Assembly: GCA_017408395.1 (NCBI GenBank)
Contig: JAFQUQ010000001.1
Coordinates: 1-48,202 of the forward strand
Direction: 5' to 3'
Length of the DNA: 48,202 nt
Source: Oscillospiraceae bacterium
GTDB lineage: Bacteria > Bacillota > Clostridia > Oscillospirales > Ruminococcaceae
Position 1 is the first letter of the stretch. The number at the start of each line of letters is the position of its first letter. Under the pieces are notes generated by a model. It was not told where the DNA came from, searched no databases, and was given only the letters and a program-made list of their open reading frames with translations. The position numbers and the translations under genes were made by a program. Below, piece by piece: positions 1 through 48,202 of this stretch.

Positions 1-36
1 ATAATCGGAATAATTTCATATTCATAGGATTGATAC

Positions 37-82
37 AAAGCAGGACTGTTGCTTATGATGATTAAGCAACAGTCCTGCTTTT
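37..82. terminator. Intrinsic terminator hairpin, bidirectional
   Basis: An 18-bp perfect stem (37-54 pairing with 64-81) with a 9-nt loop is followed by TTTT on the + strand and preceded by an A-rich run, so it could work in both directions. The gene it serves lies left of the window. It sits just outside the left attachment repeat, so it belongs to the flank and not to the integrated element. Confidence 0.75.
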
Positions 83-131
83 ATTGTAATATTCTATTAT
101 ATCAACCGCTTTACTCAACATCTCTAACAGA

Positions 132-155
132 AACCAACGACCTTCGGGTTATGAG
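132..155. repeat. Left attachment site (attL core)
   Basis: This is a 24-bp perfect copy of the tRNA-fMet segment at 8820-8843, running from the anticodon region to the T arm. The match ends at 131, where A replaces G. Sequence further left does not resemble the tRNA acceptor arm, so the original attB flank has decayed or been replaced. Confidence 0.85.
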
Positions 156-250
156 AATGTATTCTGACTTGTTTCAGCTTGTCACAAATACGCACAAATG
201 CCTGTATTTCTGCATTTTCTGCTCCCGTGCTTATTTTGATTTATCATAAC

Positions 251-296
251 TTTTCTTGAACATTCAAGCTCTGACTTGAACAAAAGTTGAACATTT
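251..296. repeat. Left arm-type integrase sites
   Basis: A 26-bp sequence at 271-296, built on TTGAACAAAAGTTGAACA, is repeated perfectly at 8707-8732. A second motif, TTTTCTTGAACATT at 251-264, reappears inverted near 8744-8758. Such repeats 100-140 bp inside each attachment core are what the N-terminal arm-binding domain of Tn916/lambda-type integrases binds. The role is inferred; the repeat identity is seen directly. Confidence 0.7.
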
Positions 297-567
297 TTAC
301 TCTGTACCTGCTCATTGTGATCAGGTGCTTTTATTTTATTCTGTCATGATATAATTGTCAAGCCGTTGCACTTACAAACACAGCTGTAAAATGAACTGCA
401 AGCGGTCAGAATTGCCCCGTATTCAATTATAAGGGTTTAAGCAGTAAGAAAACAGTAAAATCACAAAAGCCTTAAAAACAGTCTATAAATTGCAGGAAAA
501 GGGGACGAATTCGACCCATTTTATTTTTTAAAGTTTTAACCCCCTCGAATTCGATGGGTTTAAAATG
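297..567. other. Noncoding left end of the element
   Basis: No convincing gene is present. The stretch holds one exact ACCTGCTC (306-313) paired with a nearby CAGGT as a small hairpin, and two copies of the palindrome CGAATTCG (506-513 and 546-553) embedded in a larger imperfect inverted repeat with CCCATTTTA/TTTAAAATG-like arms. That inverted repeat could be an origin or regulatory structure, but nothing in it proves this. Confidence 0.5.
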
Positions 568-569
568 TA

Positions 570-605
570 AACTGAGCAGGTAATATAAAACTACCTGCTC
601 AGTTT
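570..605 (-). terminator. Terminator of the hicB operon, built from inverted GAGCAGGT copies
   Basis: The arms AACTGAGCAGGTA and TACCTGCTCAGTT pair perfectly around a short A/T loop directly downstream of the hicB stop codon. The stem consists of two inverted copies of the element's repeated 8-mer (574-581 and 593-600). This resembles how uptake sequences in Neisseria double as terminators. Confidence 0.65.
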
Positions 606-608
606 GAT

Positions 609-1004
609 TTAATTAAGATGAAGCTGCTCTTTAAGAGCTGTCTGGAGTACAGCAGAAAAGTTTATATTCGCTTTTTCTGCCATTTCATTAAGCCAGGAGG
701 GAATAGTGCAGTTCTTTTTTACACTTCTGTTATCGATCATACGGCGGTAAGCTTCAAAGTCAACATCCACAAGGATTTTAAAATCACCGTCTGCACACTT
801 AACGCTTTCAAAAGCGGAAGGCTCAGGGATAGGCAATTTATTATTCTGTCTGCTTATACCGACAACGTTAATAGCGTCTCTTGCCATTTCCATAGCTTCA
901 GGAATGGTTTCACCGAAAGTATTATTATCAAAATCAGGAATATACACAAGGTAGCCGCTGCCGTCATCACATTTTGTAAGAATTACAGGGTAACAGGTTT
1001 TCAT
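609..1004 (-). CDS. HicB-family antitoxin-like protein
   Basis: A 131-aa protein whose first ~70 residues match the HicB partial RNase H-like fold: MKTCYPVILTK, then a GSGYLVYIPDF stretch and the TFGETIPEAMEMARDAI segment typical of HicB. The C-terminus (SWLNEMAEKANINFSAVLQTAL) looks like a ribbon-helix-helix DNA-binding or dimerisation unit. HicB normally neutralises the mRNA-cleaving toxin HicA and represses its own operon. No HicA-like ORF adjoins it, so it is an orphan HicB, either a transcriptional repressor for the element or partner to an unrecognised toxin. It is last of a four-gene leftward operon after the RHH protein, DUF2442 and DUF4160 genes. Confidence 0.75.
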   Translation of the reverse strand: MKTCYPVILTKCDDGSGYLVYIPDFDNNTFGETIPEAMEMARDAINVVGISRQNNKLPIPEPSAFESVKCADGDFKILVDVDFEAYRRMIDNRSVKKNCTIPSWLNEMAEKANINFSAVLQTALKEQLHLN

Positions 1005-1022
1005 ATATCATCTCTCTTTTAA

Positions 1023-1046
1023 TGAGCAGGTCTTTTCACCTGCTCA
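1023..1046. repeat. Inverted GAGCAGGT pair in the hicB leader
   Basis: TGAGCAGGT at 1023-1031 and ACCTGCTCA at 1038-1046 form a 9-bp stem with a six-base loop. It lies between the RHH gene and hicB, a few bases before the hicB Shine-Dalgarno. It could be a partial terminator, an RNA processing structure or a protein-binding site. Confidence 0.7.
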
Positions 1047-1051
1047 AAGGG

Positions 1052-1246
1052 TTATTCAGTTACGTTGTCACGCTCAATAGTTTCTCGTACAGCACGATTG
1101 AGGAACTTATTAAGTGTGCCGTCTGTCTTTTCTGCGTGTGCAACTATGCTTTCTTTTTCACCTTTGGGAACTTTCATTTCAAGGCGGTCATAAGCTTTTT
1201 TATTATATTTGGCATTCGCCCTTTGCCTTGCTTCACTTATTGCCAC
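1052..1246 (-). CDS. Small ribbon-helix-helix (Arc-like) DNA-binding protein
   Basis: The 64 residues have the layout of a CopG/Arc-type protein: a basic start (MAISEARQRANAKYNKKAYDR), a short beta segment LEMKVPKGEKES and two helices ending NKFLNRAVRETIERD. Proteins of this kind dimerise and bind palindromic operators, often as antitoxins. It lies two bases after the DUF2442 gene and before hicB. It is the best candidate to bind the three TATCGATAGTGTAT-like sites upstream of the operon, but that link is inferred from position only. Confidence 0.65.
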   Translation of the reverse strand: MAISEARQRANAKYNKKAYDRLEMKVPKGEKESIVAHAEKTDGTLNKFLNRAVRETIERDNVTE

Positions 1247-1248
1247 TA

Positions 1249-1506
1249 TTACACCCCCATATTAGCAGGAACGCTGTCCTGATACATCTTGTCAGGGCAT
1301 ATATCCACTTCGATACCGTTTGCAAGCCACGTTACAGCACCGTATTCAAGATATACCCTATCAAATACAGCCTTGTTATTAAGTGGCTCGAATACGCCGC
1401 CACGAGCAATAAGCGGCTTTATATCTGCTATACGCTTTTCGCCGTTGTCAAATTCAGCAAGCAGCCTGAAATCACATAAAGGCTTTACACTTACAACAGT
1501 TTTCAT
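1249..1506 (-). CDS. DUF2442 domain protein
   Basis: An 85-aa protein beginning MKTVVSVKPL. An upstream in-frame ATG at 1536 exists, but GGAGGTG lies seven bases before the ATG at 1506, which decides the start. The segments RLLAEFDNGEKRIADIKPLI and VTWLANGIEVDICPDKMY are typical of DUF2442. The family is commonly encoded next to DUF4160 proteins, as here, and the pair behaves like a toxin-antitoxin-type module whose biochemistry is poorly defined. It lies 54 bp downstream of the DUF4160 gene. Confidence 0.75.
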   Translation of the reverse strand: MKTVVSVKPLCDFRLLAEFDNGEKRIADIKPLIARGGVFEPLNNKAVFDRVYLEYGAVTWLANGIEVDICPDKMYQDSVPANMGV

Positions 1507-1560
1507 AAATACGCACCTCCGTATAAATTGAAGCAAGCGGCGAAAACCGCCGCACCTGAT

Positions 1561-1818
1561 TTACTTCAAAGGCTCAATTTTAAATATCTGTTCGCCGTTT
1601 TCTGCAAGCTTCCAGTTTGCTACTAATTCATCGTGATGAATTGCTATCCACGCTTCAACAAGCTTTCGTTGCTTCTTTGGTATATCGCCCTCTATAAGTT
1701 CACCGTCAAAGTCAAAACAAGCTGTATCATCTCCATATATAGCGTGAATATGCGGCGGATTGTGGTCATCATAGTACATTCTGATTAAAATACCGTAAAA
1801 CATTGATATTGTCGGCAT
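1561..1818 (-). CDS. DUF4160 domain protein
   Basis: An 85-aa protein with the family hallmark at its start: MPTISMFYGILIRMYYDDHNPPHIHAIYGD, a histidine-containing DHNPPHIHA motif, followed by WIAIHHDELVANWKLA. DUF4160 and DUF2442 genes are frequent neighbours on mobile elements and are suspected toxin/antitoxin partners. This is the first gene of the leftward operon and has a Shine-Dalgarno site (GGAAGGAGTG) eight bases before its ATG. Its promoter lies at 1842-1870. Confidence 0.75.
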   Translation of the reverse strand: MPTISMFYGILIRMYYDDHNPPHIHAIYGDDTACFDFDGELIEGDIPKKQRKLVEAWIAIHHDELVANWKLAENGEQIFKIEPLK

Positions 1819-1841
1819 TGTATCACTCCTTCCATACTCTT

Positions 1842-1947
1842 ATTATACTATATTTATACACTATCATCAATATACATCATATACAATATCGATAGTGTAT
1901 ATTTAGCTACATTGCATATTGATTTTGTACTATCGATAGTGTATAAT
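1842..1947. promoter_or_regulatory. Divergent promoters with three shared operator sites
   Basis: Leftward: TTGATG (complement of 1865-1870), 17-bp spacer, TATAAT (complement of 1842-1847), facing the DUF4160 operon. Rightward: TTGATT 1919-1924, 17-bp spacer, TATAAT 1942-1947, facing the HIRAN gene. Three related sites occur: ATACACTATC at 1857-1866, ATCGATAGTGTAT near 1888-1900 and ACTATCGATAGT at 1929-1940. The last fills the rightward spacer and the first fills the leftward one. One repressor could therefore shut both promoters; the RHH and HicB proteins of the leftward operon are candidates. Confidence 0.75.
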
Positions 1948-1999
1948 AATATCAAGGTCAGATAAACAGACCGAATAAACTGAAAGGAGCAGGTCAATA

Positions 2000-2422
2000 A
2001 TGAGTAAAACGAGAAGTAAGGTAATGACAATTGCAAACGCTCTTGTAAAGCACGGTATGAGCCGCAGGACGGCTATGCTGAAAGCGTGGATAATTGCAAA
2101 AGCTTCAGCAATCAGAACAAAGATAAAGGGCACAAGCCGCCGTCAGAGTGAACTTGAAAAGCTTGCAGGCGTAAAATCAGACGAAATAAAGGTAATGCTT
2201 AAAAGAGAGCCGAGAAACCGCCGTGACAGCAACGCAATTGCTGTATACGCTGTTTTAAGCAATCACAGGGTATTCTTTATAGGTTATCTTCCGAGAGCCT
2301 TAGCGTGCATTACAGCCCCTTTGTTTGATAAAGGCTGTGAAGTTTGTACCGAGTCGTTCATAGTAACAGGCGGCTTTAACCCCTGGGTAAATTTCGGTGC
2401 TGCTCTTACTCTTGTGATATAG
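2000..2422 (+). CDS. HIRAN-domain protein
   Basis: A 140-aa protein. Residues ~60-110 contain VMLKREPRNRRDSNAIAVYA, then FFIGYLPRALACI, matching the HIRAN consensus (REPdNpyDpNAIaVy followed by IGylPr.lA). HIRAN domains bind DNA ends or stalled forks and are usually attached to helicases or nucleases; here the domain is nearly free-standing after a basic N-terminal helix region (residues 1-50). A good start site, AAAGGAGCAGG, overlaps one GAGCAGGT copy. A role in recognising the element's replication intermediates is a reasonable guess, given the rolling-circle Rep on the same element, but it is inference. Confidence 0.65.
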   Translation: MSKTRSKVMTIANALVKHGMSRRTAMLKAWIIAKASAIRTKIKGTSRRQSELEKLAGVKSDEIKVMLKREPRNRRDSNAIAVYAVLSNHRVFFIGYLPRALACITAPLFDKGCEVCTESFIVTGGFNPWVNFGAALTLVI

Positions 2423-2462
2423 GACCTGCTCGATAATAAAATTATGAAAGGATGTTTTCATT

Positions 2463-2648
2463 ATGAGTGACAAGGTTGTGCTTACGGACGGTATAAGTGA
2501 ATCTGATTATGAATTGTTGGAACTGATCAGCAAATTATCACCCGAACAAAAAGCTGTCTGTAAAGAAGCATTTACGACTGCGTTACAAGAATTCCACAAG
2601 TCCAAAGTTTGGGCGTTGTGTGCAGTAACAGAAAACAATGATATTTGA
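2463..2648 (+). CDS. Small hypothetical protein
   Basis: A 61-aa acidic protein with a helix-rich middle (YELLELISKLSPEQKAVCKEAFTTALQEF). It resembles the small accessory proteins of phages and plasmids but no family is recognised. AAAGGATG precedes the ATG, and it is transcribed with the HIRAN gene 40 bp upstream and the 176-aa gene 15 bp downstream. Confidence 0.6.
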   Translation: MSDKVVLTDGISESDYELLELISKLSPEQKAVCKEAFTTALQEFHKSKVWALCAVTENNDI

Positions 2649-2663
2649 AAGGAAGTTTTAAAA

Positions 2664-3194
2664 ATGGCAAAGGTAACAGTAAAAAGAATTGCAAAGGTGA
2701 CAGCTCAGGATACAGAACAGCAGAAAGTAAAGGCAGTGACAGAGAAAGTAAAAGCCGACAATGAGCAGGTAACACATAAAATTACATCTGAGCGTGAATT
2801 TATTGAATCATTCGAAAAGCTCACTCCTGCTCAGAAATACTCTCTTGAACAGACAATCAAAGGCTGTGAAGCCGGTACATTATCAACTGATCCAACACAG
2901 ACGTATTTATTTGCAGGTGAAAGAATAGGGGAGTACAACGCCTATGAGCTGGCTTATGATGCAATAACTGATGATTATTTAGAAGCTTATGTGTGTCTGG
3001 AGGAAATAGATGCAATATCACAGGCTGCAAACTGTTACTGCGATACAAATTACGACATTGAAGGTGCTGAAATAGTCATTTCAAGTATTTATAGAGCTAT
3101 CCGCAAACTCACCAAGGCCGCAAGAGAATACATGGACGACGGAGACAACAAGCTTTTAAGTATAAAACGCCCACGTACTGTAAAGGCTTCATAA
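2664..3194 (+). CDS. Hypothetical protein, 176 aa
   Basis: The N-terminal 40 residues are repetitive and basic (MAKVTVKRIAKVTAQDTEQQKVKAVTEKVKA) and probably disordered or coiled coil. The rest is acidic and helix-rich, with a phrase SEREFIESFEKLTPAQKYSLEQTI that echoes LSPEQKAVCKEAF of the 61-aa gene just upstream, suggesting the two are distantly related. No known family is recognised. It is the last gene of the rightward operon and converges on the sigma factor gene. Confidence 0.6.
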   Translation: MAKVTVKRIAKVTAQDTEQQKVKAVTEKVKADNEQVTHKITSEREFIESFEKLTPAQKYSLEQTIKGCEAGTLSTDPTQTYLFAGERIGEYNAYELAYDAITDDYLEAYVCLEEIDAISQAANCYCDTNYDIEGAEIVISSIYRAIRKLTKAAREYMDDGDNKLLSIKRPRTVKAS

Positions 3195-3203
3195 TGCATA
3201 CAG

Positions 3204-3229
3204 ACCTGCTTAGAAAAATCTGAGCAGGT
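3204..3229. terminator. Hairpin between converging genes
   Basis: ACCTGCT (3204-3210) and AGCAGGT (3223-3229) form a 7-bp stem with a 12-nt loop, again made from the element's repeated motif. It lies between the stop codon of the 176-aa gene and the sigma gene and includes that gene's last base. The following T-rich stretch (GATTTGTTCTT) is weak, so termination is only plausible. Confidence 0.45.
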
Positions 3230-4130
3230 TGATTTGTTCTTGTTGGTGCATAAGCTTATTTTTTCTGTAGTCAAGCTCCCGTTCACGTTCAATAAGTTGA
3301 GAATTGTTTATTTTTCCGCTGTAGAATTCGGTATAAAGCTTGTTGTATTCCCGTTTGAGCTGTTCAAGCTGCCTTGTGAAGTCCTGCTCACGGCGCTTGA
3401 TGTCGGTGCGTTCTATAGCTATATACTCCACGTTTGAAACGCCTGTCCGTTTATAAGCTGACAGGCTGTTATTGTATATACGGCAACTGTCATAGCCCAA
3501 ATCAGCCCCCAACCGCTGCAGGGACGGGTTTTCACGCATACGCTCAAAAATACGCTGTTCACGCTTCCGCATAGCTTCTTTGCTGACACTGTGCAAATGT
3601 GCAAGCTCTGAAAGCGTTCTGTTTCTGTAATAGCGTTCACGTACAAGCTCCTGTTCTTCCGTTGGAAGTTCCGACACCGCCTGTCTGACGGTCTCCCTTA
3701 TCGTGTCTTTCATCGAGAGCTGTTCCGTCAGTTCTTCGGGATTAGCCGTATCATCTGATATAAAATCAATGAGTTCGTCATTGTCCCCGTCAGCTTCTAC
3801 GCCGACAGGTGCGTTTAAACTATCTGCACTGTTGAGCAGGTCGGAGCTTAACAGGTTTCGGAAGGCATTTTTCAAAGGATAATGCAGATAAGAGGTAAAC
3901 TTATAGCTTTTATCAGGCTTAAAGCCCTCGACTGCTTTTAAAAATGCTTTGTAGCTTTCCTGTTTAAGGTCTGAGGACGTAACTCCGTAATGTGTCAGCG
4001 ATTCCCCGTAGGCTTTAAAATACCTCTCAGAGAGTATATAAAAGAGCTTACGGACTCTTTCCCATAAAATCGGTATAAGTTCATCGTTTCCCCCTTGCTG
4101 AATGAAAACTGCGAGCTGTTCATTGGTCAT
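3210..4130 (-). CDS. Element-encoded sigma-70 family factor
   Basis: A 306-aa protein. Residues ~20-95 (LWERVRKLFYILSERYFKAYG...DLKQESYKAFLKAVEGFKPDKSYKFTSYLHYPLKNAFRNLL) follow sigma region 2: the DLxQE..a.f.Av..fdp...f.Fts....a.rna order is clear. Residues ~150-200 (VSELPTEEQELVRERYYRNRTLSELAHLHSVSKEAMRKREQRIFERMR) are region 4 with its helix-turn-helix. The C-terminal ~70 residues form a basic coiled coil (RREQDFTRQLEQLKREYNKLYTEFY) not found in housekeeping sigma factors. It probably directs RNA polymerase to element promoters, though the promoters visible here look like ordinary TTGACA/TATAAT. AAGGGGG lies upstream of the ATG with a slightly long spacing. Confidence 0.8.
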   Translation of the reverse strand: MTNEQLAVFIQQGGNDELIPILWERVRKLFYILSERYFKAYGESLTHYGVTSSDLKQESYKAFLKAVEGFKPDKSYKFTSYLHYPLKNAFRNLLSSDLLNSADSLNAPVGVEADGDNDELIDFISDDTANPEELTEQLSMKDTIRETVRQAVSELPTEEQELVRERYYRNRTLSELAHLHSVSKEAMRKREQRIFERMRENPSLQRLGADLGYDSCRIYNNSLSAYKRTGVSNVEYIAIERTDIKRREQDFTRQLEQLKREYNKLYTEFYSGKINNSQLIERERELDYRKNKLMHQQEQINLLRFF

Positions 4131-4538
4131 AAAGGCATATTTCCCCCTTGTTTCACAACAAATTGAAATTTTTCAAAATCCCATTTTGGGAATTTTTTAT
4201 TTACAGAGAGCAGGAGTAGGTGTGGAATGAAAATAAAACCGTTTTTGTCAGGAGTCGGGGGAGTAAAGCACGGAAAACACGGCGTTTGCAGGTCACGGGA
4301 ATATATTTCCGATTTCTTCCTCAAATACATACAGACCTGCTCAGATTTAATTTTTATTGCTATAAAAAACGGCAAAAAATGCTTGAAAAACGCTTAAAAA
4401 CACATAAAAATAAGCAATTTTCTACATAAAAATGATTAAATTTGCTTATAATTCAAATTTCAATGCTTTCGTTGTAAAACGTGCCGTAAATTCGAGTATC
4501 TAAAAGAGCAGGCGATAGTAAATTTTTTCGGCAGGCCG
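4131..4538. other. Noncoding region between rep and the sigma gene
   Basis: About 400 bp without a credible gene. It contains an inverted repeat around AATCCCATTTTGGGAATT near 4179-4196, an AT-rich block at 4345-4470 and GAGCAGGT copies at 4335-4342 and 4557-4564. Lying directly downstream of the HUH Rep gene, it is a reasonable place for a replication origin, but no nick-site motif can be assigned by eye. Confidence 0.4.
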
Positions 4539-5321
4539 TTATAGCCTTGCCGATGTACCTGCTCTGTGATTTGAGAATATAGGCTGTATGTTCAGCGGAT
4601 TTGTTACCTGACGGACATACTTGAAATAAATATAGCTGCTTTTATAATACTCGCTTGTTTTTGCTTCAATAAAAACATACCCCTTCGGAGCTTTCGGCGG
4701 ACGGTCTGGGCTGTAAGCCCTTTTAACTTCCTTTTTCTCCGTAACGGGCTGTAAAATGCTTTTGGTCTGCTTCCAGCGCTTGCCCTTGTATTCAGCAGGA
4801 GCGTGTTTATGAAGATATACGGCGAGAGCTGTGAAGTCCTCGCCGTGGTCTGTGCCGTTGTAATAGTTGTGCTTTCTGAGCTGTTCCGCTTTTGATACAG
4901 TTCCGCAGCTCCATTTGTTTAATATGTCTGCTTCCGACACATTCTCTATGATTAAATGATGATGCAGTCGTCCCGATGAAACGCCGTAACCCGTAACGGA
5001 AATAATACGGGCATTGGGGTTTGAATATTTCAGCCGCCTTGTGTAGTTGTCTATGCATTTTAATGCTTCTGAATAGCTTTCGGGCAGGTGCTCATTGTCG
5101 TATGTAAGGGTAACATAATATCCGCCGCTTGTGAAATTGGCATTTATAAGACGTATAAAATGCTTTTCGGATTTGCGGCGGTTGTAACGCTGCTTTTCTT
5201 CGGGAGTGCGGACGTTTTCGGTTTTGGGCTCGCTGTTTCTGATACTGCGTGTGTTTTCGGGCACGGTGTAAATTTCTATTTCGCAAACCGCCCCCGATGT
5301 TGTTTTCTGCCTGCAGGTCAT
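4539..5321 (-). CDS. Rolling-circle replication initiator (HUH endonuclease)
   Basis: A 260-aa protein. Three HUH motifs are in order: motif I at residues ~66-80 (GGYYVTLTYDNEHLP), motif II at ~118-124 (GRLHHHLII, histidines 120-122 coordinating the metal) and motif III at ~167-175 (LAVYLHKHA, with Tyr169 as the likely nicking tyrosine). The layout matches the Rep/VP4-like proteins of microviruses and related plasmids. It would nick the plus origin and become covalently bound to the 5' end. It is 14 bp downstream of a 131-aa gene with which it forms an operon. A conjugative relaxase is less likely, as the protein is short and lacks helicase or mobilisation partners. Confidence 0.75.
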   Translation of the reverse strand: MTCRQKTTSGAVCEIEIYTVPENTRSIRNSEPKTENVRTPEEKQRYNRRKSEKHFIRLINANFTSGGYYVTLTYDNEHLPESYSEALKCIDNYTRRLKYSNPNARIISVTGYGVSSGRLHHHLIIENVSEADILNKWSCGTVSKAEQLRKHNYYNGTDHGEDFTALAVYLHKHAPAEYKGKRWKQTKSILQPVTEKKEVKRAYSPDRPPKAPKGYVFIEAKTSEYYKSSYIYFKYVRQVTNPLNIQPIFSNHRAGTSARL

Positions 5322-5335
5322 GTTGTACGCACCCC

Positions 5336-5731
5336 TTATCCGAGGGCAATTTTAAGTTCTGCTATAAGCTTCTGCGTTTCCTTGCTCTTACTGCCTTTGG
5401 AATGTTCAAGGCAGTACAGAACGGCTTCAAGCTCTGATGAAAGAAGCTCCAGAGGGTAAATCGTCTGCGGTTTGCATTTCTCTGTCTTGTAAATAGCGGA
5501 ATTGATATTGTTTATATCAGTACCCGTACAGTGACGTTTAATAATATCCTTTGTACGTTCAAGGCGGTGTTCCGCTGTTCTCCTGCCGTTTGACAAAGCG
5601 GTTTTAATCTGATCCAGCTCCGACCTGCTCAGATCGAGATTAATTTTTACAACTGTTCCGCTGTGGTCGGGTGCTAAAAGATTGTCGGGTAATTCGATCT
5701 GAATTGTATCTGTATAATTGTTCTGTAACAT
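5336..5731 (-). CDS. Hypothetical protein upstream of rep
   Basis: A 131-aa protein with GGAGGT before its ATG. The N-terminus resembles a short beta-rich segment (DTIQIELPDNLL) and the rest is helical and charged (LSRSELDQIKTALSNGRRTAEHRLERTKDIIKR). The family is not recognised. Because it directly precedes the rep gene in the same transcript, it may be a replication accessory or copy-control protein. The candidate antisense RNA at 5787-5862 overlaps the leader of this gene, so both genes would be affected together. Confidence 0.6.
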   Translation of the reverse strand: MLQNNYTDTIQIELPDNLLAPDHSGTVVKINLDLSRSELDQIKTALSNGRRTAEHRLERTKDIIKRHCTGTDINNINSAIYKTEKCKPQTIYPLELLSSELEAVLYCLEHSKGSKSKETQKLIAELKIALG

Positions 5732-5751
5732 AATTTTTTACCTCCGATACT

Positions 5752-5862
5752 TGCACCTGCTCTGAAAGTGTGCTATAATCGGAGCAGGTGAATAGTTTTC
5801 ATATTTACTTATACGCTTTCTGCTGTGACTCGCCAAAGCTTCAGCAGAAGGCGTTCTTTTTT
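5752..5862 (+). ncRNA. Candidate counter-transcribed RNA with own promoter and terminator
   Basis: A rightward promoter, TTGCAC 5752-5757, 17-bp spacer, TATAAT 5775-5780, has no gene in front of it. About 30 bp further on begins a 13-bp hairpin, ACGCTTTCTGCTG (5812-5824) pairing with CAGCAGAAGGCGT, one G-U pair, followed by TCTTTTTT. A transcript from about 5787 to 5862 would be ~75 nt, antisense to the leader of the leftward hypothetical-rep transcript. This is the usual arrangement of copy-control RNAs of rolling-circle plasmids. Inverted GAGCAGGT copies (5755-5762 and 5782-5789) bracket the promoter. Transcription has not been shown. Confidence 0.65.
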
Positions 5863-5867
5863 ATGCT

Positions 5868-6149
5868 TCATAATCTTACGGGACGTATTGCACCGTTGGA
5901 AACGGGCTGTTCTTCTGTCTGCTCGGTATGTACGTTGAGATAGTCTATAAGCTTGTCAAAGTTAAGCAGTATCTTCCCGTTTTTGCTGTTTCCACCGCTT
6001 CTTATGCCTACAAGCTCGCCCGTAACAAAGGCATTGCGGAGAAAACGCTCCGAAAGCCCTGTTTCCTTTGCGGCTTCTTTAAGGGGTATCATTCTCGGAA
6101 TACGGCGGTTTACTTCTATGCGGTTGATTGTCTGGGCTGTGCTGGTCAT
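5868..6149 (-). CDS. Helix-turn-helix protein, excisionase-like
   Basis: A 93-aa protein with the winged-helix phrase MIPLKEAAKETGLSERFLRNAFVTGELVGIRSGGNSKNGKILLNFDKLIDYL, the pattern of MerR-like/Xis 'excisionase family' DNA-binding domains (residues ~18-72). Such proteins bend DNA at the attachment arms or act as regulators. It overlaps the upstream 63-aa gene by four bases (ATGA) and is led by AGAGGA. Its promoter is the repressor-controlled one at 6432-6460, consistent with excision being kept off by the XRE protein. Confidence 0.7.
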   Translation of the reverse strand: MTSTAQTINRIEVNRRIPRMIPLKEAAKETGLSERFLRNAFVTGELVGIRSGGNSKNGKILLNFDKLIDYLNVHTEQTEEQPVSNGAIRPVRL

Positions 6150-6337
6150 ACTGCCTGTTCCTCTCTTTCCTTTTTAAGCTTTGCAAGAATGTCATTAAGT
6201 TTGCTGACCTCTTCATCTGTAAACGGCTTGCGGAGCTTTCGGGAGAAATTCCCGTCCGTTATACCCCATTCACTTGCTACCTGCCAACAGAAAAAGCCTG
6301 CTGACTTGATTTTTTCTTTTACTTCTGTTCCGTTCAT
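6146..6337 (-). CDS. Small DNA-binding-like protein
   Basis: A 63-aa protein: MNGTEVKEKIKSAGFFCWQVASEWGITDGNFSRKLRKPFTDEEVSKLNDILAKLKKE. The phrase CWQVASEWGITDGNFSRKLR reads as a helix-turn-helix. Very similar small proteins are common just behind repressor genes on clostridial elements. It is the first gene of the leftward early operon, with AAAGG seven bases before ATG, and is translationally coupled to the excisionase-like gene. Confidence 0.6.
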   Translation of the reverse strand: MNGTEVKEKIKSAGFFCWQVASEWGITDGNFSRKLRKPFTDEEVSKLNDILAKLKKEREEQAV

Positions 6338-6431
6338 TTTTTCACAACCTTTCTAAAAATATAATTTACCTATTGATTTTGTTGTTGATGTATGGTAATA
6401 TGAAGATAACAACAAGTGTTTTCTTACGAAC

Positions 6432-6472
6432 ATTATATCACAACATTTGTTGCGTGTCAACAGCTTGTTGCA
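6432..6472 (-). promoter_or_regulatory. Early leftward promoter with repressor operators
   Basis: On the minus strand, TTGACA (6455-6460), 17-bp spacer, TATAAT (6432-6437) is a perfect consensus promoter for the leftward HTH genes and possibly rep. CAACATTTGTTG (6441-6452) fills the spacer and CAACAGCTTGTTG (6459-6471) overlaps the -35. Further ACAACAA half sites flank it at about 6409 and 6490. The adjacent XRE protein is the obvious ligand, giving a phage-like switch. Confidence 0.8.
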
Positions 6473-6535
6473 AAGATGATAGCAAAAACAACAAATATGT
6501 ATCTCGTGCGTTGTGTAATGGAGTGTGAAAAACAA

Positions 6536-7255
6536 ATGAATAGCACTGGTAAAATGTTTTCTGCTAAATTGAAAGAATTGAGAATAAAAAAAGGTTTGTC
6601 AAGAAAAGCTCTTGCGGCTGCACTGGAAGTTTCTACGGCGTCAATAGGTTACTATGAACACGGTGACCGAAAACCCGACATAGAGGTTTTAGTGAAAATA
6701 TCGAACTTTTTTGATGTATCGTGTGACTATTTATTGCGAGGTGTTGAATCGCAAAATATAAGCATACAATCTGAATTGGGATTTGATAATGAAGTTATTG
6801 AGCAAATCAGATATATAAAACAATTGCAATATGACGATATATTATCTGATGTTCTTTTAATGTATGAAATAATACCTTTTCTTGACAATTTAAAAAGAAT
6901 AATTTATAATGCTTATGCATTTGGAGAAGAAGAAACCGTTGTGAATGAGGTTTTTGACGAATTTTTAAAGGATATGACAGAAAAAAAGAATATGCAAGTT
7001 TTTGTTTCAGATCCAGAGCATATAAAAACTCATTTATTATCTGCTTGTCTTGCTAAGTACAATGAGCAAAATGAAGAAAACAACGATTTTTGTATGTATA
7101 AGGCAAAGAAAGCACTTGAAACGGTTTTTCGACATTATGAAAACAACATAATTACAGAAAAATGCAATCAAATGTCAAATATGCTGTATTTGATGTATAT
7201 GGAGCATTGTAAGGAGGTCTCCGAAGATGGCCAACATAACCCCCAGAACGAATAA
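6536..7255 (+). CDS. XRE-family repressor
   Basis: A 239-aa protein. Residues ~7-65 (FSAKLKELRIKKGLSRKALAAALEVSTASIGYYEHGDRKPDIEVLVKISNFFDVSCDYLL) are a classic HTH_3/Cro-C1 domain; the rest is a helical dimerisation or sensing domain without a visible LexA-type protease motif. Longer in-frame starts exist upstream (6416, 6518), but only the ATG at 6536 has a Shine-Dalgarno (GGAGTG, nine bases away), and the longer forms would read through the operator region. It overlaps the integrase start by 29 bases, so the two are translationally coupled. It probably keeps the leftward excision/replication operon silent. Confidence 0.8.
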   Translation: MNSTGKMFSAKLKELRIKKGLSRKALAAALEVSTASIGYYEHGDRKPDIEVLVKISNFFDVSCDYLLRGVESQNISIQSELGFDNEVIEQIRYIKQLQYDDILSDVLLMYEIIPFLDNLKRIIYNAYAFGEEETVVNEVFDEFLKDMTEKKNMQVFVSDPEHIKTHLLSACLAKYNEQNEENNDFCMYKAKKALETVFRHYENNIITEKCNQMSNMLYLMYMEHCKEVSEDGQHNPQNE

Positions 7256-8645
7256 AGACGGCTCTGTGTCCTATCTTATCCGTGTGTATGTTGATGAGGA
7301 CGGCAACGGAAAGCAGAAGGTAAAATCAAAGACCTGGAAACCGCCTGCAAATATGACCTCTCAGAAGAAAATCGAAAAGGAACTGCAAAAGACCGCCGCT
7401 ATCTTTGAGGAGCAGGTCAAAAAGGGTCTGATTGCCTTTGACGGCAATACAACCTTTGCGCAGTATTCCGAGGAATGGCTCAGGAACGCAAATATAGCAG
7501 TAAAAACAAAAGAACGCTATGAGGACCTTCTCAAACGTATAAATCAGGGGATAGGGCATATCCGCCTGTCAAAGCTTGAAGCACGTCACATAAGAGAGCT
7601 GGAGAAAAATCTCGGAGAAGCAGGAGTAAAACAGTGCGGTTATGCAGAGGATAAGGCTTTCAGTGACCTGCTCAGCAAGAAAAAGCTATCATACGCCGCT
7701 GTGTCACGTCTTTCGGGTGTGGCGGCTTCAACTGTAAGTGCTGTTTGCAACGGTCGGCATATCTCCATTGAAAAGGCTCAGCAGCTTGCAGGTGCATTCA
7801 ACTGCAAAACAGAGGACCTTTTTAAGCTTAATATAAGCAGTGAGGGATTGAGTGACAAGACGATACTCCATCATCACAGGCTTATTTCCTGTATTCTCGG
7901 TGCGGCTAAAAAAGAACGGCTCATACCCTTTAATGTTGCTTCTGAGCACATGGACACGCCGAAAGTAAGACGTACACAAGCAGATTTCCTTGACGATAAC
8001 GAGGCACGACTGTTTGTTGAGAAGCTTCTCAATGAAGAAGATCTTCGCATTAAAACGGCTCTTATGCTGCTTATATACACAGGCGTAAGGCGTGGGGAGC
8101 TGTGCGGTCTGGAGTGGAGGGACATTGACAGGGAAAAGAACATTATAAACATTCTCAGGGCTTCACAGTATCAGCGTAAAAACGGCGTTACCACCGTTCC
8201 CACAAAGAACGGCAGCAGTGAAAGACCGCTTAAAGTTCCTCAGATCGTTATTGATGTGCTTGACGAGTACAAGCGTTTTTACGACAACGCAAGGGAAGAA
8301 TACGGCTCGGAATGGACGGAATCAGGCAGAATTTTTGTAAATATGGATAATTCACCGGGTAAGCCTCTCAATCCTGATACTATAAACCGATGGCTCAACA
8401 AGTTTACCGAAAAGAACGGTTTGAAGAAAATACACCCTCACAGCCTGAGACATACATTTGCAACTATTCAGATTTACTCAGGTGTTTCTATAAAGACGGT
8501 TCAGGCCAGAACGGGACACGCTCAGGCTTCGACTATATACAATACATACCTGCATCAGATCAAGTCAGCCGATGAAGCGGCAACTGAAGCAATAGACAAC
8601 ATACTTACTCCAAAGCCGAAAGATGATAGGAAAAATGCCGTATAA
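7227..8645 (+). CDS. int: Tyrosine integrase with an inserted XRE-like helix-turn-helix
   Basis: A 472-aa protein. It has an arm-binding N-terminus (residues 1-70), a core-binding domain (~72-230) and a catalytic domain (~250-450). Catalytic residues are visible: Arg288 in TGVRRGEL, His405/Arg408 in HPHSLRHT, His431 in TGHAQ and Tyr441 in YNTYLH. Residues ~138-203 (KAFSDLLSKKKLSYAAVSRLSGVAASTVSAVCNGRHISIEKAQQLAGAFNCKTEDLF) form a complete Cro/C1-type HTH inside the core-binding domain, which is unusual. AAGGAGG precedes the ATG, and the start lies within the 3' end of the repressor gene. It would integrate the element into tRNA-fMet and, with the Xis-like protein, excise it. Confidence 0.9.
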   Translation: MANITPRTNKDGSVSYLIRVYVDEDGNGKQKVKSKTWKPPANMTSQKKIEKELQKTAAIFEEQVKKGLIAFDGNTTFAQYSEEWLRNANIAVKTKERYEDLLKRINQGIGHIRLSKLEARHIRELEKNLGEAGVKQCGYAEDKAFSDLLSKKKLSYAAVSRLSGVAASTVSAVCNGRHISIEKAQQLAGAFNCKTEDLFKLNISSEGLSDKTILHHHRLISCILGAAKKERLIPFNVASEHMDTPKVRRTQADFLDDNEARLFVEKLLNEEDLRIKTALMLLIYTGVRRGELCGLEWRDIDREKNIINILRASQYQRKNGVTTVPTKNGSSERPLKVPQIVIDVLDEYKRFYDNAREEYGSEWTESGRIFVNMDNSPGKPLNPDTINRWLNKFTEKNGLKKIHPHSLRHTFATIQIYSGVSIKTVQARTGHAQASTIYNTYLHQIKSADEAATEAIDNILTPKPKDDRKNAV

Positions 8646-8706
8646 AACAAAAAACAGAGCAGGTCACATGATGTGACTTACCCTGTTTACAGTGCCTTTT
8701 TATGTC

Positions 8707-8758
8707 CTGACTTGAACAAAAGTTGAACATTTCACGCTTTCTGCAATGTTCAAGAAAA
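8707..8758. repeat. Right arm-type integrase sites
   Basis: 8707-8732 is a perfect copy of the 26-bp repeat at 271-296, and the inverted AATGTTCAAGAAAA at 8745-8758 mirrors the motif at 251-264. Together the two ends have the symmetrical layout expected of integrase arm sites inside attL and attR. Confidence 0.7.
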
Positions 8759-8762
8759 ATAA

Positions 8763-8798
8763 CAAAGCCCGCAAACGCTGTGTTTACGGGCTTTTCTT
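8763..8798 (-). terminator. Terminator of the tRNA-fMet gene
   Basis: On the minus strand GCCCGTAAAC and GTTTGCGGGC pair over ten positions (one G-U) with a short loop, followed by TTTGTT. It begins right after the CCA end of the tRNA. As it lies left of the att core it is part of the element, which thus brings its own tRNA 3' end and terminator. Confidence 0.75.
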
Positions 8799-8875
<77 letters not shown>

Positions 8876-8910
8876 ATATAATATTTTGTCTTCATCAAGA
8901 GTACTTTAAT

Positions 8911-8939
8911 ATTATATCACCTTGCAAAGGGTTTGTCAA
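8911..8939 (-). promoter_or_regulatory. Promoter of tRNA-fMet
   Basis: On the minus strand, TTGACA (8934-8939), exactly 17 bp, TATAAT (8911-8916), about 35 bp before the tRNA 5' end. A perfect consensus, as expected for a stable RNA gene. Confidence 0.85.
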
Positions 8940-8976
8940 GCATTTTTTAAAACTTTTTCAGATTTTTTTGTTACAA

Positions 8977-9006
8977 AAAACGACAGGGGATACCTGCCGT
9001 TTTTGT
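8977..9006 (-). terminator. Terminator of the FecR/cyclophilin operon
   Basis: AAAACGGCAGG and CCTGTCGTTTT pair on the minus strand just after the cyclophilin stop codon, followed by a T tract. Confidence 0.75.
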
Positions 9007-9009
9007 TTA

Positions 9010-9798
9010 TTATTCACCTGTGTATTCAACGATTTTTACGGATTCCATCTGTACCTGTGTGAGAGGCTTGTCGTTTGCGTCGGTCTGGACCTGAGCCATT
9101 GCTCTTACAACGTCCATACCCTCGAATACCTGACCGAATACGGTGTAACCGCCGTCAAGGCTTGGCGTACCGCCCTTTTCCTTGTACATCTCCTGTACGT
9201 TTGCAGGCTGTGTCATACCTGCTTCCTCGAAGCTTGTGTAGTAGTGGATGGAGCCGTCGGGAAGGTAAGTACCGCCGAGGCTGTATTCGCCGTCTGCGGT
9301 GTTTACGATGTAGAACTGGCTGCCGTTTGTTGCGGTGGAGCCTGAGTTTGCGTATGCAACAGCGCCGCTGAAGTGGTAGAGTCCCTCAGGAATTCCGCCG
9401 TCGAAGCTGTCGCCCCAGATGCTCTTGCCGCCGATGCCGATACCCATCGGGTCGCCGCCCTGATTCATAAAGCTTGGGATAATTCTGTGGAAAATAAGCT
9501 CGTCATAGTAGCCCATTTCTGCAAGTCCCACGAAGTTTTCAACGCCCTTTTCCGCTGCGTCGGGGAAAAGCTTGATTTTGATCTCGCCGTAGTCCTTAAC
9601 TGTGATAACTGCGATTTTTTCGCCGATCTCAGGCATTTCAAAGTTTCTGATAACGCCCTCTTCGGCAACGGGTGCATTTGTGTTTGCGTCTGTGCCTGCG
9701 CTTTCGCCGACTGTTGATTCGCCCTTACAGCCTGCAAGCATTGTAAAAGCTGTTACTGCCGCACAAAGTGCAAGCGCTGTTTTCTTGAATTTGATCAT
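9010..9798 (-). CDS. Cyclophilin-type peptidyl-prolyl isomerase lipoprotein
   Basis: A 262-aa protein. The N-terminus MIKFKKTALALCAAVTAFTMLAGC is a lipoprotein signal with lipobox LAGC (Cys24). Residues ~60-260 hold the cyclophilin core: GEIKIKLFPDAAEKGVENFVGLAEMGYYDELIFHRIIPSFMNQGGDP, NGSQFYIV and YTVFGQVFEGMDVV. It would speed proline isomerisation during folding of secreted proteins outside the membrane. The segment between the two halves (~160-210) is longer than in minimal cyclophilins. It lies 18 bp downstream of the second FecR-domain gene and shares its transcript. Confidence 0.92.
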   Translation of the reverse strand: MIKFKKTALALCAAVTAFTMLAGCKGESTVGESAGTDANTNAPVAEEGVIRNFEMPEIGEKIAVITVKDYGEIKIKLFPDAAEKGVENFVGLAEMGYYDELIFHRIIPSFMNQGGDPMGIGIGGKSIWGDSFDGGIPEGLYHFSGAVAYANSGSTATNGSQFYIVNTADGEYSLGGTYLPDGSIHYYTSFEEAGMTQPANVQEMYKEKGGTPSLDGGYTVFGQVFEGMDVVRAMAQVQTDANDKPLTQVQMESVKIVEYTGE

Positions 9799-9816
9799 TT
9801 TTAAAATCTCCTTTTA

Positions 9817-11595
9817 TCAGATAAATATTGCTGTAATAATGAGGTCTGAGGTTACTGCAAGGAAGCTTCCGTCCCAGCCGATAAATGTTCTGCCCTTGCT
9901 GTCAAATTCGGGGATAAACGGCGGAACTGCGTCCTCTCCGCTTTTTACCTTAACTTGATATTCAACGCCGTCGATTATAAATGTTACGGTGTATTCCTCC
10001 TGACCGAAGAGGGCGGTGATTGTTGTATCCTCGGTGATGTTTACGAGGGATTTGTCCCAGCCGATAAACGGACGTCCGCTTAAATCGAATTCGGGGATAA
10101 ACGGAGGTACGGCTGTGCCGCCTCTTTCGATGGTCTGCGGATATTCAAGTCCGCTGATGGAGAAGATTACGGTTACCACATTGCTCTGTTCTTTAAGGAT
10201 AGCGGTGATGGTGGTGGATTCTGTTATGCAGGTGAAATCCTTGTCCCAGCCGAGGAAGTCGTAGCCTTCAATTTCGACGGTTGTGGGGAGGTTTGCGGAT
10301 TCGCCGTGCTTGACCTGAATCTGGGTCTGCTTGTCGAGGATAACGATTGTTACTGTGTGGAAAATCTCCTCGCTGGAAACAGCTGTGGTCTCTGTGGCTG
10401 AGACGCTTGTTGTAACGGTGCTGTCGTCCTCAAACATAGCGGTGATGGTTGTATCTGCGGTGATATTTTTAAAGGATTTGTCCCAGCCGATGAAGCGTTT
10501 GCCCTCGATAACAGGGTCCTCAGGCTGTTCAGCGTCCTCGCCGTAGGCTACTTCCTGAATAGTTTCCTCGTCGCCTATGATTACCACAACAACGAAGGTC
10601 TCGCCTGTGCTTGTTCTTGAAGCGGTGGTTGTGGTTTCAGCAGGGGCAGGAGCCTTTGTGGTAGTCTGTGCAGCTGTCTGTGCGGCGGTGGTTGTCTGGG
10701 GACGTGCAGTAATTGCAGGACCCGTTGTTGCCGCCTTGGTTTCGGAGGTTTCGGAAGGAACGGTAGTAGTGATAGGTGCGGCTGTCTGAATCTCAGCGGA
10801 GGTATCGGAAGGAATTGTTGTAACCTGTTCCTCGGTGCCTGCCTTTGCGTCGTAAGCCGCTTTAAGCTCTTCGAGAGTGTAGGGGAAGCCTTCCACAAGG
10901 TTGCAGATAGTGATAAGCTCCTTAAGGTCAGCCGCAGTAAGCTCGCTTAATGCAAACTCAATGTTTAAATATGAAAATTCAGGTCCCAGGTCGTTTGTTG
11001 TAACACGTCCCGCACGCTTTTCAACAAGGTATTCAGGCTCGTTTACGGTGTTTCCCAGAGAGTCGTAAAGCTGGATACGTGAATTTCCCATAAATGTGTG
11101 AACGTCTGTGTAAGCTTCAAAGCCCTCGGTGGAGTATCTGATTTTTGAAACAGTACCCTCAGGGTAAACCATTGAGTCGGCAGTTCTCACGAAAAATCTT
11201 GCCTTGTCGCTGCCTGCAAGGCTGCACATAAGAGAGCCCCGATAGAGGAAAAGCTCGCCGTCTTCCTTGCCGCTGAACTTGCTGTTTATGACGATCTGTG
11301 AGTCAGGGCCTACGGATATGTAGTTATTTTCGGAATTTTTGCTGCTTTTATACGTAAGCACGCAGGAGGAATTGCTTCCGACGGTGATGATGTCGCCCAT
11401 CTGAAGAGCCTCCCCCGAAGAAGAGTCCGTAACGCTGCTGTCGGAGTTTGTTATGCTTACGCTTCCCGATGCGGAGGTTATGTAAAGTCCCGCACCGCTT
11501 CCTGCGCCCAGCACTATCACGATTACTGCGATCACAGCCACCAGCGCAAGTGTGCCGCTTATGACGGGGAGCAGGGGAATGTTTAATTTCTTCAT
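9817..11595 (-). CDS. FecR-domain membrane protein with four InlB-like B repeats
   Basis: A 592-aa protein. One N-terminal membrane helix (residues ~8-36) is followed by a FecR-like beta domain (~38-200; GDIITVGSNSSCVLTY and VRTADSMVYPEGTVSKI) and a helical segment. A Thr/Ala/Pro-rich linker (~255-335) comes next, then four copies of a ~55-residue List-Bact/InlB-like repeat, each ending GWDKSF..IT.DTTITA.F. The protein should be anchored by its N-terminus and exposed outside the cell. FecR domains elsewhere sense substrates for anti-sigma signalling, but no sigma factor gene adjoins. The repeats suggest a surface contact or wall-binding role. It shares its transcript with a related 371-aa protein upstream. 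Confidence 0.75.
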   Translation of the reverse strand: MKKLNIPLLPVISGTLALVAVIAVIVIVLGAGSGAGLYITSASGSVSITNSDSSVTDSSSGEALQMGDIITVGSNSSCVLTYKSSKNSENNYISVGPDSQIVINSKFSGKEDGELFLYRGSLMCSLAGSDKARFFVRTADSMVYPEGTVSKIRYSTEGFEAYTDVHTFMGNSRIQLYDSLGNTVNEPEYLVEKRAGRVTTNDLGPEFSYLNIEFALSELTAADLKELITICNLVEGFPYTLEELKAAYDAKAGTEEQVTTIPSDTSAEIQTAAPITTTVPSETSETKAATTGPAITARPQTTTAAQTAAQTTTKAPAPAETTTTASRTSTGETFVVVVIIGDEETIQEVAYGEDAEQPEDPVIEGKRFIGWDKSFKNITADTTITAMFEDDSTVTTSVSATETTAVSSEEIFHTVTIVILDKQTQIQVKHGESANLPTTVEIEGYDFLGWDKDFTCITESTTITAILKEQSNVVTVIFSISGLEYPQTIERGGTAVPPFIPEFDLSGRPFIGWDKSLVNITEDTTITALFGQEEYTVTFIIDGVEYQVKVKSGEDAVPPFIPEFDSKGRTFIGWDGSFLAVTSDLIITAIFI

Positions 11596-11618
11596 TCTGT
11601 TTGATCCATCCTTTCGTA

Positions 11619-12734
11619 TTACGGAGCAGCCGTGACAGTAACAGGCTCATAATTGAAAACGCCGCCGTCGTCAAAGTCGTCCTCGTTGTAATTCGGATTT
11701 TCGTTAGGCATTTCCCACCATTTCGGCCCTTCATAAATCGTATAGATATGTGTGGGACGGGTGGTAGCCAGGGTATTTGTTGTGGTTTCCGCAGTGGTCT
11801 GCTCTGTTTCCGCAGGGGGAGAGGAAATTGAAACAGTCTGTGATTGCTCAGGGGGCGGAGGGGGAGCAGTTGTAACTGCGGAGGTTTTATAGGTTATCTC
11901 GGCGGTAGTTTCCGATGGCAGGGTAGTCATTGCCGCAGAAGCGGACTCCGCCGCCTTTCTGTTGCGTATGGAGCGCAGGGCTGCGTCAAGCTCATCAAGG
12001 CTGTACGCAATGGGCTTTTCGCCGCTGATACGGATAAGCTCCATCAGGGAAATTTCGTCCATAGAGTACATATCCGTGTCATAGTTTAAATATCCGTACT
12101 GTGCAAATTCCTTGCAGGAAATAAGCTGTGCGGAGGTTCTTTCCGTAAGCAGCATGGGGTTTTCCACCTTTTCGCTGTCCGTGCCGTAAAGCTGGAGCAT
12201 TACCGAGCCTTCAAAGTTCTGGACGTTTGTTACCATAACATCCTTGTAGCCCATATACTCTTCCATCATCTCAAACTCCGTGCGGAACACGGTGCCCCTG
12301 ACGTGAACGGCTGTATTGGGGGTCTTTACCACGAATATCTCGTCCTTTTTAAGGGGGTTGTTTATCTGGCAGGTAACAGCGCCTCTTGCAACGTTTACGG
12401 AAATCTCGCCGCTGTCGGTAAGCCCCGTATAGTAGACGTAAACTGCGGAATTCGGCTCAACCACGATATATTTGCCGTAATCAAGCTGTACTCTTACGCT
12501 GCTGGTTTCGTCCGTATTTATAATGTCGCCGCTTTCGATAACGGTTTTCTTTGTCATATTGAACTGCCGCACATCTCTCAGCACCACAACGCTGCCGTGG
12601 ATGTCGTTTACGGTTATTCTTCTGTAAGACTGACCGCCGAAGGCAAGGCTCAGGGCGATAGCACCCGTTATAATAATGACAAGGGCTATCAGTCCCACGA
12701 TTATTACTTTGATATTATCCTTCAATATATTCAT
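11619..12734 (-). CDS. FecR-domain membrane protein
   Basis: A 371-aa protein starting MNILKDNIK. Earlier ATGs at 12743 and 12773 are less likely because AGAGGTG sits immediately before 12743 but about ten bases before 12734. A membrane helix (~8-32) is followed by a FecR-like domain with GDIINTDETSSVRVQLDYGKYIVVEPNS and VVKTPNTAVHVRGTVFRTEF. The C-terminal ~110 residues are rich in Thr, Pro and Ser (EQSQTVSISSPPAETEQ) and probably disordered. It is paralogous in layout to the next gene but lacks the B repeats. First gene of the three-gene operon, driven by a perfect promoter at 12782-12810. Confidence 0.75.
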   Translation of the reverse strand: MNILKDNIKVIIVGLIALVIIITGAIALSLAFGGQSYRRITVNDIHGSVVVLRDVRQFNMTKKTVIESGDIINTDETSSVRVQLDYGKYIVVEPNSAVYVYYTGLTDSGEISVNVARGAVTCQINNPLKKDEIFVVKTPNTAVHVRGTVFRTEFEMMEEYMGYKDVMVTNVQNFEGSVMLQLYGTDSEKVENPMLLTERTSAQLISCKEFAQYGYLNYDTDMYSMDEISLMELIRISGEKPIAYSLDELDAALRSIRNRKAAESASAAMTTLPSETTAEITYKTSAVTTAPPPPPEQSQTVSISSPPAETEQTTAETTTNTLATTRPTHIYTIYEGPKWWEMPNENPNYNEDDFDDGGVFNYEPVTVTAAP

Positions 12735-12781
12735 TTTCTTCATCACCTCTTGGGATGATACTGATTTTTGCATTACATTTT

Positions 12782-12810
12782 ATTATAACATATATCCCGT
12801 GCTTTGTCAA
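12782..12810 (-). promoter_or_regulatory. Promoter of the FecR operon
   Basis: On the minus strand, TTGACA (12805-12810), 17 bp, TATAAT (12782-12787). It lies directly behind the ftsZ terminator, making the FecR operon independent of the dcw cluster. Confidence 0.85.
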
Positions 12811-12836
12811 AGCTTTAGTGGTTACAGTATTATGAC

Positions 12837-12869
12837 AAATAAAAAGGCACACCGCATAAACGATGTGCC
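12837..12869 (-). terminator. Terminator after ftsZ (end of dcw cluster)
   Basis: On the minus strand GGCACATCG pairs with CGGTGTGCC around TTTATG and is followed by TTTTTATTT. Confidence 0.85.
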
Positions 12870-12888
12870 CCATTGATCAAGTTGTAAA

Positions 12889-13977
12889 TTATCTGCCGAA
12901 GATTTCCAGGAGGGATGTGTAATCGTCGATAGCGTTGTTCTGCGGCTGTGCAGCCTGCTGAACGGGAGCAGCTTCAACGGGAGCTTCTTCAACAGTGTTG
13001 TTGTCGTCCATACCTACGAAGCCTGCAGCGATAACTGTGATGCTCATCTCATCCTGCATTGTTTCATCGAAGGATGTACCGAAGATCATACTTACGTTTG
13101 GATCAGCAGCGTCGGAAATGAGCTTTGTAGCCATATCAACGTCCTGAGCGAGGATGTCTTCAGACATAACGATGTTAACGAGAAGACGTGTAGCGCCGCT
13201 GATGGATGTTTCAAGAAGCGGGCTGGTGATAACAGCGTTTGCAGCTTCCTGAGCCTTGTCCTTGCCTGAGCCGTGGCCGATAGCCATATGAGCATAGCCT
13301 GCGCTCTTCATTGTGGTTTCAACGTCGGCAAAGTCGAGGTTGATCATACCGTCAACTGTAATAAGCTCTGCGATGGACTTTACGCCTGTCTTTAGGATGT
13401 CGTCAGCCATTGCAAAGGATTCCTTCATTGTAAGAGGCTTTTCAGAGCCTACGAGAAGCTTTTCGTTAGGGATAACGATAAGGGAGTCAACGTGCTTTTT
13501 AAGCTCTTCGATACCCTTTTCAGCCTGTATCATCTTAGCCTTCTGCTCAAAGTTGAAAGGCTTTGTAACAACTGCAACTGTAAGGATGTCCATTTCCTGA
13601 GCGATTTCCGCAACAACGGGAGCCGCACCTGTACCTGTGCCGCCGCCCATACCTGCTGCAACGAAAACCATCTGCGCACCCTTGAGAGCAGCAGCGATCT
13701 CTTCCTTGTTTTCCTGTGCGGAACGTTCGCCCACCTCAGGCTTGTTGCCTGCACCGCGGCCTCTTGTAAGCTTTTCGCCGATCTGGACCTTCTGTGCAGC
13801 CTTGGATGAACGGAGAGCCGCAGCATCGGTATTTACAGCTATGTACTCAACGTCCTTGATACCTGCTGTTACCATGCAGTTAAGAGCGTTGCCGCCGCCG
13901 CCGCCGACACCTACAACCTTAATAGTAATATCTGAAAATACCTGATCGTTATCATTATCAAGCATAAATCCGCCCAT
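12889..13977 (-). CDS. ftsZ: Cell division protein FtsZ
   Basis: A 362-aa tubulin-like GTPase that assembles the Z ring. The N-terminal nucleotide site (IKVVGVGGGGGNALN), the tubulin signature GGGTGTG near residue 110, the T7 synergy loop (NLDFADVETTM) and the GHGSGKDKAQEAA stretch are all present. AGGAGG lies eight bases before the ATG. The linker is short and ends DDYTSLLEIFGR instead of the common DIPxFLR tail, so the peptide that docks FtsA/SepF partners differs from model species. It is last in the dcw cluster and has its own promoter. No ftsA precedes it. Confidence 0.97.
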   Translation of the reverse strand: MGGFMLDNDNDQVFSDITIKVVGVGGGGGNALNCMVTAGIKDVEYIAVNTDAAALRSSKAAQKVQIGEKLTRGRGAGNKPEVGERSAQENKEEIAAALKGAQMVFVAAGMGGGTGTGAAPVVAEIAQEMDILTVAVVTKPFNFEQKAKMIQAEKGIEELKKHVDSLIVIPNEKLLVGSEKPLTMKESFAMADDILKTGVKSIAELITVDGMINLDFADVETTMKSAGYAHMAIGHGSGKDKAQEAANAVITSPLLETSISGATRLLVNIVMSEDILAQDVDMATKLISDAADPNVSMIFGTSFDETMQDEMSITVIAAGFVGMDDNNTVEEAPVEAAPVQQAAQPQNNAIDDYTSLLEIFGR

Positions 13978-14032
13978 TTTAAAGTCCTCCTGTATAAATA
14001 AAAATTAATTATCACACTAATATACAACTATA

Positions 14033-14061
14033 ATTCTATCACAAAATCAAAACTATTGCAA
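14033..14061 (-). promoter_or_regulatory. Promoter of ftsZ
   Basis: On the minus strand, TTGCAA (14056-14061), 17 bp, TAGAAT (14033-14038), in the 128-bp gap between ftsQ and ftsZ. Confidence 0.7.
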
Positions 14062-14105
14062 GTGGTTTATAAAAAAAAGACTAAATTTTTAAAAATTTCC
14101 ATTTT

Positions 14106-15077
14106 TTATTCAAAGTTTATGACCTGAGAGGTTTCCGAAGAAGCTTCGGAGCCGTCTGTTTCCGACAATTCCTCCTCTGAAACCACAGGGTTCACGTTAT
14201 TCTGATAAACTATCTCGTTCTGTTCAAGACCCGCCTTGTCGATGAAGGAAACACCGCCTGAGGACAGCATTTTCAGCGTACCCTCCGTTTCGGGACCGAT
14301 TTTTGTGGTGATGATGTTATCCGCAAACTTTATCTTGTAGTCAAACTCGGAAATCGCACCGAATTCCACGGTTATACGGTCATCATAAAGACAGCTGATG
14401 TTTAAATAGTCGGTCATATCGAAAAAGTTTGCCTTGCCGCCGAAAGCGTTTGCGGCAGTTTCAAGGAGAAGGTAGAAAACGTCGGTCCTGTGCTCCTGTG
14501 CGCAGGCGAATTTTTCTCCGATAACGGCAGGGGGGAGAGCTTCGGGAGCTTCCTCCTCCTGCGTCTGAGTCACCGCCGAGGTCACAGACTCGCCCGAAGC
14601 GGCGGTTTCTTCCGTTTCCTCCTCAAAAATATCGGTAACGGCAGGGGGCTGTGCGCCGTAGATGGTGATGGTTTCGGGCACAGGCTCATCCTTTATGTCA
14701 AGTATCTTTCCGCTCTGGCTTAAAATGCAGAATTTCCCGTCGTACTCTGCGCTGGCTGTTTCAACGCAGGGGGTGATGTGGATTTTTACACCCGACGGAA
14801 ATGCTCTTTCCAGCTCGGCGGTTTCTATGTAAACAAGCTGCTTCACGATTTTTTCCGAAGCCTTGCCCATATGTGTCCTGATTAAATTGTCGCCCCCCGA
14901 TATGCCCGAAGCGGCAATTATTTCATCTGTCGTATAAACAGAGCTGCCTGTTATGGTGACAGTTTCAATTTTAAAAAATACGGTGGTGGAAAGTATCACG
15001 AAAATTACCAGCACCACCAGGGCAACCATACTATAATAAATGGAATAATTGCCGTTGCGTCTTTTTTTTGATTCCAT
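14106..15077 (-). CDS. ftsQ: Cell division protein FtsQ/DivIB
   Basis: A 323-aa bitopic protein. A basic N-terminus (MESKKRRNGN) leads into one membrane helix (~14-36), then a POTRA-type domain (FFKIETVTITGSSVYTTDEIIAASGISGGDNLIR...LERAFPSGVKIHITPCVETA). An insertion of ~50 acidic Glu/Thr/Ala residues (~165-215) and a Ser/Glu-rich tail are peculiar to this lineage. FtsQ links FtsL/FtsB and the septal synthase. Its position after murA and before ftsZ is classical. A close Shine-Dalgarno is not obvious. Confidence 0.88.
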   Translation of the reverse strand: MESKKRRNGNYSIYYSMVALVVLVIFVILSTTVFFKIETVTITGSSVYTTDEIIAASGISGGDNLIRTHMGKASEKIVKQLVYIETAELERAFPSGVKIHITPCVETASAEYDGKFCILSQSGKILDIKDEPVPETITIYGAQPPAVTDIFEEETEETAASGESVTSAVTQTQEEEAPEALPPAVIGEKFACAQEHRTDVFYLLLETAANAFGGKANFFDMTDYLNISCLYDDRITVEFGAISEFDYKIKFADNIITTKIGPETEGTLKMLSSGGVSFIDKAGLEQNEIVYQNNVNPVVSEEELSETDGSEASSETSQVINFE

Positions 15078-15102
15078 AGCTTAAGCCCACAGGGGCAGCC
15101 TC

Positions 15103-16359
15103 CTATACTCTTTTTATATCCGCACCCACAGAGGTCAGGACGGTTTCGATGTCCTCGTAGCCCCTGTCGATAAAGTGTATGTTTGAAATTTCGCTTGTGC
15201 CCTCTGCCGAAAGTGCGGCTGTCACAAGTCCTGCTCCGCCTCTTAAATCGGAAGCGGCTGTTTTTGCGCCGTAAAGCCTTTTCACGCCTCTTACCACGGC
15301 GACCTTGCCCTCGACCCTTATGTCGGCACCCATACGTTTAAGCTCGGCGGCGTGGTGATAGCGGTTTTCAAAGATATTCTCCACGAAAACCGACGTGCCC
15401 TCCGCTTTGCAAAGAGCCGCCATCACAAAAGCCTGACAGTCGGTGGGAAATCCGGGATAAACCATCGTCCGCACTATATCCGCCGCTTTAAGGGGCTTTT
15501 GCGAGCTTAAATAAATCCTGTCGGCGCAGGTATAGACGGAACAGCCCATCTGCTCAAAAACGCTGCTGACGGGACGGATATGTTCGGGGACGCACCCTTT
15601 TACAAGTATCTCTCCCCCTGCCGCCGCCGTACAGGCTAAATATGTAGCGGTGCATATTCTGTCGGGCATAATTTCATATTCACAGCCGTGAAGCTTTTCT
15701 CTGCCGTGAATGGTGATACTGCTTGTGCCTGCGCCCTTTATGTCGGCACCGCACCTGTTCAGGAATTCCGCAAGGTCGGCTATTTCAGGCTCTCTTGCGG
15801 CATTTGTAAGCTCGGTAGTACCCTTTGCCGTAACTGCGGCAAGGATAACATTTTCCGTAGCGCCTACCGATGGGAAGGAGAGGGCGATTTCCGCACCCTT
15901 CAATCTTCCGTCGCAGAAGCAGTTTAAACTGCCGTGGTCCTCCGTTACGGTGACGCCCATTTTTTTCAGTGCCGCAATATGTATATCCACAGGCCGCTGT
16001 CCGATGTCACAGCCCCCGGGGAGTGAGATCCTGCACTGTCCTGTCCGCCCCGTGAGAGCACCCATAAAGAAAACCGAGGAGCGCATTTCACGCATAAGCT
16101 CGTCGGAGATCTCACTTGAAGCAAGTCCTCCGCTGTCGATGACGACGGTGTTTTTATCCGTAAATCTGCCGCCGCAGCCGAGGCTTTTAAGTATTCTTAA
16201 AGCACAGTAGGTGTCCGTGATACGGGGACAGTTCCTCAGAGTGACCCTGCCGTCGCAGAGTATCGCCGCCGCCATTACGGGAAGCACCGCATTCTTTGCG
16301 CCCTGAACGGTTATCTCACCGTTGAGCCGTCTGCCGCCGTTTATAATAAGCTTCTGCAT
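15103..16359 (-). CDS. murA: UDP-N-acetylglucosamine 1-carboxyvinyltransferase
   Basis: A 418-aa enzyme that transfers enolpyruvate from PEP to UDP-GlcNAc, the first committed step of peptidoglycan synthesis in the cytoplasm. The catalytic Cys117 sits in GGCDIGQRPVD, so fosfomycin sensitivity is expected. Lys22/Asn23 (GAKNAVLP) and the substrate loops (YPGFPTDCQAF) are conserved. AGGAGAG lies before the ATG. It occupies the slot where murB or murC is found in other dcw clusters. Confidence 0.95.
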   Translation of the reverse strand: MQKLIINGGRRLNGEITVQGAKNAVLPVMAAAILCDGRVTLRNCPRITDTYCALRILKSLGCGGRFTDKNTVVIDSGGLASSEISDELMREMRSSVFFMGALTGRTGQCRISLPGGCDIGQRPVDIHIAALKKMGVTVTEDHGSLNCFCDGRLKGAEIALSFPSVGATENVILAAVTAKGTTELTNAAREPEIADLAEFLNRCGADIKGAGTSSITIHGREKLHGCEYEIMPDRICTATYLACTAAAGGEILVKGCVPEHIRPVSSVFEQMGCSVYTCADRIYLSSQKPLKAADIVRTMVYPGFPTDCQAFVMAALCKAEGTSVFVENIFENRYHHAAELKRMGADIRVEGKVAVVRGVKRLYGAKTAASDLRGGAGLVTAALSAEGTSEISNIHFIDRGYEDIETVLTSVGADIKRV

Positions 16360-16416
16360 AAAAAGCTCTCCTTTTCCGCTTTTTGTTCATAATATGCGGA
16401 AAAGGAAAAGGGGTGA

Positions 16417-17547
16417 TTACTTCTTCAAAAGATTGTCTATTACCTCAAAGACCCTGTCGGGGGTATCGCTTACATAAAGTGAAGCGGCACGCTTTGAGAA
16501 TTCTTCAAGCTTTGCCCTGTCGCTGTAAAGCTTCTCTACATTTTCAATAAGCACCTTGCCGCTGAGGTCCTTTTCTTCAAGGACTACCGCCGCACCTGCC
16601 TTGCCAAGCACCATTGCGTTGTGGTACTGGTGGTTGCCTGCAACGTTTGGCGACGGGATAAGGATAGAAGCTCTGCCCATTGCTTCAAGCTCGGAGAGAG
16701 CGTTTGCGCCCGAACGGCTTATGACTAAATCAGCCGCCGCCATACATACGGACATATTGTGTATGTACTCGTTGGGTCGGATACGCCGGTTTTCGCCGTA
16801 TTCAACGCCCCTTGCCCTTATGTCTTCAATGAAGGACTCCTTGTAGATGCTGCCGTAGCTGTGGATATGGGTAACGGGGATGTCGTTTTTGAACTCCCAC
16901 TCCATAAGCTCGGCAACGGTGTTGTTTACACGCTCCGCACCAAGACTTCCCCCTGTTGAAAGAATACATATCTCATCTTCTGGGATACCAAGCTCACGCT
17001 TTGCTGCGGCACGGTCCATGGAGGAAAAGCCCTTTCTTACAGGCAGACCCGTCACGGTGTAGTTTATGCCGCTGTCGAGAAATTTCATTGCTTCCTCAAC
17101 GGTGAGCATTACAGCGTCAACCTTTTTGGAGAGCATTTTCGTTGTCATACCGGGGAAAGCGTTCTGTTCGTGGATAGCGGTCTTAATGCCCATCTGAGCC
17201 GCCTTTAAAACAACAGGACCGCTTACATAGCCGCCCGTACCGATAACAATGTCGGGCTTGAATTCGGTGATTATCTGCTTTGCACGGTGGCCTGCGGTTG
17301 TAAGATAGGCAACCGTTTTAACGTTGCGGATAATATTTCTCGGCGTAAGCTTACGCTGGAAGCCGCTTATCTTTATAGGCGCAAAATTGTAGCCTGCTTT
17401 GGGGATAAGCTTTGACTCCATACCGTTGGGAGTGCCCGCAAAGAGAAATTCCGCGTCGGGATAGTGATCCTTTATGATTGAAGCAATGGCGAGGGCAGGG
17501 TTGATGTGACCTGCCGTACCGCCGCCTGCAAGTAAAACCTTAAGCAA
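16417..17547 (-). CDS. murG: UDP-GlcNAc:undecaprenyl-pyrophosphoryl-MurNAc-pentapeptide GlcNAc transferase
   Basis: A 376-aa GT-B glycosyltransferase that adds GlcNAc to lipid I, giving lipid II on the inner face of the membrane. It has the N-terminal GGGTAGHINPALAIA loop and the C-terminal RSGANALSELEAMGRASILIPSPNVAGNHQ donor site. The start is TTG at 17547, reading LKVLLAGGGTAGH, with GGAGG seven to eight bases upstream; no in-frame ATG is near. It lies 14 bp after ftsW. Confidence 0.97.
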   Translation of the reverse strand: MLKVLLAGGGTAGHINPALAIASIIKDHYPDAEFLFAGTPNGMESKLIPKAGYNFAPIKISGFQRKLTPRNIIRNVKTVAYLTTAGHRAKQIITEFKPDIVIGTGGYVSGPVVLKAAQMGIKTAIHEQNAFPGMTTKMLSKKVDAVMLTVEEAMKFLDSGINYTVTGLPVRKGFSSMDRAAAKRELGIPEDEICILSTGGSLGAERVNNTVAELMEWEFKNDIPVTHIHSYGSIYKESFIEDIRARGVEYGENRRIRPNEYIHNMSVCMAAADLVISRSGANALSELEAMGRASILIPSPNVAGNHQYHNAMVLGKAGAAVVLEEKDLSGKVLIENVEKLYSDRAKLEEFSKRAASLYVSDTPDRVFEVIDNLLKK

Positions 17548-17561
17548 TGGAAAGACCTCCG

Positions 17562-18797
17562 TTAATTTTTGATAATGGATTTGCGTGAGATGTTAAGGAC
17601 AATGCCCATCTGTACAAGCTGCATTATGAGAGCCGTACCGCCGTAGCTGAAAAACGGCAGGGATACGCCTGTGCAGGGGATGGTACTGGTAACAACGGCA
17701 ATGTTGAGAAGTGCCTGCATACCTATCTGCACCGTAAGTCCCACCGCAAGCATCATACCGAACTTGTCGGGTGCTTTTGCGGCAATAAAGAAGCCTCTTA
17801 TAATGAAAAGCAGGAACAGGATGATTACCATAAGCGCTCCCACAAATCCAAGCTCCTCGCAGACGATTGCAAATACAAAGTCGTTTTTCGATTCGGGCAG
17901 GTAGAGGAATTTCTGTCGTGAGTTTCCAAGTCCCAGTCCGAATAAACCGCCTGAGCCTATGGCAATAAGGGAGTTTCTCGTCTGCCACGTCTGGTCGGCG
18001 GCTTCTTCGTTGAAGGGGTCGAGCCACGCAACCATTCTCGTTTCAATATAGGTAAGACCTCTTACCTGAATAAGCAGCATAATTATGCCGATAATCGCAA
18101 GCACGCCCACCACGCCTAAAACAGCAAGGTGCTTTACGTTTGAGCCGCCTACGAACATCATTACAAGTCCGATGGCACAGATGATGATTGTACCCGAAAA
18201 GTGCGGCTGGAGCGCCATAAGTCCCACTACCACCGCAAGAAATGCGGCAAAGGGAACGATACCGTATTTAAAATATTTAAGGCGTGAGTAGTTTATTGAA
18301 ATAAGGTAGGCGAAAAGGATAATGATTGACAGCTTCATAATTTCCGATGGCTGGAAGGAGGGAAGACCGTCGGCAATTTTTATCCAGCGCCATGAGTTGT
18401 TGTGAGGGTCGGTAAAGGGTCCCACACGGCAGAGTATAAGCAGCAGCACCGAGAAGCCGTAAAGTCCGAAAACGATGATAGGCTTACGGTAAAGATGATA
18501 GTCGATAAAGGACACGATGAACATTCCCACCAGTCCCACAAGCGCCATTCCGAACTGACGCTTCACATAGTATGTGCCCTCCTCGCCCTCGGCGATCGCC
18601 CATACGTAGCCTGCCGAAAACATCATTATGATGCCCATTACAAGCAGTACCATTATTATAAGGAAAAAGGGGAGGTCCATTGCGCCTGTGACGATTTTTT
18701 CGCCCGTTGCGTTATCGGGATTTTTTTTCGTGTTTTTTATTCTGCGGCGGCGTGTGTCCGCATTCTTGTCAGGCAGAGCCTGTGACGCACCTGGCAT
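17562..18797 (-). CDS. ftsW: SEDS-family septal glycosyltransferase FtsW/SpoVE
   Basis: A 411-aa polytopic protein. After a ~38-residue basic cytoplasmic head come about ten membrane helices. Family phrases are present: FSAGYVWA, YHLYRKP, FQPSEIMKLSIIILFAYLIS, GLGLGNSRQKFLYLPESKNDFVFAIVCEELGF and TGVSLPFFSYGGTALI. It polymerises lipid II together with the neighbouring PASTA penicillin-binding protein. FtsW and SpoVE cannot be told apart by sequence. It lies 37 bp downstream of mraY with AGGAGG before the ATG. Confidence 0.93.
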   Translation of the reverse strand: MPGASQALPDKNADTRRRRIKNTKKNPDNATGEKIVTGAMDLPFFLIIMVLLVMGIIMMFSAGYVWAIAEGEEGTYYVKRQFGMALVGLVGMFIVSFIDYHLYRKPIIVFGLYGFSVLLLILCRVGPFTDPHNNSWRWIKIADGLPSFQPSEIMKLSIIILFAYLISINYSRLKYFKYGIVPFAAFLAVVVGLMALQPHFSGTIIICAIGLVMMFVGGSNVKHLAVLGVVGVLAIIGIIMLLIQVRGLTYIETRMVAWLDPFNEEAADQTWQTRNSLIAIGSGGLFGLGLGNSRQKFLYLPESKNDFVFAIVCEELGFVGALMVIILFLLFIIRGFFIAAKAPDKFGMMLAVGLTVQIGMQALLNIAVVTSTIPCTGVSLPFFSYGGTALIMQLVQMGIVLNISRKSIIKN

Positions 18798-18834
18798 CCG
18801 AATTCCTCCTTTTTATGTTTTATGCTGTGTAGGT

Positions 18835-19842
18835 TTATGCTAAAGAATAGATTAAATTTGCAATAATGCCTGCCGCAAGTGCGGCAAGTGAAAATGTTAT
18901 CACGATTTTGTACTCGCTGAAATCGCAAAGCTCAAAATGGTGGTGGATAGGTGTCATTTTAAAGATACGCTTGCCCTTTGTTGCCTTGAAGTAAAGCACC
19001 TGGATAACTACGGAAAGCGCCTCGCAGATGTAAACTATGGCAATAATCGCAAGGAGCAGGTGCTGTCTTGTGACGATACCGATCGCAACTACCGCACCGC
19101 CTAAAAACATTGAGCCTGTGTCGCCCATAAACACCTTTGCGGGATGTAAATTCCACACAAGGAAGCCTAAACAGCCCCCCGCAACTGCCATTGAGAAAAT
19201 GGAATATTCCCACAGTCCCATTGCAGAGCAGAGCATTACAAAGGAAAGCATCGAAACCACCGTTACCGAGCCGCATAAGCCGTCGATACCGTCCGTGAGG
19301 TTTACGGCATTTGTAAGGAACACGATAACAAGCAGTATGAAGGGATAATAGAAAATGCCGATGTCAAGCTCAAACCAGTAGAAATTAAGGGTGGTTTTAA
19401 CGTCCCCAAGCATATAGAGCACCACAAGGAACGCACTTGAAAAGATAAACTGGAGCACCATTTTCTGCCACGCTCTCAGACCTAAGTTCTGCTTTTTCAC
19501 AGCCTTGATGTAGTCGTCCATAAAGCCGATGACGGTGTTTAAAAGTGCAAACACGTAGCCTGCAATAAGCTTGTAAAGGCCTGTGTTGTCGGGGATAGCG
19601 GCGGTCTGTGAGTTCATACGGTATAAACCGCAGCCCAGGGTGATGGCAACGGCAGAGCCGAGAATGAACATAAAGCCGCCCATAATGGGTGTGCCCTGCT
19701 TGCTTTTGTGCCAGGCAGGACCGTCCTCGTATATAGTCTGACCGAAATGTATCTTTTTAAGCAGCGGTATGAGAAAAAGTCCCGTAACTGCGGCTATTGC
19801 AAAGGCGGTGAGCGCCGTGACAATATTTATCCAGAATGGCAT
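18835..19842 (-). CDS. mraY: Phospho-N-acetylmuramoyl-pentapeptide transferase
   Basis: A 335-aa integral membrane enzyme making lipid I from UDP-MurNAc-pentapeptide and undecaprenyl phosphate. Visible motifs are GPAWHKSKQGTPIMGG, the aspartates of NAVNLTDGIDGLCG, MGDTGSMFLGGA and the cytosolic TPIHHHFELCDFSE loop. About ten membrane helices. It lies 15 bp after the murEF gene. The usual next gene, murD, is absent. Confidence 0.97.
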   Translation of the reverse strand: MPFWINIVTALTAFAIAAVTGLFLIPLLKKIHFGQTIYEDGPAWHKSKQGTPIMGGFMFILGSAVAITLGCGLYRMNSQTAAIPDNTGLYKLIAGYVFALLNTVIGFMDDYIKAVKKQNLGLRAWQKMVLQFIFSSAFLVVLYMLGDVKTTLNFYWFELDIGIFYYPFILLVIVFLTNAVNLTDGIDGLCGSVTVVSMLSFVMLCSAMGLWEYSIFSMAVAGGCLGFLVWNLHPAKVFMGDTGSMFLGGAVVAIGIVTRQHLLLAIIAIVYICEALSVVIQVLYFKATKGKRIFKMTPIHHHFELCDFSEYKIVITFSLAALAAGIIANLIYSLA

Positions 19843-19857
19843 AGAAATCTCTCCTGA

Positions 19858-22737
19858 TTAACAGTCTTTATAGAATTCGTCGATAATTTCTTCAAGGTGT
19901 ATGCCTCTGCTTGCCTTGAAAAGCACGACATCATTTGGTTTAAGCTTAAACTTAAGGAAGTTGAGCACGGTTTTCTTTTCTGCGGAATAACCTGAGTGGA
20001 GTCCCATTTCCTCGGCACGTGCGGCGATGTTTTTCGACTCGCTGCCGTAGCATACCAGCAGATCAACTCCCTTTGTGACAAGGTATTCACCTATCTCACG
20101 GTGATAGTCGGCGGATTTTTCGCCCAGCTCAAGCATATCACCCAGTACGGCAACTCTTCTGCCGCCTGTTTCGGGCTTCATATCGCAGAGCATATCAATT
20201 GCCGCCTTCATTGATGTGGGGGACGCATTGTAACAGTCGGTGATGACTGTCTGCTGACCCTTCTTTTCTATGTTCTGACGAAGACCTTCTCCACGGAAGG
20301 CGCTGAGCATTTCCGCAGCGGAAACAGGGTCTGCACCTGCCGTAACCGCAACGGCTATTGCCGCAAGGGCGTTGTAGATGTTATGTCTGCCGATACAGAA
20401 AAGTGCAACGTCGGTGATGATCTCGCCCTTGTGTCTTACGTTGAAATACATACGGTCGTCAAAGACACGAATGTCCTCGGCAAGGAAGTCGCAGTCGGTA
20501 TTTTCAATGCCGTAGCTTACGATCTTCTGGTGCTGACCGAAATCCTCGATAAGACCTCTGAGCAGGTCGTCGTCACCGTTTAAAACAAGGGGTGAGCCTT
20601 TTTCCGCACCTCTGATGATTTCACATTTAGCCTGTAAAATTCCCTCACGGGAGCCGAGGTTTTCAATATGGGAGTCGCCGATGTTTGTGATAAGACAGAT
20701 GTTGGGGCGTGCGGTCTTGGAAAGACGTTCTATCTCGCCGAAGTCGGACATTCCCATTTCAATAACTGCCGCTGTGCAGGTGGAATTCATTCTGAACAGG
20801 GTAAAGGGCAGACCTATCTCGTTGTTGAAGTTGCCCTCTGTTCTAAGCACCGCCTGAGTTGCGGAAAGAGCAAGGGCAACCATATTCTTTGTGGTGGTCT
20901 TGCCGACGCTGCCCGTAATGCCTACGACGATTGGATTGAACTTCATACGGAAATATCTTGCAAGGTCAAGGAGCGCCCTGCGTGTGTTCTTTACGATAAT
21001 GCAGGGGGTAGTTCCGTCGATGTCGTGTTCGGTGAGGGCAAAGAGAGCGCCTTCCTTTACGGCCTGCTTTGCGAAGTCGTGGCCGTCGAAGTTCTTGCCT
21101 TTAAGGGCGATGAACATACCGTTTTTCTTCACGTTTCTTGTGTCGGAGAAAATATCGGAGGCGTTTATTTTAGCTGTAAGACTGCGTAAGCCTACGGGTT
21201 TGCCGCCTACAGCGTCGCATATCTCGTTTACGGTAAGAGGCTCGTTTACGTTTTCTTTAAAGGGCACTCTTTTGTAGTTGTGCATTATCTCGTCCACGAT
21301 TTCACGCTCGTCAAAATGGATATGCACATCGTCTGCAAGTATCTGATAATCCTCGTGGCCCTTGCCTGCGAGAACGACGGTGTCGCCTCTTTCGGCGATC
21401 ATAATTGCACGTCTGATAGCGGATTTGCGGTCGGTAATTCTCATACAGGGCTTTGTTCCCGAAAGACCCGTTGCGATTTCGTTTATGATAGCTTCGGGGT
21501 CCTCGCTGCGTGGGTTGTCGGAGGTGAGAACAAGCATATCGGCGTGTTTTTCAGCCGCCTGTGCCATAAGGGGACGCTTTGTTCTGTCACGGTCGCCGCC
21601 GCAGCCGAAAAGACAGATGAGCCTGCCTCTTGTGTGAGCACGTATTCCGGGGAGCATATTTTCAAGTGCGTCGGGGCTGTGGGCATAGTCGCACACAACA
21701 AGGAAGCCCTTATCAGAGCTTAAAATCTCGCATCTGCCCCTTACGCCCTTGCATTTTGCAAGAGAGGTGATGATGCTTTTAATGCCAACGTTGAATTTTA
21801 AGCAGGCAATAATTGCGGCAGCGGCATTGGAGATGTTGTATTTTCCTATCATATTAAGGCTTACGGGGAAGCTCTTGTTGCTGACGGAGATCCAGAATTT
21901 TGAGCCTGTTTCCGTAAGGCGGATGTTGTCCGTCTGAACGTTTGCGTGTGAGGAAAGACCGAAGGAGATACGCTCACAGCCGTTTTCGCCGATAGCCTCC
22001 CACAGCTTCAGACCGTAGTCGTCGTCGATGTTTACGACGGCAGTCTTGCAGTGGTCGGTGAAAAGCTTCTTCTTTGCGTCAAAGTAAGCGTCCATTGTTT
22101 CGTGGTAGTCAAGGTGGTCCTGGGAGAGGTTTGTGAAGATACCAACCTCAAACATTGCAGGGCCTATTCTGTTCTGCTCAAGGGCAAAGGAGGAAACCTC
22201 CATTACCACCGTGTCACAGCCCTTCTTGACCATATCGTAAAAAATTCTGTACAGCTCAAAAACACGGGGAGTCGTAGGTGTGGACTGGTCGGAGTCGATG
22301 GGCTTGCCTTTTATGAGCACGCCTGTCGTTCCGATAAAGCCTACCTTTTTTCCGTTGTCGGAGAGGACGTCCTTAATGAGGGTGGCAACGGTAGTCTTGC
22401 CGTTTGTGCCCGTTACGCCGATAAGCTTAAGGAAACGTTCGGGGTGGTCAAACCATGCGGCGCACAGCAGACCGTAGACCTTTCTTGTGTCGCTTACGAC
22501 GATCTGTTTTCTTAAACCTAAATCGTGGTCGGCAATAACGCACATTGCACCCTTTTCAAGCATTTCCTCGGCGGCGGTGTGGCCGTCAAAGTTCCTGCCC
22601 TTTACGCAGATGAAGATGAAATTTTTCTTTACCTCAGCGGTGTTGTCGGTAATGCCCGCAACATCGTCGGAGGTGTCAAAGAGAGCCTTGACGGGCATAG
22701 TTTTGTTTACATCTGAAAGCAGTTCGTGTAATTTCAT
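19858..22737 (-). CDS. murEF: Fused MurE-MurF ligase
   Basis: One 959-aa ORF joins two amino-acid ligases. Residues 1-~490 are MurE: ATP loop GTNGKTT (110-116), TTPRVFELYR, and DNPR at 407-410, the signature for adding meso-diaminopimelate. Residues ~500-959 are MurF: VGITGSVGKTTTKNM, EMGMSDFGEIERL and DCYNASPTSMKAAIDML, adding D-Ala-D-Ala. The linker is only ~15 residues and there is no internal stop. The cell would thus carry out the third-residue and last additions in one polypeptide, skipping nothing between since MurE feeds MurF directly. Fusions of Mur ligases are known in some lineages. Confidence 0.95.
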   Translation of the reverse strand: MKLHELLSDVNKTMPVKALFDTSDDVAGITDNTAEVKKNFIFICVKGRNFDGHTAAEEMLEKGAMCVIADHDLGLRKQIVVSDTRKVYGLLCAAWFDHPERFLKLIGVTGTNGKTTVATLIKDVLSDNGKKVGFIGTTGVLIKGKPIDSDQSTPTTPRVFELYRIFYDMVKKGCDTVVMEVSSFALEQNRIGPAMFEVGIFTNLSQDHLDYHETMDAYFDAKKKLFTDHCKTAVVNIDDDYGLKLWEAIGENGCERISFGLSSHANVQTDNIRLTETGSKFWISVSNKSFPVSLNMIGKYNISNAAAAIIACLKFNVGIKSIITSLAKCKGVRGRCEILSSDKGFLVVCDYAHSPDALENMLPGIRAHTRGRLICLFGCGGDRDRTKRPLMAQAAEKHADMLVLTSDNPRSEDPEAIINEIATGLSGTKPCMRITDRKSAIRRAIMIAERGDTVVLAGKGHEDYQILADDVHIHFDEREIVDEIMHNYKRVPFKENVNEPLTVNEICDAVGGKPVGLRSLTAKINASDIFSDTRNVKKNGMFIALKGKNFDGHDFAKQAVKEGALFALTEHDIDGTTPCIIVKNTRRALLDLARYFRMKFNPIVVGITGSVGKTTTKNMVALALSATQAVLRTEGNFNNEIGLPFTLFRMNSTCTAAVIEMGMSDFGEIERLSKTARPNICLITNIGDSHIENLGSREGILQAKCEIIRGAEKGSPLVLNGDDDLLRGLIEDFGQHQKIVSYGIENTDCDFLAEDIRVFDDRMYFNVRHKGEIITDVALFCIGRHNIYNALAAIAVAVTAGADPVSAAEMLSAFRGEGLRQNIEKKGQQTVITDCYNASPTSMKAAIDMLCDMKPETGGRRVAVLGDMLELGEKSADYHREIGEYLVTKGVDLLVCYGSESKNIAARAEEMGLHSGYSAEKKTVLNFLKFKLKPNDVVLFKASRGIHLEEIIDEFYKDC

Positions 22738-22763
22738 AGCGTAACCTCTTTTCGATGAGGGTA

Positions 22764-25055
22764 TCAGCCCTCGTCCTTGATGATGAATACGACCTCGATG
22801 ATAGTGCCTACGGGGACTACACAGCCTTCCTCGTAGTTCTGTGTGTAAGCGATTGAGCCTGCGTGGCTGGACGCACCGTCGCCTGCTTTAAAGTTGAGAT
22901 TTGCATTGGTAAGGGCGGTGTTTACTTCGGAAAGTGACATACCCTTGATGTTGGGGACGGTTGTATATTCGGTTTCAAAATCCTTTTCGGTATAGAAAAT
23001 TACCTTGCCGTTTCGCTGGAGAGTGCTTCCTCGTGCAGGTATCTGTCCGATAACTGTCTCGCCGTTTCCGATGGTAGAGTACTGGAGTCCCAGAGCTTCG
23101 AGGGTAGCGCCTGCGCTTTCAACGGTCTGACCTTCAAGGGACGGCACGGTAATGCCGAGACCTTCAAGCTCGTCGTCGGTATATTCGGGGTAATAGCCAA
23201 GATATGGGAGCGCTTCTTTGAATGTGTTTGATACCACAGGGCAGGCAACAACGCTGCCGTAGTACATAAGTGAGCCGTTTTCGTCCTTTGCGGAAGGCTC
23301 GTCGATCATTACAAGCATAATGATTTCGGGGTCGTCGGCAGGAGCAAAGCCGCAGTAGGATGAAACGTAGAGATTTTCAAGACCCGTCTGGTTCATCTTG
23401 TCCTGCTTTTCGGAGGTGCCCGACTTGCCGCCGATAGCGTAGCCCTTGATGTAGGCGTTTGAGCCGCCCTTGTTGTTTACAACCGATTCAAGCACCTGAC
23501 GCATCTGTGCGGAGGTCTGCTCGGAGATAACCTGTCTTTTTATGGAAGTTTCGGTAGTTTTAATAACGTTGCCGTTGGTGTCAACGATTTTGCTTACAAC
23601 GTGGGGAGTTACCAGATAGCCGCCGTTTATGGCAGCAGCGTAAGCGGTTATCATCTGGATGGGGGTTATCTTGTTTGACTGTCCGAAAGCACAGGAAGCA
23701 AGCTCAACGGGACCCATATTGTCAGCGGAAACGTAGATACTGTCAGCCTCGCCCGGAAGGTCGATGCCCGTAGGCTCGGTAAGTCCGAAGGCTTCAAAGT
23801 AGCTGCAGAAGTTTGTGCCGCCGAGACGCTGTCCAACCTGAATGAAGGCAGGGTTGCAGGAGTTTGTCATTGCGGTGGTAAAATCCTGGTCGCCGTGGGA
23901 GTAGGTAGACCAGCAGTGGATAGGCGTATCCGCAACCTGAATTACCTGATTGCAGCTGAAGGTGGAGTTTAAAGTTACAGCACCCTCTTCAAGAGCCGCC
24001 GCACCCGTTATTACCTTAAAAACAGAGCCTGGGTAGTAAAGCTCGGTGATTGCCTTGTTCTTCCATTGCTGTTCACGGAGTGCCGCATACTGGGTGTTGT
24101 ACTCCTCCTCATCAGTAATTCCTTCCAGCAGGTCAAGGTCCTTCTGTGAGTAAAGGGAGTTGCGGTCGTTTAAATTAAAGCCGGGGGTACTTGCCATAGC
24201 AAGAACTGCACCGCTGTTTACGTTCATAATTATGGCACAGCCGCGGTTCTGGACGTTATTTTCCTCGATAGCCTGTTCAAGATATTTTTCCGCAAAATGC
24301 TGGAGGGTCATATCAAGGGTAAGGTAAACGGAGTTGCCGTCCTGAGCGCTGTAAATCTTATCGTTCTTGTAGGGCATTTCGTTGCCGTTTGCGTCGGTAG
24401 CGGAAGTAATTTTGCCGTCTACGCCTTTAAGGTAGTCGTTATAGTAGGATTCCACGCCGTAAACGCCGTCGCCCTCGTAGTTTGTGAAGCCGATGACCGC
24501 CGCCGCAAGCTCGCCCTGGGGGTAGTAGCGCTTGGTGTCCATATTTGTGTAGATAAGGTCGCCTGCAAGCTCATCCTTGTTTCTGCGCTGGATGATTTTA
24601 TCGGCGACAGGCTTTTCGATACCCTTTGCAACGCTTACCCACTTGGAGTTTGTATTTTTAAACTTCTCCTTAAGGGAGTCGGCGGTGATACCGTCAAGCT
24701 CCTCGGTGAGAATGGCGATTGCCGCATCAAGCTGACGCTGATACTCGGTCTTTCCCGTTTCGGGGTCGATTTTTTCGTTGTCAAGCTTTGAAAGGCGGTT
24801 TGGGTTTATGATGATATAGTAAACCGTTGCAGACTGGGCAAGTATCTTTCCGTTTGTGTCGTAGATACTGCCTCGGTTTGCTTTGATAATGGTACTGCCG
24901 AACTGGTTTTCGTTTGCAAGGGCCTGATACTCCGCACTCTTTGTCACGGAGGACTCAAAAAGCTTTGCAACGATAAAGGCTGTAAAGATGAGAAATGCGG
25001 AAAGCACAAAAATATTGAGCTTACGCTTCATAACATTTGTAGGACTGCGTGACAA
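22764..25055 (-). CDS. Class B penicillin-binding protein with two PASTA domains (SpoVD/PBP2x type)
   Basis: A 763-aa transpeptidase with one N-terminal membrane helix and a dimerisation domain. The penicillin-binding domain has SVFK (Ser344), SCN (Ser399) and KSGT (Lys544). Two C-terminal PASTA repeats follow (VPSLEGQTVESAGATLEAL and VPNIKGMSLSEVNTALTNA). The start is TTG at 25055, preceded by GGAGAAGG; an earlier in-frame TTG at 25085 lacks a ribosome site. It cross-links septal peptidoglycan with the SEDS protein encoded downstream. FtsI and SpoVD cannot be distinguished by sequence. Confidence 0.93.
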   Translation of the reverse strand: MSRSPTNVMKRKLNIFVLSAFLIFTAFIVAKLFESSVTKSAEYQALANENQFGSTIIKANRGSIYDTNGKILAQSATVYYIIINPNRLSKLDNEKIDPETGKTEYQRQLDAAIAILTEELDGITADSLKEKFKNTNSKWVSVAKGIEKPVADKIIQRRNKDELAGDLIYTNMDTKRYYPQGELAAAVIGFTNYEGDGVYGVESYYNDYLKGVDGKITSATDANGNEMPYKNDKIYSAQDGNSVYLTLDMTLQHFAEKYLEQAIEENNVQNRGCAIIMNVNSGAVLAMASTPGFNLNDRNSLYSQKDLDLLEGITDEEEYNTQYAALREQQWKNKAITELYYPGSVFKVITGAAALEEGAVTLNSTFSCNQVIQVADTPIHCWSTYSHGDQDFTTAMTNSCNPAFIQVGQRLGGTNFCSYFEAFGLTEPTGIDLPGEADSIYVSADNMGPVELASCAFGQSNKITPIQMITAYAAAINGGYLVTPHVVSKIVDTNGNVIKTTETSIKRQVISEQTSAQMRQVLESVVNNKGGSNAYIKGYAIGGKSGTSEKQDKMNQTGLENLYVSSYCGFAPADDPEIIMLVMIDEPSAKDENGSLMYYGSVVACPVVSNTFKEALPYLGYYPEYTDDELEGLGITVPSLEGQTVESAGATLEALGLQYSTIGNGETVIGQIPARGSTLQRNGKVIFYTEKDFETEYTTVPNIKGMSLSEVNTALTNANLNFKAGDGASSHAGSIAYTQNYEEGCVVPVGTIIEVVFIIKDEG

Positions 25056-25090
25056 GTTTCCTTCTCCTTTCGGGTAATGCTTCAAGCCTT

Positions 25091-25118
25091 ATTATAGCAA
25101 AATACGGGTTGCATTGAA
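25091..25118 (-). promoter_or_regulatory. Internal promoter before the PASTA PBP gene
   Basis: On the minus strand an extended -10, TGCTATAAT (25091-25099), with a weak TTCAAT (25113-25118) 16 bp upstream. It lies in the 110-bp gap after ftsL and would allow separate expression of the downstream genes. Confidence 0.55.
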
Positions 25119-25165
25119 AAGAACGTATTCCCCCCAATGTACAACCCTTATTTAATAGTATTTCG

Positions 25166-25636
25166 TTATCCTCTGATATATTCCACAAAATCCTCGAAGC
25201 CGTGTTTAAGCTTGACGAAGATGTTGTCGTTCTGTTCGGGAATGTCGATTACGTTTCCGTTTTCAAGGCTGATGTACTCTATCTGCGACTTGTCAAGCTT
25301 CTGCATACCGAGCACATTTGCAGCGTACTCCTCAACGACCCTGAGGGACGATTTGCTTTCGATAGCCGTCTGCATACGGACGTTTTCGCTTCTGAGAACG
25401 TCAACGTAAGCGGTCTTATCGGTGATCTGAGCGTGGAGGGAAGCGTGTTCAACCTTACCGTAGATAACCGAGCCCATTAAAATTCCCGCAGCTGCAAGGA
25501 GCACGAAAATTCTCACAGGAGAGCCTGCTGTTTCGGGTCTTGCCTTGCGTACCTTGATTTTCCGTACCTCTGCTTCGGGCTTCTGGACGGTATTTTCATA
25601 TTTTGAAAGATCGTATGCCAGATTATTTCTGCTCAT
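25166..25636 (-). CDS. ftsL: FtsL-like division protein
   Basis: A 156-aa bitopic protein: a basic ~40-residue head, one membrane helix (VRIFVLLAAAGILMGSVIYG, ~41-60), then a coiled coil (HAQITDKTAYVDVLRSENVRMQTAIESKSSLRVVEEYAANVLGM) ending in an acidic tail. The family is poorly conserved in sequence, so the call rests on topology and on the slot between rsmH and the PBP gene. It would bridge FtsQ/DivIB and the septal synthase outside the membrane. Confidence 0.82.
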   Translation of the reverse strand: MSRNNLAYDLSKYENTVQKPEAEVRKIKVRKARPETAGSPVRIFVLLAAAGILMGSVIYGKVEHASLHAQITDKTAYVDVLRSENVRMQTAIESKSSLRVVEEYAANVLGMQKLDKSQIEYISLENGNVIDIPEQNDNIFVKLKHGFEDFVEYIRG

Positions 25637-25671
25637 TATTCATCAACCCCGCAGGGTTACTCCTCTCTGTT

Positions 25672-26601
25672 TTACACGTCTGATTTCTCTATAATTCTTA
25701 ACTTTGCGCTGTGGCTTCTGTTGTTTGCCGCAAGCTCCTCCTCGGTTGCCTCGATAGGCTTTCTGTTTACCAGCCTGCCCCTTGGTTTGTTTCCGCAGAC
25801 GCAGACGGGGAAGTCGGGAGGACAGGTACAGCCCTTGCAGAAAGACGCAAAACGCTGTTTTACAATTCTGTCCTCAAGGGAGTGGAAGGTGATTATGCAG
25901 AGCCTGCCGCCCGGTTTAAGCATATCAAAGGCGTCGTCAAGTGCTCTGTTGAGTTCTTCAAGCTCACAGTTCACGGCAATTCTTATTGCCTGAAAAGATT
26001 TTTTGCAGGGGTTCTTTTCACGGCGGAATTTTGCAGGCACCGACGAACAGATTATATCCGCAAGCTCCGAGGTGGTTTCTATCGGTTTGATCTCCCTGCG
26101 TTTTATAATAGTATCTGCAATTTTGCGTGAAAATTTCTCCTCGCCGTACTCCCATAAAATTCTGCTGAGCTCGGCGTAGGAGCTGTTGTTTACGATGTCC
26201 TTTGCGGAAATGCCCTCCTGTGACATTCTCATATCAAGGGGAGCGTCGCCGTGGTAGGAAAAGCCTCTTTCCAATGTGTCCAGCTGATGTGAGGACACTC
26301 CCAAATCAAGGAGTACCCCGTCAACCTTTTCCACGCCCTCCGCAAGAGCGAGAGCCTTCATATCGGAAAAATTTCCCTTAAGCACCTTTGCGCTGTAAGG
26401 AGCAAGGCGTTCTGTGGCAACGGCGATAGCGTCGGGGTCACGGTCTATTCCAAGGAGAAGGCCGCCCTCCGTAAGACGCTTTGCGATTTCGGAGGAATGT
26501 CCCGCACCGCCGCAGGTGCCGTCTATATAAATGCCGTCGGGCTTAATGTCAAGACCCTCGATACATTCGCTAAGCATAACCGAATAGTGTGAAAATTCCA
26601 T
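25672..26601 (-). CDS. rsmH: 16S rRNA (cytosine1402-N4)-methyltransferase
   Basis: A 309-aa SAM-dependent enzyme (formerly MraW) methylating N4 of C1402 in 16S rRNA. YIDGTCGGAGHSSEIAKRL is the SAM loop, and LLDLGVSSHQLDTLERGFSYHGDAPLDMRM and ITFHSLEDRIVKQRF are family hallmarks. A CxC cluster (CKGCTCPPDFPVCVCGNKP) lies near the C-terminus. It lies 15 bp after mraZ. Confidence 0.97.
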   Translation of the reverse strand: MEFSHYSVMLSECIEGLDIKPDGIYIDGTCGGAGHSSEIAKRLTEGGLLLGIDRDPDAIAVATERLAPYSAKVLKGNFSDMKALALAEGVEKVDGVLLDLGVSSHQLDTLERGFSYHGDAPLDMRMSQEGISAKDIVNNSSYAELSRILWEYGEEKFSRKIADTIIKRREIKPIETTSELADIICSSVPAKFRREKNPCKKSFQAIRIAVNCELEELNRALDDAFDMLKPGGRLCIITFHSLEDRIVKQRFASFCKGCTCPPDFPVCVCGNKPRGRLVNRKPIEATEEELAANNRSHSAKLRIIEKSDV

Positions 26602-26616
26602 ATTTACTCCGTTTCT

Positions 26617-27027
26617 TTAGAAAGCGATCTCGGAAAGAGCGTCGGAGAGCATTTCTCCTGTGATACCGTCGCTGACAGCGTTAAATCTTGCGCTGTCCCA
26701 GATTTCCGCACGGTTTATAACGCCGAGAACTGTAACATCGTGGGAAAGGTTGGCATAATCTCTCAGATTTTGCGGAATGAGGATACGTCCCTGCTTGTCA
26801 GGCTCAACGGTGCAGGCTTTAACGATAAAAAGCTTTGCAGCCCTTGCTTTTTCGCCTGTGAGGGTCTTTATCTTCTCTGTAAAGTTTTCCCATTCTTCTT
26901 CGGAATAAACATAAAGGCAATTTTCGGGACCTATGGTGACGATGAAGCTTAAACCCAGGCGTTCACGGAGCTTATTGGGGAATGCCATACGGCCTTTTGC
27001 GTCGATTGTATGTTCAAATGTACCCAT
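26617..27027 (-). CDS. mraZ: Transcriptional regulator MraZ
   Basis: A 136-aa protein with two AbrB-like half domains, each with the DxKGR motif: TIDAKGRMAFPNKLRERLG and EPDKQGRILIPQNLRDYANL. The track of possible starts includes a GTG at 27054, but family members begin MxGxxxHTIDxKGR, which supports ATG 27027. MraZ forms rings that bind short direct repeats before its own gene and represses the dcw operon. First gene of the cluster. Confidence 0.93.
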   Translation of the reverse strand: MGTFEHTIDAKGRMAFPNKLRERLGLSFIVTIGPENCLYVYSEEEWENFTEKIKTLTGEKARAAKLFIVKACTVEPDKQGRILIPQNLRDYANLSHDVTVLGVINRAEIWDSARFNAVSDGITGEMLSDALSEIAF

Positions 27028-27156
27028 TAAAGACTTACCGCCCAAGTTTAACACCGCCTTTCCACATAGTATTGTTGAAAATTTCGTGACGAAAAACCGT
27101 GATTTTACGATTTTTAAGCTTAAAAATGATAGTTTTCCACTTTTTTAGCCTTAAAG

Positions 27157-27177
27157 TTTTCCACACTGTGTGGAAAA
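27157..27177. promoter_or_regulatory. Perfect 21-bp palindrome in the mraZ leader
   Basis: TTTTCCACAC and GTGTGGAAAA flank a single T. Each arm fits the DnaA-box pattern TTWTNCACA. It lies about 60 bp downstream of the predicted start of transcription, so a bound protein could block elongation, or the RNA hairpin could matter. Assignment to DnaA is speculative. Confidence 0.55.
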
Positions 27178-27190
27178 GACTGTGGAAAGT

Positions 27191-27266
27191 TCACCACAAT
27201 TCACCACTTTTATGGTTTTCGTCACCACTTCAATGATATTATACACCATACCGCCCGATTTTGCAA
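27191..27266 (-). promoter_or_regulatory. mraZ (dcw) promoter with phased direct repeats
   Basis: On the minus strand, TTGCAA (27261-27266), 17 bp, TATAAT (27238-27243). Downstream lie three copies of GTGGTGA (complements of 27191-27197, 27201-27207 and 27222-27228) spaced 10 and 21 bp apart, that is on one face of the helix. MraZ proteins bind tandem GTGG/TGGG-type repeats spaced by a helical turn, so these are probable MraZ boxes placed to block the promoter. Confidence 0.78.
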
Positions 27267-27445
27267 CCGATTACGCAAATTCCTCAAAAAATTATTTAAA
27301 AACTTTTCAGAAAAAATTAGTGCACTTTAACGAAAACGGTTGTTTCGTTTTTACAGGTGACGCAGATTGATATAAAATTTACAGATTATGGTGAGCGTTT
27401 ACAATTTGTTCAGAATAAATTATTGAACAGGTAGTAAATATGGGG

Positions 27446-27474
27446 TTGAAATGGAAGTCATAATGGGGTATAAT
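27446..27474 (+). promoter_or_regulatory. Promoter of the HD-domain gene
   Basis: TTGAAA (27446-27451), 17 bp, TATAAT (27469-27474), about 65 bp before the ATG of the HD protein. Confidence 0.7.
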
Positions 27475-27539
27475 AAACGTAATTGCGGAGTTTACGCAGA
27501 TTTTAAGGTGCATACCATATGCACGGGAAGGAAATGCCA

Positions 27540-28076
27540 ATGCTCAGAGCTATCGGTTCAAAAGTTGATCTGGACAAAAACGGCGACAGCCAGTATTACA
27601 GCCTTGTTGCAGACCTCCTTGAAAGCGACGTAGTAAACGAAATGAAGCAGTATACCCATCACGGAAATACCACTTGTTTCCAGCATTGCCTCAATGTTTC
27701 ATACTATAATTATAAGCTGTGTAAATTTTTCTCCCTCAATGAGCGTGCAGGCGCAAGGGCGGGGCTTCTTCACGACCTTTTCCTTTACGACTGGCACACC
27801 TACGTTCCGCCCAAGGGTGAGCGTCTCCACGGCTTTACCCACGCAGGCAAGGCACTGGAGAACGTGAGAAAGAATTTTTACGTCACCGAGCTTGAATGTG
27901 ACATCATCGAAAAGCATATGTTTCCGCTGAATATCACGGCGCTCCCCAAGTACAGAGAAACCCTTGTCATCGTAATCACGGACAAGGTCTGCGGCACGAT
28001 GGAGGTTTTCGCTTACAGAGGGCTGGTCATAAAGGAATTCTTCAGGCGTACATTCAGAAAAAAGAGTGTGGAATGA
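27540..28076 (+). CDS. HD-domain hydrolase
   Basis: A 178-aa protein starting MLRAIGSKVD; GGGAAGGA eight bases upstream supports this ATG over those at 27519 and 27534. Metal ligands of the HD superfamily are visible: His in CFQHCLNVSYYNYKL, HD in GARAGLLHDLFLYDW, His in HGFTHAGKALENV, and a C-terminal Asp in VIVITDKVCG. HD proteins hydrolyse phosphoester bonds of nucleotides; the substrate here is unknown. It stands alone, divergent from mraZ. Confidence 0.8.
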   Translation: MLRAIGSKVDLDKNGDSQYYSLVADLLESDVVNEMKQYTHHGNTTCFQHCLNVSYYNYKLCKFFSLNERAGARAGLLHDLFLYDWHTYVPPKGERLHGFTHAGKALENVRKNFYVTELECDIIEKHMFPLNITALPKYRETLVIVITDKVCGTMEVFAYRGLVIKEFFRRTFRKKSVE

Positions 28077-28113
28077 GATTTTTCGATGTAAATTTCAGTT
28101 TGCAAATAAAATT

Positions 28114-28141
28114 ATCCGCAGTTTCGGCTGCGGATTTTTGT
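28114..28141 (+). terminator. Terminator of the HD-domain gene
   Basis: ATCCGCAG and CTGCGGAT form an 8-bp stem around TTTCGG, followed by TTTTTG. Confidence 0.85.
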
Positions 28142-28751
28142 TTTGAATGGTGGTTTGTCCGTCATCAGATGAAGAAAACATAACGTTTCCTTCATCTGAT
28201 GAGGTATTATTCTGTTAGGGACGGAAGAAATTTGCCGCAATTCAGATTGTCGCCACCTTTTGAGATTACATAAAATGATGATTTTCTTTCACCTTTGGCT
28301 ATTTGTTCCGAATTGCGGCTCGGTTTTGATTAGACTTGCTAAGGGCTCTGCCCTTAACCTGCAAGGGGCTCTGCCCCTTTGAACCCTGCAACCCTTTTGA
28401 AAAAGGCTTGACCGAAAACTTTAGCGTCAGAATTGGAAGTTTTATGTCAGAAAAAGGATGATTTTTACTTTGCAAAAATTTTTGCGGAATTTTTGCAGGC
28501 GGAAATAAAAACGGAAATATTTTTGCAAAAGTACCGCAAACCACGCAGGCAAGCCAATGCAACCGATAGTTGCGTACCCGGAAAATGCAATTTTTGAAAA
28601 TGCAAACCAGAATTGGTTGTAAGATGGAACGGTTAATGCTATAATGTTTACAGTACCCGAGGCGGACATCAATTTTCTTGCTTGACGGCTATGATTCTGC
28701 CAAGGGTAACGTCGTAAGGAAAAGTTTTACATATATATAAGGAGTGTTCAG
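28142..28751. other. Intergenic region with inverted repeat and GC-rich dispersed-repeat remnant
   Basis: No gene is seen. At 28164-28203 a 13-bp perfect inverted repeat (TCATCAGATGAAG/CTTCATCTGATGA) forms a long hairpin. At about 28337-28415 lies a run of short inverted units (AAGGGCTCTGCCCTT, AAGGGGCTCTGCCCCTT), followed by ACCCTTTTGAAAAAGG. This composite looks like a dispersed repeat of the kind seen between genes in clostridia. No promoter could be assigned with confidence for the next gene. Confidence 0.6.
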
Positions 28752-30014
28752 ATGAACGTTGAAACAGCAAACAGGCTTCAGATGTTAAGAAAGAAAAACA
28801 ACCTCTCTCAGGAGGAGCTTGCCGAAAAAATAGGTATTTCAAGGCAGGCGGTGTCAAAGTGGGAGAGGGCGGAGGCTTCTCCCGATACCGATAATCTCAT
28901 TCTTCTTGCCAAGCTTTACGGGGTGACTCTTGACGAGCTTCTCCGCACGGAAAGCGTGCATTTCCCTGACGAGGACGGTATCTCGCTTCGCAAGGAGGAT
29001 TACATTGAAGATGTACGTCCCGCAGATGACGACGGTGAGATTTACCCCAACGGCAGAAATAACGCTTCAATCCCTCAGGGTGCACCCGGAATTACAGGCT
29101 CTTACACGGAAAAACAGGAAAATTCCGAAAAAAATACCGCAAACGGCGGAAATACAGCTGAAAATGTCGCAAAGGACGGTATGGAAGTAGCGGATTTTGT
29201 GAAGAATGTTGCGGAATTTACAGTAAATGTCACTAAAGAAGCCCTCGGTGCGGCTGCAAAAGGCTTGAATGAAGCCAACGAAAACATTAAAAATAACAAA
29301 AACAGCCGTAATTCCTCTGACGGAAGCTCTATGGACAAGGATTTTGATCGTATGGACAGGGAGTTTGACAACATAGAAAAGTCCTTTGAAAAGGCTTTCG
29401 ATGGATTTGACGAAAAGATAGACAAGATGAGTAAAGAATTTGAACAGAAGGTAGAAAATGGTACTAAACACTTTGAAGAAAAGATGGAAAAGAAAAAGTA
29501 CCCAGCCACCCTTCTTGACAAGCTGTTTCCTTTAATAATAGCATGTATGTTCCTGCTGTTCGGTGCAATCGGAATGTGGGAAATGTGGATTTTATTCCTT
29601 TTTATCCCTGTATACTACATTTTAAGCGATGCAAACAAGAAATACAAGGCAGGGGACAAGACCCTCACTGAGGCGGCTCTCGGCATTTTTGACGGCTTTA
29701 TTCCTTTTGGCGTTACCTTCATTTTCTTGGTTTTCGGTGAGCTTTTCCATGCCTGGAGCTGGTGCTGGATTTTCTTCCTTTTTATCCCTGTTTACTACAT
29801 TTTCAGCGCTGCTCTCAAAAAGTACGCCGCAGGCGTTTTAAGTCCGTTGGGCACAATAGTTTACTTCCTGAACGGCTCGGTGCCGATAATGGTAGTTATT
29901 GCATTTCTCATTGCTGGACTGTGGTTCCACCTGTGGGGATTTGCGTGGGTGCTGTTCTTTATTATACCTTTTTACTATATTATCGCCGACCACATACGCA
30001 AGAATAAAAAATAA
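28752..30014 (+). CDS. Membrane-anchored XRE-family regulator
   Basis: A 420-aa protein. Residues 1-65 are a Cro/C1 helix-turn-helix (LQMLRKKNNLSQEELAEKIGISRQAVSKWERAEASPDTDNLILLAKLYGVTLDELL). A low-complexity, Asn- and Glu-rich linker follows, then a coiled coil (~190-255; DKDFDRMDREFDNIEKSFEKAFDGFDEKIDKMSKEFEQKVE). The C-terminal third has three similar pairs of membrane helices, each followed by IPVYYI/IPFYYI and a basic turn. The DNA-binding head would be tethered to the inner face of the membrane, suggesting direct coupling of a membrane signal to transcription. Its ligand and target are unknown. Confidence 0.82.
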   Translation: MNVETANRLQMLRKKNNLSQEELAEKIGISRQAVSKWERAEASPDTDNLILLAKLYGVTLDELLRTESVHFPDEDGISLRKEDYIEDVRPADDDGEIYPNGRNNASIPQGAPGITGSYTEKQENSEKNTANGGNTAENVAKDGMEVADFVKNVAEFTVNVTKEALGAAAKGLNEANENIKNNKNSRNSSDGSSMDKDFDRMDREFDNIEKSFEKAFDGFDEKIDKMSKEFEQKVENGTKHFEEKMEKKKYPATLLDKLFPLIIACMFLLFGAIGMWEMWILFLFIPVYYILSDANKKYKAGDKTLTEAALGIFDGFIPFGVTFIFLVFGELFHAWSWCWIFFLFIPVYYIFSAALKKYAAGVLSPLGTIVYFLNGSVPIMVVIAFLIAGLWFHLWGFAWVLFFIIPFYYIIADHIRKNKK

Positions 30015-30036
30015 CGACGAAATCTGCAATTTCCTG

Positions 30037-30065
30037 TTGACATAGGGCAGGGTTGATGTTATACT
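30037..30065 (+). promoter_or_regulatory. Promoter of riboswitch-metK
   Basis: TTGACA (30037-30042), 17 bp, TATACT (30060-30065). Confidence 0.8.
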
Positions 30066-30082
30066 TAAAATATAAGTGAATA

Positions 30083-30252
30083 GCCTTATCAAGAGTGGCG
30101 GAGGAACTGGTCCTGTGAAGCCCGGCAACCTAATTGCAATGCTTGAACTGCATTCAAGAAAGGTGCTAAATCCTGCGGTGAAAATCCGAGAGATGAGGAA
30201 TTTTTATGAAATTCAACGCTTGAAAGGGGTATTCTTTTTCAAGCGTTTATTG
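30083..30252 (+). promoter_or_regulatory. SAM-I (S-box) riboswitch with terminator
   Basis: The aptamer (about 30083-30200) has the conserved S-box blocks ATCAAGAGTGGCGGAGGAAC, TGTGAAGCCCGGCAACC, AAGGTGCTAAATCCTGC and GAGAGATGAGGA. The expression platform is a hairpin AACGCTTGAAA (30215-30225)/TTTCAAGCGTT (30237-30247) followed by TATTGTTT. SAM binding should favour the terminator and switch off SAM synthetase. A long open reading frame runs through it by chance and is not translated. Confidence 0.95.
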
Positions 30253-30273
30253 TTTATGTCAGGAGGAAAATTT

Positions 30274-31452
30274 ATGATCAAAAAGCTTTTTACATCCGAA
30301 TCCGTTACGGAAGGTCATCCCGATAAGATATGCGACCAGATCTCAGACGCTGTTCTGGACGCTATTCTCGAACAGGACCCTATGGGCCGTGTTGCCTGTG
30401 AAACTGCGGTAACAACAGGTATGGTGCTCTGTATGGGCGAAATTACCACAAGTGCAATCATCGATATCCCTACAATCGTAAGAAATACCGTTCTCGAAAT
30501 CGGCTACGACAGGGCAAAGTACGGCTTCGACTGCCACACCTGCGCTGTTCTCCAGTCACTTGACAAGCAGTCTGCTGACATCGCTATGGGCGTTGACGAG
30601 GCTCTCGAACACAAGGGCGGCGAAAAGGCTGACGAGTTTATGACAGGTGCCGGCGACCAGGGTATGATGTTCGGCTATGCCTGCAGCGAGACACCTGAGC
30701 TTATGCCGATGCCTATTTCTCTCGCTCAGAAGCTTGCAAAGCGTCTTACAGACGTGCGCAAGGACGGCACTCTCGACTATTTAAGACCTGACGGCAAGAC
30801 TCAGGTTACTGTTGAATACGAGGACGACAAGCCTGTAAGAGTTGACACCGTAGTCGTTTCAACTCAGCACGCTGCCGAGGTTTCCCTTGAACAGATCAGA
30901 GAGGACATCATCGAAAACGTAATCAAGCCTATCATTCCTGCGGAGCTGCTTAAGGATACAAAGTATTTCGTAAACCCGACAGGCCGTTTTGTAATCGGCG
31001 GTCCTCAGGGCGACAGCGGACTTACAGGACGTAAGATAATCGTTGATACATACGGCGGCTACGCTCGTCACGGCGGCGGTGCTTTCAGCGGCAAGGACCC
31101 CACAAAGGTTGACAGAAGCGCTGCTTATGCTGCAAGATATGTTGCAAAGAACATCGTTGCGGCTGGTCTTGCTGACAAGTGTGAAATTGAAATTGCTTAC
31201 GCAATCGGTGTTGCTGAGCCTGTTTCTGTGCTTGTTGACACATTTGGCACAGGCAAGGTTTCCGACGACAAGCTTTCCGAGGCTGTAATGAAGGTATTCG
31301 ACCTTCGTCCTGCTGCTATCATCAGCACCCTCGAATTAAGAAAGCCACAGTACAGACAGCTTGCGGCTTACGGTCATATGGGACGTGAGGATTTAGGCGT
31401 TGCGTGGGAAAGAACAGACAAGACTCAGGCTCTCCTTGAAGCGTTAAAGTAA
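30274..31452 (+). CDS. metK: S-adenosylmethionine synthetase
   Basis: A 392-aa cytoplasmic enzyme making SAM from methionine and ATP. Start ATG 30274 is preceded by AGGAGG (30261-30266) and gives the family's usual N-terminus [37 protein letters not shown] and [22 protein letters not shown] are the ATP/phosphate-binding signatures. The frame is open back to 30076, but that part is the riboswitch. Feedback control by SAM is implied. Confidence 0.98.
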
Positions 31453-31509
31453 TGCTTAATTCGTAATGCGTAATGCGTAATTAAGGCGGCGATTGCCGCC
31501 TTTTTTATT
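31450..31509 (+). terminator. Stop-linked repeat and metK terminator
   Basis: Immediately at the metK stop codon begins a copy of the TAATGCGTAATTCGTAAT repeat family (31450-31482). It runs into a stem AAGGCGGC/GCCGCCTT and a T tract. The same repeat-terminator layout recurs after the desulfurase gene at 36114-36172. Confidence 0.8.
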
Positions 31510-31560
31510 TAATGAATAATTGTCGTGGGACGGATTCCATATCCACTCCTACATACACAC

Positions 31561-31631
31561 AAAAAAACGTGCAGAAAATCAATTCTGCACGTTTTTTTAA
31601 TTACGAATTACGCATTAAGCATTACGCATTA
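31561..31631 (-). terminator. asnA terminator with stop-linked repeat
   Basis: AAAAAAACGTGCAGAA (31561-31576) pairs with TTCTGCACGTTTTTTT (31583-31598), bidirectional. Between it and the asnA stop codon (31629-31631) lies another copy of the GCGTAAT/TTCGTAAT repeat. Confidence 0.85.
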
Positions 31632-32636
31632 AAGAAGCTTCATTCCGTTTTCTTCGCACTGTTTAACCATTTCGTCAGGCCAGATGGAGGACTGTACCTC
31701 GCAGATGTGTGCCTTTTCGAGAATGAGCATACAAAGTCTTGACTGTCCGATACCGCCGCCTATTGTAAGAGGAAGTGTGCCGTCCATAATGCCCTTGTGG
31801 TAGTCGTATTTAAGACGGTCCTCGCAGTCCTTTTCCTTAAGCTGCTTTTCAAGAGCCGCACTATCAACTCTGATACCCATTGAGGAAACCTCGATACCAA
31901 CGTTGAGGGCGTTGCTCCATACGAAAAGGTCACCGTTCAGTGTCCAGTCGTCATAGTCGGGAGCTCTGCCGCCGTGACGGACGCCGCTGTTGAGAACGCC
32001 GCCTATCTGCTCAATGAAAACGGTCTTGTGCTCTCTTGTGATTTCCTGCTCTCTTTCCTCAGGGGTAAGCTCAGGGTACATATCCTCAAGCTCTTGGGAT
32101 GTGATAAAGAACACGTCCTTATTGATGGTCTGTGTAAGCTTCGGGAAATCCGCTTTTACAAGCTCCTGTGCAAGATAAATTGCGTGTGCAATCTTACGCA
32201 CGGTCTTTTCAAGGTACTCCTTTGTACGCTGTTCGGGGAGAATTACCTTTTCCCAGTCCCACTGGTCAACGAAAACAGAGTGGAGGTTATCAACCGAGTC
32301 GTCACGTCTGATAGCGTTCATATCGGTGTAAAGACCCTCGCCTGCGTTGAAGCCGTAGCGATAAAGTGCCATTCTCTTCCATTTTGCAAGGGACTGTACG
32401 ATTTCAGCCTCATTGTCCATTTCCTTAAGGTCAAAGTGCACCTTACGCTCTACGCCGTTAAGGTCGTCATTGATACCGCTTTCTGCCCACACCATAAGAG
32501 GTGCTGTTACACGTTCAAGGTCGAGAACCTTTGCAAGACGTCTTTCAAAGGTGTCCTTGCAGAGCTTGATAGCTCTCTGTGTATCACGCAGGTTAAGCGG
32601 AGAGCTGTAATCCTCAGGAATTTTAAGCTGATACAT
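31629..32636 (-). CDS. asnA: Aspartate-ammonia ligase (asparagine synthetase A)
   Basis: A 335-aa enzyme forming asparagine from aspartate, ammonia and ATP. It is related to class II aminoacyl-tRNA synthetases and has the family phrases LRDTQRAIKLCKDTFERRL, LDLERVTAPLMVWAESGINDDLNG, VHFDLKEM, SVFVDQWDWEK and GGGIGQSRLCMLILEKAHI. AAGGGG lies before the ATG. Encoded next to asnS in the same direction, so supply and charging of asparagine are side by side. Confidence 0.97.
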   Translation of the reverse strand: MYQLKIPEDYSSPLNLRDTQRAIKLCKDTFERRLAKVLDLERVTAPLMVWAESGINDDLNGVERKVHFDLKEMDNEAEIVQSLAKWKRMALYRYGFNAGEGLYTDMNAIRRDDSVDNLHSVFVDQWDWEKVILPEQRTKEYLEKTVRKIAHAIYLAQELVKADFPKLTQTINKDVFFITSQELEDMYPELTPEEREQEITREHKTVFIEQIGGVLNSGVRHGGRAPDYDDWTLNGDLFVWSNALNVGIEVSSMGIRVDSAALEKQLKEKDCEDRLKYDYHKGIMDGTLPLTIGGGIGQSRLCMLILEKAHICEVQSSIWPDEMVKQCEENGMKLL

Positions 32637-32735
32637 AAAAACTGCCCCTTTCTCAGCTGTTTAAATATAGTATACGCTGTTTTGCGAAGTTTAAGTTTGT
32701 TTTAGATTAAAATTAATGATATATAAACTTGCATC

Positions 32736-32762
32736 GGGCGGATAATATCCGCCCCTACAAAT
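32736..32762 (-). repeat. GGGCGGAT/ATCCGCCC hairpin repeat after asnS
   Basis: GGGCGGATAATATCCGCCCC with trailing TACAA is an 8-bp perfect stem just downstream of the asnS stop codon and may act in termination. Related halves occur at 36189-36208 and 47952-47963. Confidence 0.6.
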
Positions 32763-32768
32763 TTCGGG

Positions 32769-34145
32769 TTAGCGGACATTACCTACTGTACGAGGATAGA
32801 GGATAACGTCTCTGATGTTTGAGATACCTGTTACGTACATAATGATACGCTCAAAGCCGAGTCCGAAGCCGCTGTGAGGAACGGAGCCGAATCTTCTTAA
32901 ATCGAGGTAGTCCTGATATTCTTCGGTTGTCATTCCCTTTGCTTCCATTGCGGCAAGAAGCTTTTCAAGGTCAGCCTCACGCTCGGAGCAGCCGATGATT
33001 TCGCCTACGCCGGGAACGAGAAGGTCGGTAGCGGCAACTGTCTTTCCGTCAGGATTCTGCTTCATATAGAAGGACTTGATGTCCTTTGGATAGTTTGTAA
33101 CGAAAACAGGCTTCTTGAATGCAGTTTCCGTAATGTACTTTTCGTGCTCGGTCTGGAGGTCACAGCCCCATTCAACAGGGTACTGGAAATCAGCGTCAGC
33201 CTTTTTAAGCAGCTCGATAGCGTCTGTGTAGTCAAGGATAGCGAAATCCTGTGAAGCTACTGTTTCAAGCTTTTCACGCAGACCTTTTTCAAAGTGCTGT
33301 TCAAAGAATGCAAGCTCATCAGGGCACTTTTCAAGAACTGTGTTGATGATGTGCTTAATCATTTCTTCTGCGATCTCGATAATGTCGGGAAGCTCTGCAA
33401 ATGCAACCTCAGGCTCGATATGCCAGAATTCCGCAACGTGACGCGGGGTGTTGCTGTTTTCTGCACGGAAGCTTGGTCCGAAGGTGTAAATCTTACCGAA
33501 TGCCATAGCGGCAACCTCGCCTTCAAGCTGGCCTGATACGCTTAATCCTGCCTTGCAGCCGAAGAAATCGTTAGCGTAGTAATCTTCCTTGTTCTTGTAT
33601 TCCTGTGTAAAACCGTTTGTTGTTACCTGGAACATTTCGCCTGCACCTTCACAGTCGCTGCCTGTGATGATAGGTGTGTGTACGTAAACAAAGTGACGGT
33701 CCTGGAAGAATTCGTGGATAGCGTTAGCAATGATTGAACGCACACGGAACACCGCATTGAAGGTGTTTGTTCTTACACGGAGGTGGGGCATTGTTCTGAG
33801 GAATTCAAGTGTGTGGCGCTTCTTCTGGAGAGGATATTCGGGAGGACATTCGCCCAGCACCTCGATAGCGGAAGCGTTGATCTCCACGCCGCCCTGCTTT
33901 ACAGCGGAAGGCACGAGAGTACCTGTGATTTTAAGTGCGCTGCCAAGCTTCATAAAAGCGGATGGATTTTCGATTACAGCCTTATCGATAACGATCTGCA
34001 TATGCTTGAGGGATGTGCCGTCGTTAAGCTCGATAAAAGCCATATTCTTTGAGTCTCTTGATGTACGTACCCAGCCGCAGACAGTAACTTCCTGCTGAAG
34101 GTATGCGGAATCGGTCATTAATTCAATAAGATCAGTATGTTTCAT
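32769..34145 (-). CDS. asnS: Asparaginyl-tRNA synthetase
   Basis: A 458-aa class IIb synthetase. An N-terminal OB-fold anticodon domain (VTVCGWVRTSRDSKNMAFIELNDGTSLKHMQIV) is followed by the catalytic core: FRVRSIIANAIHEFFQDRHFVYVHTPIITGSDCEGAGEMFQV (motif 1 region), FGPSFRAENSNTPRHVAEFWHIEPEVAF (motif 2) and GSVPHSGFGLGFERIIMYVTG (motif 3). Asn rather than Asp specificity follows from the GEMFQV and AEFWHIEPE segments. Full length. Confidence 0.97.
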   Translation of the reverse strand: MKHTDLIELMTDSAYLQQEVTVCGWVRTSRDSKNMAFIELNDGTSLKHMQIVIDKAVIENPSAFMKLGSALKITGTLVPSAVKQGGVEINASAIEVLGECPPEYPLQKKRHTLEFLRTMPHLRVRTNTFNAVFRVRSIIANAIHEFFQDRHFVYVHTPIITGSDCEGAGEMFQVTTNGFTQEYKNKEDYYANDFFGCKAGLSVSGQLEGEVAAMAFGKIYTFGPSFRAENSNTPRHVAEFWHIEPEVAFAELPDIIEIAEEMIKHIINTVLEKCPDELAFFEQHFEKGLREKLETVASQDFAILDYTDAIELLKKADADFQYPVEWGCDLQTEHEKYITETAFKKPVFVTNYPKDIKSFYMKQNPDGKTVAATDLLVPGVGEIIGCSEREADLEKLLAAMEAKGMTTEEYQDYLDLRRFGSVPHSGFGLGFERIIMYVTGISNIRDVILYPRTVGNVR

Positions 34146-34184
34146 ATAATTCAGCCTTCTTCACATTAAAATAAATCACTGTAT

Positions 34185-34214
34185 ATTATACCACTCAAAC
34201 GCCCCTGTTGTCAA
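34185..34214 (-). promoter_or_regulatory. Promoter of asnS
   Basis: On the minus strand, TTGACA (34209-34214), 18 bp, TATAAT (34185-34190). Confidence 0.8.
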
Positions 34215-34285
34215 GCGTTACAATTGTTCAAATTTCGCTGTACAGCGGCTATTATTCATTGAATTTGCATATATGAAATTATTGA

Positions 34286-34326
34286 TTGACAAAATAAAAC
34301 AATCTGTGATAAAATAATATCACAGA
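34286..34326 (+). promoter_or_regulatory. Promoter of the small toxin gene with palindrome
   Basis: TTGACA (34286-34291), 18 bp, TAAAAT (34310-34315). The -10 lies within an inverted repeat, TCTGTGAT (34303-34310)/ATCACAGA (34319-34326), which could be an operator. Confidence 0.7.
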
Positions 34327-34383
34327 CTGAGCAATCGGAAAACGTGCGGTTACTCCCTTGAAAAAAAGGGAGGTGGTAACACT

Positions 34384-34479
34384 ATGGTTACATATAACGA
34401 ATTATTTTTGTTAATCAATGTAATTATCTCTGTTATCTCTCTTATTTATAACATTACCAAAGATAACAAAAAGAAATAA
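34384..34479 (+). CDS. 31-aa membrane peptide, putative type I toxin (holin-like/Fst-type)
   Basis: The peptide reads MVTYNELFLLINVIISVI then SLIYNITKDNKKK: a short polar start, one hydrophobic helix of ~20 residues and a Lys-rich tail. This layout and the VTYNELF start match the 'putative holin-like toxin' peptides of Firmicutes. GGGAGGTGG (34368-34376) is the ribosome site. It is locked in a hairpin, GTTAC-TCCCTT (34349-34359) pairing with AAGGGA (34366-34371) and GTAAC (34376-34380). An antisense transcription unit faces it. Too short for standard gene calling, but promoter, leader, ORF and terminator are all in place. Confidence 0.75.
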   Translation: MVTYNELFLLINVIISVISLIYNITKDNKKK

Positions 34480-34485
34480 GAGCAT

Positions 34486-34523
34486 AAAAATAACCGCCTC
34501 TCTCCACATCGGCGGTTATTTTT
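34486..34523. terminator. Bidirectional terminator shared by toxin mRNA and antitoxin RNA
   Basis: AAAAATAACCGCC (34486-34498) pairs with GGCGGTTATTTTT (34511-34523), giving a T tract on both strands. The two RNAs are complementary over this region. Confidence 0.88.
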
Positions 34524-34570
34524 AATATCGCAAACTAAGAGGGAGTAATCGTAAACCGATTGCTCTTTCT
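34486..34570 (-). ncRNA. Putative antitoxin RNA
   Basis: On the minus strand, TTGACA (34600-34605), 17 bp, TATAAT (34577-34582) is a perfect promoter. A transcript from about 34570 would end at the shared terminator, ~85 nt. Its 5' part (complement of 34539-34565) repeats the toxin-mRNA leader (34329-34359): GAGCAATCGG, then TTACTCCCT. TTACTCCCT is complementary to the toxin's ribosome site, so the RNA can mimic the strand that hides that site. No protein is encoded. Expression is inferred. Confidence 0.72.
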
Positions 34571-34576
34571 GTTTAT

Positions 34577-34605
34577 ATTATAAACCTTATTTTCTGAAAT
34601 GTCAA
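34577..34605 (-). promoter_or_regulatory. Promoter of the antitoxin RNA
   Basis: Perfect TTGACA-17-TATAAT on the minus strand, stronger by consensus than the toxin promoter, as is usual for unstable antitoxin RNAs. Confidence 0.8.
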
Positions 34606-34739
34606 GTTTTTATCATCGTCACGATAATTCCGCATTACGCATTACGCATTACGAATTAAATTTTATGCCAAAATCAAAGCTGCGGCATATAATAAATCAG
34701 GCAGAAAAACTGCCTGTGACGATGAAAGGACTGAACTTT

Positions 34740-34955
34740 ATGGGCAGATTTATTCTTGCGTTTCCATCCGTCACTGTCGCTATGAAGGCACAGACCCTGC
34801 TCAGACGTGAAGGCTTCGGCTGCAATGTGATACGCACCCCCCGCAATCTTGCGTCAGGCTGCGGTTACAGCGTTGTGCTGGACGGAAGCATACAGCTTGC
34901 GGCGGCTGTGCTTGAAAAATGGGGTATCTCACCAAAGGCGATAGGACGTGTTTAA
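34740..34955 (+). CDS. DUF3343 domain protein
   Basis: A 71-aa protein: MGRFILAFPSVTVAMKAQTLLRREGFGCNVIRTPRNLASGCGYSVVL. The FPSxxxAMKAE...PTPR.lssGCG pattern is the DUF3343 consensus, with a conserved Cys in SGCGYS. AAAGGA lies nine bases before ATG 34740; an in-frame ATG at 34665 lacks a ribosome site and runs back to a dispersed repeat. DUF3343 proteins are often encoded next to class V aminotransferase/desulfurase genes and are suspected sulfur or selenium carriers. The downstream gene is such an enzyme, 33 bp away. Confidence 0.78.
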   Translation: MGRFILAFPSVTVAMKAQTLLRREGFGCNVIRTPRNLASGCGYSVVLDGSIQLAAAVLEKWGISPKAIGRV

Positions 34956-34988
34956 CGCTAATATGGATTTAAACCGAAAGGCTTTGAT

Positions 34989-36116
34989 ATGGTTAATTTT
35001 GATAATTCAGCCGCTTCGTTTCCAAAGCCCGACTCTGTAAGAAAGGCTGTTTACACCGCAATGCTAAGACGGGGAGGAAACCCCGGCAGAAGCGGTCACA
35101 GGCTCTCTCTCGAAGCGGCGGAGGCTGTTTACAGAGCACGGTGCAGGGCTGCGGAATTCTTCGGTGCAGAGCCTGAAAACACCGTCTTTACTTTAAACTG
35201 TACCCACGCTCTCAACCTTGCAATAAAAGGAATTATGGCTGAGGGCGGGCACGTTATTCTATCCGATTTAGAGCATAATTCCGCCGCCCGTCCCGTTTAC
35301 GCAATGAGCAAGTGCGGCTGTAAATTTGACATCCTCCACATTGACGATGACGACGGCGTTACGGCGGAAAATTTAAGGCGGCTCATCCGTCCCGACACAA
35401 AAGCCGTGGTGTGTACTTTAGGCAGTAATGTCACGGGGAAAATTCCGCCCTTTAAGCTTATCGGCGGTATCTGTGCCGAACAGGGTATCTGCTTTATTGC
35501 GGACGGTGCTCAGGCCTGCGGAGTTATGGACGTTAAACTTTCTCACGGCATAAATATCCTCTGTACCGCAGGGCAGAAGTCGCTGTACGGTCCTACGGGC
35601 ACGGGTCTGCTGGTTTCCGACGGTCAGTTTAAGCTTAAACCGCTTATGGAGGGCGGCACGGGCAGTACATCCCTGGAGCTTGAACAGCCCGATTTTATGC
35701 CCGACTGCCTTGAAAGCGGTACGGTGAACACCTTCGGTATCGCAGGGCTTGAAGCAGGTATCGCTTTTGTTGAAAGGGTGGGTCTGCGGAACATTTCTGC
35801 ACACGAGGAAAAGCTGTGCAGACGTCTGATAAACGGCATAAGCGGCGTCAGGGGAGTAAAAATTTACCGTCCCGACGGGGTGTGTCTGCCGATAGTTTCC
35901 TTCAACATTGACGGTCACACTTCAAACGAAACGGCGGAGCTTTTAAATAGTATGGGCTACGCCCTCCGTGGGGGACTGCACTGCGCAGGTCTTGCTCACC
36001 GTGCGCTGGGGACTGCTCCCGAGGGTACTGTGCGGTTTTCGCCGTCGGTATTCAGCACGGCTCGTGACACGGACGGCCTTGTCTGTGCGGTGAGAAAAAT
36101 TGCGGAGGCAGATTAA
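34989..36116 (+). CDS. Class V aminotransferase, cysteine desulfurase family
   Basis: A 375-aa PLP enzyme. MVNFDNSAASFPKPDSVRKAV is the family start, the PLP lysine lies in CTAGQKSLYGPTGTGLL, and the reactive Cys is in LRGGLHCAGLAHRALGT. It matches the EF2568-like branch (cysteine desulfurase family protein) that occurs beside DUF3343 and in some species beside selenium-dependent hydroxylase genes; none of those genes is in this window. It probably takes S or Se from (seleno)cysteine and may pass it to the DUF3343 protein. The exact substrate cannot be read from sequence. Confidence 0.85.
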   Translation: MVNFDNSAASFPKPDSVRKAVYTAMLRRGGNPGRSGHRLSLEAAEAVYRARCRAAEFFGAEPENTVFTLNCTHALNLAIKGIMAEGGHVILSDLEHNSAARPVYAMSKCGCKFDILHIDDDDGVTAENLRRLIRPDTKAVVCTLGSNVTGKIPPFKLIGGICAEQGICFIADGAQACGVMDVKLSHGINILCTAGQKSLYGPTGTGLLVSDGQFKLKPLMEGGTGSTSLELEQPDFMPDCLESGTVNTFGIAGLEAGIAFVERVGLRNISAHEEKLCRRLINGISGVRGVKIYRPDGVCLPIVSFNIDGHTSNETAELLNSMGYALRGGLHCAGLAHRALGTAPEGTVRFSPSVFSTARDTDGLVCAVRKIAEAD

Positions 36117-36172
36117 TGCGTAATGCGGAATGCGTAATTCGTAATTAAGGGCGGCGATTGCCGTCCTTTTTA
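36114..36172 (+). terminator. Stop-linked repeat and terminator after the desulfurase gene
   Basis: A TAATGCG...TTCGTAAT repeat copy (36114-36146) starts at the stop codon and leads into AGGGCGGC/GCCGTCCTT with a T tract, the same composite as after metK. Confidence 0.78.
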
Positions 36173-36251
36173 ATTGATAATAAAAACGGGCGGATAATGG
36201 TCGCCCGTCATAAAGAAGTATTGACGTTATTAATTGAAGGTTGCGTAAAAT

Positions 36252-37892
<1,641 letters not shown>

Positions 37893-37995
37893 CTACCTTT
37901 CCGACAGATACAGCGGATTACATTCTTATTATAGCATAACAGAAAGATAAATTCAAGACTTTAAAGTGATGAATTGAATGCGATCCGCACATTTT

Positions 37996-38181
37996 TCACG
38001 CTGCCTGCCTTTCAACTTCTCTTAGCATAATCCTCTTTAAAACATCTTCAAGAGTTTCACTGCATTCAAGATTAAAGTGGATATGCACTATGTAAGTTGT
38101 TTTCCCGATTTTATATTCTGAGGGAAGTAGGCTTGTTTTTCTCTTCATCTCGGATTTTTTAAGCGATGCGTTTTTACTCAT
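37996..38181 (-). CDS. tnpW: Transposon-encoded protein TnpW
   Basis: A 61-aa protein starting MSKNASLKKSEMKRK; AGGAGGT before the ATG at 38181 decides against an upstream in-frame ATG at 38265. The phrase KTTYIVHIHFNLECSETLEDVLKRIMLREVER matches TnpW of Tn4451-type elements, a small protein of unknown function encoded just upstream of the recombinase. Confidence 0.75.
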   Translation of the reverse strand: MSKNASLKKSEMKRKTSLLPSEYKIGKTTYIVHIHFNLECSETLEDVLKRIMLREVERQAA

Positions 38182-38798
38182 GATACCTCCTGCTTCTGCT
38201 GTAAGTTTATCACAGCGGTTATTTTCTGCCAAAGTGAAAGGACGTATTTTTTGCGGCGAGGTCAACTGCCATGTTTACGGCAGTTGTGTCTCACGACTTT
38301 CCTATGGAGTGAAACTCAGAACAATGAGGCGAAGAATCGTTCTGAGAATTATACCCTTTCATAAGTACCTACAAAAACGGCGCTTTTTTTAAGTCTAATT
38401 CTGCATATTTTTTGAAGTTCTACATTTTGCACAATCAGAAGCAGGGCAATCGACTTATCGATTAAAACATTCTACAAGTTTTTTCAGGCGCACTTAAATT
38501 TTCGGGATTATTTGTAGGTGCTTATGAGAGGGGGATAGATTTATGATGTTCGCACCGCAGAAATTAAAATAAGGGGGCATCCCTATTCAGGGAAAACCAT
38601 CAAAATGATGGTGTACGTATTCTTTTGTTTTGGGTATGCGTAGCAAGCACAGAAAGTACCGTATACTTTCGGGGTATGCGGCTTTTTGAGTTGTTACCCC
38701 CTAAAAAAGTATCAGCCGAACGACGCCTGGCTTATAGCATACCCCCTTTTTAGGCTGCACCTAAGACCGCTTTGTTAAAATTGAATGTGTCAATTTTT
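38182..38798. other. Noncoding region with inverted repeats, probable oriT remnant
   Basis: No gene is seen. It holds CAACTGCC/GGCAGTTG (38264-38287), ACCATC/GATGGT (38597-38613), GAAAGTACCGTATACTTTC (about 38653-38671) and GGGGTATGC facing GCATACCCC about 70 bp later (38672-38748). The stretch directly precedes mobC, where the transfer origin of related mobilizable elements lies. The nick site cannot be identified by eye. Confidence 0.5.
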
Positions 38799-39138
38799 AT
38801 GAGAAAGTACAAACAAGTTAAACGCAAGGAGGTAATATTCAGTCTTGAAAAATGGAAACAGATAGAGAAAAAAAGCGGCTTCATTATCCTTGAAAACAGG
38901 AACTTTTGTGAAGCGTATGGCTCTTGACGGTCAGATTATTTATTATAACTTAGAAAAAGCTGCCCCTGCTATGAACGCATGGCGTATCATAGGCGGCAAT
39001 ATCAATCAGATCGCTAAAAATGCGAATGAAATTAATAACATTTACGCTGGGGATATTGAGGAGCTGAAAAAGGAGTATAATGAAATATGTCATACGTTAA
39101 ATCGATTTCTATCCACTCTACCATCAAACGCAGCATAG
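38799..39138 (+). pseudogene. mobC: MobC relaxosome protein, frameshifted
   Basis: ATG 38799 opens MRKYKQVKRKEVIFSLEKWKQIEKK, typical of MobC, but the frame is lost at a run of seven A near 38870. The rest continues in the next frame (AASLSLKTGTFVKRMALDGQI, then NAWRIIGGNINQIAKNANEINNIYAGDIEELKKEYNEICHTLNRFL). Removing one A restores a complete protein of about 112 residues. MobC helps the relaxase open the transfer origin. A sequencing error in the homopolymer is an alternative. Confidence 0.8.
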
Positions 39139-39500
39139 CCTATATACTCAATCCCGATAAAACAGAGGATTTACTTTATACCTCCTCGCTGAACTGCATG
39201 TGTAATGCGGAGGACGCATATCTTGCAATGAAAACTGTCTATGAGCATTTTTCGGGAGAAAAATTTAACGCCCCTTGCCTTTGAATGTTTTAAATCTTCC
39301 AAACAAGAAACGGACAAAAAATAGCAGCTCTCAAAAGTAACTTTGAGAACTGCAAGAGTTTATATGAGGCGTATGCCGATATAGTACAGATCTATTATTT
39401 AATTTCAAAAGGCGACTATATTTCGAATCTTGTCGAAGAAGAAAGACGCAGAGCCGAACGTGAGGAACAGCAGAAGAAAAAGAACAGGAGTAGTAGATAA
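39087..39500 (+). pseudogene. Relaxase with large internal deletion
   Basis: The first ~60 codons (39087-39273; MSYVKSISIHSTIKRSIAYILNPDKTEDLLYTSSLNC...YEHFSGEKFNAP) are a MobA/VirD2-type relaxase start, overlapping mobC as is usual. The frame then stops. From about 39310 to 39500 the typical C-terminal end resumes (LKSNFENCKSLYEAYADIVQIYYLISKGDYISNLVEEERRRAEREEQQ). Some 300 or more middle codons, including the catalytic histidines, are missing. The stop codon lies 22 bp from the end of the converging defence operon. Confidence 0.8.
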
Positions 39501-39522
39501 CGGTTGTTTGGAATGCTTGTTA

Positions 39523-42500
39523 TCAAGCACTTGCAGTTTGAACACAAGATATCAGTTCATTGTATTTTTTGTCATCGAATAAATCGCCCTGATAAACAGC
39601 GTTGCACAGTTCGTTTACCGCCGTTAATATGTCTACACTCACATTGGGTTCTATGTCTTTTACCATTCCATCAATACGATTCTTTATCTCATTGAGGTTA
39701 TTAAAAAGATACTGTTTGTCTTCTTCGTCAACAAGATACTCGCGATTTTTGGAATACATCCATAATTCCTCGCCTATATCCGCTATACGACCAAGCCAAA
39801 TACTCGTCGGCTCCTGTTTTTGAAGAATATATTCACCATCAAAGCACTCTAACATCTTTTCAGTTACCTCGATAGGATAGGGGGAAGCTAAAGGATCCAT
39901 TTCTTCCTCCACGCCTAAATTGATGGCATTGTGAATGTATTTAAATGCCTTTTTGGGGAACTTAATTGCATTCGGAATAACTTCACCGGCGTTGTTTGTC
40001 AGCAACAAAAGTAAATAATCATAAGGTGATTTTGCAAATGAGATAGAGGTGATTAAGAAAGCGTTCATCATCTCATCGTTAGCCGGATCAAAATTCTTAA
40101 ACAATATTGGGTAGCACAGAAATGTATTGTCGCGATATGAGCTTTTGGGTAGAACAGCATCGTATATGCTACTTAGATCTGTCATTGTACTATTTATTTC
40201 GTCTATCTCCGTCTTTTTGGAAGATGAAAACCAAGCTTTGACCTGATATTTGTTGTAATTGGTTTCAGGTGCATGAGATAAATAATATTCACAACACATA
40301 TAAGTCTCAAAGATGACTTTTTCTTCAAGGGCACATAGTTCCACATGTTTGCTCTGATGCTCGCCATCCAATGTAATATCATCAAAGAATTTTTGAACGT
40401 TAGGTAGTGCTGCTAATGCTGCTTTTAGGTTGTATATTGCTAGGCGCTTCGCCTGTTCTTCTTTTTTGATGAAACTGATTAGTTGGTTAGCGAAATTATG
40501 GATGCCATCAAAGTAATCCCGTTTTGCTTTATTAAACAACGTTGGGATTTCAGGTTTCTTTTCAAATGGGCGGTGCTCTCTTGGATATGATAAATGTGCG
40601 ACCATCATTTTGTTATAGCGATTATGCAAGGCATCAAACAAATTGCCGGCATCACCAAGTTTCCTGTTACCCAATAATTTGTGCAAACACGTGGAGCTTG
40701 CAGCCAGTAAATCACATGCACATTTGCGAACATCAAGCCAATGATCAATCCATGCATATACTGTGTCAAACTCATAATTGCTTTCTATAGTTCTCAACCA
40801 CAGACCATTAAACTCTTGATGGAATGTTATGATTATGTTTTCCTTGGGCATTTCCTTGTGCGCATCATTGGGAATCTGATAGGTAGCCAGTAAATCGATT
40901 TGGGGCTTGATTGCATCTGAACAATATGTTTCAAAGATAGGAAGTGTACGGCATATATCTGTCAATCGTGCAACACTTTCGTTATTGCCTTTTGTAATCT
41001 CACTTGCTCTAAGTAAATACTCGACCTTTATTTTCTTGTTATCGTCACTTACTTGAACCTTGTGAGAGTTGGTTTTGCGTTTGAGATAGCTAATAATTCG
41101 CTGAAGATTGTTTCTCACAAATTCGTTGTATCCATCTTTATTACCGCAAAAGGACGAGTACATTAATGATGATACGGTTTTAACAGAGTAGTCTTCCGCC
41201 TTGACCCATAGATCATTCAAAGAGATTCTTGATGATAAATTCATTGAAGGATCAATATTATAAAGCCAATCTACAATAACCGCATATGATTTTAAATCTG
41301 CTATGTCCGCAAAATTAATTTCCTTTAATTTTGAATACAAGGCAGAACTTAAGCAAAAGATGTCAGTTTTTGAAGTTTTGAATTTCGGGATTGAATCACG
41401 TAATGTAATCATATGCTGGATGTTAGTATTATCTGGCATTATCTCAGCCATTTTATTCAGCGTATTCAATTCCTTTTCACAATCCTCAAACTTGGAAAAT
41501 GGGCAAAGATCTGTTGCTACAAGCACTAATCCTCCATGTTCATATGCGTCATCAAACAAAGCTTTGTGGGTTCGATAATACTGCATTACACTTCCCGAAA
41601 AAGCACCGCGAATTGCATGCACGAAGCGGGATAAGTCTGGTTCGTAGAACCACATGCTTACTACGTTTGCATAAAAACGCTTCTTGTCAAAATCAAACTC
41701 GGGATAATGTGAAAACAATATAGATATATCTGAAACTGAAGCTATCTTTGCAATGGCAAGCGCTGTTTCATCAAGAGTGATATATTCATGTAAACGATTG
41801 ACTATATGTTGAGAACGTACAGGATGCAACCCCTCGATATAATCACCCTCTGAGCTAATATGTACTAGAAATTCATCTGCCAAGCTTTTTAGTACTTCAC
41901 CAATATCCGAGTCGGGGTTAACTGATAAATCTCTAATCAAAGACTTAGTTTCAAGCTTAATGCCGCAAACATCAGCAAAACAAACTTTTCTTAGAATTTC
42001 AAATTTGGTTCCACCTGCCGATGCGTTACCGATTTCCTTCATTTGCGCAGATATTCGTTCGGCAATCATCTCGCCGTGAGTCAAAAGATATACGTACTCA
42101 ATAAGAAGTTGCCGCTCTGCAATTTGGGACCATGCCTTTTTCCAATCAACAATATCTTCGTGGAGTTTTTCGGCTTTCTTAAGAGCGTTATATATGCTTT
42201 CTGCTTCTTTTTCACTTAGGGTAGGCTTGATAATATTCAAACGATGAAGATTGCTGATATCTCCGCCATAATTGTACCAGTCATTTTCGCGAGAAGTAAC
42301 CAGGAGCTTATAATGGTAAGTTACACTTGTTTGCATAAGTTGAGCCAACAAATTCCACTCGCTCAAATGGGCATCAAGATTATCGAGCAAAATTAGCGGC
42401 TTTTCACCAATTCGTGTACGCATACGAAAATACTCAACGATATGCCCTAACTCTGCGTCGTTATTACATCTTGTAATTTGATAGGGCGTGTATTCTTCTG

Positions 42501-43461
42501 TTAGTAATGATATTGCTCTTAGTGCAAGCGTGGTTTTACCTTGACCGCTAGATGTTTTGATAATGGTGATTGCGTTTTTACTGATAGAATCGATAATTTC
42601 CTTTTCAACAGTCGGTCGGATGACAGGTAGATTGTTCGCAATGTCAGAAGGAGTGGCTTTCTTGCCTTCATAGTAATCTGAAGAATACTTATCAGATTTA
42701 GAGAATCGAAGCCTTTGGATCCAAGCGTGAGCGGGATTTTGAGGGCCTTTACTTATATCGAATTTTATTTCTTCGATGCGTTGTGTTATTTCTTGATGCG
42801 ATATTTCACTACGGCTTTCCATTTTGTCGAAGCACAATAATTTGATGCCATTAGCGAATAAAGAAATGTTATCGGTATTAATTTCAAAATTCTCTATCAA
42901 GGAATCTTCAATGCTTTTCTCAAGAGAATCCTTTTTGATATTCTCAAAAGATATCCGTTGGATAAAATCTTCAAAATCGAAATTGTTCCAATTCCACAAA
43001 GATGTTCCCTTTTTGATGTTATCAACTTTAGTCTTCCAGAATTCTTTTGAGTTTTTATCAAGATTTCCGGAAAACAGTTTACTTAAATTTCCGGCAGCGA
43101 CAGAAAAATCATATACCAATTTGAAATGCCTATTCTTATCAATTAGGTATGCCTCAAGATAGTTTTTTAACACACTATCCATAAAGCTGGCATCTTGTCG
43201 TTGAGAGGAGTATTTGAGTTGGATATGTGTGATTGTTCTGTTACCATCACAGTATTTTATGGTATCGATATCTTCGATTCCTTCAAGAGTAAAAACTGTG
43301 TCAGTGCTAGATGATAAAATCAAATTACACGAATAAAGGAACTGATAGGAGTAACCCCTCAAGGCAATTTGTCCACCATCCCTTGATTCTTGCAGTTCCT
43401 GAATATTGGCTTTAGTAAGTGGAGTTTTTTTGCTGGCTTTTTGTTTCTTTTTCTTTGTCAT
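39523..43461 (-). CDS. Cap4-like nuclease fused to a STAND NTPase (Avs-like defence protein)
   Basis: A 1312-aa protein. After a Lys-rich start, residues ~28-230 look like a DUF4297/Cap4-type PD-(D/E)xK nuclease: GGQIALRGYSYQFLYSCNLIL, Glu60/Asp64 in TLEGIEDID and Gln81-x-Lys83 in HIQLKYSS. Residues ~270-500 are a P-loop STAND module: Walker A SSGQGKTTLA (Lys309), Walker B PLILLDNLD (Asp360), and LLVTSREND resembling sensor 1. The remaining ~800 residues are helical without clear repeats, as in the target-sensing part of Avs proteins. Known Avs proteins oligomerise on binding a phage protein and activate the effector, here DNA cleavage. It is last of the defence operon, 120 bp after a methyltransferase gene. 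The Avs class is undetermined. Confidence 0.7.
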   Translation of the reverse strand: MTKKKKQKASKKTPLTKANIQELQESRDGGQIALRGYSYQFLYSCNLILSSSTDTVFTLEGIEDIDTIKYCDGNRTITHIQLKYSSQRQDASFMDSVLKNYLEAYLIDKNRHFKLVYDFSVAAGNLSKLFSGNLDKNSKEFWKTKVDNIKKGTSLWNWNNFDFEDFIQRISFENIKKDSLEKSIEDSLIENFEINTDNISLFANGIKLLCFDKMESRSEISHQEITQRIEEIKFDISKGPQNPAHAWIQRLRFSKSDKYSSDYYEGKKATPSDIANNLPVIRPTVEKEIIDSISKNAITIIKTSSGQGKTTLALRAISLLTEEYTPYQITRCNNDAELGHIVEYFRMRTRIGEKPLILLDNLDAHLSEWNLLAQLMQTSVTYHYKLLVTSRENDWYNYGGDISNLHRLNIIKPTLSEKEAESIYNALKKAEKLHEDIVDWKKAWSQIAERQLLIEYVYLLTHGEMIAERISAQMKEIGNASAGGTKFEILRKVCFADVCGIKLETKSLIRDLSVNPDSDIGEVLKSLADEFLVHISSEGDYIEGLHPVRSQHIVNRLHEYITLDETALAIAKIASVSDISILFSHYPEFDFDKKRFYANVVSMWFYEPDLSRFVHAIRGAFSGSVMQYYRTHKALFDDAYEHGGLVLVATDLCPFSKFEDCEKELNTLNKMAEIMPDNTNIQHMITLRDSIPKFKTSKTDIFCLSSALYSKLKEINFADIADLKSYAVIVDWLYNIDPSMNLSSRISLNDLWVKAEDYSVKTVSSLMYSSFCGNKDGYNEFVRNNLQRIISYLKRKTNSHKVQVSDDNKKIKVEYLLRASEITKGNNESVARLTDICRTLPIFETYCSDAIKPQIDLLATYQIPNDAHKEMPKENIIITFHQEFNGLWLRTIESNYEFDTVYAWIDHWLDVRKCACDLLAASSTCLHKLLGNRKLGDAGNLFDALHNRYNKMMVAHLSYPREHRPFEKKPEIPTLFNKAKRDYFDGIHNFANQLISFIKKEEQAKRLAIYNLKAALAALPNVQKFFDDITLDGEHQSKHVELCALEEKVIFETYMCCEYYLSHAPETNYNKYQVKAWFSSSKKTEIDEINSTMTDLSSIYDAVLPKSSYRDNTFLCYPILFKNFDPANDEMMNAFLITSISFAKSPYDYLLLLLTNNAGEVIPNAIKFPKKAFKYIHNAINLGVEEEMDPLASPYPIEVTEKMLECFDGEYILQKQEPTSIWLGRIADIGEELWMYSKNREYLVDEEDKQYLFNNLNEIKNRIDGMVKDIEPNVSVDILTAVNELCNAVYQGDLFDDKKYNELISCVQTASA

Positions 43462-43581
43462 ACTGATAACCTAAATTCTCTACAAAACGTTTTGCGTTTT
43501 TGTTTTGGCAATGACCTGGGGGCAAAATGACTTCAGAAGTATATTCTCCAATAGATTTACAGTTAATCTGTCATATGTAAA

Positions 43582-44712
43582 TCATTCATCTGTCATACTG
43601 TCAATATAACAGAAATCCCCTCCGCCGTGCCATCCATTTTTCTTAGAAATACCACCCTTTTCTCCGGAAACAACTTGCTTCATTCTCTCGACAATATAGT
43701 TGCAAGTAGCCGGTTCCTTTTCAATGCCAATATAGCAGCGTCCTAATTTGTGGGCAGCAGATACAGTTGTTCCTGAACCAAGGAAAACATCCATGGTAAT
43801 CTCTCCTGGATTTGATGCAATTTCAATAATCTGACCTATCAAAGTTTCTGGCTTTGGTGTATCAAAAAGCGTTTTATCATATATTTGTAACTTGCGAAGG
43901 TGCGTTTTTGCATCCTTGTTTGTTCCAACAAACGAGGATAACCAAAGTGTTTCGGGAACAATGCCATGTATGCTTTTCGATACAAATTTTTTAACTCTAG
44001 GTACCCCATTCCCGTCTTTACCGAACCAAATATTACTGGATTTGATTTCGCTAAGCATACGTTCTTTGTTATAAATCCAGCATCTTCCGGGAGGAGGATT
44101 ATGCACTTTCCCGTTTGGTGCTATTATCTCATAAAACTGGCTTGAGACAGCATGTCCATCTTGAACGTTAGCAGTTACAGATTGCCATGGTCCACGAGGA
44201 TCATTATCTGGATTACTATATCTGCCCAAAACTTCATCCGTCATAGGAAGAAGATTTCTTTTCTTCTTAAAAGCTTCTGGATTTGGAGAGTATACGAGGA
44301 TATACTCATGGTTATTCGAGAAGGCTTTTCTGTTTTCTCGTGTATTTCTTTGTTGCCAAACTATTGTTGTAATAAAGCTTTTGCGTCCAAAAACCGAATC
44401 ACAGAGAACCTTCAGATAGTGCATCTCACCATCATCAATGGAAATCCAAATGCTGCCATCATTCCGAAGAAAGGGCTTTAACTCTAATAAAACAGTTTTC
44501 ATTTGTTCCAGCCACTTATCATGAGATGTATCATCATCATAGAAAGCATATTTCTCGCCGTTATTATAAGGAGGATCTATATAGATACAGCTTACAGAAT
44601 TATCAAACTTGGAATGCAGCTTCTTAAGAATCTCTATATTGTCGCCTCTAAAAATAACGTGTGGTTCTTTGTTGGTATTATTCAACCATTCTGAAAGACT
44701 TGTTTTTTGCAT
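43582..44712 (-). CDS. Beta-class DNA methyltransferase (N4-cytosine/N6-adenine)
   Basis: A 376-aa protein starting MQKTSLSEWL at ATG 44712, with AGGTG five bases upstream; an in-frame TTG at 44736 overlaps the preceding gene and is less likely. Catalytic motif IV DPPY (46-49; IYIDPPYNNGEKYAF) precedes the SAM motif I DVFLGSGTTVSAAHKLGR near the C-terminus, the beta-class order seen in type III Mod and several type II enzymes. Presumably it protects host DNA from the PLD endonuclease encoded in the operon. No Res helicase is present, so a type III system is unlikely. Confidence 0.85.
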   Translation of the reverse strand: MQKTSLSEWLNNTNKEPHVIFRGDNIEILKKLHSKFDNSVSCIYIDPPYNNGEKYAFYDDDTSHDKWLEQMKTVLLELKPFLRNDGSIWISIDDGEMHYLKVLCDSVFGRKSFITTIVWQQRNTRENRKAFSNNHEYILVYSPNPEAFKKKRNLLPMTDEVLGRYSNPDNDPRGPWQSVTANVQDGHAVSSQFYEIIAPNGKVHNPPPGRCWIYNKERMLSEIKSSNIWFGKDGNGVPRVKKFVSKSIHGIVPETLWLSSFVGTNKDAKTHLRKLQIYDKTLFDTPKPETLIGQIIEIASNPGEITMDVFLGSGTTVSAAHKLGRCYIGIEKEPATCNYIVERMKQVVSGEKGGISKKNGWHGGGDFCYIDSMTDE

Positions 44713-44726
44713 ATGATCACCTGTAC

Positions 44727-46064
44727 CTATCTGCAAACTAAAAGCAGTTCTGCTTCGTGGTTTGCTTCAAAGTTCTTTTCTGTAGAATTCAACTTGCTGT
44801 GTGTAAATTCCCCCGGCGATACAATTTCAACTTGTGAAAAATACTGTTTTGCTTTTTCCACAAGTTGATCTATTGTTTGCAAACGAGGAGTAACAGCTTT
44901 TGAAGCATCAAATGGAGAATAGGATAATACCAGCGGAACATTTAGTTTCTTTACCTTTTCGAACAATACATCAAATGCACCTTCTGCCTGACTCTTGATA
45001 CAGAATGGAGACTGATGCCTTTCACTACGATAAATAGCTCTGCTTATTCCGCCTTTTCCATTGGGGAAAGTAGTTGACACTTCAGGGTTATCCCTTAGAC
45101 AAATAGTCTCAAGAACATGATAATATCTACTGTAGTGATATCTTGTATATGGTGGATCTGCATATACCACAGAAACATTGTACTCTTTAAGTTTTTTTAA
45201 TGCATTGGCGTAATCATCGCAGATTGTGTAATACTTGTGTGTACTATCACCGACAGAAAAATAATAGGCTAACCATTTCCTAAAGATAGTATAAACATCT
45301 TCGGAGCGATCTGTAGTTATTTTAGTAAGTAGAGATACTTTTAGTTCTCCCTTACTGTTTCGAACTTTCAGAGGCTGTGCAAATTGTTTTCCGACAGTAT
45401 TTACTATATCGCTTGCTGTACTTAGCAAGGCGGCTAACGCTTTCGTATGCAAAAGACCATTTTGTTCAAATACCCAGTGAGCAATACAATCCAAATTTAC
45501 AGCCTGCTCATATGAAAAGTAGAGACCTCCATAATACCTACATATCATACTGTCAACTGTGTCCAATAAAACGGTTTTGTTGAGCATAGATAAGCTGTGG
45601 TTCATGAGTCTTTTTAATTCTGAAGTCAACTCATCTGTCTGTTCTTTATCTAAAATATAAAGGGAACCGTGTTCTATGATTTCATATAAAGGAGCAATAT
45701 TGCCACATTTTGCAGCAGCAGTACAGTTCTTTTCGTAATTAATTAATTCATCAAAACAACGATTAAGTGTTTTACTAACGGTATGGTTTTTAATGTCCAG
45801 CAGGATATCATTTGCGTCCGGTGAAGTTTCTAGCAAACTCATTGATGCCTCACAGATAACCTGTGAGTATTTCTGTATATCAACAGAAATAACATTACCA
45901 AATTGTAAAAGGTATTTCGATACCGTTCCTGATCCGGCAAACAAGTCACAAACGGCACCGCCTTTAGGCGCAACCTTATCTATGGACTCTTTAATAGCTT
46001 CTAACATTCTTAGTTTGCTGCCTAAGTAATGTATTGATCTAATTGTTGGTATTTCTGAAGTCAT
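44727..46064 (-). CDS. D12-class DNA adenine methyltransferase
   Basis: A 445-aa protein. N-terminal SAM loop CDLFAGSGTVSKYLL (with IHYLGSKLRML just before) and, about 260 residues later, VVYADPPYTRYHYSRYYHVLET are motifs I and IV in the order of alpha/D12 N6-adenine methylases. It is longer than Dam (~280 aa), with a large helical insertion between the motifs that probably holds target recognition. It overlaps the endonuclease gene by four bases (ATGA). A second methylase for one endonuclease suggests a non-palindromic site, each enzyme modifying one strand. Confidence 0.83.
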   Translation of the reverse strand: MTSEIPTIRSIHYLGSKLRMLEAIKESIDKVAPKGGAVCDLFAGSGTVSKYLLQFGNVISVDIQKYSQVICEASMSLLETSPDANDILLDIKNHTVSKTLNRCFDELINYEKNCTAAAKCGNIAPLYEIIEHGSLYILDKEQTDELTSELKRLMNHSLSMLNKTVLLDTVDSMICRYYGGLYFSYEQAVNLDCIAHWVFEQNGLLHTKALAALLSTASDIVNTVGKQFAQPLKVRNSKGELKVSLLTKITTDRSEDVYTIFRKWLAYYFSVGDSTHKYYTICDDYANALKKLKEYNVSVVYADPPYTRYHYSRYYHVLETICLRDNPEVSTTFPNGKGGISRAIYRSERHQSPFCIKSQAEGAFDVLFEKVKKLNVPLVLSYSPFDASKAVTPRLQTIDQLVEKAKQYFSQVEIVSPGEFTHSKLNSTEKNFEANHEAELLLVCR

Positions 46065-47323
46065 TCATTTTCTTCCTTTTCTAATCTTGTCCATATAGGC
46101 AAAACTGGTGCAGCCTCAAATACATCCTTGGCAACATAACTAATACGTCGCATCAATCTCGTAGGAGCTTGGGTCTGCGCCAAAAGTCGCATTACATCCG
46201 CATATCCTGGCTGACCAGGCATGAGAAGTGTATAAATAAAATCTCGACAAGATACTTTTGCAAATATTCCAATAGGGCGATTTCTGCCTTCAGGATAAGG
46301 CAATCCTTTGGCAGCATCTAATTCAAAACGGTAATTACTACTTGCTACTGAAACACTTGGTCTTGCTTCCGTTTTACACATGGTGCCGTCAGCGTTTACA
46401 TGTTTAAGCAAAATACGGTAGGTTCCATTTTCTCCACAAGTAGCACCAAAGTAGTTTTCAAATGTTTCTTGACTAAAATTTGCTTGACTCCATCGTTTGT
46501 TGTTATTTGGTATCTCAGCAATTAACACATTGGAATCCAACGTAATTGTCCAATATGCAGCATCAATGTCAATTTCTTCATCTGTAACAGCAGGAGTCAC
46601 TAATTCTAACTGGGGTTGAGGATTTACCGTTGGCTGTTTCTGAGCAACTTTTTTGCTAGTTCTTTTATCTTTGGGTTGGGTTTTATATATATCAGTTAGC
46701 TTAATATCGCCTGGTTTTATGTCGTGGTCTCTTTGGACAGTTGCTTTTGCCGTGCTTATCGCTCTTATCTTTTCGGTATTCTGCTTGGTTTTTGCCAGAA
46801 CAACAGGGTCAGTAATATCAAATAAAAATGGACTACTATGTGTAAACCATCGGTTCCATTCCTCAATAATCTTAGCGATGCTAGATTCATCATATTGGAT
46901 AACATTATATGCTTCACGATTATGACGTAAACCTTTTTGTGTTAAATTACCAGAACCTAACACCAATGTACCACCATCATTTTTCTTAAACCAACTGAAT
47001 TTAGGATGGAAAGTAGAACCTCTTTCGTTATGAACATACGCTTTCACTACTAAATGAGAACCATATTTCTTTTGCAATTCAATCAAAGAAACTATAGAAT
47101 GTTCATTTGTTATATCATCAGTACCAACAACCAAGGTAAATGTACCAGTTTTAAGAAACTCCTTAAAATTGTCATCCAGCAGCAAGAGGTTGATACCATC
47201 TTTAGTAGCAAATGCATATGCTCCCGCACCATTGGTGCATCCTACGCATTCAGAAAGTAGCGTTTCATGTAAGTACATTGAATTGTCATATGATGGATCT
47301 TGAATACAGAACATCAGTCGCAC
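46061..47323 (-). CDS. PLD-family restriction endonuclease (NgoFVII-like)
   Basis: A 420-aa protein. A phospholipase-D type active site is visible once: HPKFSWFKK (His106, Lys108), followed by LVLGSGNLTQKGL (Ser124, Asn126) and Glu137 in NREAYNV; such nucleases dimerise to form one catalytic centre and need no metal. A charged linker (~195-250) leads to a C-terminal domain (~255-390) resembling the B3-like DNA-recognition part of NgoFVII/BfiI enzymes. It overlaps the XRE gene by ten bases and the D12 methylase by four, a tight C-R-M arrangement. Confidence 0.8.
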   Translation of the reverse strand: MRLMFCIQDPSYDNSMYLHETLLSECVGCTNGAGAYAFATKDGINLLLLDDNFKEFLKTGTFTLVVGTDDITNEHSIVSLIELQKKYGSHLVVKAYVHNERGSTFHPKFSWFKKNDGGTLVLGSGNLTQKGLRHNREAYNVIQYDESSIAKIIEEWNRWFTHSSPFLFDITDPVVLAKTKQNTEKIRAISTAKATVQRDHDIKPGDIKLTDIYKTQPKDKRTSKKVAQKQPTVNPQPQLELVTPAVTDEEIDIDAAYWTITLDSNVLIAEIPNNNKRWSQANFSQETFENYFGATCGENGTYRILLKHVNADGTMCKTEARPSVSVASSNYRFELDAAKGLPYPEGRNRPIGIFAKVSCRDFIYTLLMPGQPGYADVMRLLAQTQAPTRLMRRISYVAKDVFEAAPVLPIWTRLEKEENE

Positions 47324-47535
47324 CTCTTTTCATTACATTCAATAAATTCCATAACATCGCCAATATTACAATCTAAAAGGGCGCATATTTTTTCGATACT
47401 TCCCATGGACACATGCTCATTTCGGCTTAGTCTGCCTAGTACATTTCCTGTAATACCTGCTTTTTGAGCCATTTCCGTTCTTTTGAGATTTTTATCGATT
47501 AATAGCTTCCACAATTTATTATAACTAACAGCCAT
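47314..47535 (-). CDS. XRE-family controller protein of the restriction-modification operon
   Basis: A 73-aa protein from ATG 47535 (GGAGGTG four bases upstream; an in-frame ATG at 47568 has no ribosome site): MAVSYNKLWKLLIDKNLKRTEMAQKAGITGNVLGRLSRNEHVSMGSIEKICALLDCNIGDVMEFI. It is a minimal Cro/C1-type helix-turn-helix. A free-standing HTH in front of a restriction gene is the usual place of C proteins, which time expression so that methylation precedes cleavage. The palindrome before the promoter supports this. Confidence 0.78.
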   Translation of the reverse strand: MAVSYNKLWKLLIDKNLKRTEMAQKAGITGNVLGRLSRNEHVSMGSIEKICALLDCNIGDVMEFIECNEKRCD

Positions 47536-47572
47536 ATCACACCTCCAACATAGCCAGAAAATTATCATATTT

Positions 47573-47624
47573 ATTATATCATAGTTTTATCTATTTTGCA
47601 ACTGGTAGTCACGAAATGGTGACT
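47573..47624 (-). promoter_or_regulatory. Defence-operon promoter with adjacent C-box-like palindrome
   Basis: On the minus strand, TTGCAA (47596-47601), 17 bp, TATAAT (47573-47578). Five bases further upstream is the palindrome AGTCAC/GTGACT (47607-47612 and 47619-47624, six-base spacer). A site just upstream of -35 suits activation by contact with RNA polymerase, as with C proteins. Confidence 0.72.
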
Positions 47625-48000
47625 GTTGTACACAAAAAGTTTACCTTTTCTGTTTTGCGTTAAACATGTATTTCAAATTGAAAATGTAAAATGATTTTTG
47701 TGTTTAAGAAAAAGCAGGGGGCACATCCTCAATGCATTTCACGTTTTCGTTGAAGAACTGCTCATAATGTAAATTGCATAAAGTCAATAAATTACCGTAT
47801 AATTACATTTTAAGAATGAGGGATAGATTATAAGACAATAAAATAATCGGCATTACAAGTTTGTAGCCTGCAACGCCGATTTCTTAAATCCGCTGTATTT
47901 GTCTTAAAACAAAGCTTTGTGAAACTTCTTTATCGCTGACGGTCAAATATCCGCCCCTACAATAATTATTCATTCTTCACTATTCATTTTTCATTATTCA
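47625..48000. other. Intergenic region
   Basis: No gene is seen. A hairpin-like ATCGGC...GCCGAT pair lies at 47844-47880. At 47952-47963 is ATCCGCCCC with TACAA, the right half of the hairpin repeat at 32736-32762. At 47967-48001 is a repetitive ATTATTCATTCTTCACTATTC-type stretch, another clostridial low-complexity repeat. Confidence 0.5.
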
Positions 48001-48042
48001 TTAAACAAACAAAACGCCCCCCGATGATAACACCGAGGGGCG
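48001..48042 (-). terminator. Terminator of the flagellin gene
   Basis: CGCCCCTCGGTG and a matching CATCGGGGGGCG form a strong stem on the minus strand, followed by TTTTGTTTGTTT. Confidence 0.88.
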
Positions 48043-48105
48043 GAAACTATGCAGTTTTTAAAATCTCACGCGGTTTTCAGCCTGCATTCAGATAAGTGTT
48101 TAAAC

Positions 48106-48202
48106 TTACTGGAGGAGGGAGAGAACGCCCTGTGGGAGCTGGTTTGCCTGAGCAAGCATGGACTGAGAAGCCTGGCTGAGAATCTGGTTCTTTGTGAATT
48201 CC
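48106..48202 (-). CDS. Flagellin, C-terminal end (partial)
   Basis: The last 32 codons before the window edge read EFTKNQILSQASQSMLAQAN followed by QLPQGVLSLLQ and a stop. This is the conserved D0 helix of flagellin that lines the filament core. The 5' part lies beyond the window, so length and start are unknown. It shows that the organism carries at least one flagellin gene. Confidence 0.93.
   Translation of the reverse strand, partial: EFTKNQILSQASQSMLAQANQLPQGVLSLLQ

Follow-up and report, generated by a model that had tools for sequence, protein, structure and literature searches.

An octamer loaded on both strands of a tRNA-Met-integrated element from a relative of Ruminococcus as a candidate Chi-like site

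A Chi site, on recognition by RecBCD or AddAB, dampens DNA degradation and promotes recombination. The Chi sites reported for AddAB/RexAB enzymes of Firmicutes (AGCGG in B. subtilis, GAAGCGG in S. aureus and GCGCGTG in L. lactis) are short, G-rich and non-palindromic. Finding Chi-like sequences from chromosomes is difficult, so that they have been established for only five species, with more predicted in Proteobacteria (PMC8022716). According to Bobay et al. 2013 (PMC3784561), lambdoid phages without their own recombinase over-represent the host Chi (median observed/expected ratio, O/E, 3.12), the effect is more marked in phages whose packaging depends on concatemers, and Chi stands at 0.2 per kb in E. 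coli and its recombinase-less phages. Our literature search found no description of a Chi for Clostridia, and nothing relevant on satellites in Clostridia was among the matches listed. PICI-like phage satellites such as bIL310 are small and carry an integrase, a repressor and a replication gene, with no structural gene recognised.

The window, i.e. the whole 48,202-base stretch analysed, comes from a bacterium related to Ruminococcus (genome G000) and contains an 8.7 kb element integrated at tRNA-Met. That this is an integrated element, as the first-pass annotation had it, is borne out by 24-bp direct repeats, the right one within the tRNA-Met gene (Table 1); the element boundaries were set by eye. 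An exact count of the octamer GAGCAGGT gave 20 copies in the window, in agreement with the earlier tally: 18 fall in the element (306-8664), split evenly at nine on each strand, and the remaining 39 kb has two (19054, 20560). One hundred dinucleotide shuffles of the whole window gave a mean of 1.14 copies and at most 5. The 8-mer count proposed at first pass put GAGCAGGT first in over-representation among the element's 8-mers; the strong enrichment stood, with the figures of about 60-fold and 0.3 expected becoming about 50-fold and 0.36 expected under an order-2 model (about 105-fold under order-1). As described earlier, copies lie between genes (9/18) and inside genes in different frames, the other nine occupying five of the six frames of mechanical ORFs of at least 70 aa. 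The inverted pairs 574/593, 1024/1038 and 5755/5782 also exist, the first two with strong hairpin folds. The supposed fairly even spacing was not supported (gap CV 0.69, with 12% of random placements as even once pairs closer than 60 bases were merged). A mobile repeat or tandem array was rejected because no longer repeat surrounds the copies, and coding bias because the motif sites occupy six frames and both senses.

Table 1. Features of the integrated element and exact copies of GAGCAGGT (window positions).
Feature	Position	Strand	Remark
Left attachment repeat, 24 bp	132..155		identical to 8820-8843
Right attachment repeat, in tRNA-Met (8799-8875, minus strand)	8820..8843		direct repeat
HIRAN-domain protein	2000..2422	+	relatives in L285, L289, L291
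Sigma-70-like factor	3210..4130	-	relatives in L285, L289
Replication initiator REP_ORF2-G2P (Rep); phrog_3584	4539..5321	-	
HTH_3 repressor-like protein	6416..7255	+	
Tyrosine integrase (int)	7227..8645	+	internal HTH domain
Copy 1	306..313	-	
Copy 2	574..581	+	hairpin arm with copy 3
Copy 3	593..600	-	pairs with copy 2 in hairpin
Copy 4	1024..1031	+	hairpin arm with copy 5
Copy 5	1038..1045	-	pairs with copy 4 in hairpin
Copy 6	1987..1994	+	overlaps likely ribosome-binding region of HIRAN gene (by eye)
Copy 7	2424..2431	-	
Copy 8	2763..2770	+	
Copy 9	3222..3229	+	inside terminator-like stem 3203-3230
Copy 10	3834..3841	+	sigma gene, antisense
Copy 11	4335..4342	-	
Copy 12	4557..4564	-	rep C-terminal codons; same place in L026 (R-A-G)
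Copy 13	5623..5630	-	
Copy 14	5755..5762	-	overlaps -35 of promoter seen by eye; GAGCGGGT at same place in L291
Copy 15	5782..5789	+	directly past -10 of by-eye promoter; conserved in L291
Copy 16	7410..7417	+	within int
Copy 17	7666..7673	-	int, antisense
Copy 18	8657..8664	+	downstream of int

Like bIL310, the element is small and has an integrase, a repressor-like gene and a replication gene. Among the 11 of its proteins scanned (three of 61-64 aa left out) no virion gene was recognised and no RecT/Erf/Sak/Gam-type match was found, so that integrase and attachment repeats occur without virion genes, as in PICIs and other phage satellites. Unlike PICIs, it has a different initiator family and no terminase gene recognised by the narrow terminase-small-subunit (TerS) profile, which other helper-hijacking packaging genes may escape. 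The satellite context raised at first pass is supported for relatives, namely L285, which has a terminase small subunit like PICIs (the sole match to this profile among the Ruminococcus-related elements) and a primase, and L289, which has a helicase.

Enrichment extends to the closest related elements. L026, a homologous element in another genome and independent of the motif because it was found through Rep, holds 6 copies of GAGCAGGT in 4.5 kb. L285 (27 in 12.1 kb), L291 (9 in 7.8 kb) and L289 (9 in 13.1 kb, with 14 copies of GAGCGGGT, a variant in homologous elements) were found through the motif's hairpin and so were chosen by motif. These four and the window element all exceed every length-matched chromosome window, such windows replacing fixed 8.5-kb ones where lengths differ and being drawn from just four genomes, which do not include every element's host. 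GAGCRGG reaches an O/E of 18-26 in elements (order-1 model), compared with a modest 1.3-1.9 in chromosomes. The octamer is also abundant in L290 (9 in 7.0 kb), which lies in the same genome as the window and is largely distinct from the window element, with only distant integrase and HTH families in common, and in three prophages, each from another genome of the genus (10 copies in 20 kb, 7 in 20 kb and 6 in 13.5 kb). Exact octamers in L290 outnumber those in any of 74 length-matched windows of G000 and G004, and those in the same-genus prophages any of 37; for prophages L047 and L037, where the exact octamer is enriched, GAGCRGG was not, its score being reached by 11 and 4 of 72 matched windows. 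No RecT/Erf/Sak/Gam-type match was found among 10 proteins scanned from prophage L041, the other elements being partly scanned; among proteins scanned, then, mobile elements are enriched for the word without a recombinase of their own. The related-element check proposed at first pass thus held for the closest elements, and more distant ones often have a drifted word or none; Rep relatives at 37-42% identity (regions L027-L029) contain only 1-2 GAGCAGGT per 20 kb.

Relatives of the sigma factor provided a motif-blind set of 17, the already known places in G000, G001 and G025 being left out. The top heptamer had an AGCNGG core in 6/17, compared with a single one among 144 chromosome windows 8.5 kb in length (Fisher p 4e-6, with the core defined after seeing these elements). 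GAGCRGG was above every length-matched window in 5/17 and above all but one in 2 more. Neither pattern was found in 8 of the 17 (L346, L348b, L349, L350, L352, L353, L356 and L357).

Host chromosomes are far less loaded. G000 contains 174 copies of GAGCAGGT in 1.85 Mb, at 0.085 per kb outside the element compared with 2.07 per kb inside; a like density in the genome as a whole, which the first-pass annotation had named as refuting, is thus not seen. A sample of this genome held 38 copies against 20.9 expected, distributed 32:6 in favour of the G-rich strand (rank 4 of 5,230 octamers); in a control drawing on all 840 letter permutations, 11 of the 379 others with at least 10 copies were as polar, mostly on small counts. 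In 350 kb of G004 outside its prophage there were 10 copies against 16.6 expected (7:3), where GC skew, from which alone the leading strand was taken, is weak. In G180, GGAGCAGG ranks 2 of 4,122 for polarity and has 18 copies in that genome's own element; other coding-like words are equally polar, and the palindromic TGTGTACA ranks above it in the element. In G179 the word of the element, CAGCGGGT, shows no polarity (19:31), with contigs shorter than 10 kb excluded from the polarity count and L416 (10.5 kb) also from the window control. The cognate enzyme is present in the host of the window: G000 encodes a full-length AddA (810 bits against a family cut-off of 708), one of 19/31 genomes searched with a match above the cut-off. 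Lower matches were uncounted, since weaker ones also come from other helicases, as in control genomes; the search was for AddA and not AddB, in a set without the hosts of L026, L289 and L291.

Lactococcus, whose Chi is known, served as a positive control. In bIL310, GCGCGTG is the top heptamer (7 seen, 0.37 expected); it is absent from three prophages annotated with recombinases, and bIL311 and bIL312 have no Chi. Among 42 related contigs it again ranked first of all heptamers in 11, with strands at 68:70. Satellites positive for the terminase small subunit held 3-14 Chi copies in 16/16 cases, compared with 0-2 in 24 of 25 negative ones and 4 in the last (n=41, with the 3.9-kb fragments L467 and L468, 0 Chi, dropped and bIL310 added); the positive elements are related, not independent. 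Restricting this to contigs of at least 12 kb left 8 positive with 3-14 copies and 18 negative with 0-4. The Chi heptamer differed in 15 of 18 non-redundant homologous contexts, against 39% of control heptamers, a difference inflated by picking sites for Chi presence on one side. A recombinase marking the Chi-poor lactococcal satellites was not seen in the gene clusters; their clearest difference was terminase small subunit versus head maturation protease.

The first-pass annotation listed possible roles without choosing among them. Of these, a Chi-like one is favoured: GAGCAGGT, more generally GAGC[A/G]GGT, is probably the Chi-like site of the host AddAB or very close to it, accumulated on both strands. 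Its AGC(A/G)GG core resembles the Chi-like sites published for B. subtilis and S. aureus and, as with Firmicutes Chi, the host carries AddA and the mobile DNA uses both strands; it differs in its weak chromosomal over-representation and inconsistent polarity. As in the Chi-rich lambdoid phages of PMC3784561, mobile elements without their own recombinase are rich in the word, although here the carriers are small integrative elements, the host Chi is only a candidate, the O/E is far higher (about 50 for the octamer under order-2) and the 2 per kb of the window element is well above 0.2 per kb. Under such a reading, AddAB that enters at either end of element DNA, linear or broken, would run into a correctly oriented site within about 1 kb, where it would switch from degradation to RecA loading. 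Element DNA would then escape destruction and recombine into multimers, the form required for headful packaging by a helper phage. Many Chi-like copies could in this way help such elements to survive and multiply.

Alternatively, a protein of the elements or of a helper phage (for replication, packaging or nucleoid-like coating) could bind the octamer, which satellites would keep for DNA recognition; we consider this unlikely. Enrichment in satellite-like elements and same-genus prophages would fit, as would chromosomes that are not strongly enriched and a conserved pair flanking a promoter; one prophage also encodes an initiator of phrog_3584, the PHROG family of the window Rep. However, none of the ORF families (ORFs of at least 50 aa, BLASTP E 1e-3, some contigs partial) was detected throughout the 11 motif-rich elements, the most widespread occurring in 9 of them, which counts against a reader encoded by the element. 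Moreover, the word is common to different replication modules (those of L285 and L289), 18-27 sites on both strands exceed the usual need of initiation or packaging, and the same pattern in Lactococcus coincides with a known Chi.

It is improbable that the copies instead serve a variety of local functions, as terminator stems, operator pairs or ribosome-binding sequences, and owe their spread to chance and shared ancestry. Across six elements 37 of 107 sites are intergenic, an excess that speaks for this reading together with the two strong hairpins and the overlap of copy 6 with a ribosome-binding region, but the other 70 sites lie in ORFs in all six frames, the copies share no longer repeat family and the word recurs in elements with different genes. 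Some copies may nonetheless have local roles, given this excess and the promoter-flanking pair, which is conserved in place.

Slightly less probable still is a KOPS- or SRS-type signal orienting an FtsK/SpoIIIE DNA pump. The B. subtilis SpoIIIE site is GAGAAGGG, with which the octamer shares 6 of 8 bases, and both the G000 chromosome and the prophages (10:0, 7:0 and 6:1) are biased to one strand. The small elements are near strand balance (window element 9:9, L285 15:12, L291 5:4, L289 6:3) and could therefore hardly use a directional signal, and the G004 sample lacks clear polarity.

The least probable role is a DNA-uptake or transfer signal whose copies raise the chance of element uptake or transfer: the Neisseria DUS and Pasteurellaceae USS are likewise short words on both strands, in and between genes and in hairpin pairs, but they load the host chromosome whereas GAGCAGGT loads mobile elements, so Neisseria-type uptake is disfavoured because the chromosome is not loaded, and in addition prophages carry the octamer and the analogous Lactococcus word is Chi.

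Returning to GAGCAGGT as a Chi-like site, we extend it more tentatively, with belief and doubt nearly balanced. Satellites may be natural read-outs of the host Chi: loading of both strands, at about 0.7-2.6 sites per kb, would be a recurrent strategy and, in elements with a terminase small subunit, would be linked to headful packaging. GAGC[A/G]GGT would then be a first Chi proposal for this group of Clostridia, with GGAGCAGG, CAGCGGGT and AGCAGGCT, the drifted words, as Chi variants of neighbouring genera. If host Chi does reach 20- to 50-fold enrichment in small satellites, their sequences would give it directly, turning the AddAB sites of numerous uncultured bacteria into testable predictions. 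The rule that phages either exploit host Chi or encode a recombinase of their own would also extend to satellites, where it would be linked to a packaging gene.

Lastly, wider collections were searched. Rep alignment against viral contigs left 80 loci, all with distant Rep (at best 45% identity, over a short segment), and plasmids gave one distant Rep. The genome-contig scan gave one match, identical to L026 (Ruminococcus sp. UBA946). The hairpin scan returned at least 120 stretches from viral contigs and, among 396 family genomes, at least one hairpin in 50, compared with 5 in the reversed control. At 15 of 20 loci from the family genomes GAGCAGGT did not stand out (2-9 copies in 12-20 kb); it was the second octamer in L289 and the top octamer in L285, L290, L291 and L296.

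The integrated element that opens the window is bounded by 24-bp direct repeats and carries the genes listed in the table. The first-pass annotation had described the octamer GAGCAGGT as over-represented here, and this proved correct: it is the top-enriched octamer of the element, with 18 copies (nine per strand) against 0.36 expected, and only two lie across the remaining window. The host genome, G000, contains 174 copies per 1.85 Mb. The internal HTH match of the integrase was weak and below the cut-off in L289, a homologous element, and was not found by the same domain search in the integrase of another, L291.

Features of the integrated element at the left of the window
Feature	Position	Remark
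Left 24-bp direct repeat	132-155	
HicB-like antitoxin		
RHH-like protein		by eye
DUF2442 protein		
DUF4160 protein		
HIRAN protein		
Sigma-70-like factor		
Replication initiator (Rep)		REP_ORF2-G2P, phrog_3584
Two small DNA-binding-like proteins		by eye
HTH repressor		
Motif pair around promoter	5755/5782	
Candidate promoter between two motif copies, with the hairpin that follows it	5751-5862	promoter by eye; TTGCAC, 17 nt, TGC-TATAAT
Tyrosine integrase	7227-8645	internal Cro/C1-type HTH domain, residues ~147-201
Right 24-bp direct repeat	8820-8843	within tRNA-Met gene

When the whole window was shuffled, GAGCAGGT never exceeded five copies. The earlier argument that protein coding does not explain the copies also stood: among 107 GAGC[A/G]GGT sites in six motif-rich elements, 37 are intergenic and 70 fall within ORFs. 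The ORF sites cover all six frames, and in-frame sense is their most frequent placement (20 sites). No repetition was found in the sequence flanking the copies of the window element. Two motif positions are common to relatives, namely the C-terminus of rep, kept in the window element and its closest Rep relative, L026, and the promoter-flanking pair, also found in L291. One L291 copy of this pair reads GAGCGGGT, an indication that the fifth base can be either A or G.

Rep matches were found in 22 of 149 genomes, the host included. The prediction that related elements would be enriched held for L026 (6 copies in 4.5 kb), but most other Rep regions lack such a word; L027-L029 (Rep identity 37-42%) contain just one or two GAGCAGGT per 20 kb. 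The distant Rep relatives L036 and L044, of G+C-richer DNA, are rich in GGAGCGGG. The motif hairpin was matched in 50 of 396 family genomes, and GAGCAGGT was the top octamer in 4 of the 20 loci fetched. One genome of the host's family, G025, has a contig (C196) identical to one of Ruminococcus sp. UBA946 (Clostridia). In L289, GAGCGGGT ranks first and GAGCAGGT second. The homologous element L285 carries 27 motif copies. Both look like phage satellites from their predicted genes, since L285 encodes a primase as well as a terminase small subunit, and a helicase of phage type is encoded by L289.

The sigma factor was matched in 18 of 396 genomes, three of them known before. An AGCNGG core was contained in the top heptamer at 6 of 17 new sigma places (L347, L348a, L351, L355, L358, L359). 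The heptamer GAGCRGG exceeded all length-matched chromosome windows in five (L348a, L351, L354, L358, L359), and in two further places (L360, L361) it exceeded every window bar one; 8 of the 17 showed neither feature. Drifted words were AGCAGGCT in L351, GGAGCTG in L352, GGAGCAGG in L354 and CAGCGGGT in L355. Separately, a satellite-like element of genome G180 (L354, 7000-15000) holds 18 copies of a near-palindrome, TGTGTACA, possibly operator or initiator sites; the top octamer of L353 (1-8500) is TGGAGTAA (nine copies); and L348 (1-19901, genome G719) comprises two adjoining sigma/integrase elements, one GAGCGGG-rich and the other not.

The enrichment could be confirmed and generalised: L026, L285, the prophage L041 and L290 are also rich in the motif. 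L290, a largely different element of the host genome, has 9 copies within 7 kb and encodes an integrase together with a WYL-domain protein. L041 (genome G004; terminase by PHROGs) has 10 copies in 20 kb on a single strand, and its contig holds 15 copies at 351.6-373.8 kb versus 10 in the first 350 kb. L047 (G005) and L037 (G003), called prophages from reading their ORFs, have seven each per ~20 kb (strands 7:0 and 6:1). For the exact octamer, all three prophages lie above each of 37 matched windows from G000 and G004; for GAGCRGG, only L041 is above background. The main rival explanation, that the octamer is bound by an element- or helper-encoded protein, seems unlikely to us. No ORF family common to all 11 motif-rich elements compared was found, which argues for a host-side reader.

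The most likely reading, which we favour with some confidence, is a Chi-like site of AddAB. AddAB destroys linear DNA up to a correctly oriented Chi. A full-length AddA scored above the cut-off in G000, one of 19 such genomes among the 31 searched. Firmicute Chi-like words given in PMC8022716 and PMC5959072 include AGCGG, GAAGCGG and GCGCGTG, and GAGC[A/G]GGT shares its AGC(A/G)GG core with known words; the former source mentions uncertainty over whether the B. subtilis word stimulates recombination. According to Bobay et al. (PMC3784561), Chi is over-represented in E. coli phages that lack recombinases, and more strongly in those that package concatemers. Phages and Chi are also treated in PMC8791490. 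Among open-licence full texts, we found no paper tying satellites to host Chi and none giving Chi for this group.

The chromosomal evidence for a Chi-like reading is mixed. In 439 kb of G000, GAGCAGGT occurs 38 times against 20.9 expected (order 4) and favours the G-rich strand 32:6, ranking fourth among the 5,230 octamers that occur 15 times or more on one strand; 11 of 379 other letter permutations (at least 10 copies) are equally polar, each with at most 14 copies. In 400 kb of G180, GGAGCAGG, a word of its own element, is distributed 65:15 (rank 2 of 4,122), and further coding-like words are polar as well. GAGCAGGT is 7:3 without enrichment in 350 kb of G004. In 310 kb of G179, CAGCGGGT showed no polarity (19:31), and GGAGCGGG is in the top twelve polar words (34:6). 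The G000 sample also strongly avoids CTCGAG, GTCGAC, GAGCGG and GCGGG, a pattern that suggests restriction systems. GAGCGG does not occur at all in the window element, which may be the reason that its motif copies are all of the A form.

As a positive control, the Lactococcus lactis Chi, GCGCGTG, was counted in six elements of strain IL1403, whose prophages are described in PMC6127208. It is the top heptamer of the satellite bIL310 (terminase, helicase), with 7 copies against 0.37 expected, and is absent from bIL311, bIL312 and the prophages bIL285, bIL286 and bIL309, whose annotations list Sak, Erf and RecT. Among 42 viral contigs that encode the bIL310 helicase, whose hosts are inferred from helicase identity of 89-100%, 24 contain the Chi heptamer, and in 11 it is the top heptamer (strands 68:70). 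Terminase small subunits are associated with headful packaging. Once bIL310 was included and two fragments were dropped (n = 41), terminase-positive elements (n = 16) hold 3-14 Chi each and terminase-negative ones (n = 25) 0-4, in tests that ignore shared descent; 16 of the latter have none and one has four. Densities are 0.667 and 0.054 per kb, respectively, and contigs of at least 12 kb give the same ranges (n = 8 and n = 18). A head maturation protease family occurs in 15 of the 19 elements that carry no more than one Chi, versus 1 of the 15 that carry at least four. The heptamer is changed at 15 of 18 non-redundant homologous contexts versus 39% of control heptamers, a difference inflated by picking sites for one-side presence; sites are therefore not only inherited but also gained or lost through substitution. 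In our reading, the Lactococcus results support the view that satellites accumulate the Chi of their host, and that the window element does likewise. Six terminase-negative elements (L450, L452, L456, L458, L461, L462) share the top heptamer CGGTAAC with GGTAACA (9-12 copies), perhaps origin iterons.

Lastly, the candidate promoter has a weak -35 and is absent from the promoter scan listing. A stable hairpin and U tail follow it, giving a predicted RNA of ~75 nt (z -4.9) with no Rfam match. It lies on the strand opposite the rep operon and is possibly a copy-control RNA; L291 shows a matching promoter/hairpin layout.
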